A stretch of DNA of 64,000 nucleotides from Bathymodiolus brooksi methanotrophic gill symbiont (lineage in GTDB: Bacteria; Pseudomonadota; Gammaproteobacteria; Methylococcales; Methylomonadaceae): assembly GCA_020996635.1 (NCBI GenBank), contig JAJJBE010000091.1, positions 1 through 64,000 on the forward strand, in the 5' to 3' direction. The notes under the pieces were generated by a model. It was not told the DNA's origin. It saw nothing but the letters and a program-made list of their open reading frames with translations, and did not search any database. This document shows positions 1-64,000 of this stretch, piece by piece. The translations under genes and the position numbers were made by a program. Position 1 is the first letter of the stretch. Every line of letters starts with the position of its first letter.

Positions 1-174
1 TTTGATCACCTTCCCAAGCTCTTTAGAGGTGAAATCTTGTTGAGAAAGAAACCGAGTGACTGGGTCATGACTGATCGCATTATCAACTAAGCCTGACAAG
101 CCTGTCGCTGTTGTATAGCTAAATGAAGTGATCAGGTAATCGGTGTATAAGTCAAAAATATCAGGTGTTTTCAT
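1..174 (-). CDS. DDE-type transposase, N-terminal fragment (runs off window)
   Basis: An open frame of 58 codons starts at ATG 174 and continues without a stop to base 1, so the rest of the gene lies outside the window. The first residues, MKTPDIFDLYTDYLI, followed by TTATGLSGLVD and ISHDPVTRFL, look like the N-terminus of DDE transposases of the IS4/IS701-like type, recalled from family knowledge and not searched. It sits beside a decayed HPP gene and a truncated TetR gene, which fits a region of repeated insertion. Whether the full transposase is intact cannot be told. Confidence 0.6.
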   Translation of the reverse strand, partial: MKTPDIFDLYTDYLITSFSYTTATGLSGLVDNAISHDPVTRFLSQQDFTSKELGKVIK

Positions 175-405
175 AGCCTACTATTTTAATGGAAATATCA
201 TTAGGGTGCGTAACATCAGTTATTAATAGTCGACAACCACTCATAAAATGGAGTATTTAAAACATTATTGCTGGCATTGTAAATTGGTTTAACAATCCAT
301 TCATGTTTTTTCTGTAAGTAGTCTAGTTTTTCTTAATTTATTTCTTCATATACATCGTTGTGTATTGCATTCATTACATACTTCCTTTTGTACAGGTTAA
401 AAATA
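175..405. other. Transposon flank with a possible broken small gene
   Basis: This 231-base stretch separates the transposase fragment from the HPP pseudogene. On the minus strand a frame from ATG 374 to a stop at 216 reads as a plausible small protein (starting MNAIHNDVYEEIN) but has one internal TAA after codon 13. It then continues as EKLDYLQKKHEWIVKPIYN and ends near FYEWLST. It may be a decayed antitoxin-sized gene; no family is recognised. No clear inverted repeat marking the transposon end was found by eye. Confidence 0.3.
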
Positions 406-910
406 TTAGAACCAATAAATTGGATAACTCCGATCTTTTGATAAATTGTTATAAAATAAGGCAACAATAACTAATAGAACTGCTCCTAATAATGTTGGTG
501 TTAATAAAAATTCCCAGTTGGCACTAGCAATAAAAACAATAAGTGGGTTTGAGCCAGCGGGGGGGGGTGAGGAACCTTTAATCATTGCATAAAAGACAAG
601 GCAGTAGCTAAAGCTAAAGCCATGCTCCACCATTCTGGACTGACTAAATGCAAAAATATCAAGCCAATTAATGTAGAAATAAAATGTCCCACAATAACAT
701 TTCTAGGTTGAGCAAAGGGGCTATCAGGCAGTATGAAAAGCAAGAAGCACCAAAAGACCCCATAACTAACGGTTGTTTCGTATAAAGTGCTAAAAAACTA
801 ACTACACTAATTGCAATAAACCCGCCAAGCCAAACAAAAGCAATTTGCTTCAACGCTGGTCTAGAAGGCTTTTTATTTGATAAGCCTTTGAATTTTTTCA
901 AATACGACAT
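406..910 (-). pseudogene. HPP-family integral membrane protein, disrupted
   Basis: Two minus-strand frames together give an HPP-family membrane protein. The N-terminal part (start 910) holds PLVMGSFGASC and the C-terminal part holds the diagnostic PPAGSNPL motif followed by a hydrophobic segment. Three lesions are visible. A one-base shift near 735-742 moves the sequence after GASC into another frame, where LFILPDSPFAQPRNV can be read. There is an in-frame TGA at 582-584. A run of nine G (559-567) inside the codons for HPPAGS is two bases out of phase with the expected reading. HPP proteins are small membrane proteins, some linked to nitrite transport. The gene follows the truncated TetR gene on the same strand, suggesting a former regulator-target operon. 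Confidence 0.75.
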
Positions 911-960
911 ATTCCTACTCCAAAATTAAAACAAACGTATGTTTTATAAAACTGATAAAT

Positions 961-1230
961 CTAAGACATGATATTTAATACATCTTTATTTAGTCTTTTA
1001 AATGTTTCTGATGAACCATATAATCTCATCATCATAATGGCTCCTTGAGTACTGGCAATAACCTCTTTTGCTTTTTCTTGCGCTATTTTTTTACTCAAAT
1101 TCAGTCTCAAAATTTCATATAAAGCCTCTTCCCAATGATTAAAATAACGCTTAATCTCTTCCTTTAAAACTGGAATATCGTTCGATATTTCAAGGGCAAA
1201 ATTTCCTAATAGGCAACTGCTAATTTAAAA
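961..1230 (-). pseudogene. TetR-family regulator, C-terminal fragment only
   Basis: On the minus strand the frame ending at TAG 961 reads SSCLLGNFALEIS, then NHWEEALYEIL and ASTQGAIMMMRLYGSSETF. This is the usual ligand-binding C-terminal region of TetR-family regulators (the cysteine-LxGN and STQGA patterns). The DNA-binding N-terminus is missing: an in-frame TAA lies just upstream and the sequence stops at the first attC site at 1231. The fragment directly precedes the HPP pseudogene. The truncation point equals the left edge of the cassette array, so array growth or a deletion probably removed the N-terminus. Confidence 0.65.
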
Positions 1231-1316
1231 GCTAACACCGCGCATCACCAGCAAAATAAAGCTACAAAGCGGAGCGGCGTAGCTTTATTTTGTCTGAGTG
1301 AATGCGATTGTTATAC
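1231..1316 (-). repeat. attC site A
   Basis: The left end is GCTAAC and the right end GTTATAC. Between them are complementary arms CAAAATAAAGCTAC and GTAGCTTTATTTTG around a short GC-rich loop. The stop codon of the minus-strand gene at 1321 is five bases from the right box. It is the last attC on the left and borders the truncated TetR gene. Confidence 0.75.
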
Positions 1317-1320
1317 ATTT

Positions 1321-1779
1321 TTAAATAAGCACATCTCGCCAAGCAACATGATCAACAGTGTTGTTGAAAAGCTCTTTATCAATATGCCTGTTTTTTTTCT
1401 TTAGGATCACTTCACAATGGTCAACCGCATTTTTCATTGTTTTAGCTAAATTAACATTGGTATCACTTTTAGAAAATGGTTCTCTGCAATAACTATCTGA
1501 TTTTTGGATGAATTGCTTTTTTCGTGATGAATCTGTTTCCCAGTATTCACACCGTATTTGATTTGCACCATATTGATAAAACTTTAAAAAACCAATAATT
1601 TCATTGTACTGCCAATTCCCACCATATTGGTTGCGTAAAAAACCTGTATCCATTGGGGTTGGCATATTGGAATTGGTTTTATCTATGTATTCATTCATTG
1701 CATTATAATAGTCAGTTTCTTTTAGCCTATAGACATGAATTTCAAACAGATATTTAGTTGTAAGCATATTGTTTGTCAC
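1321..1779 (-). CDS. Hypothetical cassette protein
   Basis: This is a 152-residue protein of no recognised family, rich in aromatic residues (for example GFLKFYQYGANQIRCEYWE) and without membrane segments or a signal peptide. It would start at GTG 1779, overlapping the TAG stop of the upstream SHOCT gene by one base (TAGTG), which suggests translational coupling. An alternative ATG lies at 1767. The stop lies five bases before attC A. It shares a cassette with the membrane SHOCT protein, so the two may act together, but no function can be assigned from sequence. Confidence 0.6.
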   Translation of the reverse strand: MTNNMLTTKYLFEIHVYRLKETDYYNAMNEYIDKTNSNMPTPMDTGFLRNQYGGNWQYNEIIGFLKFYQYGANQIRCEYWETDSSRKKQFIQKSDSYCREPFSKSDTNVNLAKTMKNAVDHCEVILKKKNRHIDKELFNNTVDHVAWRDVLI

Positions 1780-2111
1780 TAAAGGTATTTATTTTTTAAT
1801 ATCTGCATTTTTTTATCGTATTCATCTTGAGTTAAAATACCATTATCATATAGATTCTTAACACTTAGCATATCGGATTCGATTTTTTTCTTACTATTTT
1901 CATCCATGACACCACTGATTTTATTTTCAATTTTTGCGGTTGTTACTACTACGATATTGTAAGAATCATTAAATTTTGCAAGTGTATAGATACCTCCAAT
2001 AATCCAAATAATACTTGCTATCTCTATACTCTCAAGAGGTGCTCCGATAGCAAATCCGATTATGACAGTGATCCCGCCACGTATTAAAAGTGAAAGTATT
2101 TTGTTAATCAT
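1779..2111 (-). CDS. Small membrane protein with C-terminal SHOCT domain
   Basis: The 110-residue protein has two N-terminal hydrophobic segments (LLIRGGITVIIGFAIGA and IEIASIIWIIGGIYTLA) and ends in VKNLYDNGILTQDEYDKKM, the short SHOCT motif (leader-helix, GxLTxEEF-like) found at the ends of many small bacterial proteins. A longer frame reaches 2177 but would translate the recombination site, so ATG 2111 with AAGGA seven bases upstream was chosen. It is the first gene of a two-gene cassette. SHOCT domains are thought to mediate oligomerisation; the actual role here is unknown. Confidence 0.75.
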   Translation of the reverse strand: MINKILSLLIRGGITVIIGFAIGAPLESIEIASIIWIIGGIYTLAKFNDSYNIVVVTTAKIENKISGVMDENSKKKIESDMLSVKNLYDNGILTQDEYDKKMQILKNKYL

Positions 2112-2127
2112 ATTTTTCCTTATCTTG

Positions 2128-2165
2128 TATAACACCGTGGTGACTGGCGTGTTTGCCTCAATAAC
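2128..2165 (-). repeat. Internally deleted copy of the 204-bp palindromic element
   Basis: The bases ATAACACCGYGGTGACTGGC (Y is T here, C in full copies) followed by GTGTTTGCCT match the left end of the full element. They are joined directly to CCTCAATAAC, its right end, so about 165 bases between are missing. It occupies the same junction as the full copies, between attC B and the start of a cassette gene. Confidence 0.75.
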
Positions 2166-2248
2166 GACCAAGCTCACTTGCCGACAAAAGCAGAGTGTAG
2201 CGTAGCGAAACGGCGCTTTTGGCGGTCAAGTGCAGTGCCTTGTTAGGT
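2159..2248 (-). repeat. attC site B
   Basis: The site runs from CAATAAC to GTTAGGT. The arms TCACTTGCCG and CGGTCAAGTG are complementary apart from extra bases in the right arm. The TGA stop of the ATPase gene at 2259 is about ten bases to the right. Confidence 0.8.
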
Positions 2249-2258
2249 GCTTTTTTAC

Positions 2259-3785
2259 TCACAGTGCCTGCGCCTCAATGAACACTCTCATATCATTAAT
2301 TGATGTTTGAAGCTGGTCATCTGTAAATCTTGCATTATGCGTATTTTCTGGATGATGTATTTGGTGGCGAATATATTCACTGACTATTTTTTGCTCCGAC
2401 ATTAATTCTCCATTACGCCTAATTTTTATATATTCAATAGTGTCTTTCCCGTCTTTGTAGTCAGTTAATACCTCTTCACTCTCTATAAAACCATATAGCT
2501 CGTTATGATATTCATCATTGGATTCACCAAAAGCCAAAAAATTAACTTCATTCAATGATGGATATGGAAGCTCGTTTTGCTCGACGGAAACTACTTCTTT
2601 TAGTTGTTCACTCTTTATAAGCTTTAAATGCTCAAATTGGAGCATCTTAACAACCGATGGGCTATGAGTCGTCAGTAAAACCTGAGTGTTATCTGATTCA
2701 GATAGCTCTACAAATGCTTCAATTAGCTTTCTTTGGTGACTGGGATGCTGTGAAGTCTCCGGCTCTTCGATAGCATAAATTATGTCTGGGACATTGTTTT
2801 CGTTTTTTCTTCTTTCCGCTTCCGCACGGAAGAAATTTAATAATATAAGCCGCTTTACACCACTACCCCTTTTGTTGATCGGTATATCTTCGTCTCCAGT
2901 TATTGAGACACTTTTGAAAACGTCGACCCATTTCAAACTCTCGGGGCTTGGTATTACAGGGGTTAAACTATTTGCAATATCTGGATTCATTTCATTCAGT
3001 TTTTCCAGAGTTTGATCTGCAACCTCTTTTAGTTTTGTCTCTACCTCGGCAGCAACTTGATTCAAGCTATCCATTAGCTTTTGATCTTTAAGGATTTCTT
3101 GAACAGCAAGCTTCATCGGGTTCTGAATTTCACTATCCCCATCGCTATTTTTTCGATCAGACTGAAAAAGTGAATATAATGGAAGATAGGTTTTTAATTG
3201 ATCCCATGTGTTCTTAGCGTCGATCTTCGCCAGCTCTATGTCAATATCTTCTAATTCAAGGTTTTCCGAATGAAAGCCCCAAATGGCTTTACGAATTTCT
3301 GAATTCTTAGTTTTATCCTCGCAAACCATTTCATTAGTAAGCAGCTTCTTAAGGTCAGCTTGTTTTTTTAGAAGAAGTTCTGAACATGCTGTGTTCGTGG
3401 GATGGTAAGCCTTGACGTAAACCTTTTCTTTTCCCGCGTTAGAGTACTTCTTGAGAATAGTAAGCTTTCCGTCACTATTAAGAAGGTACTCATCTTCTAA
3501 ACGTGTAGGGTTCGTTGCATCAATTGTTAGCTCAGCAGGTAAGTCACCGAAGACTACCCCTATGTTAATCTCGGTGTTTCCATCTTCTTTGGCTTTCTTA
3601 TTAACATCATCCTTATCCATTTTAATGATTCCCTTGCCTTCATTAAAGAAAATATCTAGGGCTTCAAGAATTGTAGATTTTCCGATGTCATTTTTTCCGA
3701 CAAACACATTAAGATCATTGAAATCAATGGAGATCTCTTCACTATAAGATCTAAAGTTTGAGAGAATAAGTTTTTCAATTTTCAT
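2259..3785 (-). CDS. OLD-like AAA ATPase, single-gene cassette
   Basis: This 508-residue ABC-type ATPase opens with MKIEKLILSNFRSY and a Walker A GKNDIGKST at residues 30-38. It has Walker B AIEEPETSQHP near residue 345 and the switch histidine in LLTTHSP. These are marks of the OLD/RecF/AAA15-AAA21 group, which includes many phage-defence ATPases. No TOPRIM domain is seen. The C-terminal 110 residues are different and include the conserved-looking IRHQIHHPENTH stretch. The gene is alone in its cassette. SD AAGGA lies about 11 bases before ATG 3785. A defence role is inference from family and context. Confidence 0.8.
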   Translation of the reverse strand: MKIEKLILSNFRSYSEEISIDFNDLNVFVGKNDIGKSTILEALDIFFNEGKGIIKMDKDDVNKKAKEDGNTEINIGVVFGDLPAELTIDATNPTRLEDEYLLNSDGKLTILKKYSNAGKEKVYVKAYHPTNTACSELLLKKQADLKKLLTNEMVCEDKTKNSEIRKAIWGFHSENLELEDIDIELAKIDAKNTWDQLKTYLPLYSLFQSDRKNSDGDSEIQNPMKLAVQEILKDQKLMDSLNQVAAEVETKLKEVADQTLEKLNEMNPDIANSLTPVIPSPESLKWVDVFKSVSITGDEDIPINKRGSGVKRLILLNFFRAEAERRKNENNVPDIIYAIEEPETSQHPSHQRKLIEAFVELSESDNTQVLLTTHSPSVVKMLQFEHLKLIKSEQLKEVVSVEQNELPYPSLNEVNFLAFGESNDEYHNELYGFIESEEVLTDYKDGKDTIEYIKIRRNGELMSEQKIVSEYIRHQIHHPENTHNARFTDDQLQTSINDMRVFIEAQAL

Positions 3786-3823
3786 TCTTAAATCGTCCTT
3801 AATTTTAAAGCCAGCTACGGAAC

Positions 3824-3888
3824 TCGACTGGCACCAGTCACCGCGGTGTTATTGAGGAACTGGAGCGCAGCTCCAGTTCCTCAATAAC
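3824..3888 (-). repeat. Truncated copy of the 204-bp palindromic element
   Basis: The right third of the element is present: TCGACTGG, CACCAGTCACCGCGGTGTT, and the complete 18-base hairpin arms at 3849-3866 and 3870-3887 separated by GCA. The left two thirds are absent, and one G of the GGGC loop is lost. It lies between attC C and the 5' end of the ATPase gene. Confidence 0.8.
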
Positions 3889-4010
3889 GCCAAGTTCAGT
3901 TGACGCTGGCAGGTGTTCGATGAACTTCGGCAACGGTTTGCACTTTGATATAAAATAACCTACGAAAACGAACTGCGCTGTCAGCGGTCAACTGCAACTT
4001 TTTGTTATGT
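3882..4010 (-). repeat. attC site C
   Basis: The site runs from CAATAAC to GTTATGT (129 bases), the longest attC here. The paired arms are GTTCAGTTGACGCTG on the left and CAGCGGTCAACTGCAAC on the right. To its right lie plus-strand genes, which are therefore inverted relative to the array. Confidence 0.75.
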
Positions 4011-4054
4011 TCCATTTATATGGTAATTCTAATGTTTTGTAAAGTAATGGTGCG

Positions 4055-4069
4055 TATAATTCATATAAT
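4055..4069 (+). promoter_or_regulatory. Possible promoter of the ATPase-TOPRIM pair
   Basis: Two TATAAT hexamers (4055-4060 and 4064-4069) lie 33-47 bases before ATG 4102 in an AT-rich stretch. No convincing TTGACA partner is seen; TTGTAA at 4037 is too close to the first and too far from the second. The genes run against the array and so need a local promoter. Confidence 0.4.
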
Positions 4070-4101
4070 AGGATATTTAATCATAATGTTTAGGAATAGA
4101 A

Positions 4102-5250
4102 ATGCTTAATTCATTAGAAATCAAAAACTTTCGATCACTAGAATCTTTTCAGGTAAAAAAATTAGGTCAAGTCAACTTAATTGTTGGTAAAAACAACTCA
4201 GGGAAAAGCTCTGTGCTTGAAGCCTTACGGATTTATGCTGGTTCTGCCAATAGAGGTTTGCTAGAAAAGATTGCTCGGGGACATAATGAAAAATATCAAT
4301 TAAATGAAGATGATGAACAAAATGCATTTGATACAGCATTACCCTTTGAGGATTTATTTACAGGTAGACAGTTTCCTGAAAATGATGATGGTATTGTCAT
4401 TGGAGAAATTTCTGATTCAGAGAAAAACTTAAACATTAAGCACGGTTTTCTTATTGAGAAAGAAGAAACAACAACAGATGAACTCGGAGAGGAAACAACT
4501 AGAATTAGACGAACAACTATCAATAAATCGGAACTTTCTAATTTTGAATACTCTGCTAAGGATGTGTTGATAGTTAAAAAAGAGAAGCAATCGTTTATTA
4601 TTGATTTTGCGAGGTCAAGTATTCATTCCAGAAGATTTGTAGCAGAAATGGACATTATTCCGTGCAGTGTCATTCCAACTCAGTTTATTTCTATGGATGA
4701 GTTGGCTACTGAATGGGATGCAATTTCATTAACAGCTGGGGAAAACATTGTAAAAGAAGCATTACGTATTGTTTTACCAGAGTTTGAAGATTTAACTTTT
4801 GTTGATGACACATCCTATAAAATGCGTAGGGATTACCGCCGTCTTGCAAAAGTAAAAATATCTAACCTCCCGAGACCCGTACCTTTAAATAGTTTGGGTG
4901 ATGGTATGTTGCGAATTTTACAATTAGTACTAAAAGTTTTTTCTGCCAAGGGTGGTTTTTTACTAATTGATGAATTTGAGAATGGGTTGCACTATAGCGT
5001 ACAAGAGAAAGTGTGGGCATTATTATTTCAACTATCTAAAGAGTTAAATATACAAATTTTCGTAACAACACATAGCTGGGATTGTATTGAAAGTTTCTCA
5101 AAAATTGCTATTGAAAATAAAAACATTGAAGGCGTTTTATTTCGAGTTGGTAAAAGTATACGTGATAGCGAAAAGGGGCGTGTTATTGCAACTGTTTTTG
5201 ATGAAGAGCAACTTTATAGTATTACGCAATCTGATGTAGAGGTGCGTTAA
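4102..5250 (+). CDS. AAA15/21-type ATPase paired with a TOPRIM protein
   Basis: A 382-residue ATPase begins MLNSLEIKNFRSLESF with Walker A VGKNNSGKSS near residues 30-39, Walker B GGFLLIDEFENGLHY near 290, and FVTTHSWD carrying the switch histidine. Such RecF/OLD-like ATPases act as sensors in abortive-infection systems. AGGAATAGAA precedes the ATG. The stop TAA overlaps the next start by one base, indicating coupled synthesis with the TOPRIM protein. The pair resembles the two-gene form of OLD nucleases and the ATPase-TOPRIM organisation of PARIS or AbiL. It runs opposite to the cassette array and likely uses its own promoter. Confidence 0.85.
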   Translation: MLNSLEIKNFRSLESFQVKKLGQVNLIVGKNNSGKSSVLEALRIYAGSANRGLLEKIARGHNEKYQLNEDDEQNAFDTALPFEDLFTGRQFPENDDGIVIGEISDSEKNLNIKHGFLIEKEETTTDELGEETTRIRRTTINKSELSNFEYSAKDVLIVKKEKQSFIIDFARSSIHSRRFVAEMDIIPCSVIPTQFISMDELATEWDAISLTAGENIVKEALRIVLPEFEDLTFVDDTSYKMRRDYRRLAKVKISNLPRPVPLNSLGDGMLRILQLVLKVFSAKGGFLLIDEFENGLHYSVQEKVWALLFQLSKELNIQIFVTTHSWDCIESFSKIAIENKNIEGVLFRVGKSIRDSEKGRVIATVFDEEQLYSITQSDVEVR

Positions 5251-5909
5251 TGGCTAATTCACAGAAGATACTTTTAGTTGAGGGTGAGACTGATAAAAGT
5301 TTTTTTGAAGAAATTTGCAAGAAACTTTCCCTCAACACTATAGTCCGAGTTGCTCCTCCTAGAGATTTAGGCGGAACTCACAATACTAAAGGGGGAGTAT
5401 TAAATCATTTGAAAATTTTATTACCTCAGCTTGAAGATGGGCAATTGACGAACATAGCAGTAGTGGTTGATGCTGATTACATTGAACATGGGTCAGGTGG
5501 GCAAAAAACAGTTGAGCAGGTATCTAAAGTTCTCGAATCGTTTGGTTTTACATTAAAAAATAGTACTTCAAATTCAGAAGGGTTGTTGTTTAAACATTCT
5601 GATGGATTAAGAGACTTTGGCTTGTGGGTTATGCCCAATAATAATCGCGAAGGAATGCTAGAAGACTGGATAATAGAATCCATAAAAAACGATGAAAAAG
5701 CTCTTTTTCAGCAAGCTACCACAGCTGTTCAACAGTTATCTTCACCTAAATTTAAGCCCCATTTACAAGCAAAAGCTGAAGTAGCTACATGGTTAGCATG
5801 GCAAAAAACACCAGGACATGGACTTTATAGTGTAATGAAGGAAGGTTTGCTAGATGAAAATAGTGTGCCATATACACAGTTAGGTAACTGGCTGAAAAGT
5901 ATCTTTTGA
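5250..5909 (+). CDS. DUF3226-like TOPRIM protein, partner of the ATPase
   Basis: The 219-residue protein starts KILLVEGETDKSFFEEI, with the TOPRIM glutamate at residue 11, and has VVVDADY with aspartates 74 and 76, the second TOPRIM metal-binding motif. The following LWVMPNNNREGMLEDWI is typical of DUF3226/OLD-nuclease-like TOPRIM proteins. It is expected to be a metal-dependent nuclease-like effector controlled by the upstream ATPase. AGAGGTG precedes the ATG, which overlaps the upstream stop. attC D follows at 5948. Nuclease activity is inferred, not shown by sequence alone. Confidence 0.8.
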   Translation: MANSQKILLVEGETDKSFFEEICKKLSLNTIVRVAPPRDLGGTHNTKGGVLNHLKILLPQLEDGQLTNIAVVVDADYIEHGSGGQKTVEQVSKVLESFGFTLKNSTSNSEGLLFKHSDGLRDFGLWVMPNNNREGMLEDWIIESIKNDEKALFQQATTAVQQLSSPKFKPHLQAKAEVATWLAWQKTPGHGLYSVMKEGLLDENSVPYTQLGNWLKSIF

Positions 5910-5947
5910 AGGTAATAATTTAGGACTTATAAGTTAAGGTATAGAAA

Positions 5948-6039
5948 ACATAACGACCAAATCAGGTGCCATTTGAAGTGGCAGTTTTTTTGCAAAAAAA
6001 ATGACGCTTTAAATGGTCAGCTGGATTTTTTGGTTATGC
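5948..6039 (-). repeat. attC site D
   Basis: The site runs from ACATAAC to GTTATGC. The left arm ATCAGGTGCCATTT pairs with AAATGGTCAGCTGGAT on the right, with the extra base in the right arm. The middle includes TGACGCTTTAAA, almost the same as in site E, so these two sites are close relatives. Confidence 0.85.
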
Positions 6040-6222
6040 CTGATTTTCAATAAAACTCTATATTTGATGTGCGAAACCTCTTTCATTATCTTACTAATAA
6101 CATATAAAATACCAATTTAAATAATTTTTACGTCAAAATTGACCAAATATAAACATAAAACTTGATAATTACTAGATTTAATGTAACATTTATATATTAT
6201 TCTTATAGGCTGGGTATACCTG
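6040..6222 (+). other. AT-rich leader of the second plus-strand cassette
   Basis: This 183-base stretch between attC D and the next gene is strongly AT-rich, with no frame of note. It probably carries the promoter for the inverted gene pair; TATATTATTC near 6193 is one possible -10 region, but no pair of hexamers stands out. Confidence 0.35.
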
Positions 6223-7383
6223 ATGATCTTAGATTTTGGCGCATACAATTTTTACTCTTTCAAAGAAGGCGTAACAATTTCTTTTGAAAAAGGGAAAAAA
6301 AAGCAAAAAAATTATGAAATTTCAAAGCTTCTAGGTATCAAAGGGGCTAATGGCTCTGGAAAAACACATGTAGCAAAAATCCCCTGTTTTTTATCATTTT
6401 TTTGTTCAGAATCCTTTTCAATTTTAAAGCCAGAAGCTCCTATCCCATATCAACCTCATTTTTCTAAAAAAAATGAGCCTACAGAGCTATTCATTCGTTT
6501 TTTAACTTCAAAATATGAGTATGAGTATACTCTATCTGTTTTTAATGGAGTCGTAAATTCAGAGGTATTGAGAAGAAAAGATTTTACCTCTGAGCGACCT
6601 CGTTATATGAAAGTAGTTGAACGAAAATTTGATACTATCGAAAAATGCATTGCAGGGTTTGACTCTTTAAAAAATATATCTTTACGCTCAAATGCATCGT
6701 TTATTTGCACAGCTCGACAACATCAGTTTAATTTCGTAGATGATGTCTACGATGTATTTCGTAAAATTATAGGTAATGTCTCAGTTGGCGGTCATCAGCT
6801 AATTGAACGAAGCGAATTAAGCTTAAGCCAGATGACTCAACTTTATAATGACTCTTCTGATGAATTTAATTTTGCAAAAAATATTATTATTAATGCAGAT
6901 TTAGGAGTTGACGATATTACAATTGACTCATATCAGGATAGTAAAGGGGACACTAAATATACTCCTCTTTTTCACCTAAAATCTTCGGATGGAACCAAAG
7001 AAGTAATGCCTTTCTCAACTCAATCAAGTGGTACTCAAGCTTTATTTTACGAGCTTTACCGGTACCACACAGCTTTAAAGATAGGCGGGGTCTTAGTATT
7101 AGATGAATTTGATTTATATTTGCACCCTGAAATAACACCATTTTTGCTTGATTATTTTGAAAATGAAAATAAAAACACCTGTACTGCACAAATACTTTTC
7201 GTCACTCATAACGACAGGATTTTAGATTACTTAGGAAAATATAGATCCTATTTAGTTGCCAAAGACTTTAATGAAAGTTATGCATACAGGCTTGATGAGA
7301 TTCCTGGTGATTTATTACGTAATGACCGATCGATTCTTCCAGCATATAAAACTGGAAGAATCGGGGGGATCCCTAAATTATGA
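6223..7383 (+). CDS. COG1106/AAA15-type ATPase paired with a small toxin-like protein
   Basis: A 386-residue ABC-type ATPase. The N-terminus DFGAYNFYSFKEG is typical of the COG1106 (RloA/AbiL-like) group. Walker A GANGSGKT is at 41-48, an ABC-signature-like STQSSGTQ at 265-272, Walker B GVLVLDEFD at 289-297, and FVTHND with the switch histidine at 329. Between Walker A and the signature lies about 200 residues of family-specific insert. ATG of the next gene overlaps the TGA stop (ATGA). The usual COG1106 partner is an RloB-type TOPRIM protein, but here the partner is a different small protein. Confidence 0.85.
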   Translation: MILDFGAYNFYSFKEGVTISFEKGKKKQKNYEISKLLGIKGANGSGKTHVAKIPCFLSFFCSESFSILKPEAPIPYQPHFSKKNEPTELFIRFLTSKYEYEYTLSVFNGVVNSEVLRRKDFTSERPRYMKVVERKFDTIEKCIAGFDSLKNISLRSNASFICTARQHQFNFVDDVYDVFRKIIGNVSVGGHQLIERSELSLSQMTQLYNDSSDEFNFAKNIIINADLGVDDITIDSYQDSKGDTKYTPLFHLKSSDGTKEVMPFSTQSSGTQALFYELYRYHTALKIGGVLVLDEFDLYLHPEITPFLLDYFENENKNTCTAQILFVTHNDRILDYLGKYRSYLVAKDFNESYAYRLDEIPGDLLRNDRSILPAYKTGRIGGIPKL

Positions 7384-7886
7384 GAAAATTTACCCAAAAT
7401 AAAAGGAAGGCTAAATTTCTTGATAAAGCTCCACTGAGTAGTTTACAGTCTATCGATGTTGATTTAACAAAGCGATGTAAATTTAATTTTTCATATTATG
7501 CAGGCAATAATAAAAATTCAGGAGACACTTTTTCACAATGGGAAAGTACTAATAAGCTTTCATCATTAGCGAATAAAATCAAAGATTATAGTCGAGAGGA
7601 TCTTAAGCACTGGAAGCAACTGGGCGTTGGGAAAAACCGAAAGAGCATACTAGAAATTTATCCGAAATTTCCTAGTCATTCAAACTTTGAATGCCCTCAA
7701 AACATTCCTATCGATGTTGAATGGGGAAGGTTCAGGCTGGATCAAAATTGTCGATTAGCAGGTTTTGTTATTCCAGATTCTTTTAATAATCAGTTAGATG
7801 AAAAAACTGGATATTTTTTTGATAAAAATACATTTTATGTTGTTTTTCTTGATAGTAATCACGATTTTTATCCATTGAAAAAATAA
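7380..7886 (+). CDS. Small basic protein with a RelE-like C-terminal pattern
   Basis: This 168-residue protein begins with a lysine-rich tail. Its C-terminal half has WGRFRLDQNCRLAGFVI (115-131) and TFYVVFLDSNHDFYP (151-165). That run of strands ending D-x-N-H-x-x-Y-P resembles the C-terminal part of RelE/ParE-fold RNA-cleaving toxins and related small nuclease-like proteins. This is pattern similarity only; catalytic residues cannot be assigned with confidence. It overlaps the ATPase gene by four bases, so the two are made together, probably as sensor and effector. Confidence 0.6.
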   Translation: MRKFTQNKRKAKFLDKAPLSSLQSIDVDLTKRCKFNFSYYAGNNKNSGDTFSQWESTNKLSSLANKIKDYSREDLKHWKQLGVGKNRKSILEIYPKFPSHSNFECPQNIPIDVEWGRFRLDQNCRLAGFVIPDSFNNQLDEKTGYFFDKNTFYVVFLDSNHDFYPLKK

Positions 7887-7908
7887 GTTACCCCATTATT
7901 ACTAAAAG

Positions 7909-8009
7909 GCATAACGACCAAATCAGATGCCGTTTGAAGTGGCGGTTTTTTTGCGTTTTTTTGCAAAAAAGTGACGCTTTAAACGGTCAGCTGGATTTTT
8001 TTGTTATGT
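7909..8009 (-). repeat. attC site E
   Basis: The site runs from GCATAAC to GTTATGT (101 bases). The arms ATCAGATGCCGTTT and AAACGGTCAGCTGGAT are complementary with an extra base on the right. The TAA stop of the YaaW-like gene at 8014 is four bases from the right box. Confidence 0.85.
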
Positions 8010-8013
8010 TTTT

Positions 8014-8742
8014 TTAATTCTCGTATTTAAGTTTAGCTCTAAGAAATGCTACTTGAATAACAACTGGAATTGTCACTCTATATGCTGGGCCAGCTATATC
8101 TATTAAAGCCCACAACCCTGTTAATGCCCACCCAATTGGGCCTGCAAAAATAGCCATGCTACGAGTAAGAGCTGCATTAGTTGCTAATTTTAGACCGTGA
8201 CCCAATAAAGCTTTTGCAACAGCATTAGCGACAATTAATGCAACTTGATAAGCAGCAAAACCACTAAACTTGATAGCTCCCTGTAAAGCAGCCGTAACAG
8301 CTTGAGCTGAATAATTTGTGGTATTTAAACCTAAATCCTCTACAATTTGCTTAAGCTCTTCTGGTTTCATGTTTTCCATAGAATCGGTTAATATTTTCAT
8401 TAAAAGATTCATTTCTATTGTTTCAACCGAAGCATTTTTATTGTAATTGACTTTCATTTTGTCGCAAGCATCAGTTAATACTTCTTTGTAAACCACACCT
8501 TCACCACCTCTCAGCATAGTTGCAAAAGAATTGCCACCAAAACATTGAATTTCTGCCGCAATCAAATCCCAATATTGGTTATGATTTGGAGAGTGTGATT
8601 TATACTTATCATGCGTTGTTAGCTCTTCTGTTAAACGAGCATCGCCATCTTTATCTTTTATTAGAACCTCAACTAATACATCTAAATCTGAACTAGACAC
8701 ATTTTTAAGAAAACTAAGGTCACTATCATTTCTATACGCCAC
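8014..8742 (-). CDS. YaaW-family (DUF3944/UPF0174-like) protein
   Basis: A 242-residue protein starting AYRNDSDLSFLKNVSSSDLD, the N-terminal DUF3944-type motif, then DKDGDARLTEELT, YWDLIAAEIQCFGGNSF and the GGEGVVYKEVLTD block typical of the YaaW family. The C-terminal third is hydrophobic and glycine/alanine-rich (for example FAGPIGWALTGLWALIDIAGPAY) and could associate with membranes. The start is GTG 8742, chosen because the family begins MAYRND. Function is unknown in general. The gene fills its own cassette between a full 204-bp element and attC E. Confidence 0.8.
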   Translation of the reverse strand: MAYRNDSDLSFLKNVSSSDLDVLVEVLIKDKDGDARLTEELTTHDKYKSHSPNHNQYWDLIAAEIQCFGGNSFATMLRGGEGVVYKEVLTDACDKMKVNYNKNASVETIEMNLLMKILTDSMENMKPEELKQIVEDLGLNTTNYSAQAVTAALQGAIKFSGFAAYQVALIVANAVAKALLGHGLKLATNAALTRSMAIFAGPIGWALTGLWALIDIAGPAYRVTIPVVIQVAFLRAKLKYEN

Positions 8743-8770
8743 TTACACTACCCCTTTGGTTGGTTTTAAA

Positions 8771-8974
8771 GCATAACACCGCGGTGACTGGCGTGTTTGC
8801 CTTGGTAATGGAGTGCGAGCACGGACGATTACCAAGGCAAACATGCCAGTCGAACGCTTAGTTATTTAGGTTCTGGAGCCATGCGACAGATCCTTAATAA
8901 CTGAGCGTTCGACTGGGCACCAGTCACCGCGGTGTTATTGAGGAACTGGAGCGCAGCTCCAGTTCCTCAATAAC
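8771..8974 (-). mobile_element. 204-bp palindromic gene-less cassette or MITE, copy 1
   Basis: The ends are a perfect 17-base inverted repeat, AACACCGCGGTGACTGG at 8775-8791 and its complement at 8920-8936. Inside are two further hairpins: one with 24-base arms starting GACTGGCGTGTTTGCC, and one with arms GAACGCTTAGTTATT and AATAACTGAGCGTTC. A third perfect hairpin with 18-base arms and GCA loop (8935-8973) is attached on the right. Conservation between copies stops exactly at ATAAC on the left and AATAAC on the right, which are integron crossover boxes. It differs from copies 2 and 3 by one base (GAGCGTTC against GAGCTTTC). It contains no coding frame. Confidence 0.85.
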
Positions 8975-9070
8975 ACCCGCATCAGCTGACGCAATAAGGG
9001 GCGTGGCTTTTGCGGCTCTTTTGCAAAAGACATGACGCTTATTGCGGTCAGCTGCATGCGATTGTTAGCC
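8968..9070 (-). repeat. attC site F
   Basis: The site runs from CAATAAC to GTTAGCC (103 bases). The arms CAGCTGACGCAATAAG and CTTATTGCGGTCAGCTG are complementary with one extra base on the right. It is followed on the right by a gene-less cassette. Confidence 0.8.
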
Positions 9071-9632
9071 TACGGCAATAGATGAATTTCAATTTCATAA
9101 ATGCGCTTTACATTAGTTCTTTTTTAAAGCTCTTGCTTGTAGCAGAGCTTAAATAATAACTAAAACTTAAAACCGAATAATAACTTGTATTTACCGCGAA
9201 AACAAACCAAAAATGACTCTGCTACCACCAACCCAGATTTTTGAATTAACGAAAGTTGGGGGAAATACGATTACCTGCTTTTTTTAATGCTCTCAGTTTT
9301 AACAGGCTGATAATTGAAACCCTTGGGGAAAAACTTACAAAAGCATGACTAGCCGTTAAATTGACTAACAGGGAAGCCTTCTTTTACTGGTAAGCTTAGC
9401 TACACGGCTCTGCTTATTGGCTTTAATGACGAGAGTGGGTTTTGCAAACACCAATAATTGACTACTTTTACAACTTTCGGTTCAAGAATAACTCACAGAG
9501 AAATATAAACTAAGCCTGTTACACCAACCCAAATTTTGGACAACTAATAACTGGCAATAAGCACAAAAGGAGAAGCAAAATATACTTTCATTTTTGTAAA
9601 AATTTATGCGGATATTACTCTAATTTTTTGTA
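9071..9632. other. Gene-less cassette body of about 560 bases
   Basis: Lying between attC F and attC G, this stretch has no coding frame of 60 codons or more on either strand. It contains a loose internal repeat (ACCAACCCAGATTTTTG near 9226 and ACCAACCCAAATTTTGG near 9521). It could encode a small RNA, carry a promoter, or be a decayed gene. No terminator-like hairpin with a U-run was seen. Confidence 0.6.
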
Positions 9633-9730
9633 GGCTAACGACTGCATCACTTGACACGAAAAGTGGCGGGACTTTTGCGACAGCAAAAGGCGTGACGCTT
9701 TTTGTGGTCAAGTGGATGCACTGGTTATAT
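9633..9730 (-). repeat. attC site G
   Basis: The site runs from GGCTAAC to GTTATAT. The arms CACTTGACACGAAAAG and CTTTTTGTGGTCAAGTG are largely complementary. The TAA of the HEPN gene at 9735 is four bases from the right box. Confidence 0.8.
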
Positions 9731-9734
9731 GCTT

Positions 9735-10274
9735 TTATTGCAATTTATTTCTTATAAACTCAATAAAAACAAGACTTTTTTTATGTAGGTTATAGACTTC
9801 CTCGGTAGTCTTATTATCTAAGTTATACGCTGCAAAATTACTATGAATCAAAATATTTCTTAGATGCCCTATTTCAATGAAGCATTTCATGGAGTCTTTT
9901 AGGGTATCATTTTTGTTAATTTCAGATTCCATGATTTTTTTAAATTCATCACCAAATAATGAAAAAAAAGAATTTGCATTTTTTCCAGGCTTTTCTGCAT
10001 TGTTTTTCTCACCCCAATTAAAATAAGTATGATATTGCATACCAATAGCCTTTTTCTTAAAAAAACTAATAACTTTTTCATTACCTCCAGATTCTTTAGC
10101 AATGAAATTAATAAGAATATTTTGAATTTGATCCTCAAAATAACTAGCAGAAGAAAGAACTATGATTTTTTTAAAATACTTATTAGTATCGCTTGAAAGA
10201 GATGGTTGCATACTCGTATCTAAAAAATTAACAATAGATAGGTATTCCTCATTTACTGAATCAACAACATCCAT
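9735..10274 (-). CDS. HEPN-domain protein (probable ribonuclease), DUF262 partner
   Basis: This 179-residue, largely helical protein carries RNILIH at 139-144, an R-x4-H motif that forms the catalytic site of HEPN ribonucleases. The region SSASYFEDQIQNILINFI (41-58) resembles the opening helix of the RiboL-PSP/MAE-type HEPN families. The ATG overlaps the TAA stop of the DUF262 gene (TAATG), so both come from one message with the DUF262 protein first. HEPN proteins are commonly toxin or abortive-infection RNases. Which of the pair restrains the other cannot be told. Confidence 0.75.
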   Translation of the reverse strand: MDVVDSVNEEYLSIVNFLDTSMQPSLSSDTNKYFKKIIVLSSASYFEDQIQNILINFIAKESGGNEKVISFFKKKAIGMQYHTYFNWGEKNNAEKPGKNANSFFSLFGDEFKKIMESEINKNDTLKDSMKCFIEIGHLRNILIHSNFAAYNLDNKTTEEVYNLHKKSLVFIEFIRNKLQ

Positions 10275-11452
10275 TATTCAAGAATTATTTTAGCGCGTGA
10301 TAAGCGAATCTGTACATTCAATTTACTTGCAGTATCAGATTGAGTGGCATTATAAAAGCCTTCGTCTTCTTTTAATAATCCAACTTTTTCAAGGGAAATA
10401 TCCTTTATTAAAAGATTTTTTTCTGAAAATGTTTGCTCACAAGCGGCAACAAAAATAGACTCATAAATTGATATGTTAAACCTACCTGTTTTGCTATGAA
10501 ATAACTTATCATTCGAATCTAATTGAGATACTTTAGACATAAATTCTATAAATAATTTCTCCAAATACTGTACGTTACTGCTTTCAAATGACTTTGCTTT
10601 AAGAGAAAATTTATTTAAAAACTTTGTCATCGATGGGTTATAGTTTTCTCCCTCAATGAGTAGTGCAAAACCCCTCAGTAACACCTCTACATCCTTCATA
10701 TTTATGTTAGGTATTGCTGATGAAGTGAATTTACGCCAAATATTATTCAAGTTTATTCGATATAGCATATCGTAAAATTCAGAATGAAATAAACTTGTTC
10801 TAATCTCTTGAGGTTTAAGATTCACGCCTCCAGAATTTAACCTGTTAAATATTTCAAAGACTACCGAGTGTTCATCATCTGGAGAGTTTTGCTTTATTAT
10901 GATGTTTCTAATTGTTCTTAAATCAAAAGAAAGTTTGTCGTCGTCATCAAGAGTAAAATAATTTAAGCCATTGAATTTATTAATCTGATTAGGCTGAGCA
11001 GTAGGTAATTTTAAATTAAAATCACTAAAATATTCATTATCATTAAGTATTTCATCTGGAACCCCTCCATGTTCATCAAAAATAACTCTTAGCTCCATTC
11101 TTTTTTCTTTTTTTGGAAATCGTTTTTTCATATAGTAATAAATGGTCATATATCGCTGCTGACCATCAATAACTAAAAACTTATTCTTAGCTTCTTCATA
11201 TAAAAATATTTGTGGAATTGGTATTCCTATAATTATTGATTCGATTAATTTTGATGCCCTTTTAATATCCCATACATAATTTCTTTGAAACCCTGGGATT
11301 TTGACAACTCCAGACCCGATAAAATCAAACAAAGTTTTTATGTTGAAATCGTTTGGGGATGCAGAAATATCATATTCAGTGAAACTAACATCCTCTGTTT
11401 CTCCGGCACCTTCCTCGGGATCAACCCAAATAATTTCTTGCTCAGTATTCAA
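10274..11452 (-). CDS. DUF262 (ParB-like nuclease fold) protein paired with HEPN
   Basis: A 392-residue protein with the DUF262 signatures VKIPGFQRNYVW (50-61) and VIDGQQRYMTIYY (94-106), and FEIFNRLNSGGVNLKPQEI further on. DUF262 has a ParB/Srx-like fold, is found in GmrSD and SspE, and is often a nucleotide-dependent sensor or nuclease. No C-terminal DUF1524 HNH domain is seen (the sequence ends LSRAKIILE), so nuclease activity may instead come from the HEPN partner. attC H lies immediately upstream of the pair at 11498, with a short leader between. Confidence 0.85.
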   Translation of the reverse strand: MNTEQEIIWVDPEEGAGETEDVSFTEYDISASPNDFNIKTLFDFIGSGVVKIPGFQRNYVWDIKRASKLIESIIIGIPIPQIFLYEEAKNKFLVIDGQQRYMTIYYYMKKRFPKKEKRMELRVIFDEHGGVPDEILNDNEYFSDFNLKLPTAQPNQINKFNGLNYFTLDDDDKLSFDLRTIRNIIIKQNSPDDEHSVVFEIFNRLNSGGVNLKPQEIRTSLFHSEFYDMLYRINLNNIWRKFTSSAIPNINMKDVEVLLRGFALLIEGENYNPSMTKFLNKFSLKAKSFESSNVQYLEKLFIEFMSKVSQLDSNDKLFHSKTGRFNISIYESIFVAACEQTFSEKNLLIKDISLEKVGLLKEDEGFYNATQSDTASKLNVQIRLSRAKIILE

Positions 11453-11497
11453 TATTATTCTCCTTATGATTATTTAGTTTGATCAACGATTTGAGGC

Positions 11498-11599
11498 ATA
11501 TAACGCCCAAATCACTTGACGTAAAAAGGGGCAGAAAATTTGCGTCTTTTTGCAAATTTTGTGACGCTTTTTACGGTCAAGTGGATTTGATTGTTATGA
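11498..11599 (-). repeat. attC site H
   Basis: The site runs from ATATAAC to GTTATGA (102 bases). The left arm ATCACTTGACGTAAAAA pairs with TTTTTACGGTCAAGTGGAT, which has two extra unpaired bases. The stop codon of the gene to the right (TAA, 11594-11596) lies inside the right-hand box, which fixes the orientation. Confidence 0.9.
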
Positions 11600-12319
11600 G
11601 CTTTTACGGCGTGACTTCACGACATAGTTACCAATGGCTATTAAAAATGATGCGACAATTGATGCAATAATACCCAAACCAAACCCAAACCAGCGTTCTT
11701 TGCTTATATTAGCTGATGCCCTTAATTCCTGCTCAGCAAATAATGCTGCGACTGTTTCTTTATCTGCTTTGACTAAAGGCTCAAGTTTTGATTTTTCACG
11801 TTCCAGTTGTTGAATTCGTTGTTCATTTAGTGCTGTTGTTTCTTTTTGAGATTGAACAAAAGTAAGTAATGTTTTGAGGCTATCTTCAGTAATATCCAAT
11901 TGCTCTAATTGCTCTTTAAAGCCAGAGCTTGCAGGTTGAATCAGACTTTTAGTATTCAGACTTTTAGTATTCATAATTTGATTAACTCCAAAGCTCGAAG
12001 CTACCCCAATTACTAGCGAAATAATTACAGTAATAAATGGAGACTTAAGGTATGAATGTATCCAAAGCCTTACAGCTGACTCAACTGCTGGACTTGTAAA
12101 CGAGGAGAATAAATTTTCAACCGTTAACAATTCACATTTAGGGCAAGAAACTTGAATGTTATCTTGGCTGGCTTGCCCTCCATTTTTTTCAGGAACAATG
12201 TATGAAAACATGGCAGTGTTATCATTGACATCACTTCCACATTTATAACATTTGTACTCAGCAGCTTCTAAAGCTCTATCTCTAAAATCCAAACTAACTC
12301 CATTTATACTAAGGCTCAT
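11594..12319 (-). CDS. Membrane protein with degenerate HNH-like zinc domain and coiled coil
   Basis: A 241-residue protein from ATG 12319. Residues about 17-62 read CYKCG, then YIVPEKNGGQASQDNIQVSC, then PKC: the spacing of an HNH/treble-clef zinc domain (C-x2-C, xIVP, GG, N, C-x2-C). The usual D-H before I-x-P is S-Y, so the catalytic histidine appears lost. Then come a hydrophobic segment (FITVIISLVIGVASSFGV), a glutamine/lysine-rich coiled coil, and a second segment (FGFGLGIIASIVASFLIAIG) near the end. The start codon sits in the boundary box of the 204-bp element, leaving no room for an outside RBS. The longer frame to 12367 would translate that element. No known family is recognised. 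Confidence 0.65.
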   Translation of the reverse strand: MSLSINGVSLDFRDRALEAAEYKCYKCGSDVNDNTAMFSYIVPEKNGGQASQDNIQVSCPKCELLTVENLFSSFTSPAVESAVRLWIHSYLKSPFITVIISLVIGVASSFGVNQIMNTKSLNTKSLIQPASSGFKEQLEQLDITEDSLKTLLTFVQSQKETTALNEQRIQQLEREKSKLEPLVKADKETVAALFAEQELRASANISKERWFGFGLGIIASIVASFLIAIGNYVVKSRRKSS

Positions 12320-12519
12320 AACACCGCGGTGACTGGCGTGTTTGCCTTGGTAATGGAGTGCGAGCACGGACGATTACCAAGGCAAACATGCCAGTCGAAC
12401 GCTTAGTTATTTAGGTTCTGGAGCCATGCGACAGATCCTTAATAACTGAGCTTTCGACTGGGCACCAGTCACCGCGGTGTTATTGAGGAACTGGAGCGCA
12501 GCTCCAGTTCCTCAATAAC
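12316..12519 (-). mobile_element. 204-bp palindromic gene-less cassette or MITE, copy 2
   Basis: This copy is identical by eye to copy 3 across all bases between the boundary boxes, including the 17-base terminal inverted repeats, two inner hairpins and the 18-base-arm hairpin on the right. It lies between attC I and the HNH-like gene, whose ATG overlaps its left boundary (TCATAAC on the plus strand). Confidence 0.85.
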
Positions 12520-12611
12520 GCCAAAATCAGCGCGCAGTTTAAAGGGGCGCGCTTTTTTGCTTCGCAAAAAACGTGACGCTTTAAACTGTCCGCTGGATTT
12601 TTTTGTTATAC
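12513..12611 (-). repeat. attC site I
   Basis: The site runs from CAATAAC to GTTATAC (99 bases). The left arm ATCAGCGCGCAGTTTAAA pairs with TTTAAACTGTCCGCTGGAT. The middle has a TTTTTTGCTTCGCAAAAAA hairpin. The TAA of the DUF4326 gene at 12623 is eleven bases to the right. Confidence 0.8.
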
Positions 12612-12622
12612 GATTTATACCG

Positions 12623-13240
12623 TTACTTTCCATCGTCTAATGAATTTAGATATTCAGCAATCACATCTCCGTGGCAAGCTAAAGGCTTACAGTGGCAACC
12701 TAATATCTTGCCTTTGAGTTTAAGCGCATCTTCTTTATTCTTTTTGAGATACCCTTTTTCAAAGTCATATTTGAATTTTCTTATTGCTTCATCTCTATCA
12801 TTTTGCTCTTCTCCTATGGATGCGCCAAACCCAACAGCATGTGGGTTCCCCCAGTCTGATCCTCGACCGATATAAACATCATAGTTCTCCCCTTTACCCT
12901 TATTAGCCACCCTAGTTAAACTTGTATCAATTATCCGTGTTTTAACCCCTTGAGTTTTTGCATTATCTATTAAATCGTTAAATGTCTCACCGTCATTAAA
13001 TATGATTGCATGACTGATTTTGTTCAAATGTTCTTCATCTATCGATGATGTAATTGCATCGCTCACCCTTTGGTCAGATGACAAATGCTTTTTAATGAAA
13101 TTATTGTCATCCACTAAATAGGCAATATAAAACTGACTGAAATTTGAAAGAATATTTGATAATTTTCTTTCAAATTTTCCATAGCATAAAAATGTTTTAG
13201 GGTAAGCGATTAATACGGTGGGGGTTTCTTGTATGTTCAT
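12623..13240 (-). CDS. DUF4326-containing protein
   Basis: This is a 205-residue protein. The C-terminal half has YDVYIGRGSDWGNPHA (about 120-135), DRDEAIRKFKYDFEKG and LGCHCKPLACHGDVIAEYL, the DUF4326 pattern with its conserved cysteine and histidine residues. The N-terminal 110 residues (IAYPKTFLCYGKFERKL onward) are a separate domain of unclear type, possibly nucleotide-binding. The ATG overlaps the TGA of the DUF488 gene by four bases. It is the last gene of a three-gene cassette. Confidence 0.8.
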   Translation of the reverse strand: MNIQETPTVLIAYPKTFLCYGKFERKLSNILSNFSQFYIAYLVDDNNFIKKHLSSDQRVSDAITSSIDEEHLNKISHAIIFNDGETFNDLIDNAKTQGVKTRIIDTSLTRVANKGKGENYDVYIGRGSDWGNPHAVGFGASIGEEQNDRDEAIRKFKYDFEKGYLKKNKEDALKLKGKILGCHCKPLACHGDVIAEYLNSLDDGK

Positions 13241-13677
13241 GTTAAATGTACCACCTCAATATCTGTATTCCAACGGTCATTCAAATATTCTACTACAAGT
13301 CTTCTATGACAATAATGAGGCTTATGTTCACTACATAACAGACAACCATTATCTAACATTGACTTGTCAACTGAGCGCTCAATGTTTCTTTTGGCAATCA
13401 GGTTTAAGAACTTATCTTCATAATCTTCCCATGTGATTATTTTCTTTTTATAATCACTTAGAATATCTTTTGTTGGTGCTAATTCTTCAAGGTGAATATA
13501 ATCTGCATCACACAACTCAGATAGGAAGAACTTCAAATCATCTCGCTTAGCAAAACCAGCAAGCTGAGACACATTATTCACTCTAACATCGATAATTCTT
13601 GATATATTATTATCTTTAATGAGTGTAAAAAATTTATTTGCTCCTTTCTGAGTGAATCCAATAGTAAATGTCTTCAT
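13237..13677 (-). CDS. DUF488-family protein
   Basis: A 146-residue protein starting MKTFTIGFTQKGANKFF with the DUF488 features IIDVRVNNVSQLAGFAK and CLLCSEHKPHYCHRRLVVE near the C-terminus. Longer frames extend to 13761 but overlap the upstream gene; ATG 13677 has AAGGA seven bases before it and matches the family start. DUF488 proteins are small, conserved cysteine/histidine proteins, biochemically little understood and often in defence neighbourhoods. The gene is coupled to DUF4326 by a four-base overlap. Confidence 0.85.
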   Translation of the reverse strand: MKTFTIGFTQKGANKFFTLIKDNNISRIIDVRVNNVSQLAGFAKRDDLKFFLSELCDADYIHLEELAPTKDILSDYKKKIITWEDYEDKFLNLIAKRNIERSVDKSMLDNGCLLCSEHKPHYCHRRLVVEYLNDRWNTDIEVVHLT

Positions 13678-13690
13678 AACTTTTTCCTTT

Positions 13691-14314
13691 TTATAAGATT
13701 GTAGCAACAATCTTATAGCATGAATAATTATTGCCACCTGCTGGGTCGTATTTTTCCCCAAGACTAATGCAAAGAATCTGTTGATTATCTGGTTCTACTA
13801 GATGTTTTTCAAAATTCGGATCCGTCACAGGCAGATCATAATTTATACCAGCATAAATGAAGGTGGCGCGCCTTCTACCATCACTTTTACTGAGATGTAA
13901 ATCACTCGCTTGAATGAGATAAAGTGATTGACCTATGTCAATAGCTCTGCTTTCAATCTGAGCGTAACTCACTCTATTTCCTGCCCCCCAAAGACTCTCA
14001 GGTGTATCCAGGTAATTTGAAACCTCATTTTCTTCAATTCTATATCTTTGCTGCCAGACTTGATCAGATATGAGGTGGTTTTCTGGTTGGCTTATTAGTG
14101 GTGCAGATCGAGAGAGATTCATTTCAATTTTTTGAAGAGGCTTTACCTTGAATTTCCCGTGAGGATTTTCATAAAGGCATTGTTGATCTGATAGTTCTGC
14201 ACCTTCCATGTCAGAAACGGGTCTAATCCATTGGTGAGAATTCACCACCTTGCCAGCAACACAATGTCTTCCGTGTTTTACTGAGTTCGCAAATATTACG
14301 ATTGTTGTGTTCAT
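13691..14314 (-). CDS. Dual OB-fold domain protein
   Basis: This 207-residue protein starts MNTTIVIFANSVKHGRHCVAG, then KVVNSHQWIRPVSDMEGAEL, the N-terminal look of proteins annotated as dual OB domain-containing. LVEPDNQQILCISLGE and GGNNYSCYKIVATIL come near the end. ATG 14314 follows AAGGAG with six bases between, so the frame to 14338 is not used. Its stop is 13 bases before DUF488. With DUF488 and DUF4326 it forms one cassette. OB folds bind nucleic acids or nucleotides, so it may recruit the other two to a target; that is inference. Confidence 0.7.
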   Translation of the reverse strand: MNTTIVIFANSVKHGRHCVAGKVVNSHQWIRPVSDMEGAELSDQQCLYENPHGKFKVKPLQKIEMNLSRSAPLISQPENHLISDQVWQQRYRIEENEVSNYLDTPESLWGAGNRVSYAQIESRAIDIGQSLYLIQASDLHLSKSDGRRRATFIYAGINYDLPVTDPNFEKHLVEPDNQQILCISLGEKYDPAGGNNYSCYKIVATIL

Positions 14315-14329
14315 GCCACTCCTTTTTTC

Positions 14330-14533
14330 GTATAACACCGCGGTGACTGGCGTGTTTGCCTTGGTAATGGAGTGCGAGCACGGACGATTACCAAGGCAAA
14401 CATGCCAGTCGAACGCTTAGTTATTTAGGTTCTGGAGCCATGCGACAGATCCTTAATAACTGAGCTTTCGACTGGGCACCAGTCACCGCGGTGTTATTGA
14501 GGAACTGGAGCGCAGCTCCAGTTCCTCAATAAC
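14330..14533 (-). mobile_element. 204-bp palindromic gene-less cassette or MITE, copy 3
   Basis: This copy has the same sequence as copy 2, from GTATAAC on the left to CAATAAC on the right. Unlike the others it is not followed by an attC on its right; after 14533 comes TATTACTTCTAAAGTAAC, which shares nothing with the attC sites. It is thus the first unit of the array when read leftward, the place where attI would be expected. Confidence 0.85.
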
Positions 14534-14717
14534 TATTACTTCTAAAGTAACTTCGCCCTACCCACTCAATATAAACGAACTATTCCTTCCTATTTAAATT
14601 AATAGCTCAAATTAGCTCTATTTTTATAATAGGAAGGCATATAACCATCATAATTAGGTATTAGCGGGTAAATCAGGAAAAATTGCTTCACTATTTATAG
14701 CTGATCTTACCTAGTAG
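14534..14717. other. Gap between array edge and RayT remnant
   Basis: There is no coding frame. An inverted pair CCTTCCTATT (near 14587) and AATAGGAAGG (near 14628) encloses about 30 bases and could form a hairpin. No attI signature or integrase gene was recognised. Confidence 0.5.
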
Positions 14718-14864
14718 CTAATTTTATGTCAAGCTCAGGTAACTGCAAATAAAGGCATGGTGATAGGAAATAAGCATTTTAAAGATGTGCTTGAAAAGCT
14801 AACGGGTAGAAAACAAAAAAACCATCAAAGTAGAAAGGCGCATAGGTTGGAGAAAAATAAATAG
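14718..14864 (+). pseudogene. RayT/REP-associated tyrosine transposase, C-terminal remnant
   Basis: A plus-strand frame of 48 codons, entered after two in-frame stops and ending at TAG 14862-14864, reads NKGMVIGNKHFKDVLEKLTG then RKQKNHQSRKAHRLEKNK. The pattern NKG-x3-GN-x2-F-K-x3-E-x-LTGR with a basic tail is how RayT (COG1943, IS200-like Y1 transposase) proteins end. The catalytic N-terminal domain is missing, so the gene is dead. RayT proteins mobilise REP palindromes, which invites comparison with the palindromic elements in the array, but no direct link is shown. About 140 non-coding bases follow, up to the terminator at 15009. Confidence 0.65.
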
Positions 14865-15008
14865 TAATTATCTTACTCTGCCCCCAGTTATTTGTTAGCT
14901 TGAAGGAGCTATAGAACAGCTTCAACGGCAATGGCTACTAATCAGTTTATAAGTAAAAAACAATTACCCACAGCCAGAGTTTTCAGCTAGAGCTATTTTA
15001 GACATAAA

Positions 15009-15038
15009 AAAGGCCTATCACTCACATGATAAGCCTTT
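15009..15038 (-). terminator. Terminator of tRNA-Pro
   Basis: On the minus strand AAAGGCTTATCA and TGATAGGCCTTTT form an imperfect hairpin followed by a run of T. It lies eight bases past the tRNA end. Confidence 0.75.
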
Positions 15039-15046
15039 AATTTAAT

Positions 15047-15123
15047 TGGTCGGGACGAGAGGATTCGAACCTCCGACCCCCACACCCCCAGTATGGTGCG
15101 CTACCAAGCTGCGCTACGCCCCG
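15047..15123 (-). tRNA. tRNA-Pro (anticodon GGG)
   Basis: The 77-base cloverleaf has acceptor arms CGGGGCG and CGTCCCG (one G-T pair), D-arm GCGC/GCGC, anticodon stem CCATA/TGTGG with loop CTGGGGG giving anticodon GGG, T-arm GGAGG/CCTCT with TTCGAAT, and an encoded CCA end. It closely resembles E. coli proline tRNAs. It forms the boundary between the accessory region and the core genome, but no duplicated 3' end was seen in the window. Confidence 0.95.
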
Positions 15124-15192
15124 ACATATAAATCATGCTTAATAAATCCGCTTAACTCTAGTTAAATAGTTAAGCGGCAATATATAAAGCTA

Positions 15193-15546
15193 TTATTTAA
15201 GAATATCCAAAACATCTTCAAGCTCACCAATCATTTGATGAATAAGTTGTTTTGTTTTTGCTGAATCATCTTTGACATTATCACTTTTCAAATGAACTTT
15301 AGCGCCACCGATGGTATAGCCTTGTTCATACAATAAAGCTCTAATTTGACGAATTAGAATCACATCATTTCGCTGATAATAACGGCGATTTCCGCGCCTT
15401 TTTACCGGCTCCAACTGTTCAAATTCTTGTTCCCAATACCTTAAAACATGAGGCTTCACGCCACATAAGTCACTTACTTCACCAATTGCAAAGTAACGTT
15501 TTGCAGGTATTACAGGTAGTTCGTTATTATTACTCGGTTCCAGCAT
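15193..15546 (-). CDS. MerR-family regulator next to ihfA
   Basis: This 117-residue protein has a MerR-type winged helix: [20 protein letters not shown] (18-37), [20 protein letters not shown], then [21 protein letters not shown] helical C-terminal tail ([17 protein letters not shown]) probably dimerises. There is no metal-binding cysteine pattern, and the effector is unknown. It overlaps the 3' end of ihfA by 17 bases, an arrangement seen in many gammaproteobacteria, and is followed by the tRNA-Pro gene. Confidence 0.85.
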
Positions 15547-15826
15547 AGGCTTCTACTCGTATTTTTAACTTTTGCCCTGTTCTAAAGGTAACAACACGTC
15601 GTGCTGTAATAGGGATTTCTTCACCTGTCTTAGGGTTTCTTCCTGGACGGCTGCTTTTATCTCTTAATTCAAATTTACCAAAACCTGAAATTTTAACTTG
15701 TTCGCCTTTTTCTAATGATGCCTTAATTTCTTCGAAAAAAAGTTCAACCATTTCTTTTGCTTCACGCTTATTTAAACCTAAATCATCAAATAATCTTTCA
15801 GCAAAGTCTGCTTTTGTTACTGCCAT
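15530..15826 (-). CDS. ihfA: Integration host factor alpha subunit
   Basis: At 98 residues it has the usual length. [20 protein letters not shown], then [20 protein letters not shown] and the beta-arm [20 protein letters not shown], identify the HU/IHF family. The [10 protein letters not shown]-terminus and position after pheT identify the alpha subunit. With IhfB it bends DNA at specific sites in recombination, replication and sigma-54 promoters. The gene starts five bases after the pheT stop, as in E. coli, and is probably co-transcribed with pheST. Confidence 0.97.
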
Positions 15827-15831
15827 GTATT

Positions 15832-18207
15832 CTAATCTCTCAATTTTGCGCTAATATTTCTTGATAATGCGTCTAACACTTTGTTAACTATAGCATCAAT
15901 GTCTGAATCAACAAGTGTTTCTGTGGTATTTTGCATAATTAATGCTAATGCAACACTCTTGTACCCTTCTTCTACGCCTTGTCCGCGGTATATATCAAAG
16001 ACTTTAATGTCCTTAATTAAAGCTTCCTGACAGCCATCAATGCAGTTTTTAATTTCTTGAAATGGAACCTCTTCCTTCACCAATAAAGCTAAATCCCTAC
16101 GTACTGAAGGAAATTTAGATAAACTGCTGAAGGCAGGAATGTTACGCTCCAATAGTACCTCTTGGGATAACTCAAACAGAAACACGCTATTATCAAAACC
16201 TAGTTGCTTTTCTAGCGTTGGATGAAGCATTCCCACCCAGCCTAAAGAAACACCTTCTCTATTTTTAATTTCTGCACTTTGCCCAGGGTGTAGCGCAGGA
16301 TGCTGCGCTGCAACAAATTGCACCTCATAAGCTGTTAAGGCACAAATGGCTTCTACATCTGCTTTTACATCGTAAAAATCAACTTTACGTACGGGTTCTC
16401 CCCACTGTTCAGCATTAACTGACCCTAAAACAAGACCTGCCAACATTTTTTCTTGCGCATCTGCATTGGTTCCTAGGAAGCGCTGCCCTGTTTCAAAAAA
16501 TCGTACACGTGTTTGCTGGCGTTTGGTATTGTAGCTTGCCGCTTGCAATAGTCCACACCATAAGGTGGTACGCATAACGGCTAAATCAGCAGAAATTGGG
16601 TTTTGCAATTTAATATACGTATCATTAGGTGCAACAGCTTTTTGGATGTCTTCATCAACAAAACTATAAGTAATCGCTTCTTGATAATCACGCGCCACAA
16701 GTAAATCTTTAATTTGGTCAATTGGCAAAACAGCTTCAGGCGCTTGGCTTAATGCTGAACGCATTAATAAACTACTTTTCGGTAAATTGTTATAGCCATA
16801 AATACGACCAATTTCTTCAATTAAGTCTGCTTCTATTGCAATATCAAAGCGAAAACCCGGCGGTGTGACTAACCAAGCTTCATCCTGTTTTTCAACCGAC
16901 ATGCCTAGCCGTTGAAGGATTTCTTCAACATCTGCTGCAGGTAGCTCAACACCTAAAATACGTTTAATTCTTTGCTGGCGCAATAAAACAGGTACGCGCT
17001 TTGGTAGATTTTTTTCAGAAATAGCTTCTGTAATAACACCAACACTACCGCCTGCAATTTCTACAATAAGTTGTGTTGCACGCTCGATAGCTCGATTTTG
17101 TAGTTCTGCATCAACACCCCGCTCAAAACGGTGCGAAGAATCTGTATGCAAACCATAATGACGTGCTTTACCCATCATAAATAAAGGTGCAAAAAAAGCA
17201 CATTCTAAAAATATATCTTGTGTTGACTCTGATACTGCTGAATCTTTACCACCCATGACACCGGCTAATGCTAATGCATTCTCTGCATCAGCAATGACTA
17301 AGGTCGTTTGGGTGTTAGTTTTAATTTCTTGGTCATTGAGTAAGCTAAATGACTCACCTTCTGCTGCCATGCGCACTTCAATATTGCCGTTTAATTTTGC
17401 AGCATCAAAAGCGTGCAAAGGCTGCCCCATTTCTAATAAAACATAATTAGTAATATCAACAACTGCGCCTAGACTTTTTACGCCTGAACGACGTAAACGC
17501 TCTTGCATCCATAATGGCGTTTCTGATTGCGCATTCACACCTTTAATTAATCGTCCTAAATAACGCGGACAAGCTTCTGGCGAACTGACTTTAACAACCA
17601 AACTTTCTTGGTGATCAACAGGAGTTGTTGCAACCTCTAGTACTGAAAAAGGTAGTTGATTTAATAACGCAACTTCTCTTGCAACCCCTTCTATACTTAA
17701 GCAGTCAGCTCTATTAGGTGTTAAATCCACTTCAATTAGTTGATCATTTAAAGCTAAATAATCGCGTATATCTGCTCCTACTGGCGCATCTTCAGCTAGC
17801 TCCATTAAGCCATCAGCATCTGCTGCTAAGCCTAATTCTTTTTCAGAGCAAAGCATTCCATAAGAAGCTTCACCGCGTAATTTAGATTTTTTAATCTTAA
17901 AATCACCCGGTAAAATTGCACCGATTAAAGCAGCAGGGATTTTTAAACCCTCGCGTACATTACTTGCACCACACACAATTTGTAGGGGCTCATCTTGCCC
18001 CACTTCTACGGTACAAACTCTAAGTTTGTCTGCATCAGGGTGCGCAATAACCTTACTAATTTGTCCAACAACGACGCCAGAAAAATCGGCTGCCGCGGGT
18101 AGTACTGAATCAACTTCTAACCCAGCCATTGTTAATTGCTCAACTAAGGCATTAGTATCAATATTGGGGTTAACTAATTCTCTTAACCATGCTTCACTAA
18201 ATTGCAT
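15832..18207 (-). CDS. pheT: Phenylalanyl-tRNA synthetase beta subunit
   Basis: The 791-residue length fits the family. [12 protein letters not shown]-like start (here [14 protein letters not shown]), an OB-type tRNA-binding region ([19 protein letters not shown]), the B3/B4 editing region, the B5 domain, and a C-terminal ferredoxin-like anticodon-binding domain ([18 protein letters not shown]) appear in order. It forms the alpha2-beta2 enzyme with PheS, binding tRNA and hydrolysing Tyr-tRNA(Phe). It starts 14 bases after pheS and precedes ihfA. Confidence 0.98.
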
Positions 18208-18221
18208 TTTCTAATCTTCCT

Positions 18222-19253
<1,032 letters not shown>

Positions 19254-19283
19254 TTATTTTGATGTGAAAAAGATAAAAAGACA

Positions 19284-19316
19284 CGGAAAAAAAGGGCTTT
19301 TCAGCCCTTTTTTCCG
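19284..19316 (-). terminator. Terminator between rplT and pheS
   Basis: On the minus strand CGGAAAAAAGGGC, a short loop and GCCCTTTTTTTCCG form a strong hairpin with a T-run. It follows the infC-rpmI-rplT group and lies 43 bases before pheS. Confidence 0.85.
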
Positions 19317-19339
19317 TTCTTCTCAGCAAAGGGTCTTAC

Positions 19340-19705
19340 CTAGGAGTCTGAACTTCTGTTTGCTTTAGCAATCTCAGCGATTGCAGCAAATGCTTCCATA
19401 TCGCGTACTGCAAGATCAGCTAATACTTTACGATCAATAATCACGTTAGCTTTTGTTAAGCCATTGATTAAACGACTGTATGAAATATCGCATAAACGCG
19501 CTGCCGCATTAATACGAACAATCCATAAAGCACGGAAAGTACGTTTTTTAACTTTACGATCACGGTATGCGTATTGACCCGCTTTGATAACCGCTTGTTT
19601 AGCAACGTGATAAACGCGACTACGTGCTCCGTAGTAACCTTTCGCTTGCTTTAAAACTTTTTTATGTCTTGCGCGGGCTGTTACACCACGTTTTACTCTA
19701 GCCAT
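19340..19705 (-). CDS. rplT: 50S ribosomal protein L20 (bL20)
   Basis: This 121-residue basic protein begins [20 protein letters not shown], then [19 protein letters not shown], the canonical bL20 N-terminal extension, and has [20 protein letters not shown] near the end. It is an early 23S rRNA assembly protein. In enterobacteria it represses the infC operon by binding its mRNA. It starts 15 bases after rpmI in the conserved infC-rpmI-rplT order. Confidence 0.98.
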
Positions 19706-19720
19706 TTTCTTTTCCTAAAA

Positions 19721-19918
19721 TTAACTGTAAGGCAGTAGTCGTGCAGTCATACGCACATCATTTGCATGAATAGTTGCAGCTTTACGCAACTGTCTTTTTC
19801 TCTTAGTCGATTTTTTAGTCAGAATATGACTGCGATGAGATTGTCCACATTTGAAATGGCCACTAGCTGTACGCGTAAAGCGTTTTGCAGCACCACTATG
19901 GGTTTTCATTTTTGGCAT
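19721..19918 (-). CDS. rpmI: 50S ribosomal protein L35 (bL35)
   Basis: At 65 residues it has the normal length, starting [20 protein letters not shown] and containing [12 protein letters not shown]. It lies between infC and rplT. The 162 bases separating it from infC are longer than usual for this operon and could hold the L20 mRNA target, but no structure was clearly resolved by eye. Confidence 0.97.
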
Positions 19919-20080
19919 TTATTTTCTCCAATAAAATAATAAATAACACATCCTTGATATAAAACTCGGTAAGGCAAAATGCACTGGCCCGGCCGAATTA
20001 AAATAATCGATGATTCCTATCACCGCTAGAACTTACTAATTTAAAAACCAGCAAGAGAAACACAACTCTTGAAAGAATTG

Positions 20081-20605
20081 CTATCTTTTCTTTTTAGGCC
20101 CTAAGACCATAACCATTTGACGGCCTTCCATTTTTGGAAACTGTTCTACCGCTGCAATTTCAGCTAAATCTGCTTCAACTCGTTTCAGTAAATTCATACC
20201 AATTTCTCTATGTGCCATTTCACGTCCGCGAAAACGCACGGTAATTTTGGTTTTATTACCTTCTTCAAGAAATTTGGTTAAATTACGTAATTTAACATTG
20301 TAATCACCAATATCAGTTCCAGGACGGAATTTGATTTCTTTGACTTGAATTTGCTTTTGTTTTTTCTTCGCCATGGCCATTTTTTTATTCTGATCGAATA
20401 AAAACTTGCCGTAGTCCATAATCTTACAAACAGGAGGATCCGCATTTGGTGAAACTTCTACCAAATCCATATTAGCATTACCAGCCAGCTGTTTTGCTTC
20501 GCCGAGTGACATGACGCCACCCTGCCCTTCAGGCAAGCCTGATACTCTTACACGGCGCGCTGTAATAGCATCATTTAATCGTGTTGCATCTTTTTTAGAA
20601 GCGAT
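20081..20605 (-). CDS. infC: Translation initiation factor IF-3, AUC start
   Basis: IF-3 prevents premature subunit joining and checks start codons on the 30S subunit. The frame contains [33 protein letters not shown] and the C-terminal [18 protein letters not shown]. An ATG start at 20536 would remove part of the N-domain. Upstream in frame the sequence continues ATC GCT TCT AAA AAA GAT, reading [20 protein letters not shown], which matches the family, and GGAGG lies eight bases before the ATC. AUC at 20605 is therefore the likely start, giving 174 residues. Rare starts (AUU, AUA, AUC) let IF-3 autoregulate its translation. Confidence 0.92.
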
Positions 20606-20627
20606 ATCCTGTTCCTCCAGTTATTTA

Positions 20628-22535
20628 TTACTTTCTTTGTTTGATTTCATCTTGCAATCGAAGTGTTAAGTCATCGATTGAGAAGCTACCCAAATCATCC
20701 CCTTTTTGCGATCTAACAGTGACAGTTTTTTCTTCTAGTTCTTTGTCACCAATAATCAACAGATAAGGAACTCTTTGCATAGAGTGTTCTCGGATTTTAA
20801 AGCCTATTTTCTCATTTCTCAAGTCTATTTTAACTCTAAGGCCTTGTTTTTCTAATTTTGCATAGACTTCTTGTGCATATCCATCATGGCGGCTAGCAAT
20901 ATTAATAATCACTGCTTGCTCTGGCGAAAGCCATAAAGGCATTGTTCCTGCATGCTGCTCAATCAATATACCAATAAAGCGCTCTAGTGACCCTAAAATA
21001 GCTCTATGTAACATAACCGGCGCTTGCTTAGAGCCATCTTCTGCAATATAAGTTGCATCCAGACGACCCGGCATAGAAAAATCAACCTGAATCGTGCCGC
21101 ACTGCCAAACACGATCTAAACAATCTTTTAGTGAAAATTCAATTTTAGGGCCATAAAATGCACCTTCGCCTGGCTGTAATTCCCAGTCTAATCCTTTATT
21201 ATTTAAAGCTAATTCTAAAGCATTTTCTGCCTTATCCCAAACTTCATCTGCGCCTACACGTTTTTCTGGTCGCGTAGAAAGCTTAATGAGTACTTCAGTA
21301 AAGCCAAAGTTGTTATAAACATCAAAGAGTAAATCAATAAAGGTTGAAACTTCGTCTTGAATCTGTTCTTCAGTACAGAAAATATGTGCATCATCTTGTA
21401 CAAAATTTCTCACTCGCATTAAACCATGCAAAGTGCCTGAGGGTTCGTTACGGTGACAAGATCCAAATTCTGCCATACGTAAGGGTAAATCTTTGTATGA
21501 TTTTAAACCTTGGTTGTAAATTTGCACATGACACGGGCAGTTCATCGGCTTAATCGCAAAGTCACGATGATCGGAATGCGTGGTAAAAATCATGTCACCA
21601 AATTTATCCCAATGCCCTGACTTTTCCCATAAACTACGGTCAACAACTTGCGGTGTTCTAACCTCACCATAGCCACTTACACGCAATTTCTCACGGATAT
21701 ACTGCTCAATTTGTTGATAAATTGTCCAGCCTTTCTCATGCCAAAACACCATACCTGGTGCTTCTTCTTGGGTATGAAAAAAGTTTAAAGCCTTTCCTAG
21801 TTTACGGTGATCCCTTTTTTCTGCTTCTTCTAATCGGTGTAAATAATCTGCTAAATCCTGCTTATCATTCCATGCTGTACCATAAATGCGCTGTAGCATT
21901 TCATTATCTGAATTACCACGCCAGTAAGCACCCGCAATCTTCATTAGTTTGAATGCTTTTATTTTACTGGTGCTTGGTACATGAGGTCCACGACATAAAT
22001 CAGTAAAATCACCTTGGGTATACAATGATAAATCTTGATCCGATGGAATAGACTCTATAATTTCTGCTTTATAAGACTCACCTAAATCACGAAAGAAAGT
22101 GACGGCTTCATCACGTGTTACCACTGAACGAGTAATCACAAGATTCGCTTTAACTAAGCGCTGCATTTCTTTTTCAATCTTCTTTAAGTCTGCAGGGATA
22201 AAAGGACGTTCGTAAGAAAAATCATAATAGAAACCATTATCAATCACTGGCCCTATTGTTACCTGCGCCTCAGGAAAAACGTGCTTAACCGCTTGCGCCA
22301 ATAAATGCGCTGCTGAGTGACGAATAACTTCCAAGCCTTCCTCATCTTTTGCGGTAATAATCTGCAAGTCACTATCTTCTGTAATAATAGTACTTGCATC
22401 AACCAACTCATTATTAACCTTTCCAGCTAACGTTGCCTTTGCCAAACCTGAGCCTATCGACTTAGCTACTTCCATTACGGTTACGGCATCATCAAATTCA
22501 CGTTTGAAGCCATCTGGCAAGGTAATTACAGGCAT
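20628..22535 (-). CDS. thrS: Threonyl-tRNA synthetase
   Basis: A 635-residue class II synthetase starting [20 protein letters not shown]. It has the TGS and SAD editing domains ([20 protein letters not shown]), catalytic motifs ([10 protein letters not shown] with the zinc cysteine, [38 protein letters not shown]) and the anticodon-binding domain ([19 protein letters not shown]). A longer frame reaches 22601, but it would read through the leader hairpin and lacks family similarity. It heads the thrS-infC-rpmI-rplT group. The leader carries a promoter and a terminator-like hairpin. Confidence 0.97.
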
Positions 22536-22557
22536 ATTTTTCTCTAGAGTTAAAAAT

Positions 22558-22589
22558 AAAAAAGCATTGCGTAATAACAATGCTTTTTT
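22558..22589 (-). terminator. Hairpin with U-run in the thrS leader (possible attenuator)
   Basis: On the minus strand AAAAAAGCATTG, an eight-base loop and CAATGCTTTTTT form a 12-base-pair hairpin followed by ATTTTTAAC. It lies between the thrS promoter and the thrS start, 22 bases before the ATG. It has terminator form, so it may control readthrough. No threonine-rich leader peptide is present. Confidence 0.6.
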
Positions 22590-22625
22590 GTCCGCTTCCA
22601 CCCCTGAAAGCTTTCGATTTGTACA

Positions 22626-22655
22626 ATTATACTCAATTATTTATCTGTTTGTAAA
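22626..22655 (-). promoter_or_regulatory. Sigma-70 promoter of thrS
   Basis: Reading the minus strand, TTTACA (22655-22650), 18 bases, then TATAAT (22631-22626). The -10 box is perfect and lies about 91 bases upstream of the thrS ATG. Confidence 0.75.
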
Positions 22656-22739
22656 CAGATACTTAGGCAAACACTAAAACGCATACTTCAAGCCGACCAT
22701 GAAGCCACTATAGATAGCTCACGATAAGCCCTTTATATA

Positions 22740-22748
22740 TGGTACAAT
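22740..22748 (+). promoter_or_regulatory. Extended -10 promoter of sspA
   Basis: TGGTACAAT on the plus strand is an extended -10 (TG-N-TACAAT), 36 bases before the GTG of sspA. The -35 region is weak, as expected for extended -10 promoters. Confidence 0.5.
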
Positions 22749-22784
22749 GCGCGATTTTACCAATCACTTTTGGAGTTACAATTC

Positions 22785-23414
22785 GTGGTAACAGCTAACA
22801 CACGCCGTTCGGTTATGACATTATTTTCTTCGCCTACTTGCGCAATGAGTCACTGTGCAAGACTTGCTCTCTTTGAAAAAGGCGTCACTGCTGAAATTGA
22901 ATATATCGACCCTAACGATCCTCCTGAAAGTTTATTAGAACTGAATCCAAATGGTACTTTGCCTACCTTAGTGGAGCGCGACTTAGTCTTATATGATTCC
23001 CGCATCATTATGGAATATTTGGACGAACGCTTCCCTCATCCTCCACTACATCAGATGGATCCTGTTTCACGTGCACATGCCCGTATGATCATAAAACGTA
23101 TTGATCAAGATTGGTATCACCTACTAGATGAAATTTTAAATTCAGGTGAGAAAAAGTCTGCCCGCGCAAAAAAGATGCTAAGAGAAAACTTAATTGCTGC
23201 CGTGCCTTTATTTGAAGCCCATGATTATTTCATGAGTGATGATTTTTCTTTGATAGACTGCGCTTTAGCTCCACTTTTATGGCGCCTACCTAGCTTAGGT
23301 ATCGACTTATCAGAGAGTGCACCCGTTATTGTGAGTTATGCACAGCGCCTATTTAAACGTGAAACTTTCCTTGAAAGCTTAAACGAAGAAGAAAAAGAGA
23401 TGGAAAAGAAATGA
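22785..23414 (+). CDS. sspA: Stringent starvation protein A
   Basis: A 209-residue glutathione-transferase-fold protein that binds RNA polymerase during starvation and stress. RRSVMTLFSSPTCAMSHCAR, then LNPNGTLPTLVERDLVLYDS and IIMEYLDERFPHPPL match SspA, including the PHPPL turn characteristic of SspA rather than catalytic GSTs. GTG 22785 follows GGAG by nine bases and is chosen over an upstream TTG at 22770. It overlaps sspB by four bases. With sspB it is the only plus-strand core pair here and is divergent from thrS. Confidence 0.95.
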   Translation: MVTANTRRSVMTLFSSPTCAMSHCARLALFEKGVTAEIEYIDPNDPPESLLELNPNGTLPTLVERDLVLYDSRIIMEYLDERFPHPPLHQMDPVSRAHARMIIKRIDQDWYHLLDEILNSGEKKSARAKKMLRENLIAAVPLFEAHDYFMSDDFSLIDCALAPLLWRLPSLGIDLSESAPVIVSYAQRLFKRETFLESLNEEEKEMEKK

Positions 23415-23788
23415 CAGCTCTAAAGCCTTATCTTATCCGTTCAATTTACCAATGGATCATTGATAATAGCTTAACACCTCATTTGCTTGTTGATGCCACT
23501 CATTCAGAGGCAATTGTCCCTGTTGAGCATATTAATGATGGCCAAATTGTTTTAAACGTTCGCCCCGCTGCTATTCAAGGCTTAGACCTAGGCAATACTA
23601 ACATCGAATTTAGCGCTCGTTTTAACGGACAACCAACTCATATTTTTGTCCCTATCGACTCCGTCCTTGCCATTTATGCCCAAGAAAATGGCCGAGGCAT
23701 GGTATTTGACCCTGACGAAGAGAATGATGACACTCCGCCAGAGCCAAGCCCGCCACCCAAGAAATCTCATTTGCGCATCGTAAAATAA
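23411..23788 (+). CDS. sspB: ClpXP adaptor, stringent starvation protein B
   Basis: At 125 residues it has a folded SspB core (YLIRSIYQWIIDNSLTPHLL, VLNVRPAAIQGLDLGN, FNGQPTHIFVPIDSVLAIYA). A disordered proline/acid-rich linker follows, then LRIVK, the C-terminal ClpX-binding tail. It delivers ssrA-tagged proteins to ClpXP. The ATGA overlap with sspA indicates coupling. A bidirectional terminator follows. Confidence 0.97.
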   Translation: MTALKPYLIRSIYQWIIDNSLTPHLLVDATHSEAIVPVEHINDGQIVLNVRPAAIQGLDLGNTNIEFSARFNGQPTHIFVPIDSVLAIYAQENGRGMVFDPDEENDDTPPEPSPPPKKSHLRIVK

Positions 23789-23796
23789 GCAGGCAT

Positions 23797-23834
23797 AAAA
23801 AAAGCCCAAATTCATCATGAATTTGGGCTTTTTT
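23797..23834. terminator. Bidirectional terminator between sspB and sodB
   Basis: AAAAAAGCCCAAATTCA, TCA loop, TGAATTTGGGCTTTTTT: a perfect hairpin with A-run and T-run on either side, serving convergent sspB and sodB. Confidence 0.9.
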
Positions 23835-23880
23835 ATTGATTACTGCTTGATTTTTATATCATAAGAACCAAGGTCAGAAT

Positions 23881-24462
23881 TTAAGCTGCAAAGTTCTTCG
23901 CTGCAAATTCCCAGTTAACTAAAGCCCAAAAAGCTTCTAGATATTTAGGACGTGCATTACGGTAATCAATATAATAAGCATGCTCCCAAACATCACAAGT
24001 TAATAACGGAGTTTGACCTTCAGTTAACGGGCATCCTGCATTACTAGAGCTCACTAGCTCAAGACTACCATCAGCATTTTTAACTAACCACGCCCAACCA
24101 GAACCAAATGTAGTCACTGCACATTTTGTAAATGCTTCTTTAAACTCTGCAAATGAACCAAATTTAGCATTAATTGCAGCAGCTAATTCACCTTCTGCTT
24201 CACCACCACCATTTGGCGAAAGACTATTCCAGTAAAAAGTATGATTCCATACTTGCGCGGCATTATTAAAAACACCACCTGAAGCTTTCATTACCAATTC
24301 TTCAACGCTTAAACCTTCTAAGTCAGTTCCTGGAACTAAATTATTTAAGTTAGTTACATAGGTTTGATGATGCTTTCCATGATGAAATCCTAAAGTCTCT
24401 TCAGAAATATGTGGAGCTAATGCATCTTGTGCATAAGGTAGTGCCGGTAATTCGTAAGCCAT
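23881..24462 (-). CDS. sodB: Superoxide dismutase (iron type)
   Basis: A 193-residue cytoplasmic enzyme converting superoxide to oxygen and hydrogen peroxide. The metal ligands are in [13 protein letters not shown] (H27), QVWNHTFYW (H74) and [11 protein letters not shown] (D157, H161). The [18 protein letters not shown] pattern and length fit Fe-SOD. ATG 24462 with AGGAG upstream is preferred to the frame beginning at 24504. It is a single gene convergent with sspB. Confidence 0.96.
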
Positions 24463-24504
24463 TCTAATTCTCCTAAATTTGTTGTTATCAAGCAAAAAAC
24501 ACAC

Positions 24505-24949
24505 TGATTAACACTCTGTTATTTTGCCTATAGAAATAGTATAAATTATTAAACACTTAAAAACCAAGTATTTTAGTAAAGAATTATACGCACTCATACT
24601 TCGCACGATCACGACTACGGTTTTCTATCAGTCGCTTATACCCATTACACTTGAAGATGCAGGATTTACACTGCGTCATCCCCGAAGTCTTTTATCGGGG
24701 ATCCAGTGATACCGCTAGGCTCCTGATTAAAACCTCCGGAGTGACGGGTGGGAAAAATTACTGCATCTTCAAGTAGCTTGGGTATATAGCCGATAGCTGT
24801 GTTGATAAAATAGTTGCGTAGCTAGCTATGCGCCTATTTCATCGTCTTGCTCTCGACTAAAATCAACTTGATATAAAATTCGCATCCGTAACCGCGCGAA
24901 GTATAGCTAAGTCTTAGATTTTATTGCGTTAACCACATTTACATCTTAT
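24505..24949. other. Intergenic region upstream of sodB
   Basis: This 445-base gap holds no gene. Most of it is a nested palindromic repeat (24594-24905). The remaining AT-rich 90 bases next to sodB probably hold its promoter; no Fur-box-like sequence was recognised. Confidence 0.6.
24594..24905. repeat. Nested palindromic intergenic repeat
   Basis: The core at 24649-24774 is bounded by ACTTGAAGATGCAG and its perfect complement. Inside is a short hairpin around CCCCGAAGTCTTTTATCGGGG. TATACCCA and its complement occur just outside each end. Further out, CATACTTCGCACG (24594 on) is partly complementary to CGCGCGAAGTATA (ending 24905). It contains no coding frame. It looks like one miniature element inserted into another or a single long imperfect palindrome. 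Confidence 0.7.
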
Positions 24950-25678
24950 TTATTTTTTGTAATCAACCTTATTTTTTTCTTTACGCGCTGTAACATCCGA
25001 ATACGTAGTGCTTTCTTCTTTACCATTTGAATCAGTGCCTGTATCTTTACGTGTGACTTCTCTACGCGGTAGCGCTTTAGCCGACTCTATAAATTCAGAA
25101 AACCACGGTAATTTAATGACGTCCTGCATATCAGCATCACTTAAAATTTCAGCTTCATCAGGCAAATTTCTGTAATCACGCGCCAACTCCAAAGACTCTT
25201 TACACGCATCAAAATTTTTATTTAATGCATGTAAACAGGCAAAATTATACGAAGCTACACCCTGCTGAATATTATCCGCAATACTAAATTTGTCCTTTGC
25301 TAAAGCATAAGTTGCTTTGCGTTCACTTTCAGCCTGTAATGGCGCCACTTCCATCAAAGCAACACCCCAATCCAGTGCAGCTGCTAAATAGTCACTTTTT
25401 GCAACCAAGCAAAATGAAAATTTTTTACCTGCTTCTTCATATAATGACTTAGCTTCCGAGCCTTCTTTTAATCGCGCCTGATACAATAAAGCAGACCCCC
25501 AATTATAAAGAGCGTCTTTAAAAGCTGAACTATCTGATTCCACTGCTTCATAGCCTAACATAGCCTCAGATAACAGTTTATTTGCCTGAAAGGCATCAGT
25601 AGTTTCTCGCGCCGCTAACACTTTTTTATTTGCTGACTTTACTTTTGATTTACCAACAATAGAACCCAATAACCCCAT
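24950..25678 (-). CDS. TPR-like repeat protein, function unknown
   Basis: This 242-residue protein is helical and repetitive: AFKDALYNWGSALLYQARLK, then YLAAALDWGVALMEVAPLQ and ASYNFACLHALNKNFDACKE follow a tetratricopeptide-like spacing (residues about 45-170). A charged tail ends the protein. No signal peptide or membrane segment is seen; it begins MGLLGSIVG. AAGGTG precedes the ATG. TPR proteins are usually scaffolds; partner unknown. It lies between rapA and the repeat region. Confidence 0.75.
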   Translation of the reverse strand: MGLLGSIVGKSKVKSANKKVLAARETTDAFQANKLLSEAMLGYEAVESDSSAFKDALYNWGSALLYQARLKEGSEAKSLYEEAGKKFSFCLVAKSDYLAAALDWGVALMEVAPLQAESERKATYALAKDKFSIADNIQQGVASYNFACLHALNKNFDACKESLELARDYRNLPDEAEILSDADMQDVIKLPWFSEFIESAKALPRREVTRKDTGTDSNGKEESTTYSDVTARKEKNKVDYKK

Positions 25679-25758
25679 GCCTACACCTTATTTTTATTTT
25701 AATTATGCACGTACATCTACTTAAAGCCTCAGCAAGTGCGACTCTCAAGTATTTGTAT

Positions 25759-28491
25759 TTAACTGCTTATAATAAATCGAACTGCGTCTAAGCGCAATTT
25801 TGCTTCTGTAATATACCCATGCGCAGCAATTGCCTTATCTTTCATTGCTTGCAAATCCTTAGGCTTTACAGCGGCATTTACCAAACCAAGCGCCTTTAAA
25901 CGCTTTATTTCACGCGCAGACGATTGCAACATAGCCGCGCTAGCTTTTGTTATAACATCCATCATTACAAGTTCAGAAGAGACTTCCGCTTTGGCAATCA
26001 TTGCCTCAATTTGACTCTGCTGGCTAACAATAAAGGCTGTCATTTGCTCATCCTCTATTTCATTTTTAACTTCATATAACTCATTATGCGGTATCTCCAC
26101 ACTTAAATCTTTACCCTTTTGATCAATTAATACACGTATAGGCATAACAGGCAAAAATCGATTAACTTGCAACAGACTAGGCGCACTACATTCAATAACA
26201 AACAAGCACTCGAGTAAATAGCCCCCACTCTCTAACTTATCATTTTCTACAATACTGACCGCTGCATTACCAATCGTATCCGCACTTAGCATTTCCATAA
26301 CAGCAACTAACATAGGATGCTCCCATGTCAAATACTGCATATCCTCTCTGGCTAACGCAATAGACCTATCTACAGTCACCGTCACGCCATCTTCTGGAAC
26401 CCAAGGAAAGTGGCTCACTCGCTGCAACTCTCCCAATTGTAAAATAGCGCAATTCTCAGAATGATATTCTGAATCTACTCCAAAACACTCAAAAACCTCC
26501 TCTAAATATTGCCATAACTGATTAGCTTGCTGCTCCTGCCTAATAACACTAATTAATTCATTCGCCTTATCCTGTCGACAAGAATTAAGCTCTAACAAAA
26601 TATCCCGAGACTGGTGCATATCTGCTTCGATTTTTTCAATGCATTCTTTTGAACTTTCAAGTAACTGACCTAAGCCCTGTTGAATTTCACTAACACACAC
26701 CTCTCGCAATCGTTCTTTTTGCAATCGATACACCTCGCCAGCTGCATTACTATTTTTTTGAAATAAGCTTAGGCCTTCTTCACTATACCACCGACATAAG
26801 CTGTGCTGCTGACTACCCACAACATAAGGCACGTGAATTTGAATACGCTGTTTTTGCCCAATTCGATCCAAACGGCCAATTCTTTGTTGCAGTAAATCTG
26901 GGTTCTCAGGTAAATCCAGTAAAATCAAATGATGAACAAATTGAAAATTACGCCCTTCACTACCAATTTCAGAGCATAACAAAATCTGTACCTTTGCTTC
27001 CTCATCTGAAAAATACGCAGCTGCTCTGTCACGCTCAATAATACTCATTCCCTCGTGGAAAGTAGCTGCATTAATTGCATGCTTATCACGTAATACTTTT
27101 TGCAAACGAACAACTGTTTCAGCTTGCTGACAAATCAGCAACACCTGCTCACCACTAGTTCCTGATAAATAATCAAGTAACCAATTTATGTATAACTGCT
27201 CGTCAGCAATATCCCCCTCTAAGGCATAGCAATGTAACTGCCTTTCTGGAAACCCTTTAATGACATGACGAGAATTTCTAAATAACACTCGCCCCGTGCC
27301 ATGCCTATCTATTAATTGATCAATAATCTCTAATTTATTTTCCAATACATTTTCACAAAGACCTTTATCCACTAGTTGCATCAATAAGGCTTTTTCTTGA
27401 GCGTTAAACTCATGCTCAGCAACAACTTTTTTCGCCAGTTGCGCAACCGGTTCAAACTCCAGCTCTTCCTTTATAAACTCAGCATAATCAAAGAATCTAT
27501 CCGCATCCAATAAACGCAATTGTGCAAAATGTGATTCCTTTCCTTGCTGCTCAGGCGTGGCTGTTAATAAAATCAAATTCTCTGCTTTTATCGCTAACTG
27601 CTCAACAAATAAATAGTCATCACTTACTTCGTTCTCAGACCATTGCAAATGATGCGCCTCATCAACGACAACAATATCCCATTCAGCATTAACAGCCTGC
27701 TCTTTTCTATGTGGGTTTTTCTCAAAAAAATCAAGACTACATAAAACCAACTGAGTACTTATAAAAGGATTTTCATCAATAATCGCTGTACACCGCTCTT
27801 CATCAAATAAGCTAAAACGTAAATTAAAGCGCCTCCACATTTCAACCAACCACTGATGCAACAAGCTATCAGGAACTAATATTATGACTCGCGATGATAA
27901 CCCAGCACGCAGTCGGTACTGTAGGATCATACCTGCTTCAATTGTTTTCCCCAGCCCTACCTCATCAGCAAGCATAATGCGTGCTTTATCTCGGCTTGCC
28001 ACTTCATGCGCTATATAAATTTGATGTGGAATTAGAGATGCTCTTGCAGACAACAAGCCTCTTGCACTACTTTGCTGCAACCTTTGCATATGCAGCCATG
28101 TTTCATAGCGCAAAGAAAACCAACGCCCTGCCTCTGATCGTCCCATAAATAGACGGTCTTGTGGCTTATTAAATTGTAAATGGTGATTAAGGTTAGTCTC
28201 ATCTATCCACCCTTTTTCACCTGTGCCAGTAAGAATTTCATAACGAATAAGACCTTCCTCTTCCACTAATGAAACAACAGCCCCATCAAGCCCATCGAGA
28301 GATTCAATCTTATCTAGGCGCTTAAATCGCACGCGAGTTAAGGGGCAATTATCACTTGCATAAACACGACGCTCTTCTGCAGCTAAATATAATACTGTTA
28401 CTCGGCTTGCACTCACCTCAAGTATTAAACCTAAACCAAGCTCTGGCTCTGAACCACTAACCCAGCGCTGCCCCACAATAAAGCCACTCAT
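25759..28491 (-). CDS. rapA: RNA polymerase-associated ATPase RapA
   Basis: A 910-residue SWI2/SNF2-type ATPase that recycles RNA polymerase after termination. N-terminal Tudor-like region (VGQRWVSGSEPELGLG), motif I LADEVGLGKTIEAGMIL (about 174-190), motif II VVVDEAHHLQWS, motif III LLTATPEQQGKESHF, and helicase motif VI QQRIGRLDRIGQKQRI are visible. It is about 58 residues shorter than the E. coli protein (968), mostly in the spacer and C-terminal part. Adjacent to the rplS terminator, it is likely separately transcribed. Confidence 0.95.
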   Translation of the reverse strand: MSGFIVGQRWVSGSEPELGLGLILEVSASRVTVLYLAAEERRVYASDNCPLTRVRFKRLDKIESLDGLDGAVVSLVEEEGLIRYEILTGTGEKGWIDETNLNHHLQFNKPQDRLFMGRSEAGRWFSLRYETWLHMQRLQQSSARGLLSARASLIPHQIYIAHEVASRDKARIMLADEVGLGKTIEAGMILQYRLRAGLSSRVIILVPDSLLHQWLVEMWRRFNLRFSLFDEERCTAIIDENPFISTQLVLCSLDFFEKNPHRKEQAVNAEWDIVVVDEAHHLQWSENEVSDDYLFVEQLAIKAENLILLTATPEQQGKESHFAQLRLLDADRFFDYAEFIKEELEFEPVAQLAKKVVAEHEFNAQEKALLMQLVDKGLCENVLENKLEIIDQLIDRHGTGRVLFRNSRHVIKGFPERQLHCYALEGDIADEQLYINWLLDYLSGTSGEQVLLICQQAETVVRLQKVLRDKHAINAATFHEGMSIIERDRAAAYFSDEEAKVQILLCSEIGSEGRNFQFVHHLILLDLPENPDLLQQRIGRLDRIGQKQRIQIHVPYVVGSQQHSLCRWYSEEGLSLFQKNSNAAGEVYRLQKERLREVCVSEIQQGLGQLLESSKECIEKIEADMHQSRDILLELNSCRQDKANELISVIRQEQQANQLWQYLEEVFECFGVDSEYHSENCAILQLGELQRVSHFPWVPEDGVTVTVDRSIALAREDMQYLTWEHPMLVAVMEMLSADTIGNAAVSIVENDKLESGGYLLECLFVIECSAPSLLQVNRFLPVMPIRVLIDQKGKDLSVEIPHNELYEVKNEIEDEQMTAFIVSQQSQIEAMIAKAEVSSELVMMDVITKASAAMLQSSAREIKRLKALGLVNAAVKPKDLQAMKDKAIAAHGYITEAKLRLDAVRFIISS

Positions 28492-28532
28492 TTACTTACC
28501 TTTTTCAACTAGTATAAAAAACCAACAGGCAT

Positions 28533-28560
28533 AAAAAAAGGCATCCGAAGACACCTTTTT
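28533..28560 (-). terminator. Terminator of the rpsP-rimM-trmD-rplS operon
   Basis: On the minus strand AAAAAGGTGTC, TTCG tetraloop and GATGCCTTTTTTT form a hairpin with two G-T pairs followed by a T-run, 24 bases past rplS. Confidence 0.85.
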
Positions 28561-28584
28561 GATTCGTATAAAAGAATAACTAAA

Positions 28585-28929
28585 TTATAGTTTTTCTCTA
28601 ATACGTGCAGCACGACCTGTAAGCTCACGTAAGTAATATAACTTAGCTCTACGTACAGCACCACGACGCTTAACTTCAATATCACCAACTAACGGGCTGT
28701 GAGTTTGAAAAACACGCTCAACACCCACTCCGTGAGAAATCTTTCTAACAGTAAATGCAGAATTTAATCCACGATTACGTTTAGCGATTACAACACCTTC
28801 AAAAGCCTGCAATCTCTCACGATCGCCTTCTTTTACTTTTACTTGCACAACAACTGTATCACCAGGATTAAATACTGGTAGATCTATTTTAAGCTGCTCA
28901 GCTTCTAATTGACTAATAATATTACTCAT
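28585..28929 (-). CDS. rplS: 50S ribosomal protein L19 (bL19)
   Basis: 114 residues, as usual. [20 protein letters not shown], then [20 protein letters not shown] and [20 protein letters not shown] identify bL19, which sits at the subunit interface. The start overlaps the end of trmD by eight bases. It is the last gene of the rpsP operon. Confidence 0.98.
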
Positions 28930-29683
28930 TACTGCACCTTTTATACTTCAATTCAATTTTAAATTCTTCTAACAACGATGTCTCGACCGCCGTCAATTCT
29001 TTTCCAAGCAACAAATCAGGTCGCTTTAGCCACGTATATCCTAATGACTGCTTTAAACGCCATTGCTCAATTTCTTTATGGTTCCCACTTAATAAAACAG
29101 CAGGAACTTGCTCGTCAACAATAATTTCTGGACGCGTATAATGAGGGCAATCTAACAAGCCATTCATATGCGAGTCCTGCTGAGCAGAATCTTCATCACC
29201 TAGTACACCAGGCAAAAGCCGAGAAATTGCATCAACAACAACTAATGCGGCTAACTCTCCACCGCTAATAACAAAATCACCCAATGACCATTCTTCCTGA
29301 CATTCACTAGAGATAAATCGCTCATCCAGCCCCTCGTAACGCCCTGCAACCAATATTAATTGATCTAACTCAGCATTTTCATTAAGAAGTTGCTGAGTAA
29401 TAGGTTTTCCTTGTGGACTTAAATAAACAACTTTAACGCGTTCCACATCCGTAGAACATTTTGCACTCTCTAAAGCATCCTTTAATGGCTGATATTTCAT
29501 CACCATTCCCGGACCACCGCCATAAGGACAATCATCAACTGTTTTGTGCTTGTCAGAAGTATATTCTCTAGGGTTCCAGACTGATAACTGCACTAAACCA
29601 TTTTTTATAGCTCGCCCAGTCACTCCATTCATAGCACTATCTAGCACCATCTCCGGAAAAATCGTCAAGATATCAAAACGCAT
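28922..29683 (-). CDS. trmD: tRNA (guanine37-N1)-methyltransferase
   Basis: A 253-residue SPOUT methyltransferase making m1G37, which prevents frameshifting. It starts [13 protein letters not shown] and has [18 protein letters not shown], the knot-forming [13 protein letters not shown] and [19 protein letters not shown] (AdoMet site), and CPHYTRPEI. One-base overlap with rimM and eight-base overlap with rplS indicate tight coupling. Confidence 0.98.
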
Positions 29684-30186
29684 TAAAAATCAGGATCCCA
29701 ATCAACAAGTATGACACCTGTGCTTAAATCTATATCCATAATAGTTTGCTCTTGCAAAAAAGGAATTAATCGCTCCCTTTCTCCCATCACAACCACTACA
29801 TCATTAGCACCTGTTTCTAACATTTGCTGAACAGTCCCTAATTCCACACCTTCAACAGTCTTTACCTGCAAGCCAATCAAGTCAGCCCAATAATACTCAC
29901 CACGCCTTGCTTTTGGTAATTGTTCAGGACGAATATATATGTCCCAGCCATTTAATTCAGCAGCCTCATCTCTATCGATGAGCCCATCTAAACAGGCAAC
30001 AACTGTTTTTCCATGTCGCCTACCATTAACAACTTCAACTAATTTGCTTTCCTTGCCTTTTTTCAAAATCCAAGGCGAATAAGCTAATATGTTTTCACGT
30101 ACATCTGTATATGAATATACTTTTATCCAGCCTTTGACACCCAAGATTCCAGATATTTTACCAACACTAATTAATTCTTCAGCCAA
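29683..30186 (-). CDS. rimM: Ribosome maturation factor RimM
   Basis: A 167-residue 30S assembly factor binding S19 and the 16S head. The N-terminal VGKISGILGVKGWIKVYSYT and the PRC-barrel region EYYWADLIGLQVKTVEG with GANDVVVV and RLIPFLQE match the family. It lies between rpsP and trmD with only two bases to rpsP. Confidence 0.97.
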   Translation of the reverse strand: MAEELISVGKISGILGVKGWIKVYSYTDVRENILAYSPWILKKGKESKLVEVVNGRRHGKTVVACLDGLIDRDEAAELNGWDIYIRPEQLPKARRGEYYWADLIGLQVKTVEGVELGTVQQMLETGANDVVVVMGERERLIPFLQEQTIMDIDLSTGVILVDWDPDF

Positions 30187-30188
30187 GC

Positions 30189-30446
30189 TTATGCAGCAGC
30201 GGCTTGTTTTTTAGCGCCTTTAATTAACTTAGCAACACGCTCAGAAGGCTGTGCACCTAATCCTTTCCAATGCTCAACACGCTCAGAGTCTAATCTTAAT
30301 TTTTCTTCAGAGCCTTTTGCCAGTGGATTAAAAAAACCTAAACGTTCGATATAACGTCCATCACGGCTATTTCTGCTATCAGTTACGACAACATGATAAA
30401 AGGGACGATTTTTTTGTCCACCTCTTGCAAGACGAATAACTACCAT
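30189..30446 (-). CDS. rpsP: 30S ribosomal protein S16 (bS16)
   Basis: At 85 residues it has the normal length: [40 protein letters not shown] and [17 protein letters not shown] are canonical for bS16, a 16S rRNA platform/assembly protein. It is the first gene of the rpsP-rimM-trmD-rplS operon, with 129 bases separating it from ffh. Confidence 0.98.
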
Positions 30447-30575
30447 CTACATTTCCTCAAAAATACATTTAACCAAATTTAATCCATCTATTCTACGCGT
30501 TTTAATTAACATGTGAAGCCAATTATATAAAAACATGTATATAACGAATTATCCAATACACTAACCAGCTATCAA

Positions 30576-31931
30576 CTAGCTGCGCATACCACGCATATTC
30601 CCTTTAATTCCACGCATCATATTCGCCATATTGCCTTTTTGGAATTTTTTCATCATTTTTTGCATCATTTTAAATTGCTTTAAAACACGATTTACATCCT
30701 GCAACTCCTGCCCTGATCCTGCTGCAATTCGCTTTTTCCGATTACCTTTAATTAAATCAGGGTGACGCTTTTCTTGATTGGTCATTGAGCGAATAACTGC
30801 GATTTGTCGCGCAAGCGCCTTATCATTAACTTGATCCCGCATTTCTTTAGGAACATCATTAATTCCAGGCAATTTATCCATCATTGCACCTACACCACCC
30901 ATGTTTTGCATTTGCTCTAACTGCTCAACAAAATCTGCCAGATCAAAGCCTTTGCCTTTACGTAGTTTCTTAGCTAACTTATCTGCTTTCTTTTTATCAA
31001 CTTTTTGCTCTATGTCCTCAATCAGGCTGAGCATATCCCCCATACCCAAGATCCGAGAAGCTAGTCTGTCTGGATGAAAAGGCTCTAGTGCATCAGTTGT
31101 CTCACCGACCCCAATAAATTTAATGGATTTGCCAGTAATATGCCTAATTGATAATGCTGCACCACCTCGCGCATCACCATCCGTCTTAGTTAGCACCACC
31201 CCAGTTAAAGGTAGGGCCTCATCAAATGCTTTCGCAGTATTGGCAGCATCTTGACCTGTCATGCTGTCAACCACAAATAATGTTTCTACTGGGTTAATAG
31301 CTGCATGCAACTCTTTAATCTCTGTCATCATTTCTTCGTCAATATGCATACGACCTGCAGTATCAACAATAACAACATCTAAAAATTGTTTTTTCGCCTG
31401 CTCAATAGCTGCCGTTACGATTTGTACCGCTGTTTGCGAAACATCTGTATCAAAAAATGTCAGCGATAAATCATTGGCCAATGTTTCTAGTTGCTTAATA
31501 GCCGCAGGGCGATAAATATCAGCACTCACCACACCAACTGACTTATTTTCTGATTCTTTTAGCCAGCGACCTAATTTAGCAACAGTTGTCGTCTTACCTG
31601 CCCCTTGCAAACCTGCCATCAAAATAATCGCTGGCGGGTTAGCCTTTAAATCTAAAGACTCATTCGCTTCCCCCATAACGGAGACAAGCTCAGCCTGCAC
31701 AACCTTAATTAATGATTGCCCCGGCGAAAGACTATCTTGAACTTCTTTACCTAAAGCACGCTCTCGCACACTATCAATAAAAGCAGTAACAACTGAAAGC
31801 GCGACATCAGCTTCAAGTAAGGCCATGCGTACTTCGCGTAAAGTGTCCTTAACATTATCTTCAGTTAGTCGGCCTTGACCCCGAATATTTTTTAAGGTCT
31901 TTCCTAATCGATCGGTTAAATTATCAAACAT
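30576..31931 (-). CDS. ffh: Signal recognition particle protein Ffh
   Basis: A 451-residue SRP54 GTPase that, with 4.5S RNA, targets membrane proteins to FtsY and SecYEG. It has the N domain (1-90), G domain motifs GLQGAGKTTTVAKLG (about 105-119), DTAGRMH and LTKTDGDARGGAALS, and a methionine-rich M domain (from about 300) ending in MMKKFQKGNMANMMRGIKG. No 4.5S RNA gene is recognised nearby. It lies between ntrX and rpsP. Confidence 0.98.
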   Translation of the reverse strand: MFDNLTDRLGKTLKNIRGQGRLTEDNVKDTLREVRMALLEADVALSVVTAFIDSVRERALGKEVQDSLSPGQSLIKVVQAELVSVMGEANESLDLKANPPAIILMAGLQGAGKTTTVAKLGRWLKESENKSVGVVSADIYRPAAIKQLETLANDLSLTFFDTDVSQTAVQIVTAAIEQAKKQFLDVVIVDTAGRMHIDEEMMTEIKELHAAINPVETLFVVDSMTGQDAANTAKAFDEALPLTGVVLTKTDGDARGGAALSIRHITGKSIKFIGVGETTDALEPFHPDRLASRILGMGDMLSLIEDIEQKVDKKKADKLAKKLRKGKGFDLADFVEQLEQMQNMGGVGAMMDKLPGINDVPKEMRDQVNDKALARQIAVIRSMTNQEKRHPDLIKGNRKKRIAAGSGQELQDVNRVLKQFKMMQKMMKKFQKGNMANMMRGIKGNMRGMRS

Positions 31932-32075
31932 ATTGAGTACTAAAATCTGTAGGCTACACAGCTAGATTCCATTAATGAATCCAGCTATTAAAACACCTAA
32001 TCTAAGGGAACCCATCAAAACAGGGCGTAAGTTTTCTCTATTATCCTAAAAATAACCGCTAGGGTAAACAAGCAT

Positions 32076-33428
32076 CTATTCTTTTATACTTAAAGCATGC
32101 AGCTTACGATAAAGATGAGTGCGCTCTACGCCAACAGCAGCAGCGAGTTTTGCAACATTTCTGTCATTTTCATTAAAATGAAAAAGCAAATATGCTTTTT
32201 CAAATTGCTCCCTAGCTTCTTTAAGTGGTAACCCAAAGAAATCTAAAGATTTAGTTGTTTGCTTAACGTTACTTGGCACTCGCGTCAGCGCATGCTCAAC
32301 TTCTGCCAGTTCAATATCATCCCCACCGCCTAAAATCATAACGCGTTGCACTAAATTTTTTAATTCTGCAACATTCCCTGGCCAAGCGTAATTACGTAAA
32401 TAATTTAAAGCAGGCATAGAAAACTGTCTAAAAGCTACTTTCTCATACTGGATAAAAAAATCTATATAAAAATTTAGCAATGTCGGCACATCTTCACTAT
32501 GCTCTCGTAAAGGCTCAAGCTGTAATTCCACTTCATTAAGCACATAATAGAGATCTTGACGAAAACGCCCTGCTAACACCTCTTTATATAAAAAATCAGT
32601 TGCCGAAGTGACCACGCGAAAGTCAGCATTAATTTTTTGAGTTCCTCCCACCCGCATAAAAACACCTGTTTTTAGTGCATTTAAGAGTTTATATTGAGTA
32701 TTAGCATCAATGATAGAAATATCCGATAAAAACAATAGACCACCTTGTGCTTTTTCCAGCGCACCAACAAGGACCTCCCCAGCATGCTCTTGACCAAATA
32801 ATTCAACAGCTGCACGCTCTTGTTCAACTGAAACATTAACAAACGCTCCTTCTTCGTGCACACTGCATGATTGTAAAAAACATGCATAAAGTTCTTTACC
32901 AACCCCATGCTCACCAACAAACATTAAATTTGCATCATGCTGAGATAATTGCTTCAATTGCTGCTTAATCCGCTTTGAAAATTCACTACGCCCAACGGGG
33001 TCAGTATTTCCAGCCAATTTCCGCTTTAAGCCTTTATTTTCACGCTGTAATAAATAGGCAGCAATTGCTCGCTGTACAGTTAACAATAGCCTTGCTAGCG
33101 ATAATGGTTTTTCTAGAAAGCCATAAGCGCCTAATTTTGTCGCATCAACAGCGGTATCAATAGTTGCATGTCCTGACATCATAATAACGGGGACACTAAA
33201 ACTGACACCAGAAACCCACTCTTTCAACAAAGTAATGCCATCCGTATCTGGCATCCAAATATCCAAAAGAACCAGGTCTAAATATTCACTGTTTTTTATT
33301 TCTCTTGCTTCCTCTGCATTTTTCGCAATAAAAACAATATACCCTTCATCCTGAAGAATCTCCTGTACTACCCCACAAATATCAGGCTCATCATCTACAA
33401 CTAAAATTTTTGCTTTGTAATTTCCCAT
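32076..33428 (-). CDS. ntrX: NtrX-like response regulator with degenerate sigma-54 domain
   Basis: A 450-residue regulator. The receiver has VDDEPDIC and the phospho-accepting aspartate in VLLDIWMPD (about 57). The central AAA+ domain has Walker A VGEHGVGKEL, but the GAFTGA loop after ELFG is missing (ELFGQEHAGEVLVGALEKAQ) and Walker B reads GGLLFLSDI instead of GGTLFLDEI. A Fis-type helix-turn-helix (KLAAAVGVERTHLYRKL) ends it. Without GAFTGA it probably does not remodel sigma-54 polymerase and acts as a DNA-binding switch. Its partner kinase ntrY is 16 bases upstream. The exact ntrX name rests on gene order and architecture. Confidence 0.85.
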   Translation of the reverse strand: MGNYKAKILVVDDEPDICGVVQEILQDEGYIVFIAKNAEEAREIKNSEYLDLVLLDIWMPDTDGITLLKEWVSGVSFSVPVIMMSGHATIDTAVDATKLGAYGFLEKPLSLARLLLTVQRAIAAYLLQRENKGLKRKLAGNTDPVGRSEFSKRIKQQLKQLSQHDANLMFVGEHGVGKELYACFLQSCSVHEEGAFVNVSVEQERAAVELFGQEHAGEVLVGALEKAQGGLLFLSDISIIDANTQYKLLNALKTGVFMRVGGTQKINADFRVVTSATDFLYKEVLAGRFRQDLYYVLNEVELQLEPLREHSEDVPTLLNFYIDFFIQYEKVAFRQFSMPALNYLRNYAWPGNVAELKNLVQRVMILGGGDDIELAEVEHALTRVPSNVKQTTKSLDFFGLPLKEAREQFEKAYLLFHFNENDRNVAKLAAAVGVERTHLYRKLHALSIKE

Positions 33429-33444
33429 CTAACCCAAACCCTAA

Positions 33445-35586
33445 TCAACTTAAATACATAACGGCAGGAAATATCATAATAAACCCTGCACCATCTTTGT
33501 AATGGTTATCCAAACGAATTGTTCCACCATGTTCTTCAATAATTTTCTTTGCAATCGCCAAGCCTAACCCCGTGCCTTTTTCTTTATGCGAAACATAAGG
33601 CTCAAAAATCTCTTTAGCTTGTTTTATATCAACTCCACAACCAGTATCGTAAATTGCTAAACGCACAAAGGGAATCTTTGCCTGAACAATAGATTGAATT
33701 TTAATAGTAATTCGCCCATTTCCTGCCATAGCTTCGCAAGCATTCTTAAATAAATTATGTAAAACTTGTCTAATCGTTACAATATCAGCGGGTACTTTGG
33801 GGATATTTTTTTCTTCTTGAATTAATACCGCGATATTTGGAGCCGCATCATATAAACTTGCCACCTCCTTCACTAAGACACGTAAATCGATATTTTCAAT
33901 CATTTTCTGCCCTGATTGAGCATAAACAGAAAAATCGTCCACCATAAATTTTAATGCTTCTACCTGCTGAACAATAGTACGAATTGAACGAACTAATAAC
34001 TGCTGATCTTCCTCATTAAGCTTGTCTTTTAGCTTATGCTGCAATCGTTCTGCTGCCAACTGAATAGGCGTAAGCGGGTTTTTTATTTCATGCGCCAAAC
34101 GTCTAGCCACTTCCGCCCACGCCGCACTTTTTTGTGCCTGAATCAAGTCAGTTATATCATCGAAAACAACAACAGCTCCAATATACCCTCCTTCCGTTGA
34201 AAACAAAGGCGAGCCTTGACATAGCAACTCTCTCCGCCCATCAGGTGTATCTATCGTTATATTGCGCTGCCAAATTTCATCTGACTTTTCCAATAAAGGT
34301 TGCACAACATTGACCAACTCTTGCAAATCAGGCCTTTCTCGAGCCAAAGAACTCAGCCCTAAACCAAAATAACGCATTACCTGAATGTGCAAAATAATAT
34401 TTGCACTGTGATTAGCTTTACGAATATTTAAATCCGCATCAAAACTTAATACCCCCGAAGTTAAGCTACTTAATAACGCCTCTAAATAAGCACGTTGCTG
34501 CTCAATTTCTAAAGCACTGATCCGTGCATCATCCCTTGATAGAGATATCTGCTGAACCATTTTGTTGAATGAGTCAACTAAAAAACCTAAATCATCCTGT
34601 CGTTTTACAGGCAACAACTGCTCATAAAAACCAGCCGCGACTGACTTGGTTCCTCTAACTAAATCCCTGATTGGAGCAATAATTTCGCGAACACTAATAA
34701 ACGCAACTGAAATAGAGGCTAACAAGCTAACTAATAAGACCAAGGAAAGCACTAATGAAAAACTCACTTTCAAAGAATGCCGCAAGTAGGTCATTTCCTG
34801 AAACCTAACATAAGCAAATTCTACAGAATCTGTTAAATCAGTAATTCGCTCTGGGATGGGATAAATAATTTGTAAATAATAGCCCGCATTAACATTTATC
34901 GCGACCAAAGCCTGAACCACTAGTTCATCATTAATTGATTCAAGTTTTACGTGATCTTCACCCTGTAAAACCTGTAAAAATAAGGGAGTGACAGGCAAGC
35001 TGGGCAAGATATCACTAGCAATAAGCCCACTAAAAGCGATAATTTCTCCTTTCTTACTTAAAAGGGTAATTTCACTCGCGGTGGTGATTTCACGAACTTG
35101 ATCTAAAGAATACGTTGCTTCAGCTAAAGTTTTCCCATTTAAACGCTCAGCAACTTGCTGCGACTGATTTAAATTCCACCGGATCCGTTGCTCTAAAGAA
35201 GCGTGACTAAGTTCTAAAGCATCATCCATAGCGGCATCAATTTCCACATTAAACCAACCATCAATACTCTGGTTTAGGAATTGTAGTGAATAATAAAAAA
35301 CCACCCCTGCTGGAACCAAGGATAAAACAATAAATAGCAAAACGATACGTGTATTTAACCGTGATCCTGCCTCTTTTTTTCTCAGCCGCCGCATCAGAGA
35401 AAAAGCATTTACCCCAACGAGTAACAGCAAAATTAAAGTTGCAATTGTATTGCTAAGCAACAACCAAGAATACATCCCGCTTAGTGGCGATGCTTCTTGT
35501 AAAGCGGAACTCATCAGCTGCAAAGATAGAAAGATAAAGCCTAACAGCAATAGAGCAGATATCCCAAATGGAACCCTTATTCGCAC
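33445..35586 (-). CDS. ntrY: NtrY-like sensor histidine kinase
   Basis: A 713-residue membrane kinase. Two hydrophobic segments near the start (FGISALLLLGFIFLSLQL, LLLSNTIATLILLLLVGV), one at about 80-100 and another at about 270-295 frame an extracytoplasmic sensor region. Then come HAMP (REIIAPIRDLVRGTKSVAAG), PAS (LEALLSSLTSGVLSFDADLN), the HisKA box RRLAHEIKNPLTPIQLAAER with its phospho-histidine, and HATPase motifs (HNLFKNACEAMAGN, DTGCGVD, GTGLGLAI). It overlaps the DUF4390 gene by ten bases and is followed by ntrX. Confidence 0.93.
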   Translation of the reverse strand: MRIRVPFGISALLLLGFIFLSLQLMSSALQEASPLSGMYSWLLLSNTIATLILLLLVGVNAFSLMRRLRKKEAGSRLNTRIVLLFIVLSLVPAGVVFYYSLQFLNQSIDGWFNVEIDAAMDDALELSHASLEQRIRWNLNQSQQVAERLNGKTLAEATYSLDQVREITTASEITLLSKKGEIIAFSGLIASDILPSLPVTPLFLQVLQGEDHVKLESINDELVVQALVAINVNAGYYLQIIYPIPERITDLTDSVEFAYVRFQEMTYLRHSLKVSFSLVLSLVLLVSLLASISVAFISVREIIAPIRDLVRGTKSVAAGFYEQLLPVKRQDDLGFLVDSFNKMVQQISLSRDDARISALEIEQQRAYLEALLSSLTSGVLSFDADLNIRKANHSANIILHIQVMRYFGLGLSSLARERPDLQELVNVVQPLLEKSDEIWQRNITIDTPDGRRELLCQGSPLFSTEGGYIGAVVVFDDITDLIQAQKSAAWAEVARRLAHEIKNPLTPIQLAAERLQHKLKDKLNEEDQQLLVRSIRTIVQQVEALKFMVDDFSVYAQSGQKMIENIDLRVLVKEVASLYDAAPNIAVLIQEEKNIPKVPADIVTIRQVLHNLFKNACEAMAGNGRITIKIQSIVQAKIPFVRLAIYDTGCGVDIKQAKEIFEPYVSHKEKGTGLGLAIAKKIIEEHGGTIRLDNHYKDGAGFIMIFPAVMYLS

Positions 35587-36158
35587 TCTAGCCTCGCATT
35601 AGTTGAAAGATTCCAACCTTCATCAAAATAGGCAATAGGTCGTAATGGAATGGGTAATGACTCCTTATCGAACAATACATTTAAATCCACCACCACACAT
35701 GCTTTTTCAATGTTATGCGGCAAGATAATAGGCCCGTACCTAATAACAGCCAAGTAATTAACCGCATCGCTTAAAGATGAAAAACGCCGAAAACTCGCGT
35801 CATTCACATTTTGCACTCGAAAGTCATTAAACAGCGTGTTATATCGCAATGAATAACGATTAGAATTTGAATAAATAGACTCATTAAAAAAAGCTAAAAA
35901 ATGAGTGTTAGAAATAGATACGCTGATATCCCAATATAAGACTATGCCACTATGTAAAGCCTCTCGTGCAGTAGGACTTAAACTAAAACTTAATTCTGCA
36001 GAAAGCGAACTATTAATAGCAGCTCTCTCCCAGCGCATATTTTTAACAAACAACCAATCAGTAGTCGCATAACTGATGGGTACATAGAAAAAACCCAGCA
36101 AAATATATATAGAACTAAGCCTATATGCTCTTTTGCAAACAGGCATAATAAAAGCCAT
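35577..36158 (-). CDS. DUF4390 exported protein
   Basis: A 193-residue protein with an N-terminal signal peptide or anchor (RLSSIYILLGFFYVPISYA) and a beta-rich body: LSAELSFSLSPTAREALHSG, YNTLFNDFRVQNVNDASFR and WNLSTNARLECE. It fits DUF4390, a family consistently found between rsmB and ntrY in gammaproteobacteria; function unknown. The frame overlaps the end of rsmB by 38 bases. ATG 36146 is an alternative start that would put the signal peptide closer to the terminus. Confidence 0.8.
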   Translation of the reverse strand: MAFIMPVCKRAYRLSSIYILLGFFYVPISYATTDWLFVKNMRWERAAINSSLSAELSFSLSPTAREALHSGIVLYWDISVSISNTHFLAFFNESIYSNSNRYSLRYNTLFNDFRVQNVNDASFRRFSSLSDAVNYLAVIRYGPIILPHNIEKACVVVDLNVLFDKESLPIPLRPIAYFDEGWNLSTNARLECE

Positions 36159-37401
36159 CCATCAATTGATCACCTGTTAAAACTTGCCGACCAAAAGGCC
36201 TTTTAATACCCCACTCAGCATCAATTACAATTTCAACTGCATCACTATTATTAGATAAAAAAGACTCAATTTGACATTCATTTTCATGTTTTAAGATAGA
36301 ACATGTCGCATAAAGCAGCGTTCCACCAGGCTTTAATAAGCCCCAACTAGCCTGTAAGATTTCTTTTTGTAATTGCTGCAGCGGCGCAATATCTTCTGCA
36401 CGACGTAACAATTTAATATCTGGGTGGCGGCGAATAACGCCAAGCGCAGAACAAGGGGCATCCAGTAATATACGGTCAAATTGATCACCATCCCACCAAG
36501 AATTTGTATCAGCCGCATCAGCAACTAAAACATTGGCTTTAAGGTTAAGTCGGATTAAATTTTCTTCTACACGTTGCAAACGTTTAGAATCAATATCAAT
36601 CGCTAATAAGGAAGACAAATTGGGCTGCACTTCTAATATATGTGCCGTTTTTCCACCAGGGGCAGCACAAACATCAAGAACACGGGCACCTTTTTGAGCA
36701 TTAAGTAATTTTGCCGCCAATTGGGCCGCTGAATCTTGTACAGATACCCAACCTTCAGTAAATTTAGGAAGTTTAGTAACAAGTACAGGCTCAGCTAGTA
36801 AAATCCCCTGCGCCAAACAAGGGACAGCAGAAGCGGCAATACCACAGTCGTTTAATAAGCTTAAGTACTCATTTGCCGTACAAAACTGATTATTAACCCG
36901 CAAAACCATTGGAGGTAATTCATTATTAGCAAGTAGGATTGCTTTTGCATCCTCCCCCCAATTAGACTTGATTGCCTTAATCATCCAGTCTGGGTGCGCA
37001 TAAGCAACATGCTTATCAGCCATCGTCTCAAGCTCATCTTGCTCACGTAAATATCGACGTAAAATAGCATTCAAAAGAGACTTAGCCCACTGCTTTTTTT
37101 TCATAACAGCGACCGTTTCAGAAACTGCAGCGTATTGCTTAACACGCATATATTTGAGTTGAAACAAACCCAGTAGCAACAATGCTTTTACTTGTTTATC
37201 TTTAACCGGTTTACTAACTAGCCTGCTTAAAATAAAATCTAGTCGAAAATAATAACGAACTGCGCCATAACATAGCGCCTGAATAAACGCCCTATCTTTA
37301 AGATCAGTAACTTTAATCCATGCATCGTCAAGTGCGCTGGTTAATGATTTACCTTCTAATACTTTAACAATAACATTAGCAGCAATTAAACGTACATTCA
37401 C
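36121..37401 (-). CDS. rsmB: 16S rRNA (cytosine967-C5)-methyltransferase RsmB
   Basis: A 426-residue enzyme. The N-terminal NusB-like domain (ALCYGAVRYYFRLD, LLLLGLFQLKYM) is followed by the Rossmann methyltransferase with VLDVCAAPGGKTAHIL, ILLDAPCSALGVIRRHPDIK and LLYATCSILKHENE; the two catalytic cysteines are in the APCS and TCSI motifs. It starts four bases inside the end of fmt, in the conserved def-fmt-rsmB order. Confidence 0.96.
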   Translation of the reverse strand: MNVRLIAANVIVKVLEGKSLTSALDDAWIKVTDLKDRAFIQALCYGAVRYYFRLDFILSRLVSKPVKDKQVKALLLLGLFQLKYMRVKQYAAVSETVAVMKKKQWAKSLLNAILRRYLREQDELETMADKHVAYAHPDWMIKAIKSNWGEDAKAILLANNELPPMVLRVNNQFCTANEYLSLLNDCGIAASAVPCLAQGILLAEPVLVTKLPKFTEGWVSVQDSAAQLAAKLLNAQKGARVLDVCAAPGGKTAHILEVQPNLSSLLAIDIDSKRLQRVEENLIRLNLKANVLVADAADTNSWWDGDQFDRILLDAPCSALGVIRRHPDIKLLRRAEDIAPLQQLQKEILQASWGLLKPGGTLLYATCSILKHENECQIESFLSNNSDAVEIVIDAEWGIKRPFGRQVLTGDQLMDGFYYACLQKSI

Positions 37402-38333
37402 AAAACATCCTGGGTAAATTGTTTACCAGCCACATCATACGCATTTAAAAATGCTGAGACGAGGGTTCTCTTTTTTCCTGGCAATTGAATTTCCAGCAAA
37501 CGCAACAAGCCCTCACCCGCAATGACATCAATATGATCTGAGTTATTTAAAATTGTGCCCAATGGTAATTCATAACTCCCTGAAATTGCTTCAGCATTCC
37601 AAACTCTGACAACCTTACCGTCTAAATTTGCTTGAGCAACAGGCCATGCATTCAAACCTCGTACTTTTCGAGCTAGCTCAGTAGCAGTTAATGACCAGTC
37701 TAATTGTGACTCACTTTTATCAAGTTTATGCGCATAGGTAACCAAAGATTCATCCTGCACCTCATCCTCGACAGTATTATCCATAATTTTATCTAAAACA
37801 GTGAGCAAACCTTCAGCTCCCATAGTCATCATACGATCATGAAGATCACTTGCTGTATCTGTAGCACTTATAGTACAAATAATCTTATACAGCATATTAC
37901 CTGCATCAAGTTTCTTTACCACACGCATAATCGTTATACCGGTTTCAGCATCACCTGCAATAATCGCACGATTTATCGGTGCCGCTCCACGCCAGCGAGG
38001 GAGAAGGGAGCCGTGTATATTAATACAACCTAATTTTGGGATTTCTATAACTTCTTGGCTTAAAATCAAACCATAAGCAACAACGACCATCAAATCTGCT
38101 GAAAATGATTGCATTTGTAGCACATCAGAGCTAGATTTTAGATTGTCAGGTTGAAATACAGGGATCGCATAACTAAGAGCCAGTTGCTTAACAGGGCCAA
38201 TTTGTAGTTTTCGCCCTCGACCAGAAGGCCGGTCAGGCTGAGTATAAACAGCAACAACTTCATGTTCAGAATCTAGTAATGCTTGCAATGCAGGAACTGC
38301 AAACTCAGGCGTGCCGGCAAAAATAATTCTCAT
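37398..38333 (-). CDS. fmt: Methionyl-tRNA formyltransferase
   Basis: 311 residues. [20 protein letters not shown], then the catalytic CINIHGSLLPRWRGAAPINR (N, H, and following D residues) and GNMLYKI appear in the N-terminal formyltransferase domain, with an OB-like C-terminal domain (LNAWPVAQANLDGKVVRVWN). It formylates initiator Met-tRNA. Overlap with rsmB and one-base overlap with def show a single transcript. Confidence 0.97.
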   Translation of the reverse strand: MRIIFAGTPEFAVPALQALLDSEHEVVAVYTQPDRPSGRGRKLQIGPVKQLALSYAIPVFQPDNLKSSSDVLQMQSFSADLMVVVAYGLILSQEVIEIPKLGCINIHGSLLPRWRGAAPINRAIIAGDAETGITIMRVVKKLDAGNMLYKIICTISATDTASDLHDRMMTMGAEGLLTVLDKIMDNTVEDEVQDESLVTYAHKLDKSESQLDWSLTATELARKVRGLNAWPVAQANLDGKVVRVWNAEAISGSYELPLGTILNNSDHIDVIAGEGLLRLLEIQLPGKKRTLVSAFLNAYDVAGKQFTQDVL

Positions 38334-38836
38334 TATTTATCTCTTTTTTGAAGTTTAAGCATTTTTTTCTTAATACGCTGCCGCTTAAGAGGCGACAAAT
38401 AATCAACAAATAATTTGCCATTCAAATGATCTATTTCATGTTGAATACAAACGGCAAGTAAACCATCTGCCTCCAATTCAAACAAGATACCTTCTCTATT
38501 AGTCGCCTTTACGGTTATTTTTTCAGCACGCTGAATAGGCTCAAATACCCCAGGAACCGACAAACAACCTTCATCAGACTCTTCCTGCCCAAATTCAGAA
38601 ACAATTTCTGGGTTAATAAAACATAAGCGTTCATTTTTTTCTTCACTTACATCAATAACAATAATTTGCAATTTAACGTTAACTTGAATTGCCGCCAAAC
38701 CGACTCCATGAGCCTCATACATCGTCTCAAACATATCATCAACAATAGCCTTAATTTTGCTATCAACATGCAGCACAGGTTTTGCAATATTCCGTAATTG
38801 CGGATCTGGAAACTCAAGAACAGGCAATATACTCAC
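38333..38836 (-). CDS. def: Peptide deformylase
   Basis: A 167-residue metalloenzyme removing N-formyl groups from nascent proteins. The three motifs are present: [17 protein letters not shown] (metal cysteine) and QHEIDHLNG (HExxH). GTG 38836 with GGAG six bases upstream gives [19 protein letters not shown], the family start; the in-frame ATG 38848 would add four residues. It heads def-fmt-rsmB-DUF4390-ntrYX and directly follows the rplQ terminator, an unusual neighbour. Confidence 0.95.
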
Positions 38837-38987
38837 TAAACACTCCATACCAAAAATTAATCATACAAATTTTCTTTCAAATCGATGCGTAAAGCAACAC
38901 TGAATAGTATTTTCACATAACTACTTAATATAAAAAATAATTAGTCATTAAATAATGAAAAATAACGACTAAAACAAAACTACAGGC

Positions 38988-39018
38988 AAAAAAAAACCAG
39001 CCGAAGCTGGTTTTTTTT
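38988..39018 (-). terminator. Terminator after rplQ, end of the ribosomal gene run
   Basis: On the minus strand AAAAAAAACCAGC, TTCG tetraloop, GCTGG and nine T. It closes the long rpsL-to-rplQ run 18 bases after rplQ. Confidence 0.92.
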
Positions 39019-39035
39019 GAAAAACATCAGGAAAA

Positions 39036-39416
39036 TTAATCTTCCGACGCTTCTAACTCTGGTCTATCTACTAACTCAACATAAGCCATAGGCGCTGCAT
39101 CTCCAGCCCTAAACCCACATTTCATAATACGTAAATAACCACCAGGTCGGCTTTGGTAACGAGGACCAAGCACATTAAATAACTTAGTAACTACATCACG
39201 ATCTCTTAATTTAGCAAACGCTTGACGACGGTTAGCAACCGAATCAGTTTTTGATAAAGTAATTAATGGCTCAGCAAACGAGCGTAGCTCTTTTGCTTTT
39301 GGTAATGTTGTTTTAATTAATTCTTCATTTAATAAAGAAGTAACCATATTGCTAAACATAGCTTTTCTATGACTACTATTTCTATTTAATTGTCTTCCAG
39401 ACTTATGATGTCTCAT
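39036..39416 (-). CDS. rplQ: 50S ribosomal protein L17 (bL17)
   Basis: 126 residues, starting [20 protein letters not shown], with [13 protein letters not shown] and [20 protein letters not shown]. It is the last gene of the alpha operon (rpsM-rpsK-rpsD-rpoA-rplQ) and is followed by a strong terminator. bL17 lies near the polypeptide exit tunnel. Confidence 0.98.
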
Positions 39417-39437
39417 TCTAATAAACCTTGTAAAAAA

Positions 39438-40445
39438 TTATAAAATCGCTTGAGATTGTTCAACTAAATTTTCTGGCGGCCAATTTTCAAGGCGCATCCC
39501 TAAAGAAAGCCCTTTAACAGCCAATACATCTTTAATCTCAGTCAGCGATTTTCTGCCTAAGTTAGGTGTTTTTAATAATTCAAACTCAGTACGTTGAATA
39601 AGATCACCAATATAGTATATGTTTTCGGCTTTTAAGCAATTAGCAGACCTAACAGTAAGCTCTAGATCATCAACAGGGCACAGTAAATTAGGATCAATTT
39701 GCTCTGCTGGCTCAATAACTTCTTCAGCCACTTGCTCATTAACTTTTTCAAAATCAACAAATACAGAAAGTTGATCATGTAAAATTGTTGCTGCAAGTTT
39801 AATTGTAGACTCAGGGTCAACTGTACCGTTAGTTTCAAGCTCTATAACTAATTTATCTAAATTAGTTCGTTGCTCTACGCGAGTAGAATCGACACTATAA
39901 GCAACTTTTGTAACAGGAGTATATGAAGCATCAACCTGTAAAGCACCAACAACACCGAAACCTAAACCTTCAGTTCTAACATTCGAAGGCTCGTAACCAC
40001 GACCCTTTTGAATGTGAATCTTCATGTTTAGTTCACCTTCCTCAGTTAAATTAGCAATAACTAAGTCTGGGTTAACTATTTCAACATCATGCGGCAGCTG
40101 TATATCAGCAGCAGTTACTTCACCTGCTCCACTTTTATTTAATGTTAATGTTATTTCATTTCCAGAGTGCAGGATAACCGCTAACTTTTTCAAATTAAGC
40201 AAGATATCAATCACATCTTCCTGAACACCATCAATAACTGAGTACTCATGCTCAGCTTTTTCAAGCTCAACACTAACAACAGCACATCCAGGAATAGAAG
40301 ATAAAAGCACTCTTCTTAAAGCATTACCAAGTGAGTGTCCATAACCCCTTTCCAAAGGCTCAATAACGATCCTTGAATGATTAATTGACTTACTAACAAC
40401 TTCAACAAGCTGAGGTTTTAATAAACCAGTAACAGCACTATGCAT
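39438..40445 (-). CDS. rpoA: RNA polymerase alpha subunit
   Basis: 335 residues. The N-terminal dimerisation domain has [20 protein letters not shown]. The C-terminal domain, which contacts UP elements and activators, has [20 protein letters not shown] and [21 protein letters not shown] glutamate-rich linker (about 232-248) joins them. Position between rpsD and rplQ is canonical. Confidence 0.99.
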
Positions 40446-40463
40446 TTAAAACCTCAAAATCTA

Positions 40464-41084
40464 TTATTTAGAATACAGTTCAACAACTAACTGCTCATTG
40501 ATATCAGAACCTAAATCTACACGATCCGGTAAAGAATTAAACAAACCAATTAAGTCTTTTGAACTTACTTCAACCCAATTTGGGAAACCATACTGTTCTG
40601 TAACAGTTAATGAATCAACAATACGAGCTTGCTTCTTAGACTTTTCTCTAATAGAAACCTTATCCCCAACAGAAATTTTAGCTGAAGGAATATTTAGAAT
40701 AGAATCATTGACTAAGATAGCTTTATGACTAACTAACTGTCTTGCTTCAGCACGAGTTGAAGCAAACCCCATTCTATAAACAACATTATCTAAACGAGAT
40801 TCTAACAAGTTCAATAAATTCAAACCTGTAGCGCCTTTTTGAAGATCAGCAGCTTTATAGTAATTTCTAAATTGCTTTTCTAATACGCCGTAAATACGCT
40901 TAATACGTTGCTTAGCTCTTAATTGGTTTGCATAGTTAGAGTTACGTGCACGTTTAGTTCCATGTTGACCTGGACGTTGCTCTAAATTACATTTGCCTTC
41001 TAAAGATTTTCCTCTGCTCTTTAAAAAAAGATCAGTACCTTCACGACGACTTAATTTACAAGTTGGGCCTAAATATCTAGCCAT
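40464..41084 (-). CDS. rpsD: 30S ribosomal protein S4 (uS4)
   Basis: 206 residues: [20 protein letters not shown], then the S4 RNA-binding region [20 protein letters not shown] with [14 protein letters not shown]. It initiates 30S assembly; in E. coli it also represses the alpha operon translationally. The zinc-binding cysteines of some S4 paralogs are absent. Confidence 0.98.
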
Positions 41085-41093
41085 TTTATACTC

Positions 41094-41480
41094 CTATACC
41101 CTACGTTTTTTAGGTGGACGACAACCATTATGAGGAATAGGCGTTACATCAACGATGTTACCAATTTTAAACCCTAAGTTGTTAAATGATCTAACCGCTG
41201 ACTCACGACCAGGACCAGGGCCTTTGATCATAACGTCTAGGTTTTTCATTCCAAATTCTTGAGCGGCCTTACCTGCTTTTTCAGCAGCAACCTGTGCAGC
41301 AAAAGGAGTACTTTTTCTAGACCCTCTAAAACCAGACCCACCAGATGTTGCCCAAGACAACGCATTCCCTTTGCGATCGGTTATAGTAACGATTGTATTA
41401 TTAAAGGTTGCATGTATATGCGCGATGCCATCAGCAACTTCTTTTTTTATTTTTTTCTTTGTGCGATTTGAACTAGCCAT
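41094..41480 (-). CDS. rpsK: 30S ribosomal protein S11 (uS11)
   Basis: 128 residues: [38 protein letters not shown] and [20 protein letters not shown] are diagnostic, ending [17 protein letters not shown]. uS11 forms the platform next to the decoding site. It lies between rpsM and rpsD. Confidence 0.98.
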
Positions 41481-41494
41481 TTTTTAACCTTAAT

Positions 41495-41851
41495 CTATTT
41501 TCTAATAGGCTTACGTGGGCCTTTTCTAGTACGAGCGTTAGTTCTCGTTCTTTGACCACGCAATGGTAGTCCACGTCTATGACGAATACCACGATAGCAA
41601 CCAAGATCCATCAAACGTTTAATGTTCATTGACACTTCACGTCGTAAATCACCCTCAACTACAAATTTAGAAATTACATCACGAATTGCATTTAATTGCT
41701 CTTCGCTTAATTCTTTAATTTTAATTGTCCGTTCGATACCAACTTCTTTACAGATATTAATTGCAGTTGGCTTACCAATCCCATAAACAGCAGTTAAAGC
41801 GATTTCTGCATGTTTATGATCAGGTACATTAATTCCGGCAATTCTTGCCAT
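41495..41851 (-). CDS. rpsM: 30S ribosomal protein S13 (uS13)
   Basis: 118 residues: [38 protein letters not shown] and [20 protein letters not shown], with a basic PRKPIRK tail. uS13 contacts the P-site tRNA and 50S bridge B1. It is the first gene of the alpha operon after rpmJ. Confidence 0.98.
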
Positions 41852-41929
41852 CTAGATACTCCTAAATACAATACTTCAAAGTTAAGAGATCAATTATAAC
41901 ACTCTTAACCTATAAAGCAATAAAAAAAC

Positions 41930-42043
41930 TTAACCCTGGCGTTGTTTATGACGCCCATCTTTACATATAACTCTTAATACACCCGAACGCTTAACAACTT
42001 TGCAATTCCGACATATTTTCTTTACAGAAGCTCGTACTTTCAC
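41930..42043 (-). CDS. rpmJ: 50S ribosomal protein L36 (bL36), zinc-binding form
   Basis: A 37-residue protein starting with GTG 42043 ([20 protein letters not shown]) and ending [13 protein letters not shown]. The zinc ligands C-x2-C, C and H are all present. It sits between secY and rpsM as in E. coli. The start is GTG; the initial GTGAAAGTACGAGC follows GGTGAG. Confidence 0.96.
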
Positions 42044-42063
42044 AGCTCACCCCTTTTAATAAA

Positions 42064-43386
42064 TTATTTTTTTAAATTTGCTTTGTTCATTAGACCATCA
42101 TACTGATTAGACATTAGATGAGTTTGAACTTGAGAAACAAAGTCCATAACAACTACGACAATAATCAATAACGAAGTACCACCAAAATAAAATGGCACAT
42201 TCCAATAAACAATCAAAAACTCTGGCAACAAACAAACAGCCGTAATATAGAAAGCCCCAATTAAAGTCAATCGAGTCATAACTTTATCTATATAAGCTGA
42301 AGTCTGCTCTCCAGGACGTATACCTGGCAAAAAAGCACCAGATTTCTTTAAATTATCTGCCGTTTCTTTTGAATTAAAGACTAATGCAGTATAAAAAAAG
42401 CAGAAAAATATAATTGCAACGGTATACAGCATGACATACAAAGGCTCACCAGGAGATATTGCAGTTGCAATATCTTGAAGCCAAGCAAAACCCTCAGCCT
42501 TACCAAACCAGCCAGCTATAGTAGCAGGAAACAGAATAATACTAGAAGCAAAAATTGGAGGAATAACTCCTGCCATGTTTAGCTTCAAAGGCAAAAAACT
42601 ACTTTGCCCAGCATACATTCTTTTACCTTGTTGACGCTTAGGGTAGTTAATAACAATTCTACGCTGCCCTCTTTCAACAAATACCACTAAAGCCGTTACA
42701 GCCATACTTAATAAGAATAAAAGAATTATAAAAACCCCATTTAACTCACCAGTTCTAGCCAACTTTAAAGTACCACCAATGGCAGAAGGCAATCCAGCAA
42801 CGATACCAGCAAAAATAATTAGAGAAATACCATTACCAAGGCCTCGCTCGGTAATTTGCTCTCCTAACCACATCAGAAAGATTGTCCCTGTTACTAATGT
42901 AATCGCAGTAATTGTAACAAATTGCATTCCTGGATTAATAACAACCGATAAACCACCTGCAGTTTGATTTTGCAAGGCAACTGAAACACCAATAGCTTGA
43001 AAAGTTGCTAATACAACTGTTCCATAACGCGTGTACTGAGAAATTTTACGCCTTCCAGACTCACCCTCTTTCTTTACTTGCTCCAAAGCAGGAATAACAA
43101 TTGTCATTAACTGCATAATAATTGAAGCTGAAATATAAGGCATGATACCTAAAGCAAATAAACTCAAACGCTTTAATGCTCCACCAGAGAACATATTAAA
43201 CATATCAAGAATAGAACCTTCTTGCTGCTTAAACATTAAAGCTAAAGCTTCAGGATCTATTCCTGGTACCGGTATATGAGCACCAGCCCTGTAAACAAAA
43301 AAAGCACCCAGAACAAATAATAATCTAGAACGTAATTCAGAAAATTTACCTACCTCACCGCTCATTTGTGCGCTTGATCTACTCAC
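42064..43386 (-). CDS. secY: Protein translocase subunit SecY
   Basis: A 440-residue inner-membrane protein with ten membrane segments, the channel of Sec[16 protein letters not shown]-like start (here [17 protein letters not shown]), the plug region [37 protein letters not shown] and the cytosolic loop [15 protein letters not shown] are clear. It lies between rplO and rpmJ, as usual. Confidence 0.98.
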
Positions 43387-43389
43387 TGT

Positions 43390-43824
43390 TTATTCCTCTA
43401 TTTTTCCACCAGCAGATTCAATACTTGCTTTTGCACCAACTGTCGTCTTTAAACCTTTTAAAGTAACAGCAGTTGCAATTTCACCAGATTGAATAACTTT
43501 AGCGACTTTTGTAAAAGCAGGTACGATGTTAGCCTTGATTAAATCATCAAGAGTAACAACATCTAAACCCAACCCAGCAATTTCACTTAATCTTACTTGT
43601 GAAGTGTACTTAGATTTTCTTGAAGTAAAACCTACTTTAGGCAATCGTTTTTGTAAAGGCATCTGTCCGCCTTCAAAACCAACTTTGTGAAAACCACCAC
43701 TACGTGATTTTTGCCCTTTATGACCACGGCCACAAGTTTTACCAAGAGTAGACCCAATACCTCTACCTACTCTTTTAGCATTTTTTCTTGATCCCGCAGC
43801 AGGTTTAATAGTATTTAAATACAT
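43390..43824 (-). CDS. rplO: 50S ribosomal protein L15 (uL15)
   Basis: 144 residues: [40 protein letters not shown] are diagnostic of the extended N-terminal arm inside 23S rRNA. It overlaps rpmD by one base and precedes secY. Confidence 0.98.
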
Positions 43825-44009
43825 TATATTTCCTCTACTTCCAGCATATAAGAGATTTTATTAATCATCCCTCTATTTTCTACTGTATCAATTACTTCAA
43901 CAGTATGATTGATCTTTCTTAAACCTAAACCATGTAAACATGCTTTGTGTTTTTTCAAACGACCAATACTACTTTTGACCATTTTTACACGAATTTTTTT
44001 ATCTGCCAT
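43824..44009 (-). CDS. rpmD: 50S ribosomal protein L30 (uL30)
   Basis: 61 residues: [34 protein letters not shown] and the C-terminal [12 protein letters not shown]. Short bacterial form of uL30, between rpsE and rplO. Confidence 0.97.
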
Positions 44010-44014
44010 ATCAA

Positions 44015-44521
44015 TTATCCTGTAATTTCTTCAACAGATAATCCACGCTTAGCAGCAATTTGCTCAGCATTATTCATGTTAGCTAGACCATCAATTGTTG
44101 CTCTAACTACATTAATTGGATTATTTGTACCGATACATTTAGCTAATACATTATGAACGCCAACCGCTTCAAATACTGCACGCATAGGACCACCGGCAAT
44201 AATACCAGTACCATCTGTAGCAGGCTGCATAAATACTTTAGCAGCACCAAGCTCAGACATAATTGAATACTGTAAAGTTCCACTTTTCAGCACAACTTTA
44301 TGCATATTTTTTCTAGCTTGCTCTAATGATTTTTGGATCGCAATAGGCACTTCTTTCGCCTTACTTACGCCATACCCAACATTTCCTTCACCATCTCCAA
44401 CGACAGTAAGTGCAGTAAAACCAAAAACTCTACCGCCTTTTACAACTTTTGCGACCCTACGAACAGATACTAATTTCTCTTGTAATCCGTCTGCATTCGC
44501 TTGCTGAGGTGCATGTGCCAT
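44015..44521 (-). CDS. rpsE: 30S ribosomal protein S5 (uS5)
   Basis: 168 residues: [40 protein letters not shown] and the RNA-binding and accuracy-determining region. [20 protein letters not shown] is also typical. uS5 helps keep decoding accurate and mRNA entry open. Confidence 0.98.
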
Positions 44522-44530
44522 ATATTTCCC

Positions 44531-44884
44531 CTAGAACTTCAAGCCAGCTTCGCGTGCAGCATCTGCCAACGCTTTAACACGACCGTGATATTTAAAACCA
44601 GAACGATCAAAAGTAACTTCAGTAATACCAGCAGCAATTGCTTTATCTGCTATCATTTTACCGACAATTACAGCCGACTCAACATTCCCAGTGCTTTTCA
44701 CTGCTGATTTAATTTCAGCAAGATTTGTTGATGCACTAGCGACTGTTACAGTTCCATTTTCCGAAATAACTTGTGCATAAATATGTTTAGCTGTTCTATG
44801 AACAGATAAACGATTATTTCCAAGTTTTTTGATGTTTGATCTAAGCTTTAAAGCTCTTCTCAATCGAGATGCTTTTTTATTCAT
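44531..44884 (-). CDS. rplR: 50S ribosomal protein L18 (uL18)
   Basis: 117 residues: [58 protein letters not shown] and [19 protein letters not shown]. It binds 5S rRNA. It lies ten bases from both rplF and rpsE. Confidence 0.98.
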
Positions 44885-44893
44885 TTTATTAGC

Positions 44894-45427
44894 CTATTTT
44901 TTCTTAGCGTCTTTTCTTACGATATGCTCATCTGCATATTTCACACCTTTACCTTTATAAGGCTCTGGTGGTCTATATGCTCTAATCTCAGCAGATACCG
45001 CTCCAACTTGTTGCTTATCAATCCCCTTTACAACGAGCTCAGTCTGACTAGTTGCTTCGACTGTAATCCCTTCAGGAACTGTAAAATCAACAGGATGAGA
45101 GAAACCAAGATTTAAACTAAGTATCTTTCCTTTTACCTGCGCTCTATAACCAACGCCAACCAAAGTAAGTTTTTTCTCAAAACCTTCAGTCACACCACGA
45201 ACCATATTAGCGACATTTGCGCGAGTAGTTCCTGCTAATGCAGTTGCTTTTTTATTGTTTTGATCCCACTTAACAGTAAAAACTGAATCTGTTAAATCTA
45301 CTGTTACAGCAGAATTTAAATTCAAATTTAACTGACCTTTAGGGCCTTTCACAGAGACAGAAGATCCATCTACCTTAAGTTCAACACCTGCAGGTAAAGT
45401 GATAGGTTTTTTTGCGATTCTAGACAT
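44894..45427 (-). CDS. rplF: 50S ribosomal protein L6 (uL6)
   Basis: 177 residues: [54 protein letters not shown] and [20 protein letters not shown]. It is near the sarcin-ricin loop, where elongation factors bind. Confidence 0.98.
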
Positions 45428-45442
45428 AAATTCCCCCTACCC

Positions 45443-45838
45443 TTAACAAACAGTACAAATAACTTCACCACCATGACCAATCGCACGAGCTGCACGATCC
45501 GTCATAACACCTTTAGATGTAGAAACTATAGCTACACCTAAACCGCCTAATACCTTAGGTAGTTCATCTTTTGATTTATAGATACGTAAACCTGGCTTAC
45601 TGATACGTTTAACTTTATCAATAACGGGCTTACCATTGTAATATTTCAACTCAATAGACATAGATACGTGTGCACCATTTGCCTCAGTTGAATAATCAGT
45701 AATATAACCTTCTTTTTTCAAAACTTGAGCTATTGCTACTTTAAGTTTTGAAGATGGCATATTTACGTTAATTTTTCCTGCAGATTGACCATTTCTTATG
45801 CGAGTTAGCATATCTGCAATTGGATCTGTCATGCTCAT
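45443..45838 (-). CDS. rpsH: 30S ribosomal protein S8 (uS8)
   Basis: 131 residues: [36 protein letters not shown] and the C-terminal [20 protein letters not shown]. In E. coli it represses the spc operon by binding near rplE; the same site was not examined here. ATG 45838 is used; a second ATG at 45832 is possible. Confidence 0.98.
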
Positions 45839-45868
45839 ATTATTTTCTCCAAATATCCGATTTGCCGA

Positions 45869-46174
45869 TTACCAACTAGCTTTTGTTAAGCCAGGTACAT
45901 CGCCACGCATCGTAGCTTCCCTTAGTTTATTTCTACTTAAACCAAATTTACGATAAAAACCATGAGGACGGCCTGTAATGTTACATCTATTACGCTGTCT
46001 AACCGGACTCGAATCTCTAGGTAATTTTTGTAAAGCTAGGTGCGCTTCATCTTTTTCTTGGAATGAAGCATTAGGATCTCTAATAATTCCTTTTAAAGAA
46101 ACTCTTTTTGCTTCGTATTTTTTTACTAATTTAGCACGCTTAGTTTCACGAGCTATCATTGATTTTTTAGCCAT
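45869..46174 (-). CDS. rpsN: 30S ribosomal protein S14 (uS14), zinc-free form
   Basis: 101 residues: [40 protein letters not shown], and [20 protein letters not shown]. The CxxC pairs of the zinc form are absent, so it is the long zinc-independent type, while L36 here is the zinc form. Confidence 0.97.
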
Positions 46175-46179
46175 ATCGA

Positions 46180-46719
46180 TTAACTCTTGAATGGAAATTT
46201 AAACAACTTCAATAATGCTAAACCTTCTGCATTATTACTTGCTGTCGTTGTGATACAAATATCAAGTCCTCGAAGAGTATCAATTTTATCATAATCGATC
46301 TCTGGAAAAATGATTTGCTCTGTAACACCCATAGTATAGTTACCACGACCGTCAAAACTTTTAGGGTTAGACCCTCTAAAGTCACGAATTCGTGGAATAG
46401 AAATACTAATTAAACGATCAAGAAATTCGTACATTCTTTCGTCTCTTAGGGTTACTTTACAACCAATCGGCATATCATCACGAATTTTAAATCCAGCAAT
46501 AGATTTACGTGATAATGTCACAACTGGTTTTTGACCACTTATTTTTTCCATATCGCTTAGTGCAAATTGAACTATTTTCTTATCTGCAACAGCTTCACCT
46601 AAACCCATGTTTAGAGTGATTTTAGTAATTTTTGGAGCTTGCATTACTGATGTGTAACCAAATTCTTTCACCAATGCAGGCACTATTCTTTCTTTATAAT
46701 CTGTTTTCAATCTAGCCAT
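46180..46719 (-). CDS. rplE: 50S ribosomal protein L5 (uL5)
   Basis: 179 residues: [59 protein letters not shown]. It binds 5S rRNA and contacts P-site tRNA. It is nine bases downstream of rplX. Confidence 0.98.
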
Positions 46720-46727
46720 GATTATAC

Positions 46728-47042
46728 CTACACATCAATAATTTCATTATTCGATTTAAAAAATCGGACTTTCTTTCCATCATCCAATGATTTAAACCCT
46801 ACTTTGTCTGCTTTTTTAGTAGTAGCATTGAATAGAGCAACATTTGATTTATGAATGGGCATTTCTTTTTCAATAATACCACCTTGAACACCAGCATTTG
46901 GATTTGGTTTTTGATGTTTTTTAACTCTATTAACACCCTCAACCAAAACTTTCTCATTTAAGAATTTGCTGATTCGTCCTCGTTTACCCTTATCTTTACC
47001 GATAAGAACTATGACTTCGTCACCTTGTTTAAGTTTTTGCAT
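46728..47042 (-). CDS. rplX: 50S ribosomal protein L24 (uL24)
   Basis: 104 residues, starting [20 protein letters not shown] with the KOW motif, then [15 protein letters not shown] and [19 protein letters not shown]. An initiator of 50S assembly, between rplN and rplE. Confidence 0.98.
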
Positions 47043-47053
47043 TTTTAAGACCT

Positions 47054-47422
47054 TTACAATACTTCTGGAGCAAGAGAAATAATTTTCATAAATTTCTCGC
47101 CTCTTAATTCGCGTGTTACTGGCCCAAAAATACGTGTGCCTAACGGTTGAAGTTGAGCGTTCAATATTACAGCAGCATTTGTATCAAAGCGAATTACTGA
47201 CCCATCAGCTCTACGTACACCTTTTCTTGTACGAACAACTAATGCGTTATAAACCTCACCTTTCTTGACTTTTCCACGAGGGATTGAATCTTTAATACTG
47301 ACTTTAATAATATCCCCAATTCCAGCATATCGTCTATGCGATCCACCGAGAACTTTGATACACATGACCTTTTTTGCGCCGCTATTATCAGCGACTTCAA
47401 GGTTAGTTTGCATCTGAATCAT
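47054..47422 (-). CDS. rplN: 50S ribosomal protein L14 (uL14)
   Basis: 122 residues: [40 protein letters not shown], and [20 protein letters not shown]. It is a subunit-interface protein and the first gene of the classic spc operon; the 45 bases before it (47423-47467) are one of the larger gaps in the run. Confidence 0.98.
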
Positions 47423-47467
47423 TTTTTATTCCTAATTTACTTGTACTAGTAATTCAATTTAAATTGA

Positions 47468-47728
47468 TTATTTTGCTTTATTAAGCACTTCAACCAACTT
47501 AAATGTTTTCTTTTTTGAATAAGGACGACATGAAGTAATCGCTACTACATCTCCCTCGTTACAAACATTACTCTCATCATGAGCAAATAATTTTGTAGAA
47601 CGTCTTATGTACTTGCCATACACAGGATGTTTAACAAGACGCTCGACTAATACAGTGACTGTTTTATCCATTTTATTACTTACAACACGACCAGTGATTG
47701 TACGTAATTTTTCAGTATTATCACTCAT
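47468..47728 (-). CDS. rpsQ: 30S ribosomal protein S17 (uS17)
   Basis: 86 residues: [40 protein letters not shown] and [21 protein letters not shown] fold binding 16S rRNA. It overlaps rpmC by one base and ends the S10-type gene order. Confidence 0.98.
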
Positions 47729-47922
47729 TATGATTGACCCGCCATCTCATTTAAAACTGTTTTTACACGAGCAATATTTCTTCTGACTTTTTTTACTTGA
47801 TCAGATTTAGTCAATTGACCCGTGTTTTTTTGCATACGCAAATTAAATTGCTCACGACCTAATTCAACTAATATTGAATTAAGTTCTGTTGCATTTTTCT
47901 GACGTAATTCACTAGTTTTCAT
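47728..47922 (-). CDS. rpmC: 50S ribosomal protein L29 (uL29)
   Basis: 64 residues: [30 protein letters not shown], and [15 protein letters not shown] coiled pair of helices near the exit tunnel where SRP and trigger factor dock. One-base overlaps on both sides. Confidence 0.97.
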
Positions 47923-48335
47923 TATAGTACCGTCCTAATAACAAACTTAGTTTTTACTGGTAATTTTGCAGCAGCAAGAGTAAAAGCTTCCCTTGCAAGT
48001 TCTTCTGGAACTCCTTGCAATTCATAAAGCATAGTTCCTGGTTTGATTTGAGCAATCCAGTATTCTACACTACCTTTCCCTTTACCCATTCTTACTTCTA
48101 ATGGTTTCTTTGTAATTGGTTTGTCTGGAAAAATTCTAATCCAAAGTTTTCCATCACGCTTACAATGTCTTGTGATTGTTCTACGTGCCGCCTCAATTTG
48201 ACGAGCAGTAATTCTTCCACGGCCCATAGACTTAAGCCCATACTCACCAAAGCTTACAGATGAGCCACGAACAGCCAAACCAGAGTTTCTTAATTTGTGT
48301 TGCTTACGAAATTTTGTTCTTTTAGGTTGAAGCAT
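47922..48335 (-). CDS. rplP: 50S ribosomal protein L16 (uL16)
   Basis: 137 residues: [59 protein letters not shown]. The A-site tRNA-contacting 50S protein, between rpsC and rpmC. Confidence 0.98.
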
Positions 48336-48351
48336 AATATTTTCCCTTCAA

Positions 48352-49023
48352 CTATTTCTTAGATTTAGAATTAACCGAACTTTCTAAAGAAGCGTTATCA
48401 AAAACTTCTCCTTTGAAAATCCAAACTTTAATACCAATGATACCGTAGGTAGTGTTTGCTTCTGCAACACCATAATCAATATCTGCACGCAATGTATGTA
48501 ATGGCACTCGACCTTCTCTATACCATTCACTACGAGCAATTTCAGCACCGTTTAAACGGCCACCTAAATTGATTTTAATTCCTTCAGCACCTAAACGCAT
48601 TGAATTAGTAACTGCACGCTTCATTGCACGGCGATACATAATTCTTTTTTCTAGCTGCTGTGCAACACTTTCTGCAACTAGTTTTGCATCTAACTCTGGC
48701 TTTCTAATTTCTTCAACATTAACTTGCACAGGCATTTGCATCATTTTTGACACTTCCTTGCGCAAACTGTCGATATCTTCACCTTTTTTACCAATTACAA
48801 TACCCGGTCTTGCAGTATGAATGGTAATGTGAGCATTATTTGCTTGGCGATTAATTTGCACACGACTAACAGAAGCATGAGCTAACTTCTTCCGTATAAA
48901 TGCACGTGCTGTTAAATCTTGATATAAATAAACAGGATAGTCTTTGCTATTAGCATACCATCTAGATGTAAAATCTTTTACTATACCAAGTCTTATTCCG
49001 GTTGGATGTACCTTTTGACCCAT
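48352..49023 (-). CDS. rpsC: 30S ribosomal protein S3 (uS3)
   Basis: 223 residues: [20 protein letters not shown], the KH domain [18 protein letters not shown] and [18 protein letters not shown]-like region (here [19 protein letters not shown]). It forms the mRNA entry channel with S4 and S5. Confidence 0.98.
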
Positions 49024-49033
49024 TATACTGCCT

Positions 49034-49369
49034 CTACTCGAATTCTGCGACTTTAACTGCGATATGACAAGTACGCTTCAAAATGTGATTAGCACGCCCT
49101 TTTGCTCTCGCTCTAAATCTCTTTAAAGTTGGCGCTTCATCAACAAATACTGTTGAAACTTTTAACTCATCAATATCTGCACTTTCATTATGCTCTGCAT
49201 TTGCAATAGCTGATTCAAGTACTTTCTTCATAATCGCAGCTGCTTTTTTTGTACTGAACTTAAGTACATTCAAAGCTTCTTCGACCTCAAGACCTCTAAT
49301 TTGATTTGCAACCAATCTCGCTTTTTGAGCCGATAAAGGTGCATTACTTAATTTAGCTGTAATTTCCAT
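49034..49369 (-). CDS. rplV: 50S ribosomal protein L22 (uL22)
   Basis: 111 residues from ATG 49369: [20 protein letters not shown], and the exit-tunnel hairpin region ends [20 protein letters not shown]. The longest frame extends to 49438 inside rpsS and is not used. Of the tandem ATGATG at 49372-49367, the second has better SD spacing and matches the family start. Point changes in the hairpin can affect macrolides; the region looks wild-type. Confidence 0.96.
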
Positions 49370-49379
49370 CATGCACCTA

Positions 49380-49652
49380 TTATTTTGACTTTCTATCAGC
49401 CAAATGGCCTCTGTATGTACGAGTTGGTGAAAACTCACCTAACTTATGGCCCACCATATTCTCAGATACCAAAACCGGAATATGCTGGCGGCCGTTATGA
49501 ACGGCAATTGTTAAACCCAACATTTCAGGCGTTATCATTGATCGTCTAGACCAAGTCTTAATCGGTTTCCTACTATTACTACTGACTGCATCATCAACTT
49601 TCTTTTGTAAATGATGATCAATAAAAGGACCTTTTTTAATTGAACGTGGCAC
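49380..49652 (-). CDS. rpsS: 30S ribosomal protein S19 (uS19)
   Basis: 90 residues: [58 protein letters not shown]. Head protein near the A-site. It lies between rplB and rplV. Confidence 0.98.
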
Positions 49653-49667
49653 TTTATTAATTCCTCT

Positions 49668-50495
49668 CTAACGCTTGCTACGACGTCTAACAATCATCTT
49701 GTCAGTACGCTTGTTTTTTCTTGTTTTATAACCTTTAGTAGGCATACCCCAAGGAGATACCGGATGTCTACCACCCGATGTTCTACCTTCACCACCACCA
49801 TGCGGATGATCTACCGGGTTCATAACTACACCACGAACTGTTGGACGAACACCACGCCATCTTGACGCACCTGCTTTACCAAGAGATCTTAAGCTATGCT
49901 CAGAGTTTGAAACCTCTCCGATTACTGCCTTACAATCAGCTAATACTTTACGCATTTCACCTGAACGTAATCTTAATGTTACATGCGCACCCTCTTTTGC
50001 AACTAGCTGTGCAGATGTACCAGCACTTCTTGCCATTTGCGCACCTTTAAGAGGCTTAAGTTCAACACAATGAACCACAGAACCTAAAGGCATATTTCTT
50101 AAAGGCATACAATTTCCTGCCTTAATAGGTGCACTTTCAGAAGACATCAACTCTTGACCCGCAACTACACCTTTAGGAGCAATAATATAACGACGCTCCC
50201 CATCAGCATATAGAACCAAAGCAATATTTGCAGTTCTATTTGGATCATATTCCAAGCGCTCTACAACACAAGGAATATCAAATTTATTTCTTTTGAAATC
50301 AATAATTCGGTAGGCTTGTTTATGCCCCCCACCGATATGACGAGTAGTAATTCGTCCATTATTATTACGACCACCACTTCTGGTCTTTTTTGTTAGTAGT
50401 GGTGCAAAAGGTTTACCTTTATGTAAACCTTCGCTCTTTACTCTTACGACAAACCTTGAACCTGGTGATGTCGGTTTTGATTTTACAATAGCCAT
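49668..50495 (-). CDS. rplB: 50S ribosomal protein L2 (uL2)
   Basis: 275 residues: [40 protein letters not shown], and the peptidyl-transferase-region motif [18 protein letters not shown] with the conserved histidine. It is required for peptide bond formation and subunit joining. Confidence 0.99.
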
Positions 50496-50527
50496 TTACT
50501 CTACCGATTATATACTTTTAACTACAA

Positions 50528-50824
50528 CTAAGCTGCTGAGAAATCAATATCATGCCCAGACTTAAGCCTTACATAAGCTTTTTTCCAGTCAGAACGTTTC
50601 CCTATAAGGCGACCAAATCTCTTTGTTTTTCCTTTTACATTTAATATCTGAACTTTTTCAACTTCAACATTAAACATAAGCTCTACAGATTTTTTAACTT
50701 GTAACTTAGTTGCATCATTTGCAACTTTAAATACAAAACGATTTGACTCTTCTGTAGCATTAGTACTCTTTTCAGAAATTACTGGTGCTTTAATTATATT
50801 AGAAAGCTTAAACTCTACACTCAT
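50528..50824 (-). CDS. rplW: 50S ribosomal protein L23 (uL23)
   Basis: 98 residues: IIKAPVISEKSTNATEESNR, VKKSVELMFNVEVEKVQILN and RFGRLIGKRSDWKKAYVRL. Docking site for trigger factor and SRP at the tunnel exit. It overlaps rplD by four bases. Confidence 0.98.
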   Translation of the reverse strand: MSVEFKLSNIIKAPVISEKSTNATEESNRFVFKVANDATKLQVKKSVELMFNVEVEKVQILNVKGKTKRFGRLIGKRSDWKKAYVRLKSGHDIDFSAA

Positions 50825-51441
50825 GATAACTGCGCCTCAATTTCTTTCAATGCAGCAGGTGTAGCAATAACATTTTCTGCAGCAATCAACATAACAGGGT
50901 TAAGCTCTCTTGCAGTAATGATATCTACGTTATAAATATTTCTTGAAGCTAAGATAATATTTTCATTTAGATCTTCCGCAATAATCAGAACTCGATTACG
51001 TCCGAATTCTTTTAACTTAGCCGCTAGCTCTTTGGTTTTTGGAGTCGTAGGGATAATATCTGAGCTCACCTTGATACGATCTTGGCGTAATAATTCAGAT
51101 AAAATCGAACGAACACCAGCACGATACATCTTTTTATTCAACTTTTGATCAAATGATCTAGGTCGAGCAGCGAATGTAGCACCACCACCTCTCCAAATTG
51201 GACTTCGTATTGTACCAGATCTTGCGCGACCTGACCCTTTTTGATTCCAAGGTTTTGCTCCACCGCCTCTTACATCTGAACGATTTTTTTGAGCTTTTGT
51301 CCCAGAACGCAGGCCAGCCATGGTTTTGGTAGCTAATTGATGAATCAAAGTTTCATTATACTCTTGACCAAAAACTAACTCATTTACTTCTACTTCAGCA
51401 GCAGAGTCTGCACTATTAAGCGCTAGTATTTTCAAACTCAT
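50821..51441 (-). CDS. rplD: 50S ribosomal protein L4 (uL4)
   Basis: 206 residues: RSGTKAQKNRSDVRGGGAKP, WNQKGSGRARSGTIRSPIWR with the tunnel loop. In E. coli it represses the S10 operon through its leader; here no separate leader exists because tuf abuts rpsJ, so that control is doubtful. Confidence 0.98.
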   Translation of the reverse strand: MSLKILALNSADSAAEVEVNELVFGQEYNETLIHQLATKTMAGLRSGTKAQKNRSDVRGGGAKPWNQKGSGRARSGTIRSPIWRGGGATFAARPRSFDQKLNKKMYRAGVRSILSELLRQDRIKVSSDIIPTTPKTKELAAKLKEFGRNRVLIIAEDLNENIILASRNIYNVDIITARELNPVMLIAAENVIATPAALKEIEAQLS

Positions 51442-51444
51442 GAC

Positions 51445-52095
51445 TTATCCTTTATTTCTCTTCTTGACTGCAGGTGTTAAAATAACATCTCCACCTTTAG
51501 CGCCAGGAACTGCACCTTTAACCAAAATAAGGTTTCTTTCCGTATCAATTGAATGAACAGTCAGATTTTGAGTGGTCACAGTTTCTGCTCCCATATGCCC
51601 TGACATTTTCTTTCCTTTGAAAACTCTACCCGGCGTTTGACACATACCAATAGACCCGTTTGATCTATGAGAAAGTGAATTACCATGAGTAGCATCTTGC
51701 ATACCAAAATTGTGACGCTTAATACCACCAGCGAAACCTTTACCTATACTTGTACCTTGAACATCGACAAATTGACCTTCAGCGAATAAATCCATAGATA
51801 ACTCAGAACCAACCTGAAGATATTCACCTTCACCATCAGCCAATCTGAATTCCCACAAACCTCGACCTGCAGTCATATTTGCCGTAGCAAAATGACCTGC
51901 CATCGCTTTATCAACTTTCGAAGATTTTTTATCACCAACTGTTACTTGAACCGCACGATAACCGTCAGAGTCTAAACCCTTAACCTGAGAAATTCTATGC
52001 GAATCTATTTGCAAAACAGTGACAGGAACTGAAGTTCCATTTTCCAGGAAGACGCGTGTCATCCCGCATTTTTTACCAACTAAACCTAAAGACAT
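51445..52095 (-). CDS. rplC: 50S ribosomal protein L3 (uL3)
   Basis: 216 residues: [60 protein letters not shown] with the conserved glutamine targeted by PrmB. It is an early 50S assembly protein. Confidence 0.98.
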
Positions 52096-52111
52096 ATGCT
52101 TAATCCTCTAA

Positions 52112-52423
52112 TTAATTGAGCTTAATTTGAACATCAACACCAGCCGCAAGATCTAATTTCATTAGCGCATCAACCGTTTTATCCGTTGGCTCAATGATAT
52201 CAAGCAAACGCTTATATGTTCTTAATTCATACTGATCACGAGCATCTTTATTTACATGCGGAGATGTAAGAACCGTGAATCGTTCATGTTTTGTAGGCAA
52301 TGGAATTGGACCTTTTACTTGAGTTCCAGTTCTTTTTGCTGTTTCTACAATTTCACTTGCAGACTGATCAATCAATTTATGATCAAAAGACTTTAAGCGT
52401 ATTCTAATTGTTTGACTTGCCAT
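52112..52423 (-). CDS. rpsJ: 30S ribosomal protein S10 (uS10, NusE)
   Basis: 103 residues: [60 protein letters not shown]. It works in the ribosome and with NusB in antitermination. It starts five bases after the tuf stop, so the S10 operon is fused to the str operon. Confidence 0.98.
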
Positions 52424-52428
52424 ATTCC

Positions 52429-53649
52429 CTACTCTACAACTGTTGCAACAACACCAGCACCTACGGTACGACCGCCTTCACGGATCGCAAAGCGCAAGCC
52501 ATCTTCCATTGCAATTGGCGCAATCAAAGTTACTTCTACTGATACGTTATCTCCAGGCATTACCATTTCTGTTCCTTCTGGTAATTTTACTGCACCTGTT
52601 ACGTCTGTTGTTCTGAAGTAGAACTGCGGACGATATCCATCAAAGAATGGTGTATGACGACCACCCTCATCTTTTGATAGGACATAAATTTCTGCTGTGA
52701 ATTTTGTATGTGGGTTAATTGAACCGACATGAGCAAGTACTTGACCACGCTCTACCTCTTCACGTTTAGTACCACGTAATAAGATACCTACGTTATCGCC
52801 TGCTTCACCTTGATCAAGCAGTTTACGGAACATCTCTACACCCGTACAGGTTGTTTTAACGGTTTCTTTAATACCAACGATTTCAATTTCTTCGCCAACT
52901 TTTACAACACCACGTTCGATACGCCCTGTTACAACGGTTCCACGACCTGAAATTGAGAATACATCTTCAATTGGCATAATGAAAGCGCCTTCAATGGCTC
53001 TTTCTGGCTCTGGAATGTAGGTATCTAGCGCTTCAACCAATTTAATGATTGATAGAACACCCAAATCACTTGTATCGCCTTCTAATCCTTTCAATGCTGA
53101 ACCAACAATAATTGGCGTGTCGTCTCCAGGAAACTCATATAAGTCTAATAACTCACGAAGCTCCATTTCAACTAATTCAAGCATTTCATTGTATTCTTCT
53201 GTTCCCACACCACCACAGTCTTCTGCTAGTAGGTCAGCTTTGTTTAGGAATACAATTATATAAGGTACGCCAACTTGGCGAGATAGTAAGATATGCTCTC
53301 TTGTTTGAGGCATAGGACCATCTGTTGCACCACATACTAAAATAGCACCATCCATTTGTGCAGCACCAGTAATCATATTTTTCACATAATCAGCATGACC
53401 TGGACAGTCAACGTGTGCGTAATGACGCGCTTCTGATTCATATTCTACATGTGATGTTGCAATTGTAATGCCACGTTCACGCTCTTCTGGTGCATTATCA
53501 ATTTGGTCAAATGCTTTTACTTCACCACCCTGTAGCTCCGCCATAACTTTCGTTAGTGCAGCGGTTAGTGTTGTTTTTCCATGATCTACGTGACCAATTG
53601 TGCCGACGTTTACATGGGGTTTAGTACGTTCAAATTTTTCTTTAGCCAT
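52429..53649 (-). CDS. tuf: Elongation factor Tu with a 10-residue insertion
   Basis: A 406-residue GTPase that brings aminoacyl-tRNA to the ribosome. [14 protein letters not shown] (P-loop), [12 protein letters not shown] (switch I), [12 protein letters not shown] (switch II) and NKAD (about 136-139) are intact, as are domains 2 and 3. E. coli EF-Tu has 394 residues. After NKAD the usual seven-residue link to LELVEME is replaced by [17 protein letters not shown], ten residues longer, and two more residues occur before DTYIPEPE. It lies between fusA and rpsJ. Confidence 0.98.
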
Positions 53650-53677
53650 TAGCCAATACCTTTATTAATTTCAATTC

Positions 53678-55771
53678 TTATGAAGTTTTATCAATGACAG
53701 CACGTGTAACGCTCAGAGGTGCTTCATTATATTTTTCAAATTGCATACTGTAAGTAGCACGCCCTTGAGTTGCCGAACGTAGGTTAGAGGAATAACCAAA
53801 CATTTCAGCCAACGGCACTTCGCAGTTAATTGTTTTACCTGTCGGCGTATCGTCCATTCCTAGAACTATACCTCTACGTCGATTTACATCTCCTACCACA
53901 TCCCCCATATAATTTTCTGGGGTCATTATTTCTACTTTCATTACCGGCTCAAGCAATACAGGCTTGGCTAGTTTAGAGCCATCCCGAAAAGCCATGGATC
54001 CAGCAATTGAAAAGGCCATTTCACTTGAATCCACATCGTGATACGAACCATTTATTAAGGTAACCTTAACATCCACCACAGGGTAGCCTGCCAAAACACC
54101 ATTTTTCATTTGCTCTTCAATACCTTTTTCAACAGCAGGAATAAATTCCCTTGGTACCGCTGAATTTTCAATCTCATTAATAAAGGAATAACCAAAACCA
54201 GACTTCATTGGTTCAATTCTGATTAATACATCTCCATATCGTCCTTTACCACCTAACTCACGAACAAATTTCCCTTCTTGTTCTATCGATTCTTTAATTG
54301 TTTCTCTATATGAAACTTGCGGAGCACCAACATTAACATTAGCATCAAACTCTCTACGCATTCTATCAACAATAATTTCAAGATGTAACTCACCCATCCC
54401 TGAAATAATTGTCTGCCCTGACTCTTTATCAGATGACTGATGAAAAGAAGGATCTTCTTTTGACAACCGCTCTAAAGCAATAATCATTTTATCTTGATCT
54501 GCTTTTGTTTTTGCCTCAACCGCTATCGATATAACTGGCTCAGGAAAATCTATTTTTTCGAGAATAATGACAGCTTTCTCATCACAGAGCGTATCGCCCG
54601 TGATAACATATTTAAATCCGACAGCTGCAACAATATCCCCAGCTCTCACTTCAGAGACTTCTTCGCGGCTGTTTGCATGCATTTGCAACAATCTACCAAC
54701 ACGCTCTCGCTTTGATTTAAGTGCATTATAAACCACACTTCCTGATTTTAGGACCCCAGAATAAACCCTAAAAAAAGTTAAAACACCAACATATGGATCA
54801 GTTGCTATTTTAAAAGCTAAGGCAGAAAAAGGTTCGTCATCTGACGCACTCCTTTCTTCTAACTTGCCTTTTTTAGACTCACCAACGATGGATTTAACAT
54901 CAACCGGAGATGGTAGAAAATCAATTACACCATCTAGTATACTTTGAACACCTTTATTCTTAAAAGCCGAACCACAATATACCGGTGAAATTTCATTTGC
55001 TAAGGTTCTAAGTCGAATCCCTAACTTAATTTCTGCATTAGTTAACGTTTCACTCTCAAGATACTTATCCATCAGCTCTTCATTAGCTTCTGCTGCAGCT
55101 TCAATTAATTTTTCACGCCACTCTTCTGCTAATTCCTGTAAATCTTCAGGAATTTCCTGTTCAACAAAGGCCATACCCATATTCTTTTCTTCCCAGAATA
55201 TAGCTTTCATCTTTAATAAATCTACAACACCACGAAACCCATCTTCAGCCCCGACTGGAATCTGCATAGCAATAGGCATTGCCGCTAAGCGACTCTCAAT
55301 CTGCTCTATCACTCTAAAATAATCAGCCCCCGTGCGATCCATCTTATTTATAAAAATAATCCTAGGTACTTCATACTTATTTGCCTGACGCCAAACTGTT
55401 TCAGACTGCGGCTCTACTCCACCGACAGCACAAAAAACAGCACACGCCCCATCAAGCACTCTTAAAGAACGCTCAACTTCTATAGTAAAATCAACATGAC
55501 CCGGCGTATCTATTATATTGATACGATGCTGGTCATTTTGGCCATCCATGCCCTTCCAGAAACAAGTTGTTGCTGCAGAGGTAATTGTTATTCCACGCTC
55601 TTGCTCTTGCTCCATCCAATCCATAACAGCCGAGCCATCATGAACCTCTCCTATCTTATGAGAAACCCCCGTGTAATAAAGAATTCGCTCAGTTGCTGTA
55701 GTTTTACCTGCATCAATATGAGCCATAATCCCTATATTCCGATACCTTTCAATCGGTGTTACACGAGCCAT
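53678..55771 (-). CDS. fusA: Elongation factor G
   Basis: A 697-residue translocation GTPase: [55 protein letters not shown] and [12 protein letters not shown], followed by domains II-V with [19 protein letters not shown] and the domain IV tip loop. It lies 28 bases from tuf and 16 from rpsG in the standard str order. Confidence 0.98.
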
Positions 55772-55787
55772 CCCAAATTCCTACTTA

Positions 55788-56258
<471 letters not shown>

Positions 56259-56270
56259 TTAATTCACCAA

Positions 56271-56645
56271 TTATTTCTTAGGTTTTTTCGTGCCGTATTT
56301 AGAACGACCACATTTACGACCATCAACACCAGACGTATCCAAGCTTCCACGAACTACGTGATAACGAACCCCTGGAAGATCTTTAACTCTACCGCCGCGA
56401 ATTAATACCACGGAATGCTCTTGTAAATTATGACCTTCACCACCGATGTAACTACTTACTTCAGCGCCATTAGTTAACCTTACACGAGCAACCTTACGTA
56501 ATGCTGAATTTGGTTTTTTTGGTGTTGTTGTATAAACACGTGTACATACACCACGTCTTTGAGGGCAAGCCTCAAGAGCTGGTACATTGCTTTTTTCTAC
56601 TTGTCTTACACGCGGCTTACGAACCAGCTGGTTTACAGTAGCCAT
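56271..56645 (-). CDS. rpsL: 30S ribosomal protein S12 (uS12)
   Basis: 124 residues: [60 protein letters not shown]. Both lysine regions where streptomycin-resistance changes occur read as wild type. It is the first gene of the fused str-S10-spc-alpha run and follows a strong promoter. Confidence 0.98.
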
Positions 56646-56735
56646 AATTTAATTCACTCCGTTTTGCATATTTCTGCACTAAGCGCACAAGAAAATGCAC
56701 TATATTAATTTTACGATAACTCTATTGAGCGGGAC

Positions 56736-56764
56736 ATTATATTATCCTGCTCATGTCAAGTCAA
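56736..56764 (-). promoter_or_regulatory. Strong sigma-70 promoter of the str/ribosomal run
   Basis: On the minus strand TTGACT (56764-56759), 17 bases, TATAAT (56741-56736), about 90 bases before the rpsL ATG and just after the rpoC stop. It is the only clear promoter seen between rpoC and rplQ. Confidence 0.8.
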
Positions 56765-56768
56765 GTTT

Positions 56769-59700
56769 TTATTCTTCCGCATTCAAAGCTTGCTTCAAAG
56801 CTTCTTCTGCATTAACTACTTCTTGGCTTACTTCTTCTTCAGCTGAAAGAATTGGCTCAGCCTCTAAAGCCTGCCTTTTTCTTCTTGCTTCATGATAGGC
56901 AAGCCCTGTTCCTGCTGGAATCAATCTTCCAACAATGACGTTTTCTTTCAGCCCATGTAAACCATCTTTCAAGCCTCTAACCGCTGCATCAGTTAATACA
57001 CGAGTAGTTTCTTGAAATGATGCCGCCGAAAAGAATGATTCAGTTGCCAATGAAGCCTTAGTGATACCCAATAAAATTGGATCAAAACTCACAGGAACTT
57101 TTCCTGCCTTTTCGAGCTTATCGTTCAACTCTTTTACAGCAGCTCGCTCAATTTGCTCACCCTTAGTGTAATCACTATCACCAGCAGCAGTCACTTCAAC
57201 TTTTCTAAGCATTTGACGAACAATAGCCTCAATATGCTTATCATTGATTTTTACGCCTTGTAAACGATAAACATCTTGAATTTCTTTCACTAAATAAGTT
57301 GTTAACTCAGTTACCCCGCGCAAACGCAGGATATCATGCGGTGTTAACTCACCTTCAGCAATTGTTTCACCTTTTTCAACAAACTCTCCTTCAAATACCG
57401 TAATATGACGCCATTTTGGTACCAAAGTTTCGTATTGCTCACCTTCAGTATCAGTAATTACAATACGTTGCTTGCCTTTTGTTTCCTTACCAAAAGAGAT
57501 AGCACCCGTTGCTTCAGCAAGAATCGCTGGATCTTTCGTTTTTCTTGCTTCAAATAAATCAGCAACACGTGGTAAACCCCCAGTAATATCACGAGTTTTA
57601 CTCGATTCCTGAGGTATTCTAGCCAAGACATCCCCAACCAGAATTTCACCACCATTCTTAACCGCTACAATCGCTCCAGCAGGTAGGATGTACTGGGCTG
57701 ACATTTCTGTATTTGGCAGCTTTAACTCTTCGCCATTTTCATCAACTAATTTTACTAATGGACGTAAATCCTTACCCGCTCCAGCTCTCTGCTTGGGATC
57801 AATCACTGTAATTGAACTTACACCAGTTAGCTCATCAGATTTCTCTTGTACAGTTATACCCGGTATAAAGTCCCCTAATTGAACAAAACCCGCTACCTCA
57901 GTAACCACTGGATGGACATGTGGATCCCATGTAACAACGATATCGCCCGACACCACTTCTGTGCCTTCTTTACAGGTTAACTCTGAACCGTAAGGAATTT
58001 TATATTTCTCTTTTTCACGACCATATTCATCCATTACCCCAACTTCACCTGAACGCGAAACCGCAACTAAGTTACCATTTCTATTCTCAATAGTTTTAAG
58101 GTTATGTAGCCTAATAGTTCCTTTTGATTTAACCTGAACATTACTAGTGGCAACTTGTCTTGATGCTGCCCCACCAATATGGAAGGTACGCATTGTAAGC
58201 TGCGTTCCTGGCTCACCGATCGACTGAGCAGCAATAACGCCTACAGCTTCACCACTGTTAACTAAATGTCCACGCCCTAAATCACGCCCATAACATTTAG
58301 CACAAACACCATGCCTATTATCACAAGTAATAATAGAACGAACCATAACATCATCAATACTATTTTTTTCTATTAGTGCAACATAATGCTCGTCTAGCAT
58401 CGTGCTGTCAGGCACAACGACCTCACCAGTAGAAGCATTTATTACATCACCAATAACAACCCGACCTAATACTCTCTCTGAAAGCGGCTCTACAACATCC
58501 CCCCCTTCAATAATAGGAGTCATTAGCATGCCGTTACTTGTGCCGCAATCAACACCATTAATAACTAGATCTTGTGCCACATCGACTAATCGACGCGTTA
58601 AATATCCGGCATTCGCAGTTTTTAATGCAGTATCAGCTAAACCTTTACGTGCTCCATGCGTTGAAATAAAGTACTGAAGTACATCTAATCCTTCACGGAA
58701 ATTCGCAGTAATTGGCGTTTCAATAATTGAACCATCTGGTTTTGCCATCAAGCCACGCATACCTGCTAGCTGTCTAATCTGTGCAGCAGAACCCCGCGCT
58801 CCTGACTCAGCCATCATAAAGATAGAGTTGAATGATTTTTGCTTTTGTATTGTGCCATCTTCAGCAACAACTTCATCTGTTCCTAGGGCATCCATCATCA
58901 CTTTAGCAACTTTTTCATTCGCATGAGACCAGATATCAACAACTTTGTTGTATCTCTCCCCATCCGTAACTAAGCCAGACTCAAACTGCTCTTGAATTTC
59001 TAATACTTCTGCTTCAGCATCCTCTAAAATTCCTGCTTTTTCAACTGGAATTTCCATATCATTAATACCAAAAGAAATACCCGAACGTGTCGCATATTTA
59101 AATCCAAGGTACATAATTTGATCGGCTAGAATAACAGTATCCTTGTTACCTAAATAACGGTAACTATAATCTAATAGACGAGAAATATTCTTTTTCGTCA
59201 TATCACAGTTAACCAACTCAAAAGGCATTCTGTCAGGAACTGCTTCCCATAACAATGCACGCCCTACCGTTGTCTCAACACGGACTCTTTTAGGCTCACT
59301 AAAGCCTCCCGTCGCCTCATCTCTAGTTCGCTCAAAAATTCTGACTTGAATTTTTGACTGCAACTCGATACTTTTAGCATCTAATGCAATGTGAATTTCA
59401 TCAGTACTAGCAAATATTGCACCATCACCTTTTGCATCTAATTTTTCACGAGTAATGTAGTACAAACCCAAAACAACATCCTGAGATGGGTTAATGATTG
59501 GCTCACCATTTGCAGGAGACAAAATATTGTTTGTCGCCATCATTAGTATTCTAGATTCAAGCTGTGCTTCGATTGATAAAGGTAAATGTACAGCCATTTG
59601 ATCGCCATCAAAATCCGCATTAAACGCACTACAAACCAAAGGATGCAAATTAATTGCCTTGCCTTCAATTAATATAGGTTCAAATGCTTGAATACCTAAC

Positions 59701-60992
59701 CTATGTAGTGTTGGCGCTCTATTTAGAAGGATTGGATGCTCACGACTTACTTCTTCAAGGATATCCCAAACTTCAGCGCCTTCACTTTCAACCATTTTCT
59801 TTGCTGCTTTAATGGTTGTCGCTAATCCGCGTAATTGTAATTTACTAAAAATAAATGGCTTGAAAAGCTCAAGTGCCATTTTTTTAGGTAAACCACATTG
59901 ATGCAATTTAAGTGTTGGACCTACAACGATCACAGAACGACCTGAATAATCAACTCGTTTACCTAATAAATTTTGTCTGAAACGCCCTTGCTTCCCTTTA
60001 ATCATGTCAGCAATTGATTTCAACGGACGACGATTTGTCCCCGTAATCGCACGACCACGACGACCGTTATCCAATAGGCCATCCACTGACTCTTGTAACA
60101 TTCTTTTTTCATTACGAATGATAATATCAGGCGCACTTAACTCTAAAAGACGATGTAAGCGGTTATTTCTATTAATAACTCGTCTATATAGGTCATTTAA
60201 ATCTGATGTCGCAAAACGTCCACCATCAAGTGGTACTAGAGGTCTTAGCTCAGGAGGCAGAACAGGTAATACATTCATCACCATCCACTCAGGTCTATTT
60301 TTAGACCCTAATAATGACTCTAGAACCTTTAGGCGCTTAGAAAATTTCTTAATTTTTGTTTCTGAATTAGTGCTATTGATCTCTTCTCTTAACTGATCAA
60401 CTTCAGCTTTAATATCAATGGCTTTAAGCAATGCATAAATAGCTTCTGCACCCATCTTAGCGACAAATTCATCACCATATTCTTCAAATGCATCTAGGTA
60501 TTCATCATCAGTTAGTAACTTCTTTCTTTCTAAAGGAGTCATGCCTTCTTCAAGAATTACAAATGATTCAAAATATAATACACGCTCAATTTCACGCAGT
60601 GTCATATCTAGCAATAAAGCAATACGTGATGGTAATGACTTTAAAAACCAAATATGTGCAACAGGCGTAGCAAGTTCAATATGCCCCATACGGTCACGAC
60701 GCACTTTCGATAATGTAACTTCTACGCCACATTTCTCACAAATAACTCCACGATGCTTTAAACGCTTATATTTTCCACATAAACATTCATAATCGCTAAC
60801 TGGACCAAAAATCTTTGCACAAAACAAACCATCACGTTCTGGCTTAAAAGTACGGTAATTAATGGTTTCTGGTTTTTTAACTTCCCCATAAGACCATGAT
60901 CTAATTTGGTTTGGTGACGCAAGGCCAATGCTAATTTCATCAAAATCAGCTGCTTTGTTCTGGCGTTTTAAGAAATTTAATAAATCTTTCAA
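56769..60992 (-). CDS. rpoC: RNA polymerase beta-prime subunit
   Basis: 1407 residues. [20 protein letters not shown], zinc site 1 ([19 protein letters not shown]), lid/rudder region, the active-site [16 protein letters not shown] with three aspartates, zinc site 2 ([19 protein letters not shown]), the trigger loop [12 protein letters not shown] and a C-terminal tail. It is 72 bases downstream of rpoB. Confidence 0.99.
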
Positions 60993-61064
60993 GAGCTTAT
61001 CCCCTTATTTGTTATCTGGCTTAGACCAGAACTCAATGACTAAAAATATTTACTTTGCTTTTAC

Positions 61065-64000
61065 TTATTGCACTTCAATATTTATAGCTAATGAGCGAAT
61101 TTCTTTTAGTAATACGTTAAATGACTCTGGCATTCCAGCTTCAATCTTATGATTTCCATCAACAATATTTTTATACATACGTGTACGACCTGTTACATCA
61201 TCAGATTTAACAGTTAGCATTTCTTGTAATGTATATGCAGCTCCATAAGCTTGTAATGCCCATACTTCCATCTCTCCAAAACGCTGACCACCAAACTGTG
61301 CTTTACCACCTAATGGTTGCTGAGTAACAAGACTATATGGTCCTGTTGAGCGCGCATGCATTTTGTCATCAACTAAGTGATTTAGTTTCAACATATGCAT
61401 ATAGCCGACAGTGACATGACGCTCAAAGGCATCGCCAGTTAAACCATCATATAATTGAATTTGTCCAGTTTCAGGTAAGTCTGCTAATCTCAGCATATAA
61501 CGAATTTCTTCTTCTGAAGCACCATCAAATACAGGTGAGGCCATAGGCACACCGTATACTAGATTTTTACACATCTCTATAATTTCAGCATCAGTGAACG
61601 AATCAAGATCTTCTTTTTTACCACTATTGTTATAAATTTTATCTAAAAATCCACGCAATTCTTGAACCGCAGCTTTTGCTTCTAGCATTTTACCAATTTT
61701 GACACCTAAGCCTTTTGCTGCCCAGCCTAAATGTGTTTCAAGCACCTGCCCGACATTCATACGTGACGGTACACCTAGTGGGTTTAAAACAATATCAATT
61801 GGCGTTCCATCAGCTAAGTATGGCATATCTTCAATGGGGTTAATTCTTGAAATAACCCCTTTGTTTCCATGTCGTCCCGCCATTTTATCACCCGGCTGAA
61901 TACGTTTTTTAACGGCCAAATAAACTTTAACCATTTTCAACACGCCTGGTGCTAAATCATCACCCATGGTGATTTTTTTACGTTTTACTTCAAATTTTTC
62001 ATCAAACTCTTTGCGCAATTTAGTGATTTTAGCTGCTAATCCTTCCAACTGCACATTAAGCTCTTCTTCTTCCATTTTGATATTTGACCATTCAGAACGC
62101 TTGATTTCATCAAGGTATTCCTGAGCAATCACAGTAGAAGATTTAAGATTATTAGGACCTGAAAGCGCTTTTTTACCAATAATTAAATTTGCAGTACGTT
62201 GGTAAATATCTTTTTCAACAATCTTTAACTGATCATCAATATCTTTTTTATAGCTATTAATTGCGGCCGCTTCATTGGCTAATGCACGTTGATCTTTTTC
62301 CACACCATCACGAGTAAAAACTTGTACATCGATAACTGTTGCACGAATACTGCCTGGTACACGCAGAGATGTATCTTTTACATCTGCTGCTTTTTCACCA
62401 AAAATAGCTCTTAGTAATTTTTCCTCAGGTGTAAGCTGTGACTCGCCTTTAGGCGTCACTTTACCCACTAAAATATCACCACCTTTAACTTCAGCCCCAA
62501 CATAAACAATTCCTGACTCATCTAATTTAGATAGAGCTTCCTCACTTACATTTGGAATATCTGCAGTAATTTCTTCTGGGCTATGTTTTGTATCACGAGC
62601 AATACAAGTTTTCTCTTCAATATGAATCGAAGTAAAGCGGTCTTCCTTAACAACTCGTTCAGAAACTAAAATAGAATCTTCAAAGTTGTAGCCATTCCAA
62701 GGCATGAAGGCAATTAACATATTTTGACCTAATGCTAACTCTCCCATATCTGTAGAAGGGCCATCCGCCATAATATCCCCAGCAACAATCACATCACCCG
62801 TTTTAACTAATGGTTTTTGGTTGATACATGTATTTTGATTTGAACGCACATATTTAATTAAGTTATAAATATCTACGCCAGCTTCACCCGCTTCCGTCTC
62901 TGCATCACTAACACGGACAACAATACGGCTAGCATCAACAGTAGCGATGACACCACCACGCTTAGCAACAACCGTTACACCAGAATCTTTAGCAACAGTA
63001 CGTTCCATACCTGTACCAACGATAGGCTTCTCAGCTTTCAGTACTGGTACCGCTTGACGTTGCATGTTAGATCCCATTAAGGCTCTATTTGCATCATCAT
63101 GCTCTAAAAATGGCACGATTGAAGCCGCAACGGATACGATCTGCTTAGCAGAAACATCAATATACTCCACTGTTTCTGATTGCGCTAAAGTAAACTCATC
63201 TTTATGACGACAAGATACTAAACCTTTTAATAGGTTACCTTCTTCGTCAACCGGCGCACTTGCTTGCGCAATAACAAAATCACCTTCACTAATTGCTGAT
63301 AGGTAATCAATTTTATCGGTTACTACACCTTTATTAACTCGGCGACAAGGTGTTTCTAGGAAACCATATTCATTGGTTCTAGCATAAACAGCTAATGAGT
63401 TAATCAAACCAATATTTGGTCCCTCTGGTGTTTCAATTGGACATACTCTTCCATAATGAGTCGTATGTACATCTCGAACTTCAAAGCCTGCTCTTTCTCT
63501 CGCAAGACCACCCGGCCCTAGTGCAGAAACACGACGCTTATGTGTAACCTGAGATAATGGATTATTTTGATCCATAAACTGTGATAACTGACTTGAGCCA
63601 AAAAATTCTTTAACTGCAGCAGAAACTGGTTTTGCATTGATAATTTCTTGAGGCATCAAGCCTTCTGAATCAGCCAGTGTTAAACGCTCTCTTACCGCAC
63701 GTTCAACCCTTACCAAACCAACTCTAAATTGATTTTCAATCATCTCACCAACCGCTCTTACACGACGGTTACCTAAGTGATCAATATCATCAACGGTACC
63801 ATTACCATTTTTAATGCTGATTAGCTCTTTTAATACATTAATAATATCTTCTTTGCATAATGTACCTTCGCCTTTTGAGTCTTTTAACCCTAAACGACGG
63901 TTGAACTTCATTCTACCTACTGCAGAAAGATCATATCTTTCATTAGTAAAAAATAGATTATTGAATAAGTTTTCAGCCGATTCTTTAGTTGGTGGCTCAC
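61065..64000 (-). CDS. rpoB: RNA polymerase beta subunit (5' end outside window)
   Basis: About 978 C-terminal residues are present; the frame continues through the window edge ([20 protein letters not shown] upstream of [11 protein letters not shown]). The rifampicin pocket region [17 protein letters not shown] reads as sensitive type. [28 protein letters not shown] and the C-terminal [20 protein letters not shown] are canonical. It forms the core catalytic unit with RpoC, whose gene follows. Confidence 0.99.

Follow-up and report, generated by a model that had tools for sequence, protein, structure and literature searches.

We asked whether three small genes packed into one integron cassette of the Bathymodiolus brooksi methanotrophic gill symbiont form a functional unit, and what such a unit might do. 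The window (the whole stretch of DNA that was analysed, 64,000 nucleotides) carries them on the minus strand from 14314 to 12623. The tight coupling claimed in a preliminary description was borne out: the first two genes are 13 bases apart (13690-13678) and the second and third share an ATGA (13240-13237). The first gene (13691-14314, minus strand) encodes a dual OB-fold (DuOB) protein of 207 aa (PF22557, E 1.2e-46; PADLOC model PDC-M45A, E 1.5e-39), and the second (13237-13677, minus strand) a DUF488 protein of the PDC-M45C type with 146 aa (PF04343, E 3.5e-21; PDC-M45C, E 3.7e-68). The third gene (12623-13240, minus strand) encodes a 205-aa fusion that matches two Pfam families. Its mSLOG (minimal SLOG) domain, a predicted nucleotide-binding Rossmannoid at residues 7-111 (12908-13222, minus strand; PF22565, E 3.5e-34), had been overlooked in the preliminary description and is followed by a DUF4326 domain at residues 114-196 (12653-12901, minus strand; PF14216, E 6.7e-19). 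The Pfam scores for DuOB, DUF488 and DUF4326 were all far past the cut-off; an NCBIfam search with the trio proteins returned nothing useful.

The trio as an integron cassette

The proposal that the three genes are carried as one mobile cassette also held, as the operon stops ~12 bases short of an attC-like hairpin and starts directly after another core site, with attI and an integrase stub upstream. The attC site that closes the cassette (12516-12611, minus strand) ends in GTTAT.../...ATAAC; its hairpin has a z of -5.6 on the plus strand, and 0 of 200 shuffles folded equally well. A close relative from a sponge symbiont (locus L013) has a similar attC 3' of the trio. On its other side the trio is separated from attI and the integrase stub only by a gene-less cassette of ~200 bases (14332-14533, minus strand; hairpin at 14493-14533), so that, counted from attI, the trio is the first cassette that codes for proteins. 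The attI region (14534-14725) aligns with that of an intact integron integrase (TIGR02249, E 4e-131) on contig C100 of the same genome, and window positions 14332-14742 are 92% identical over 412 bases to the attI and integrase start there. Comparison with the C100 locus identifies the window integrase as a stub (14726-14752, plus strand) consisting of a start codon, a few codons and a stop, the remainder being deleted. Thus attC, the core sites at both cassette ends and attI are present, and beside this attI stands the stub with no functional integrase. A possible Pc promoter reading into the cassettes (TTGACA-17-TAAGAT, 14704-14732, minus strand) has 10/12 matches, such sites occurring at a near-chance number in the region.

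The gene-less cassette is itself repeated. Copies with 98-100% identity occur on contigs C14, C100, C62 and C247. Eight copies in the genome are near-full; spread over different contigs, they are found at attI and also at a number of attC sites, and within the window they lie at 14332-14533, 12318-12516 and 8773-8971. The cassette contains a 19-pair hairpin; an element that targets attC and a repeated promoter/terminator cassette are two possible readings of it.

The other cassettes of the array in the window are rich in defence-type genes, with matches to PDC-M38AB, AbiLi-like, AriA-like and GmrSD-N/HEPN models. Two two-gene units are on the plus strand, against the direction of the other cassettes: AAA_15 with DUF3226 at 4102-5909 (PDC-M38AB) and AAA_21 with an unknown protein at 6223-7886 (AbiLi-like). 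At 9735-11452, a GmrSD N-terminal (DUF262) protein, which matches the NsnA and PD-T4-2 models, overlaps its HEPN RiboL-PSP partner by one base. Between the integrase stub and tRNA-Pro, a short remnant (14750-14860) looks by eye like the C-terminus of a REP-associated tyrosine transposase, and the window genes sampled beyond tRNA-Pro were of the housekeeping kind (the pheT/pheS region, thrS, ribosomal protein L2, rpoA, rpoB and rpoC).

Cys/His motifs and predicted folds

The preliminary description had pointed to Cys/His clusters near the C-termini of two of the proteins (HYCHRR and CHCKPLACHG), and in aligned relatives both proved to be conserved. The DUF488C motif GCLLCSE..PH.CHRR was nearly or fully invariant (its CLLCSE..PH.CHRR part invariant, with residues C112, C115, E117, C123, H124 and R125), and the DUF4326 motif GC.CKP..CHGD, whose C182, C184, C189, H190 and D192 lie in a strand-loop-helix, was invariant; given this invariance, the motifs are not chance occurrences. 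The likeness between the two had been overlooked. When the family profiles were compared, DUF488C and DUF4326 aligned weakly and over the motif only (probability 36%), and DUF4326 gave no signal with DUF488B. Because our own comparison is weak, we take the placement of DUF488 and DUF4326 in a common clade from the literature, where DUF4326 is assigned to the rhodanese-phosphatase superfamily (PMC9503650).

AlphaFold models were built from shallow alignments (14-17 sequences). The DuOB model (AF2 pLDDT 91.8) is nearly all-beta, and the mSLOG-DUF4326 model (pLDDT 85.7) has in its DUF4326 part a strand (179-182), the Cys loop and a helix (190-200). A reading of the Cys/His clusters as zinc fingers was set aside, since the models place the motifs in the strand-loop-helix of what appears to be an enzyme-type fold. 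A PDB sequence search with each of the three proteins found no solved structure. In Foldseek searches of the PDB the DuOB model came closest to DNA sensors of the HIN-200 type, which have tandem OB folds (E 2.4e-4, probability 1.0, TM 0.34), and then to telomerase Teb1 and LEF-3, i.e. tandem-OB nucleic-acid binders generally; in a viral structure library only weak LEF-3-type ssDNA-binding matches were seen. DuOB may share two tandem OB folds with AIM2, IFI16 and p202, but at 7-11% identity and a low TM-score of about 0.34 there is no sign of common descent. For the mSLOG-DUF4326 model, low-molecular-weight phosphatases came first, at a non-significant E of 0.013. Nucleic-acid recognition plus a chemical step, as had been suggested for the trio, fits this domain content, namely the tandem-OB matches of DuOB and the invariant Cys/His motifs.

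Recurrence of the trio and its sister form

To follow the trio elsewhere, profiles from the window proteins and their matches were run over 106 loci. DuOB, DUF488 and mSLOG-DUF4326 recurred, with order and strand kept, at about 20 further loci, so that homologous trios do exist outside this array and the view of the genes as a joint unit gained support. Symbiont genomes and MAGs account for L013-L018 and L008, and plasmids from Citrobacter, Klebsiella, Salmonella, Acinetobacter and Moraxella for L029-L032, L080-L082 and L085; at L091-L095 the trio is cargo of prophages (read as P2-like from adjoining terminase-type genes). The trio makes up most of the coding content of plasmid pB16KP0202-4 and of its twin, both of 4,167 bases. 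These two copies are uninterrupted; on pA172, an 8.2-kb Salmonella plasmid (L030), an ISEcp1-blaCMY-31 (CMY-31) insertion splits the DuOB gene. DuOB is also broken at L083, a chromosome-sized record labelled as an Aeromonas plasmid, and decayed copies of the trio occur at L084 and L011. Occurrence is patchy: of the 229 genomes sampled from the class 11 have DuOB, and of the 399 sampled from the phylum 6 have it. mSLOG exceeded the cut-off in five of the 229 class genomes, and all five also carry DuOB (hypergeometric p 9e-8; 2e-6 once the genome of the window is removed). A DNA search of complete E. coli genomes with the DUF4326 gene of the plasmid copy gave no match.

A second form of the operon, DuOB-DUF488B-DUF488C, was found at 12 loci. 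It corresponds to the PADLOC candidate PDC-M45, in which A is DuOB, B a long-type DUF488 and C a short-type DUF488. The first two window genes match the PDC-M45A and PDC-M45C models and are adjacent, and the DUF488C proteins of both forms fall in one tree. The window operon lacks PDC-M45B, whose place is taken by the mSLOG-DUF4326 fusion, and its order is A-C-mSLOG/DUF4326 rather than A-B-C. The best match to the PDC-M45B model in the cassette (1.9e-12) was the C-type gene, with no B-type gene there. In the absence of B, the window operon is a variant of PDC-M45 and not a complete one. The mSLOG-DUF4326 protein had no model match in PADLOC-DB 2.0, and none of the loci profiled held both DUF488B and mSLOG-DUF4326. 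Judged from the sequences, the system consists of a core of DuOB and DUF488C with a swappable partner, either DUF488B or mSLOG-DUF4326. One supported clade (95/93) of the DUF488C tree holds the second form together with L090, where a permuted DUF4326-type gene accompanies DuOB and DUF488C with no B gene in between. This suggests, but does not prove, a second and independent partner swap, because the N-terminal half of the L090 protein has only a marginal mSLOG score (E 0.05) and the locus lies at a contig end.

In the literature searched, we found neither the name PDC-M45 nor experimental work on the system. The clade and its role in nucleic-acid-modifying conflict systems were reportedly predicted computationally by Burroughs and Aravind in 2023, with both enzyme families of the operon covered, and the Pfam names DuOB, mSLOG and DUF488-N3a presumably stem from that work. 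The general prediction, which the preliminary description did not mention, is already in print and PADLOC already contains PDC-M45; the trio is the form that the PADLOC models cover only in part.

A probable role in defence

Finally, we asked what the operon does. The immune role raised in the preliminary description is supported by gene context and by the PADLOC candidate PDC-M45. At L112, one copy of the second form is set into a BREX operon, flanked by pglX and pglZ (each with a PADLOC E of 0) and with BrxL following; others adjoin a CBASS cyclase and a HORMA gene (L033), stand among type III CRISPR genes, namely Csx16/Cas1 and Csm6 (L034), or adjoin PDC-S21 and a PD-Lambda-2B-like gene (L109). 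To this the window adds the defence-type cassettes of its array. The recurrence of the same trio in the same order on plasmids, in prophages and in other genomes indicates a real and probably antiviral system. We therefore consider it probable, though far from certain, that the trio is a mobile operon directed against phages or other invaders, the mSLOG-DUF4326 form of PDC-M45.

The domains suggest how such an operon might work. In the order of events that we infer, the two OB folds of DuOB would bind foreign nucleic acid, either a DNA end or a single strand, and DUF488 and DUF4326, as small Rossmannoid enzymes with Cys/His loops, would then catalyse the transfer of phosphate or ribose. Their substrate could be the bound nucleic acid or a nucleotide of the NAD+/ADP-ribose type, and mSLOG may bind a nucleotide and so gate or supply DUF4326. 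Within a defence role, nucleic-acid ends and NAD/ADPr nucleotides appear about equally likely as the substrate. In a bolder version, which we regard as a long shot, DuOB would be a bacterial equivalent of the cytosolic DNA sensors with HIN-type tandem OB folds: once bound to invading DNA, it would direct an exchangeable pair of enzymes with Cys loops (DUF488C with either DUF488B or a nucleotide-gated mSLOG-DUF4326) to modify the DNA ends chemically or to cap them, a mode of immunity undescribed so far.

The same genes could instead protect their carrier from other immune systems, removing or mending the damage or the ADP-ribose-type signals that these produce and so shielding a plasmid, prophage or cassette. 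Mobile elements do often carry the trio, among them prophages and a plasmid of 4,167 bases that has hardly any other gene, and for free-standing DUF4326 a breakdown of ADPr signals has been predicted (PMC9503650). The predicted targets of DUF4326, which has been placed in the rhodanese-phosphatase superfamily, are ribose-linked phosphates in ADPr derivatives, and in viruses the domain is read as a counter-defence processor of ADPr-type signals (PMC9503650, PMC7824862). In phages and giant viruses it is fused to SLOG, Macro or NADAR; such proteins share with the trio the pairing of DUF4326 with a SLOG-class nucleotide-binding domain, but they are viral, are described without DuOB or DUF488 and are read as counter-defence (PMC9503650, PMC7824862). 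The window fusion protein matched 1,609 phage records, none of which covers 80% of it and which mostly concern the DUF4326 part. As DUF4326 is common in phages and is thought to counter defence there, it is not by itself a defence marker. The DuOB and DUF488 proteins of the window, however, matched none of 50,697 phage records, and a reading of these two as phage genes was rejected. This pattern fits viral DUF4326 as a processor of ADPr signals and the trio as a unit of cells and mobile elements. Moreover, the sister form sits inside BREX and beside CBASS and CRISPR genes, the typical placement of defence cargo, and the trio is found on symbiont chromosomes as well, so that shielding of the carrier seems unlikely, although it is the strongest of the alternatives.

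Still less probable is a stress or nucleic-acid end-repair operon that has no part in conflict and was spread by horizontal transfer. Three trio loci (L014, L015 and L016) have housekeeping neighbours and no other defence gene, and rhodanese-phosphatase-type enzymes are able to process the ends of nucleotides; but the patchy occurrence of DuOB, the carriage on mobile elements, the decay in relatives and the defence neighbours speak against such a role. That the genes are mere passengers, brought together by integron bundling with no selected joint function, would agree with the position of the window copy in an array. This view was rejected and is highly improbable, because trios with conserved order and strand are also found independently of integrons, in chromosomes and prophages as well as on plasmids, and because every mSLOG genome of the class sample is also a DuOB genome.

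With a defence role as the preferred reading, three genes for domains of unknown function become one testable and portable unit of <1.8 kb, intact on a 4.2-kb enterobacterial plasmid. If the trio protects against phages, it would do so by Cys-loop phosphate or ribose transfer guided by a tandem-OB binder, and we know of no such chemistry with such a guide among characterised defences. As its mSLOG-DUF4326 partner has no model in PADLOC-DB 2.0, a protective trio would also widen PDC-M45 to include loci overlooked by current tools.
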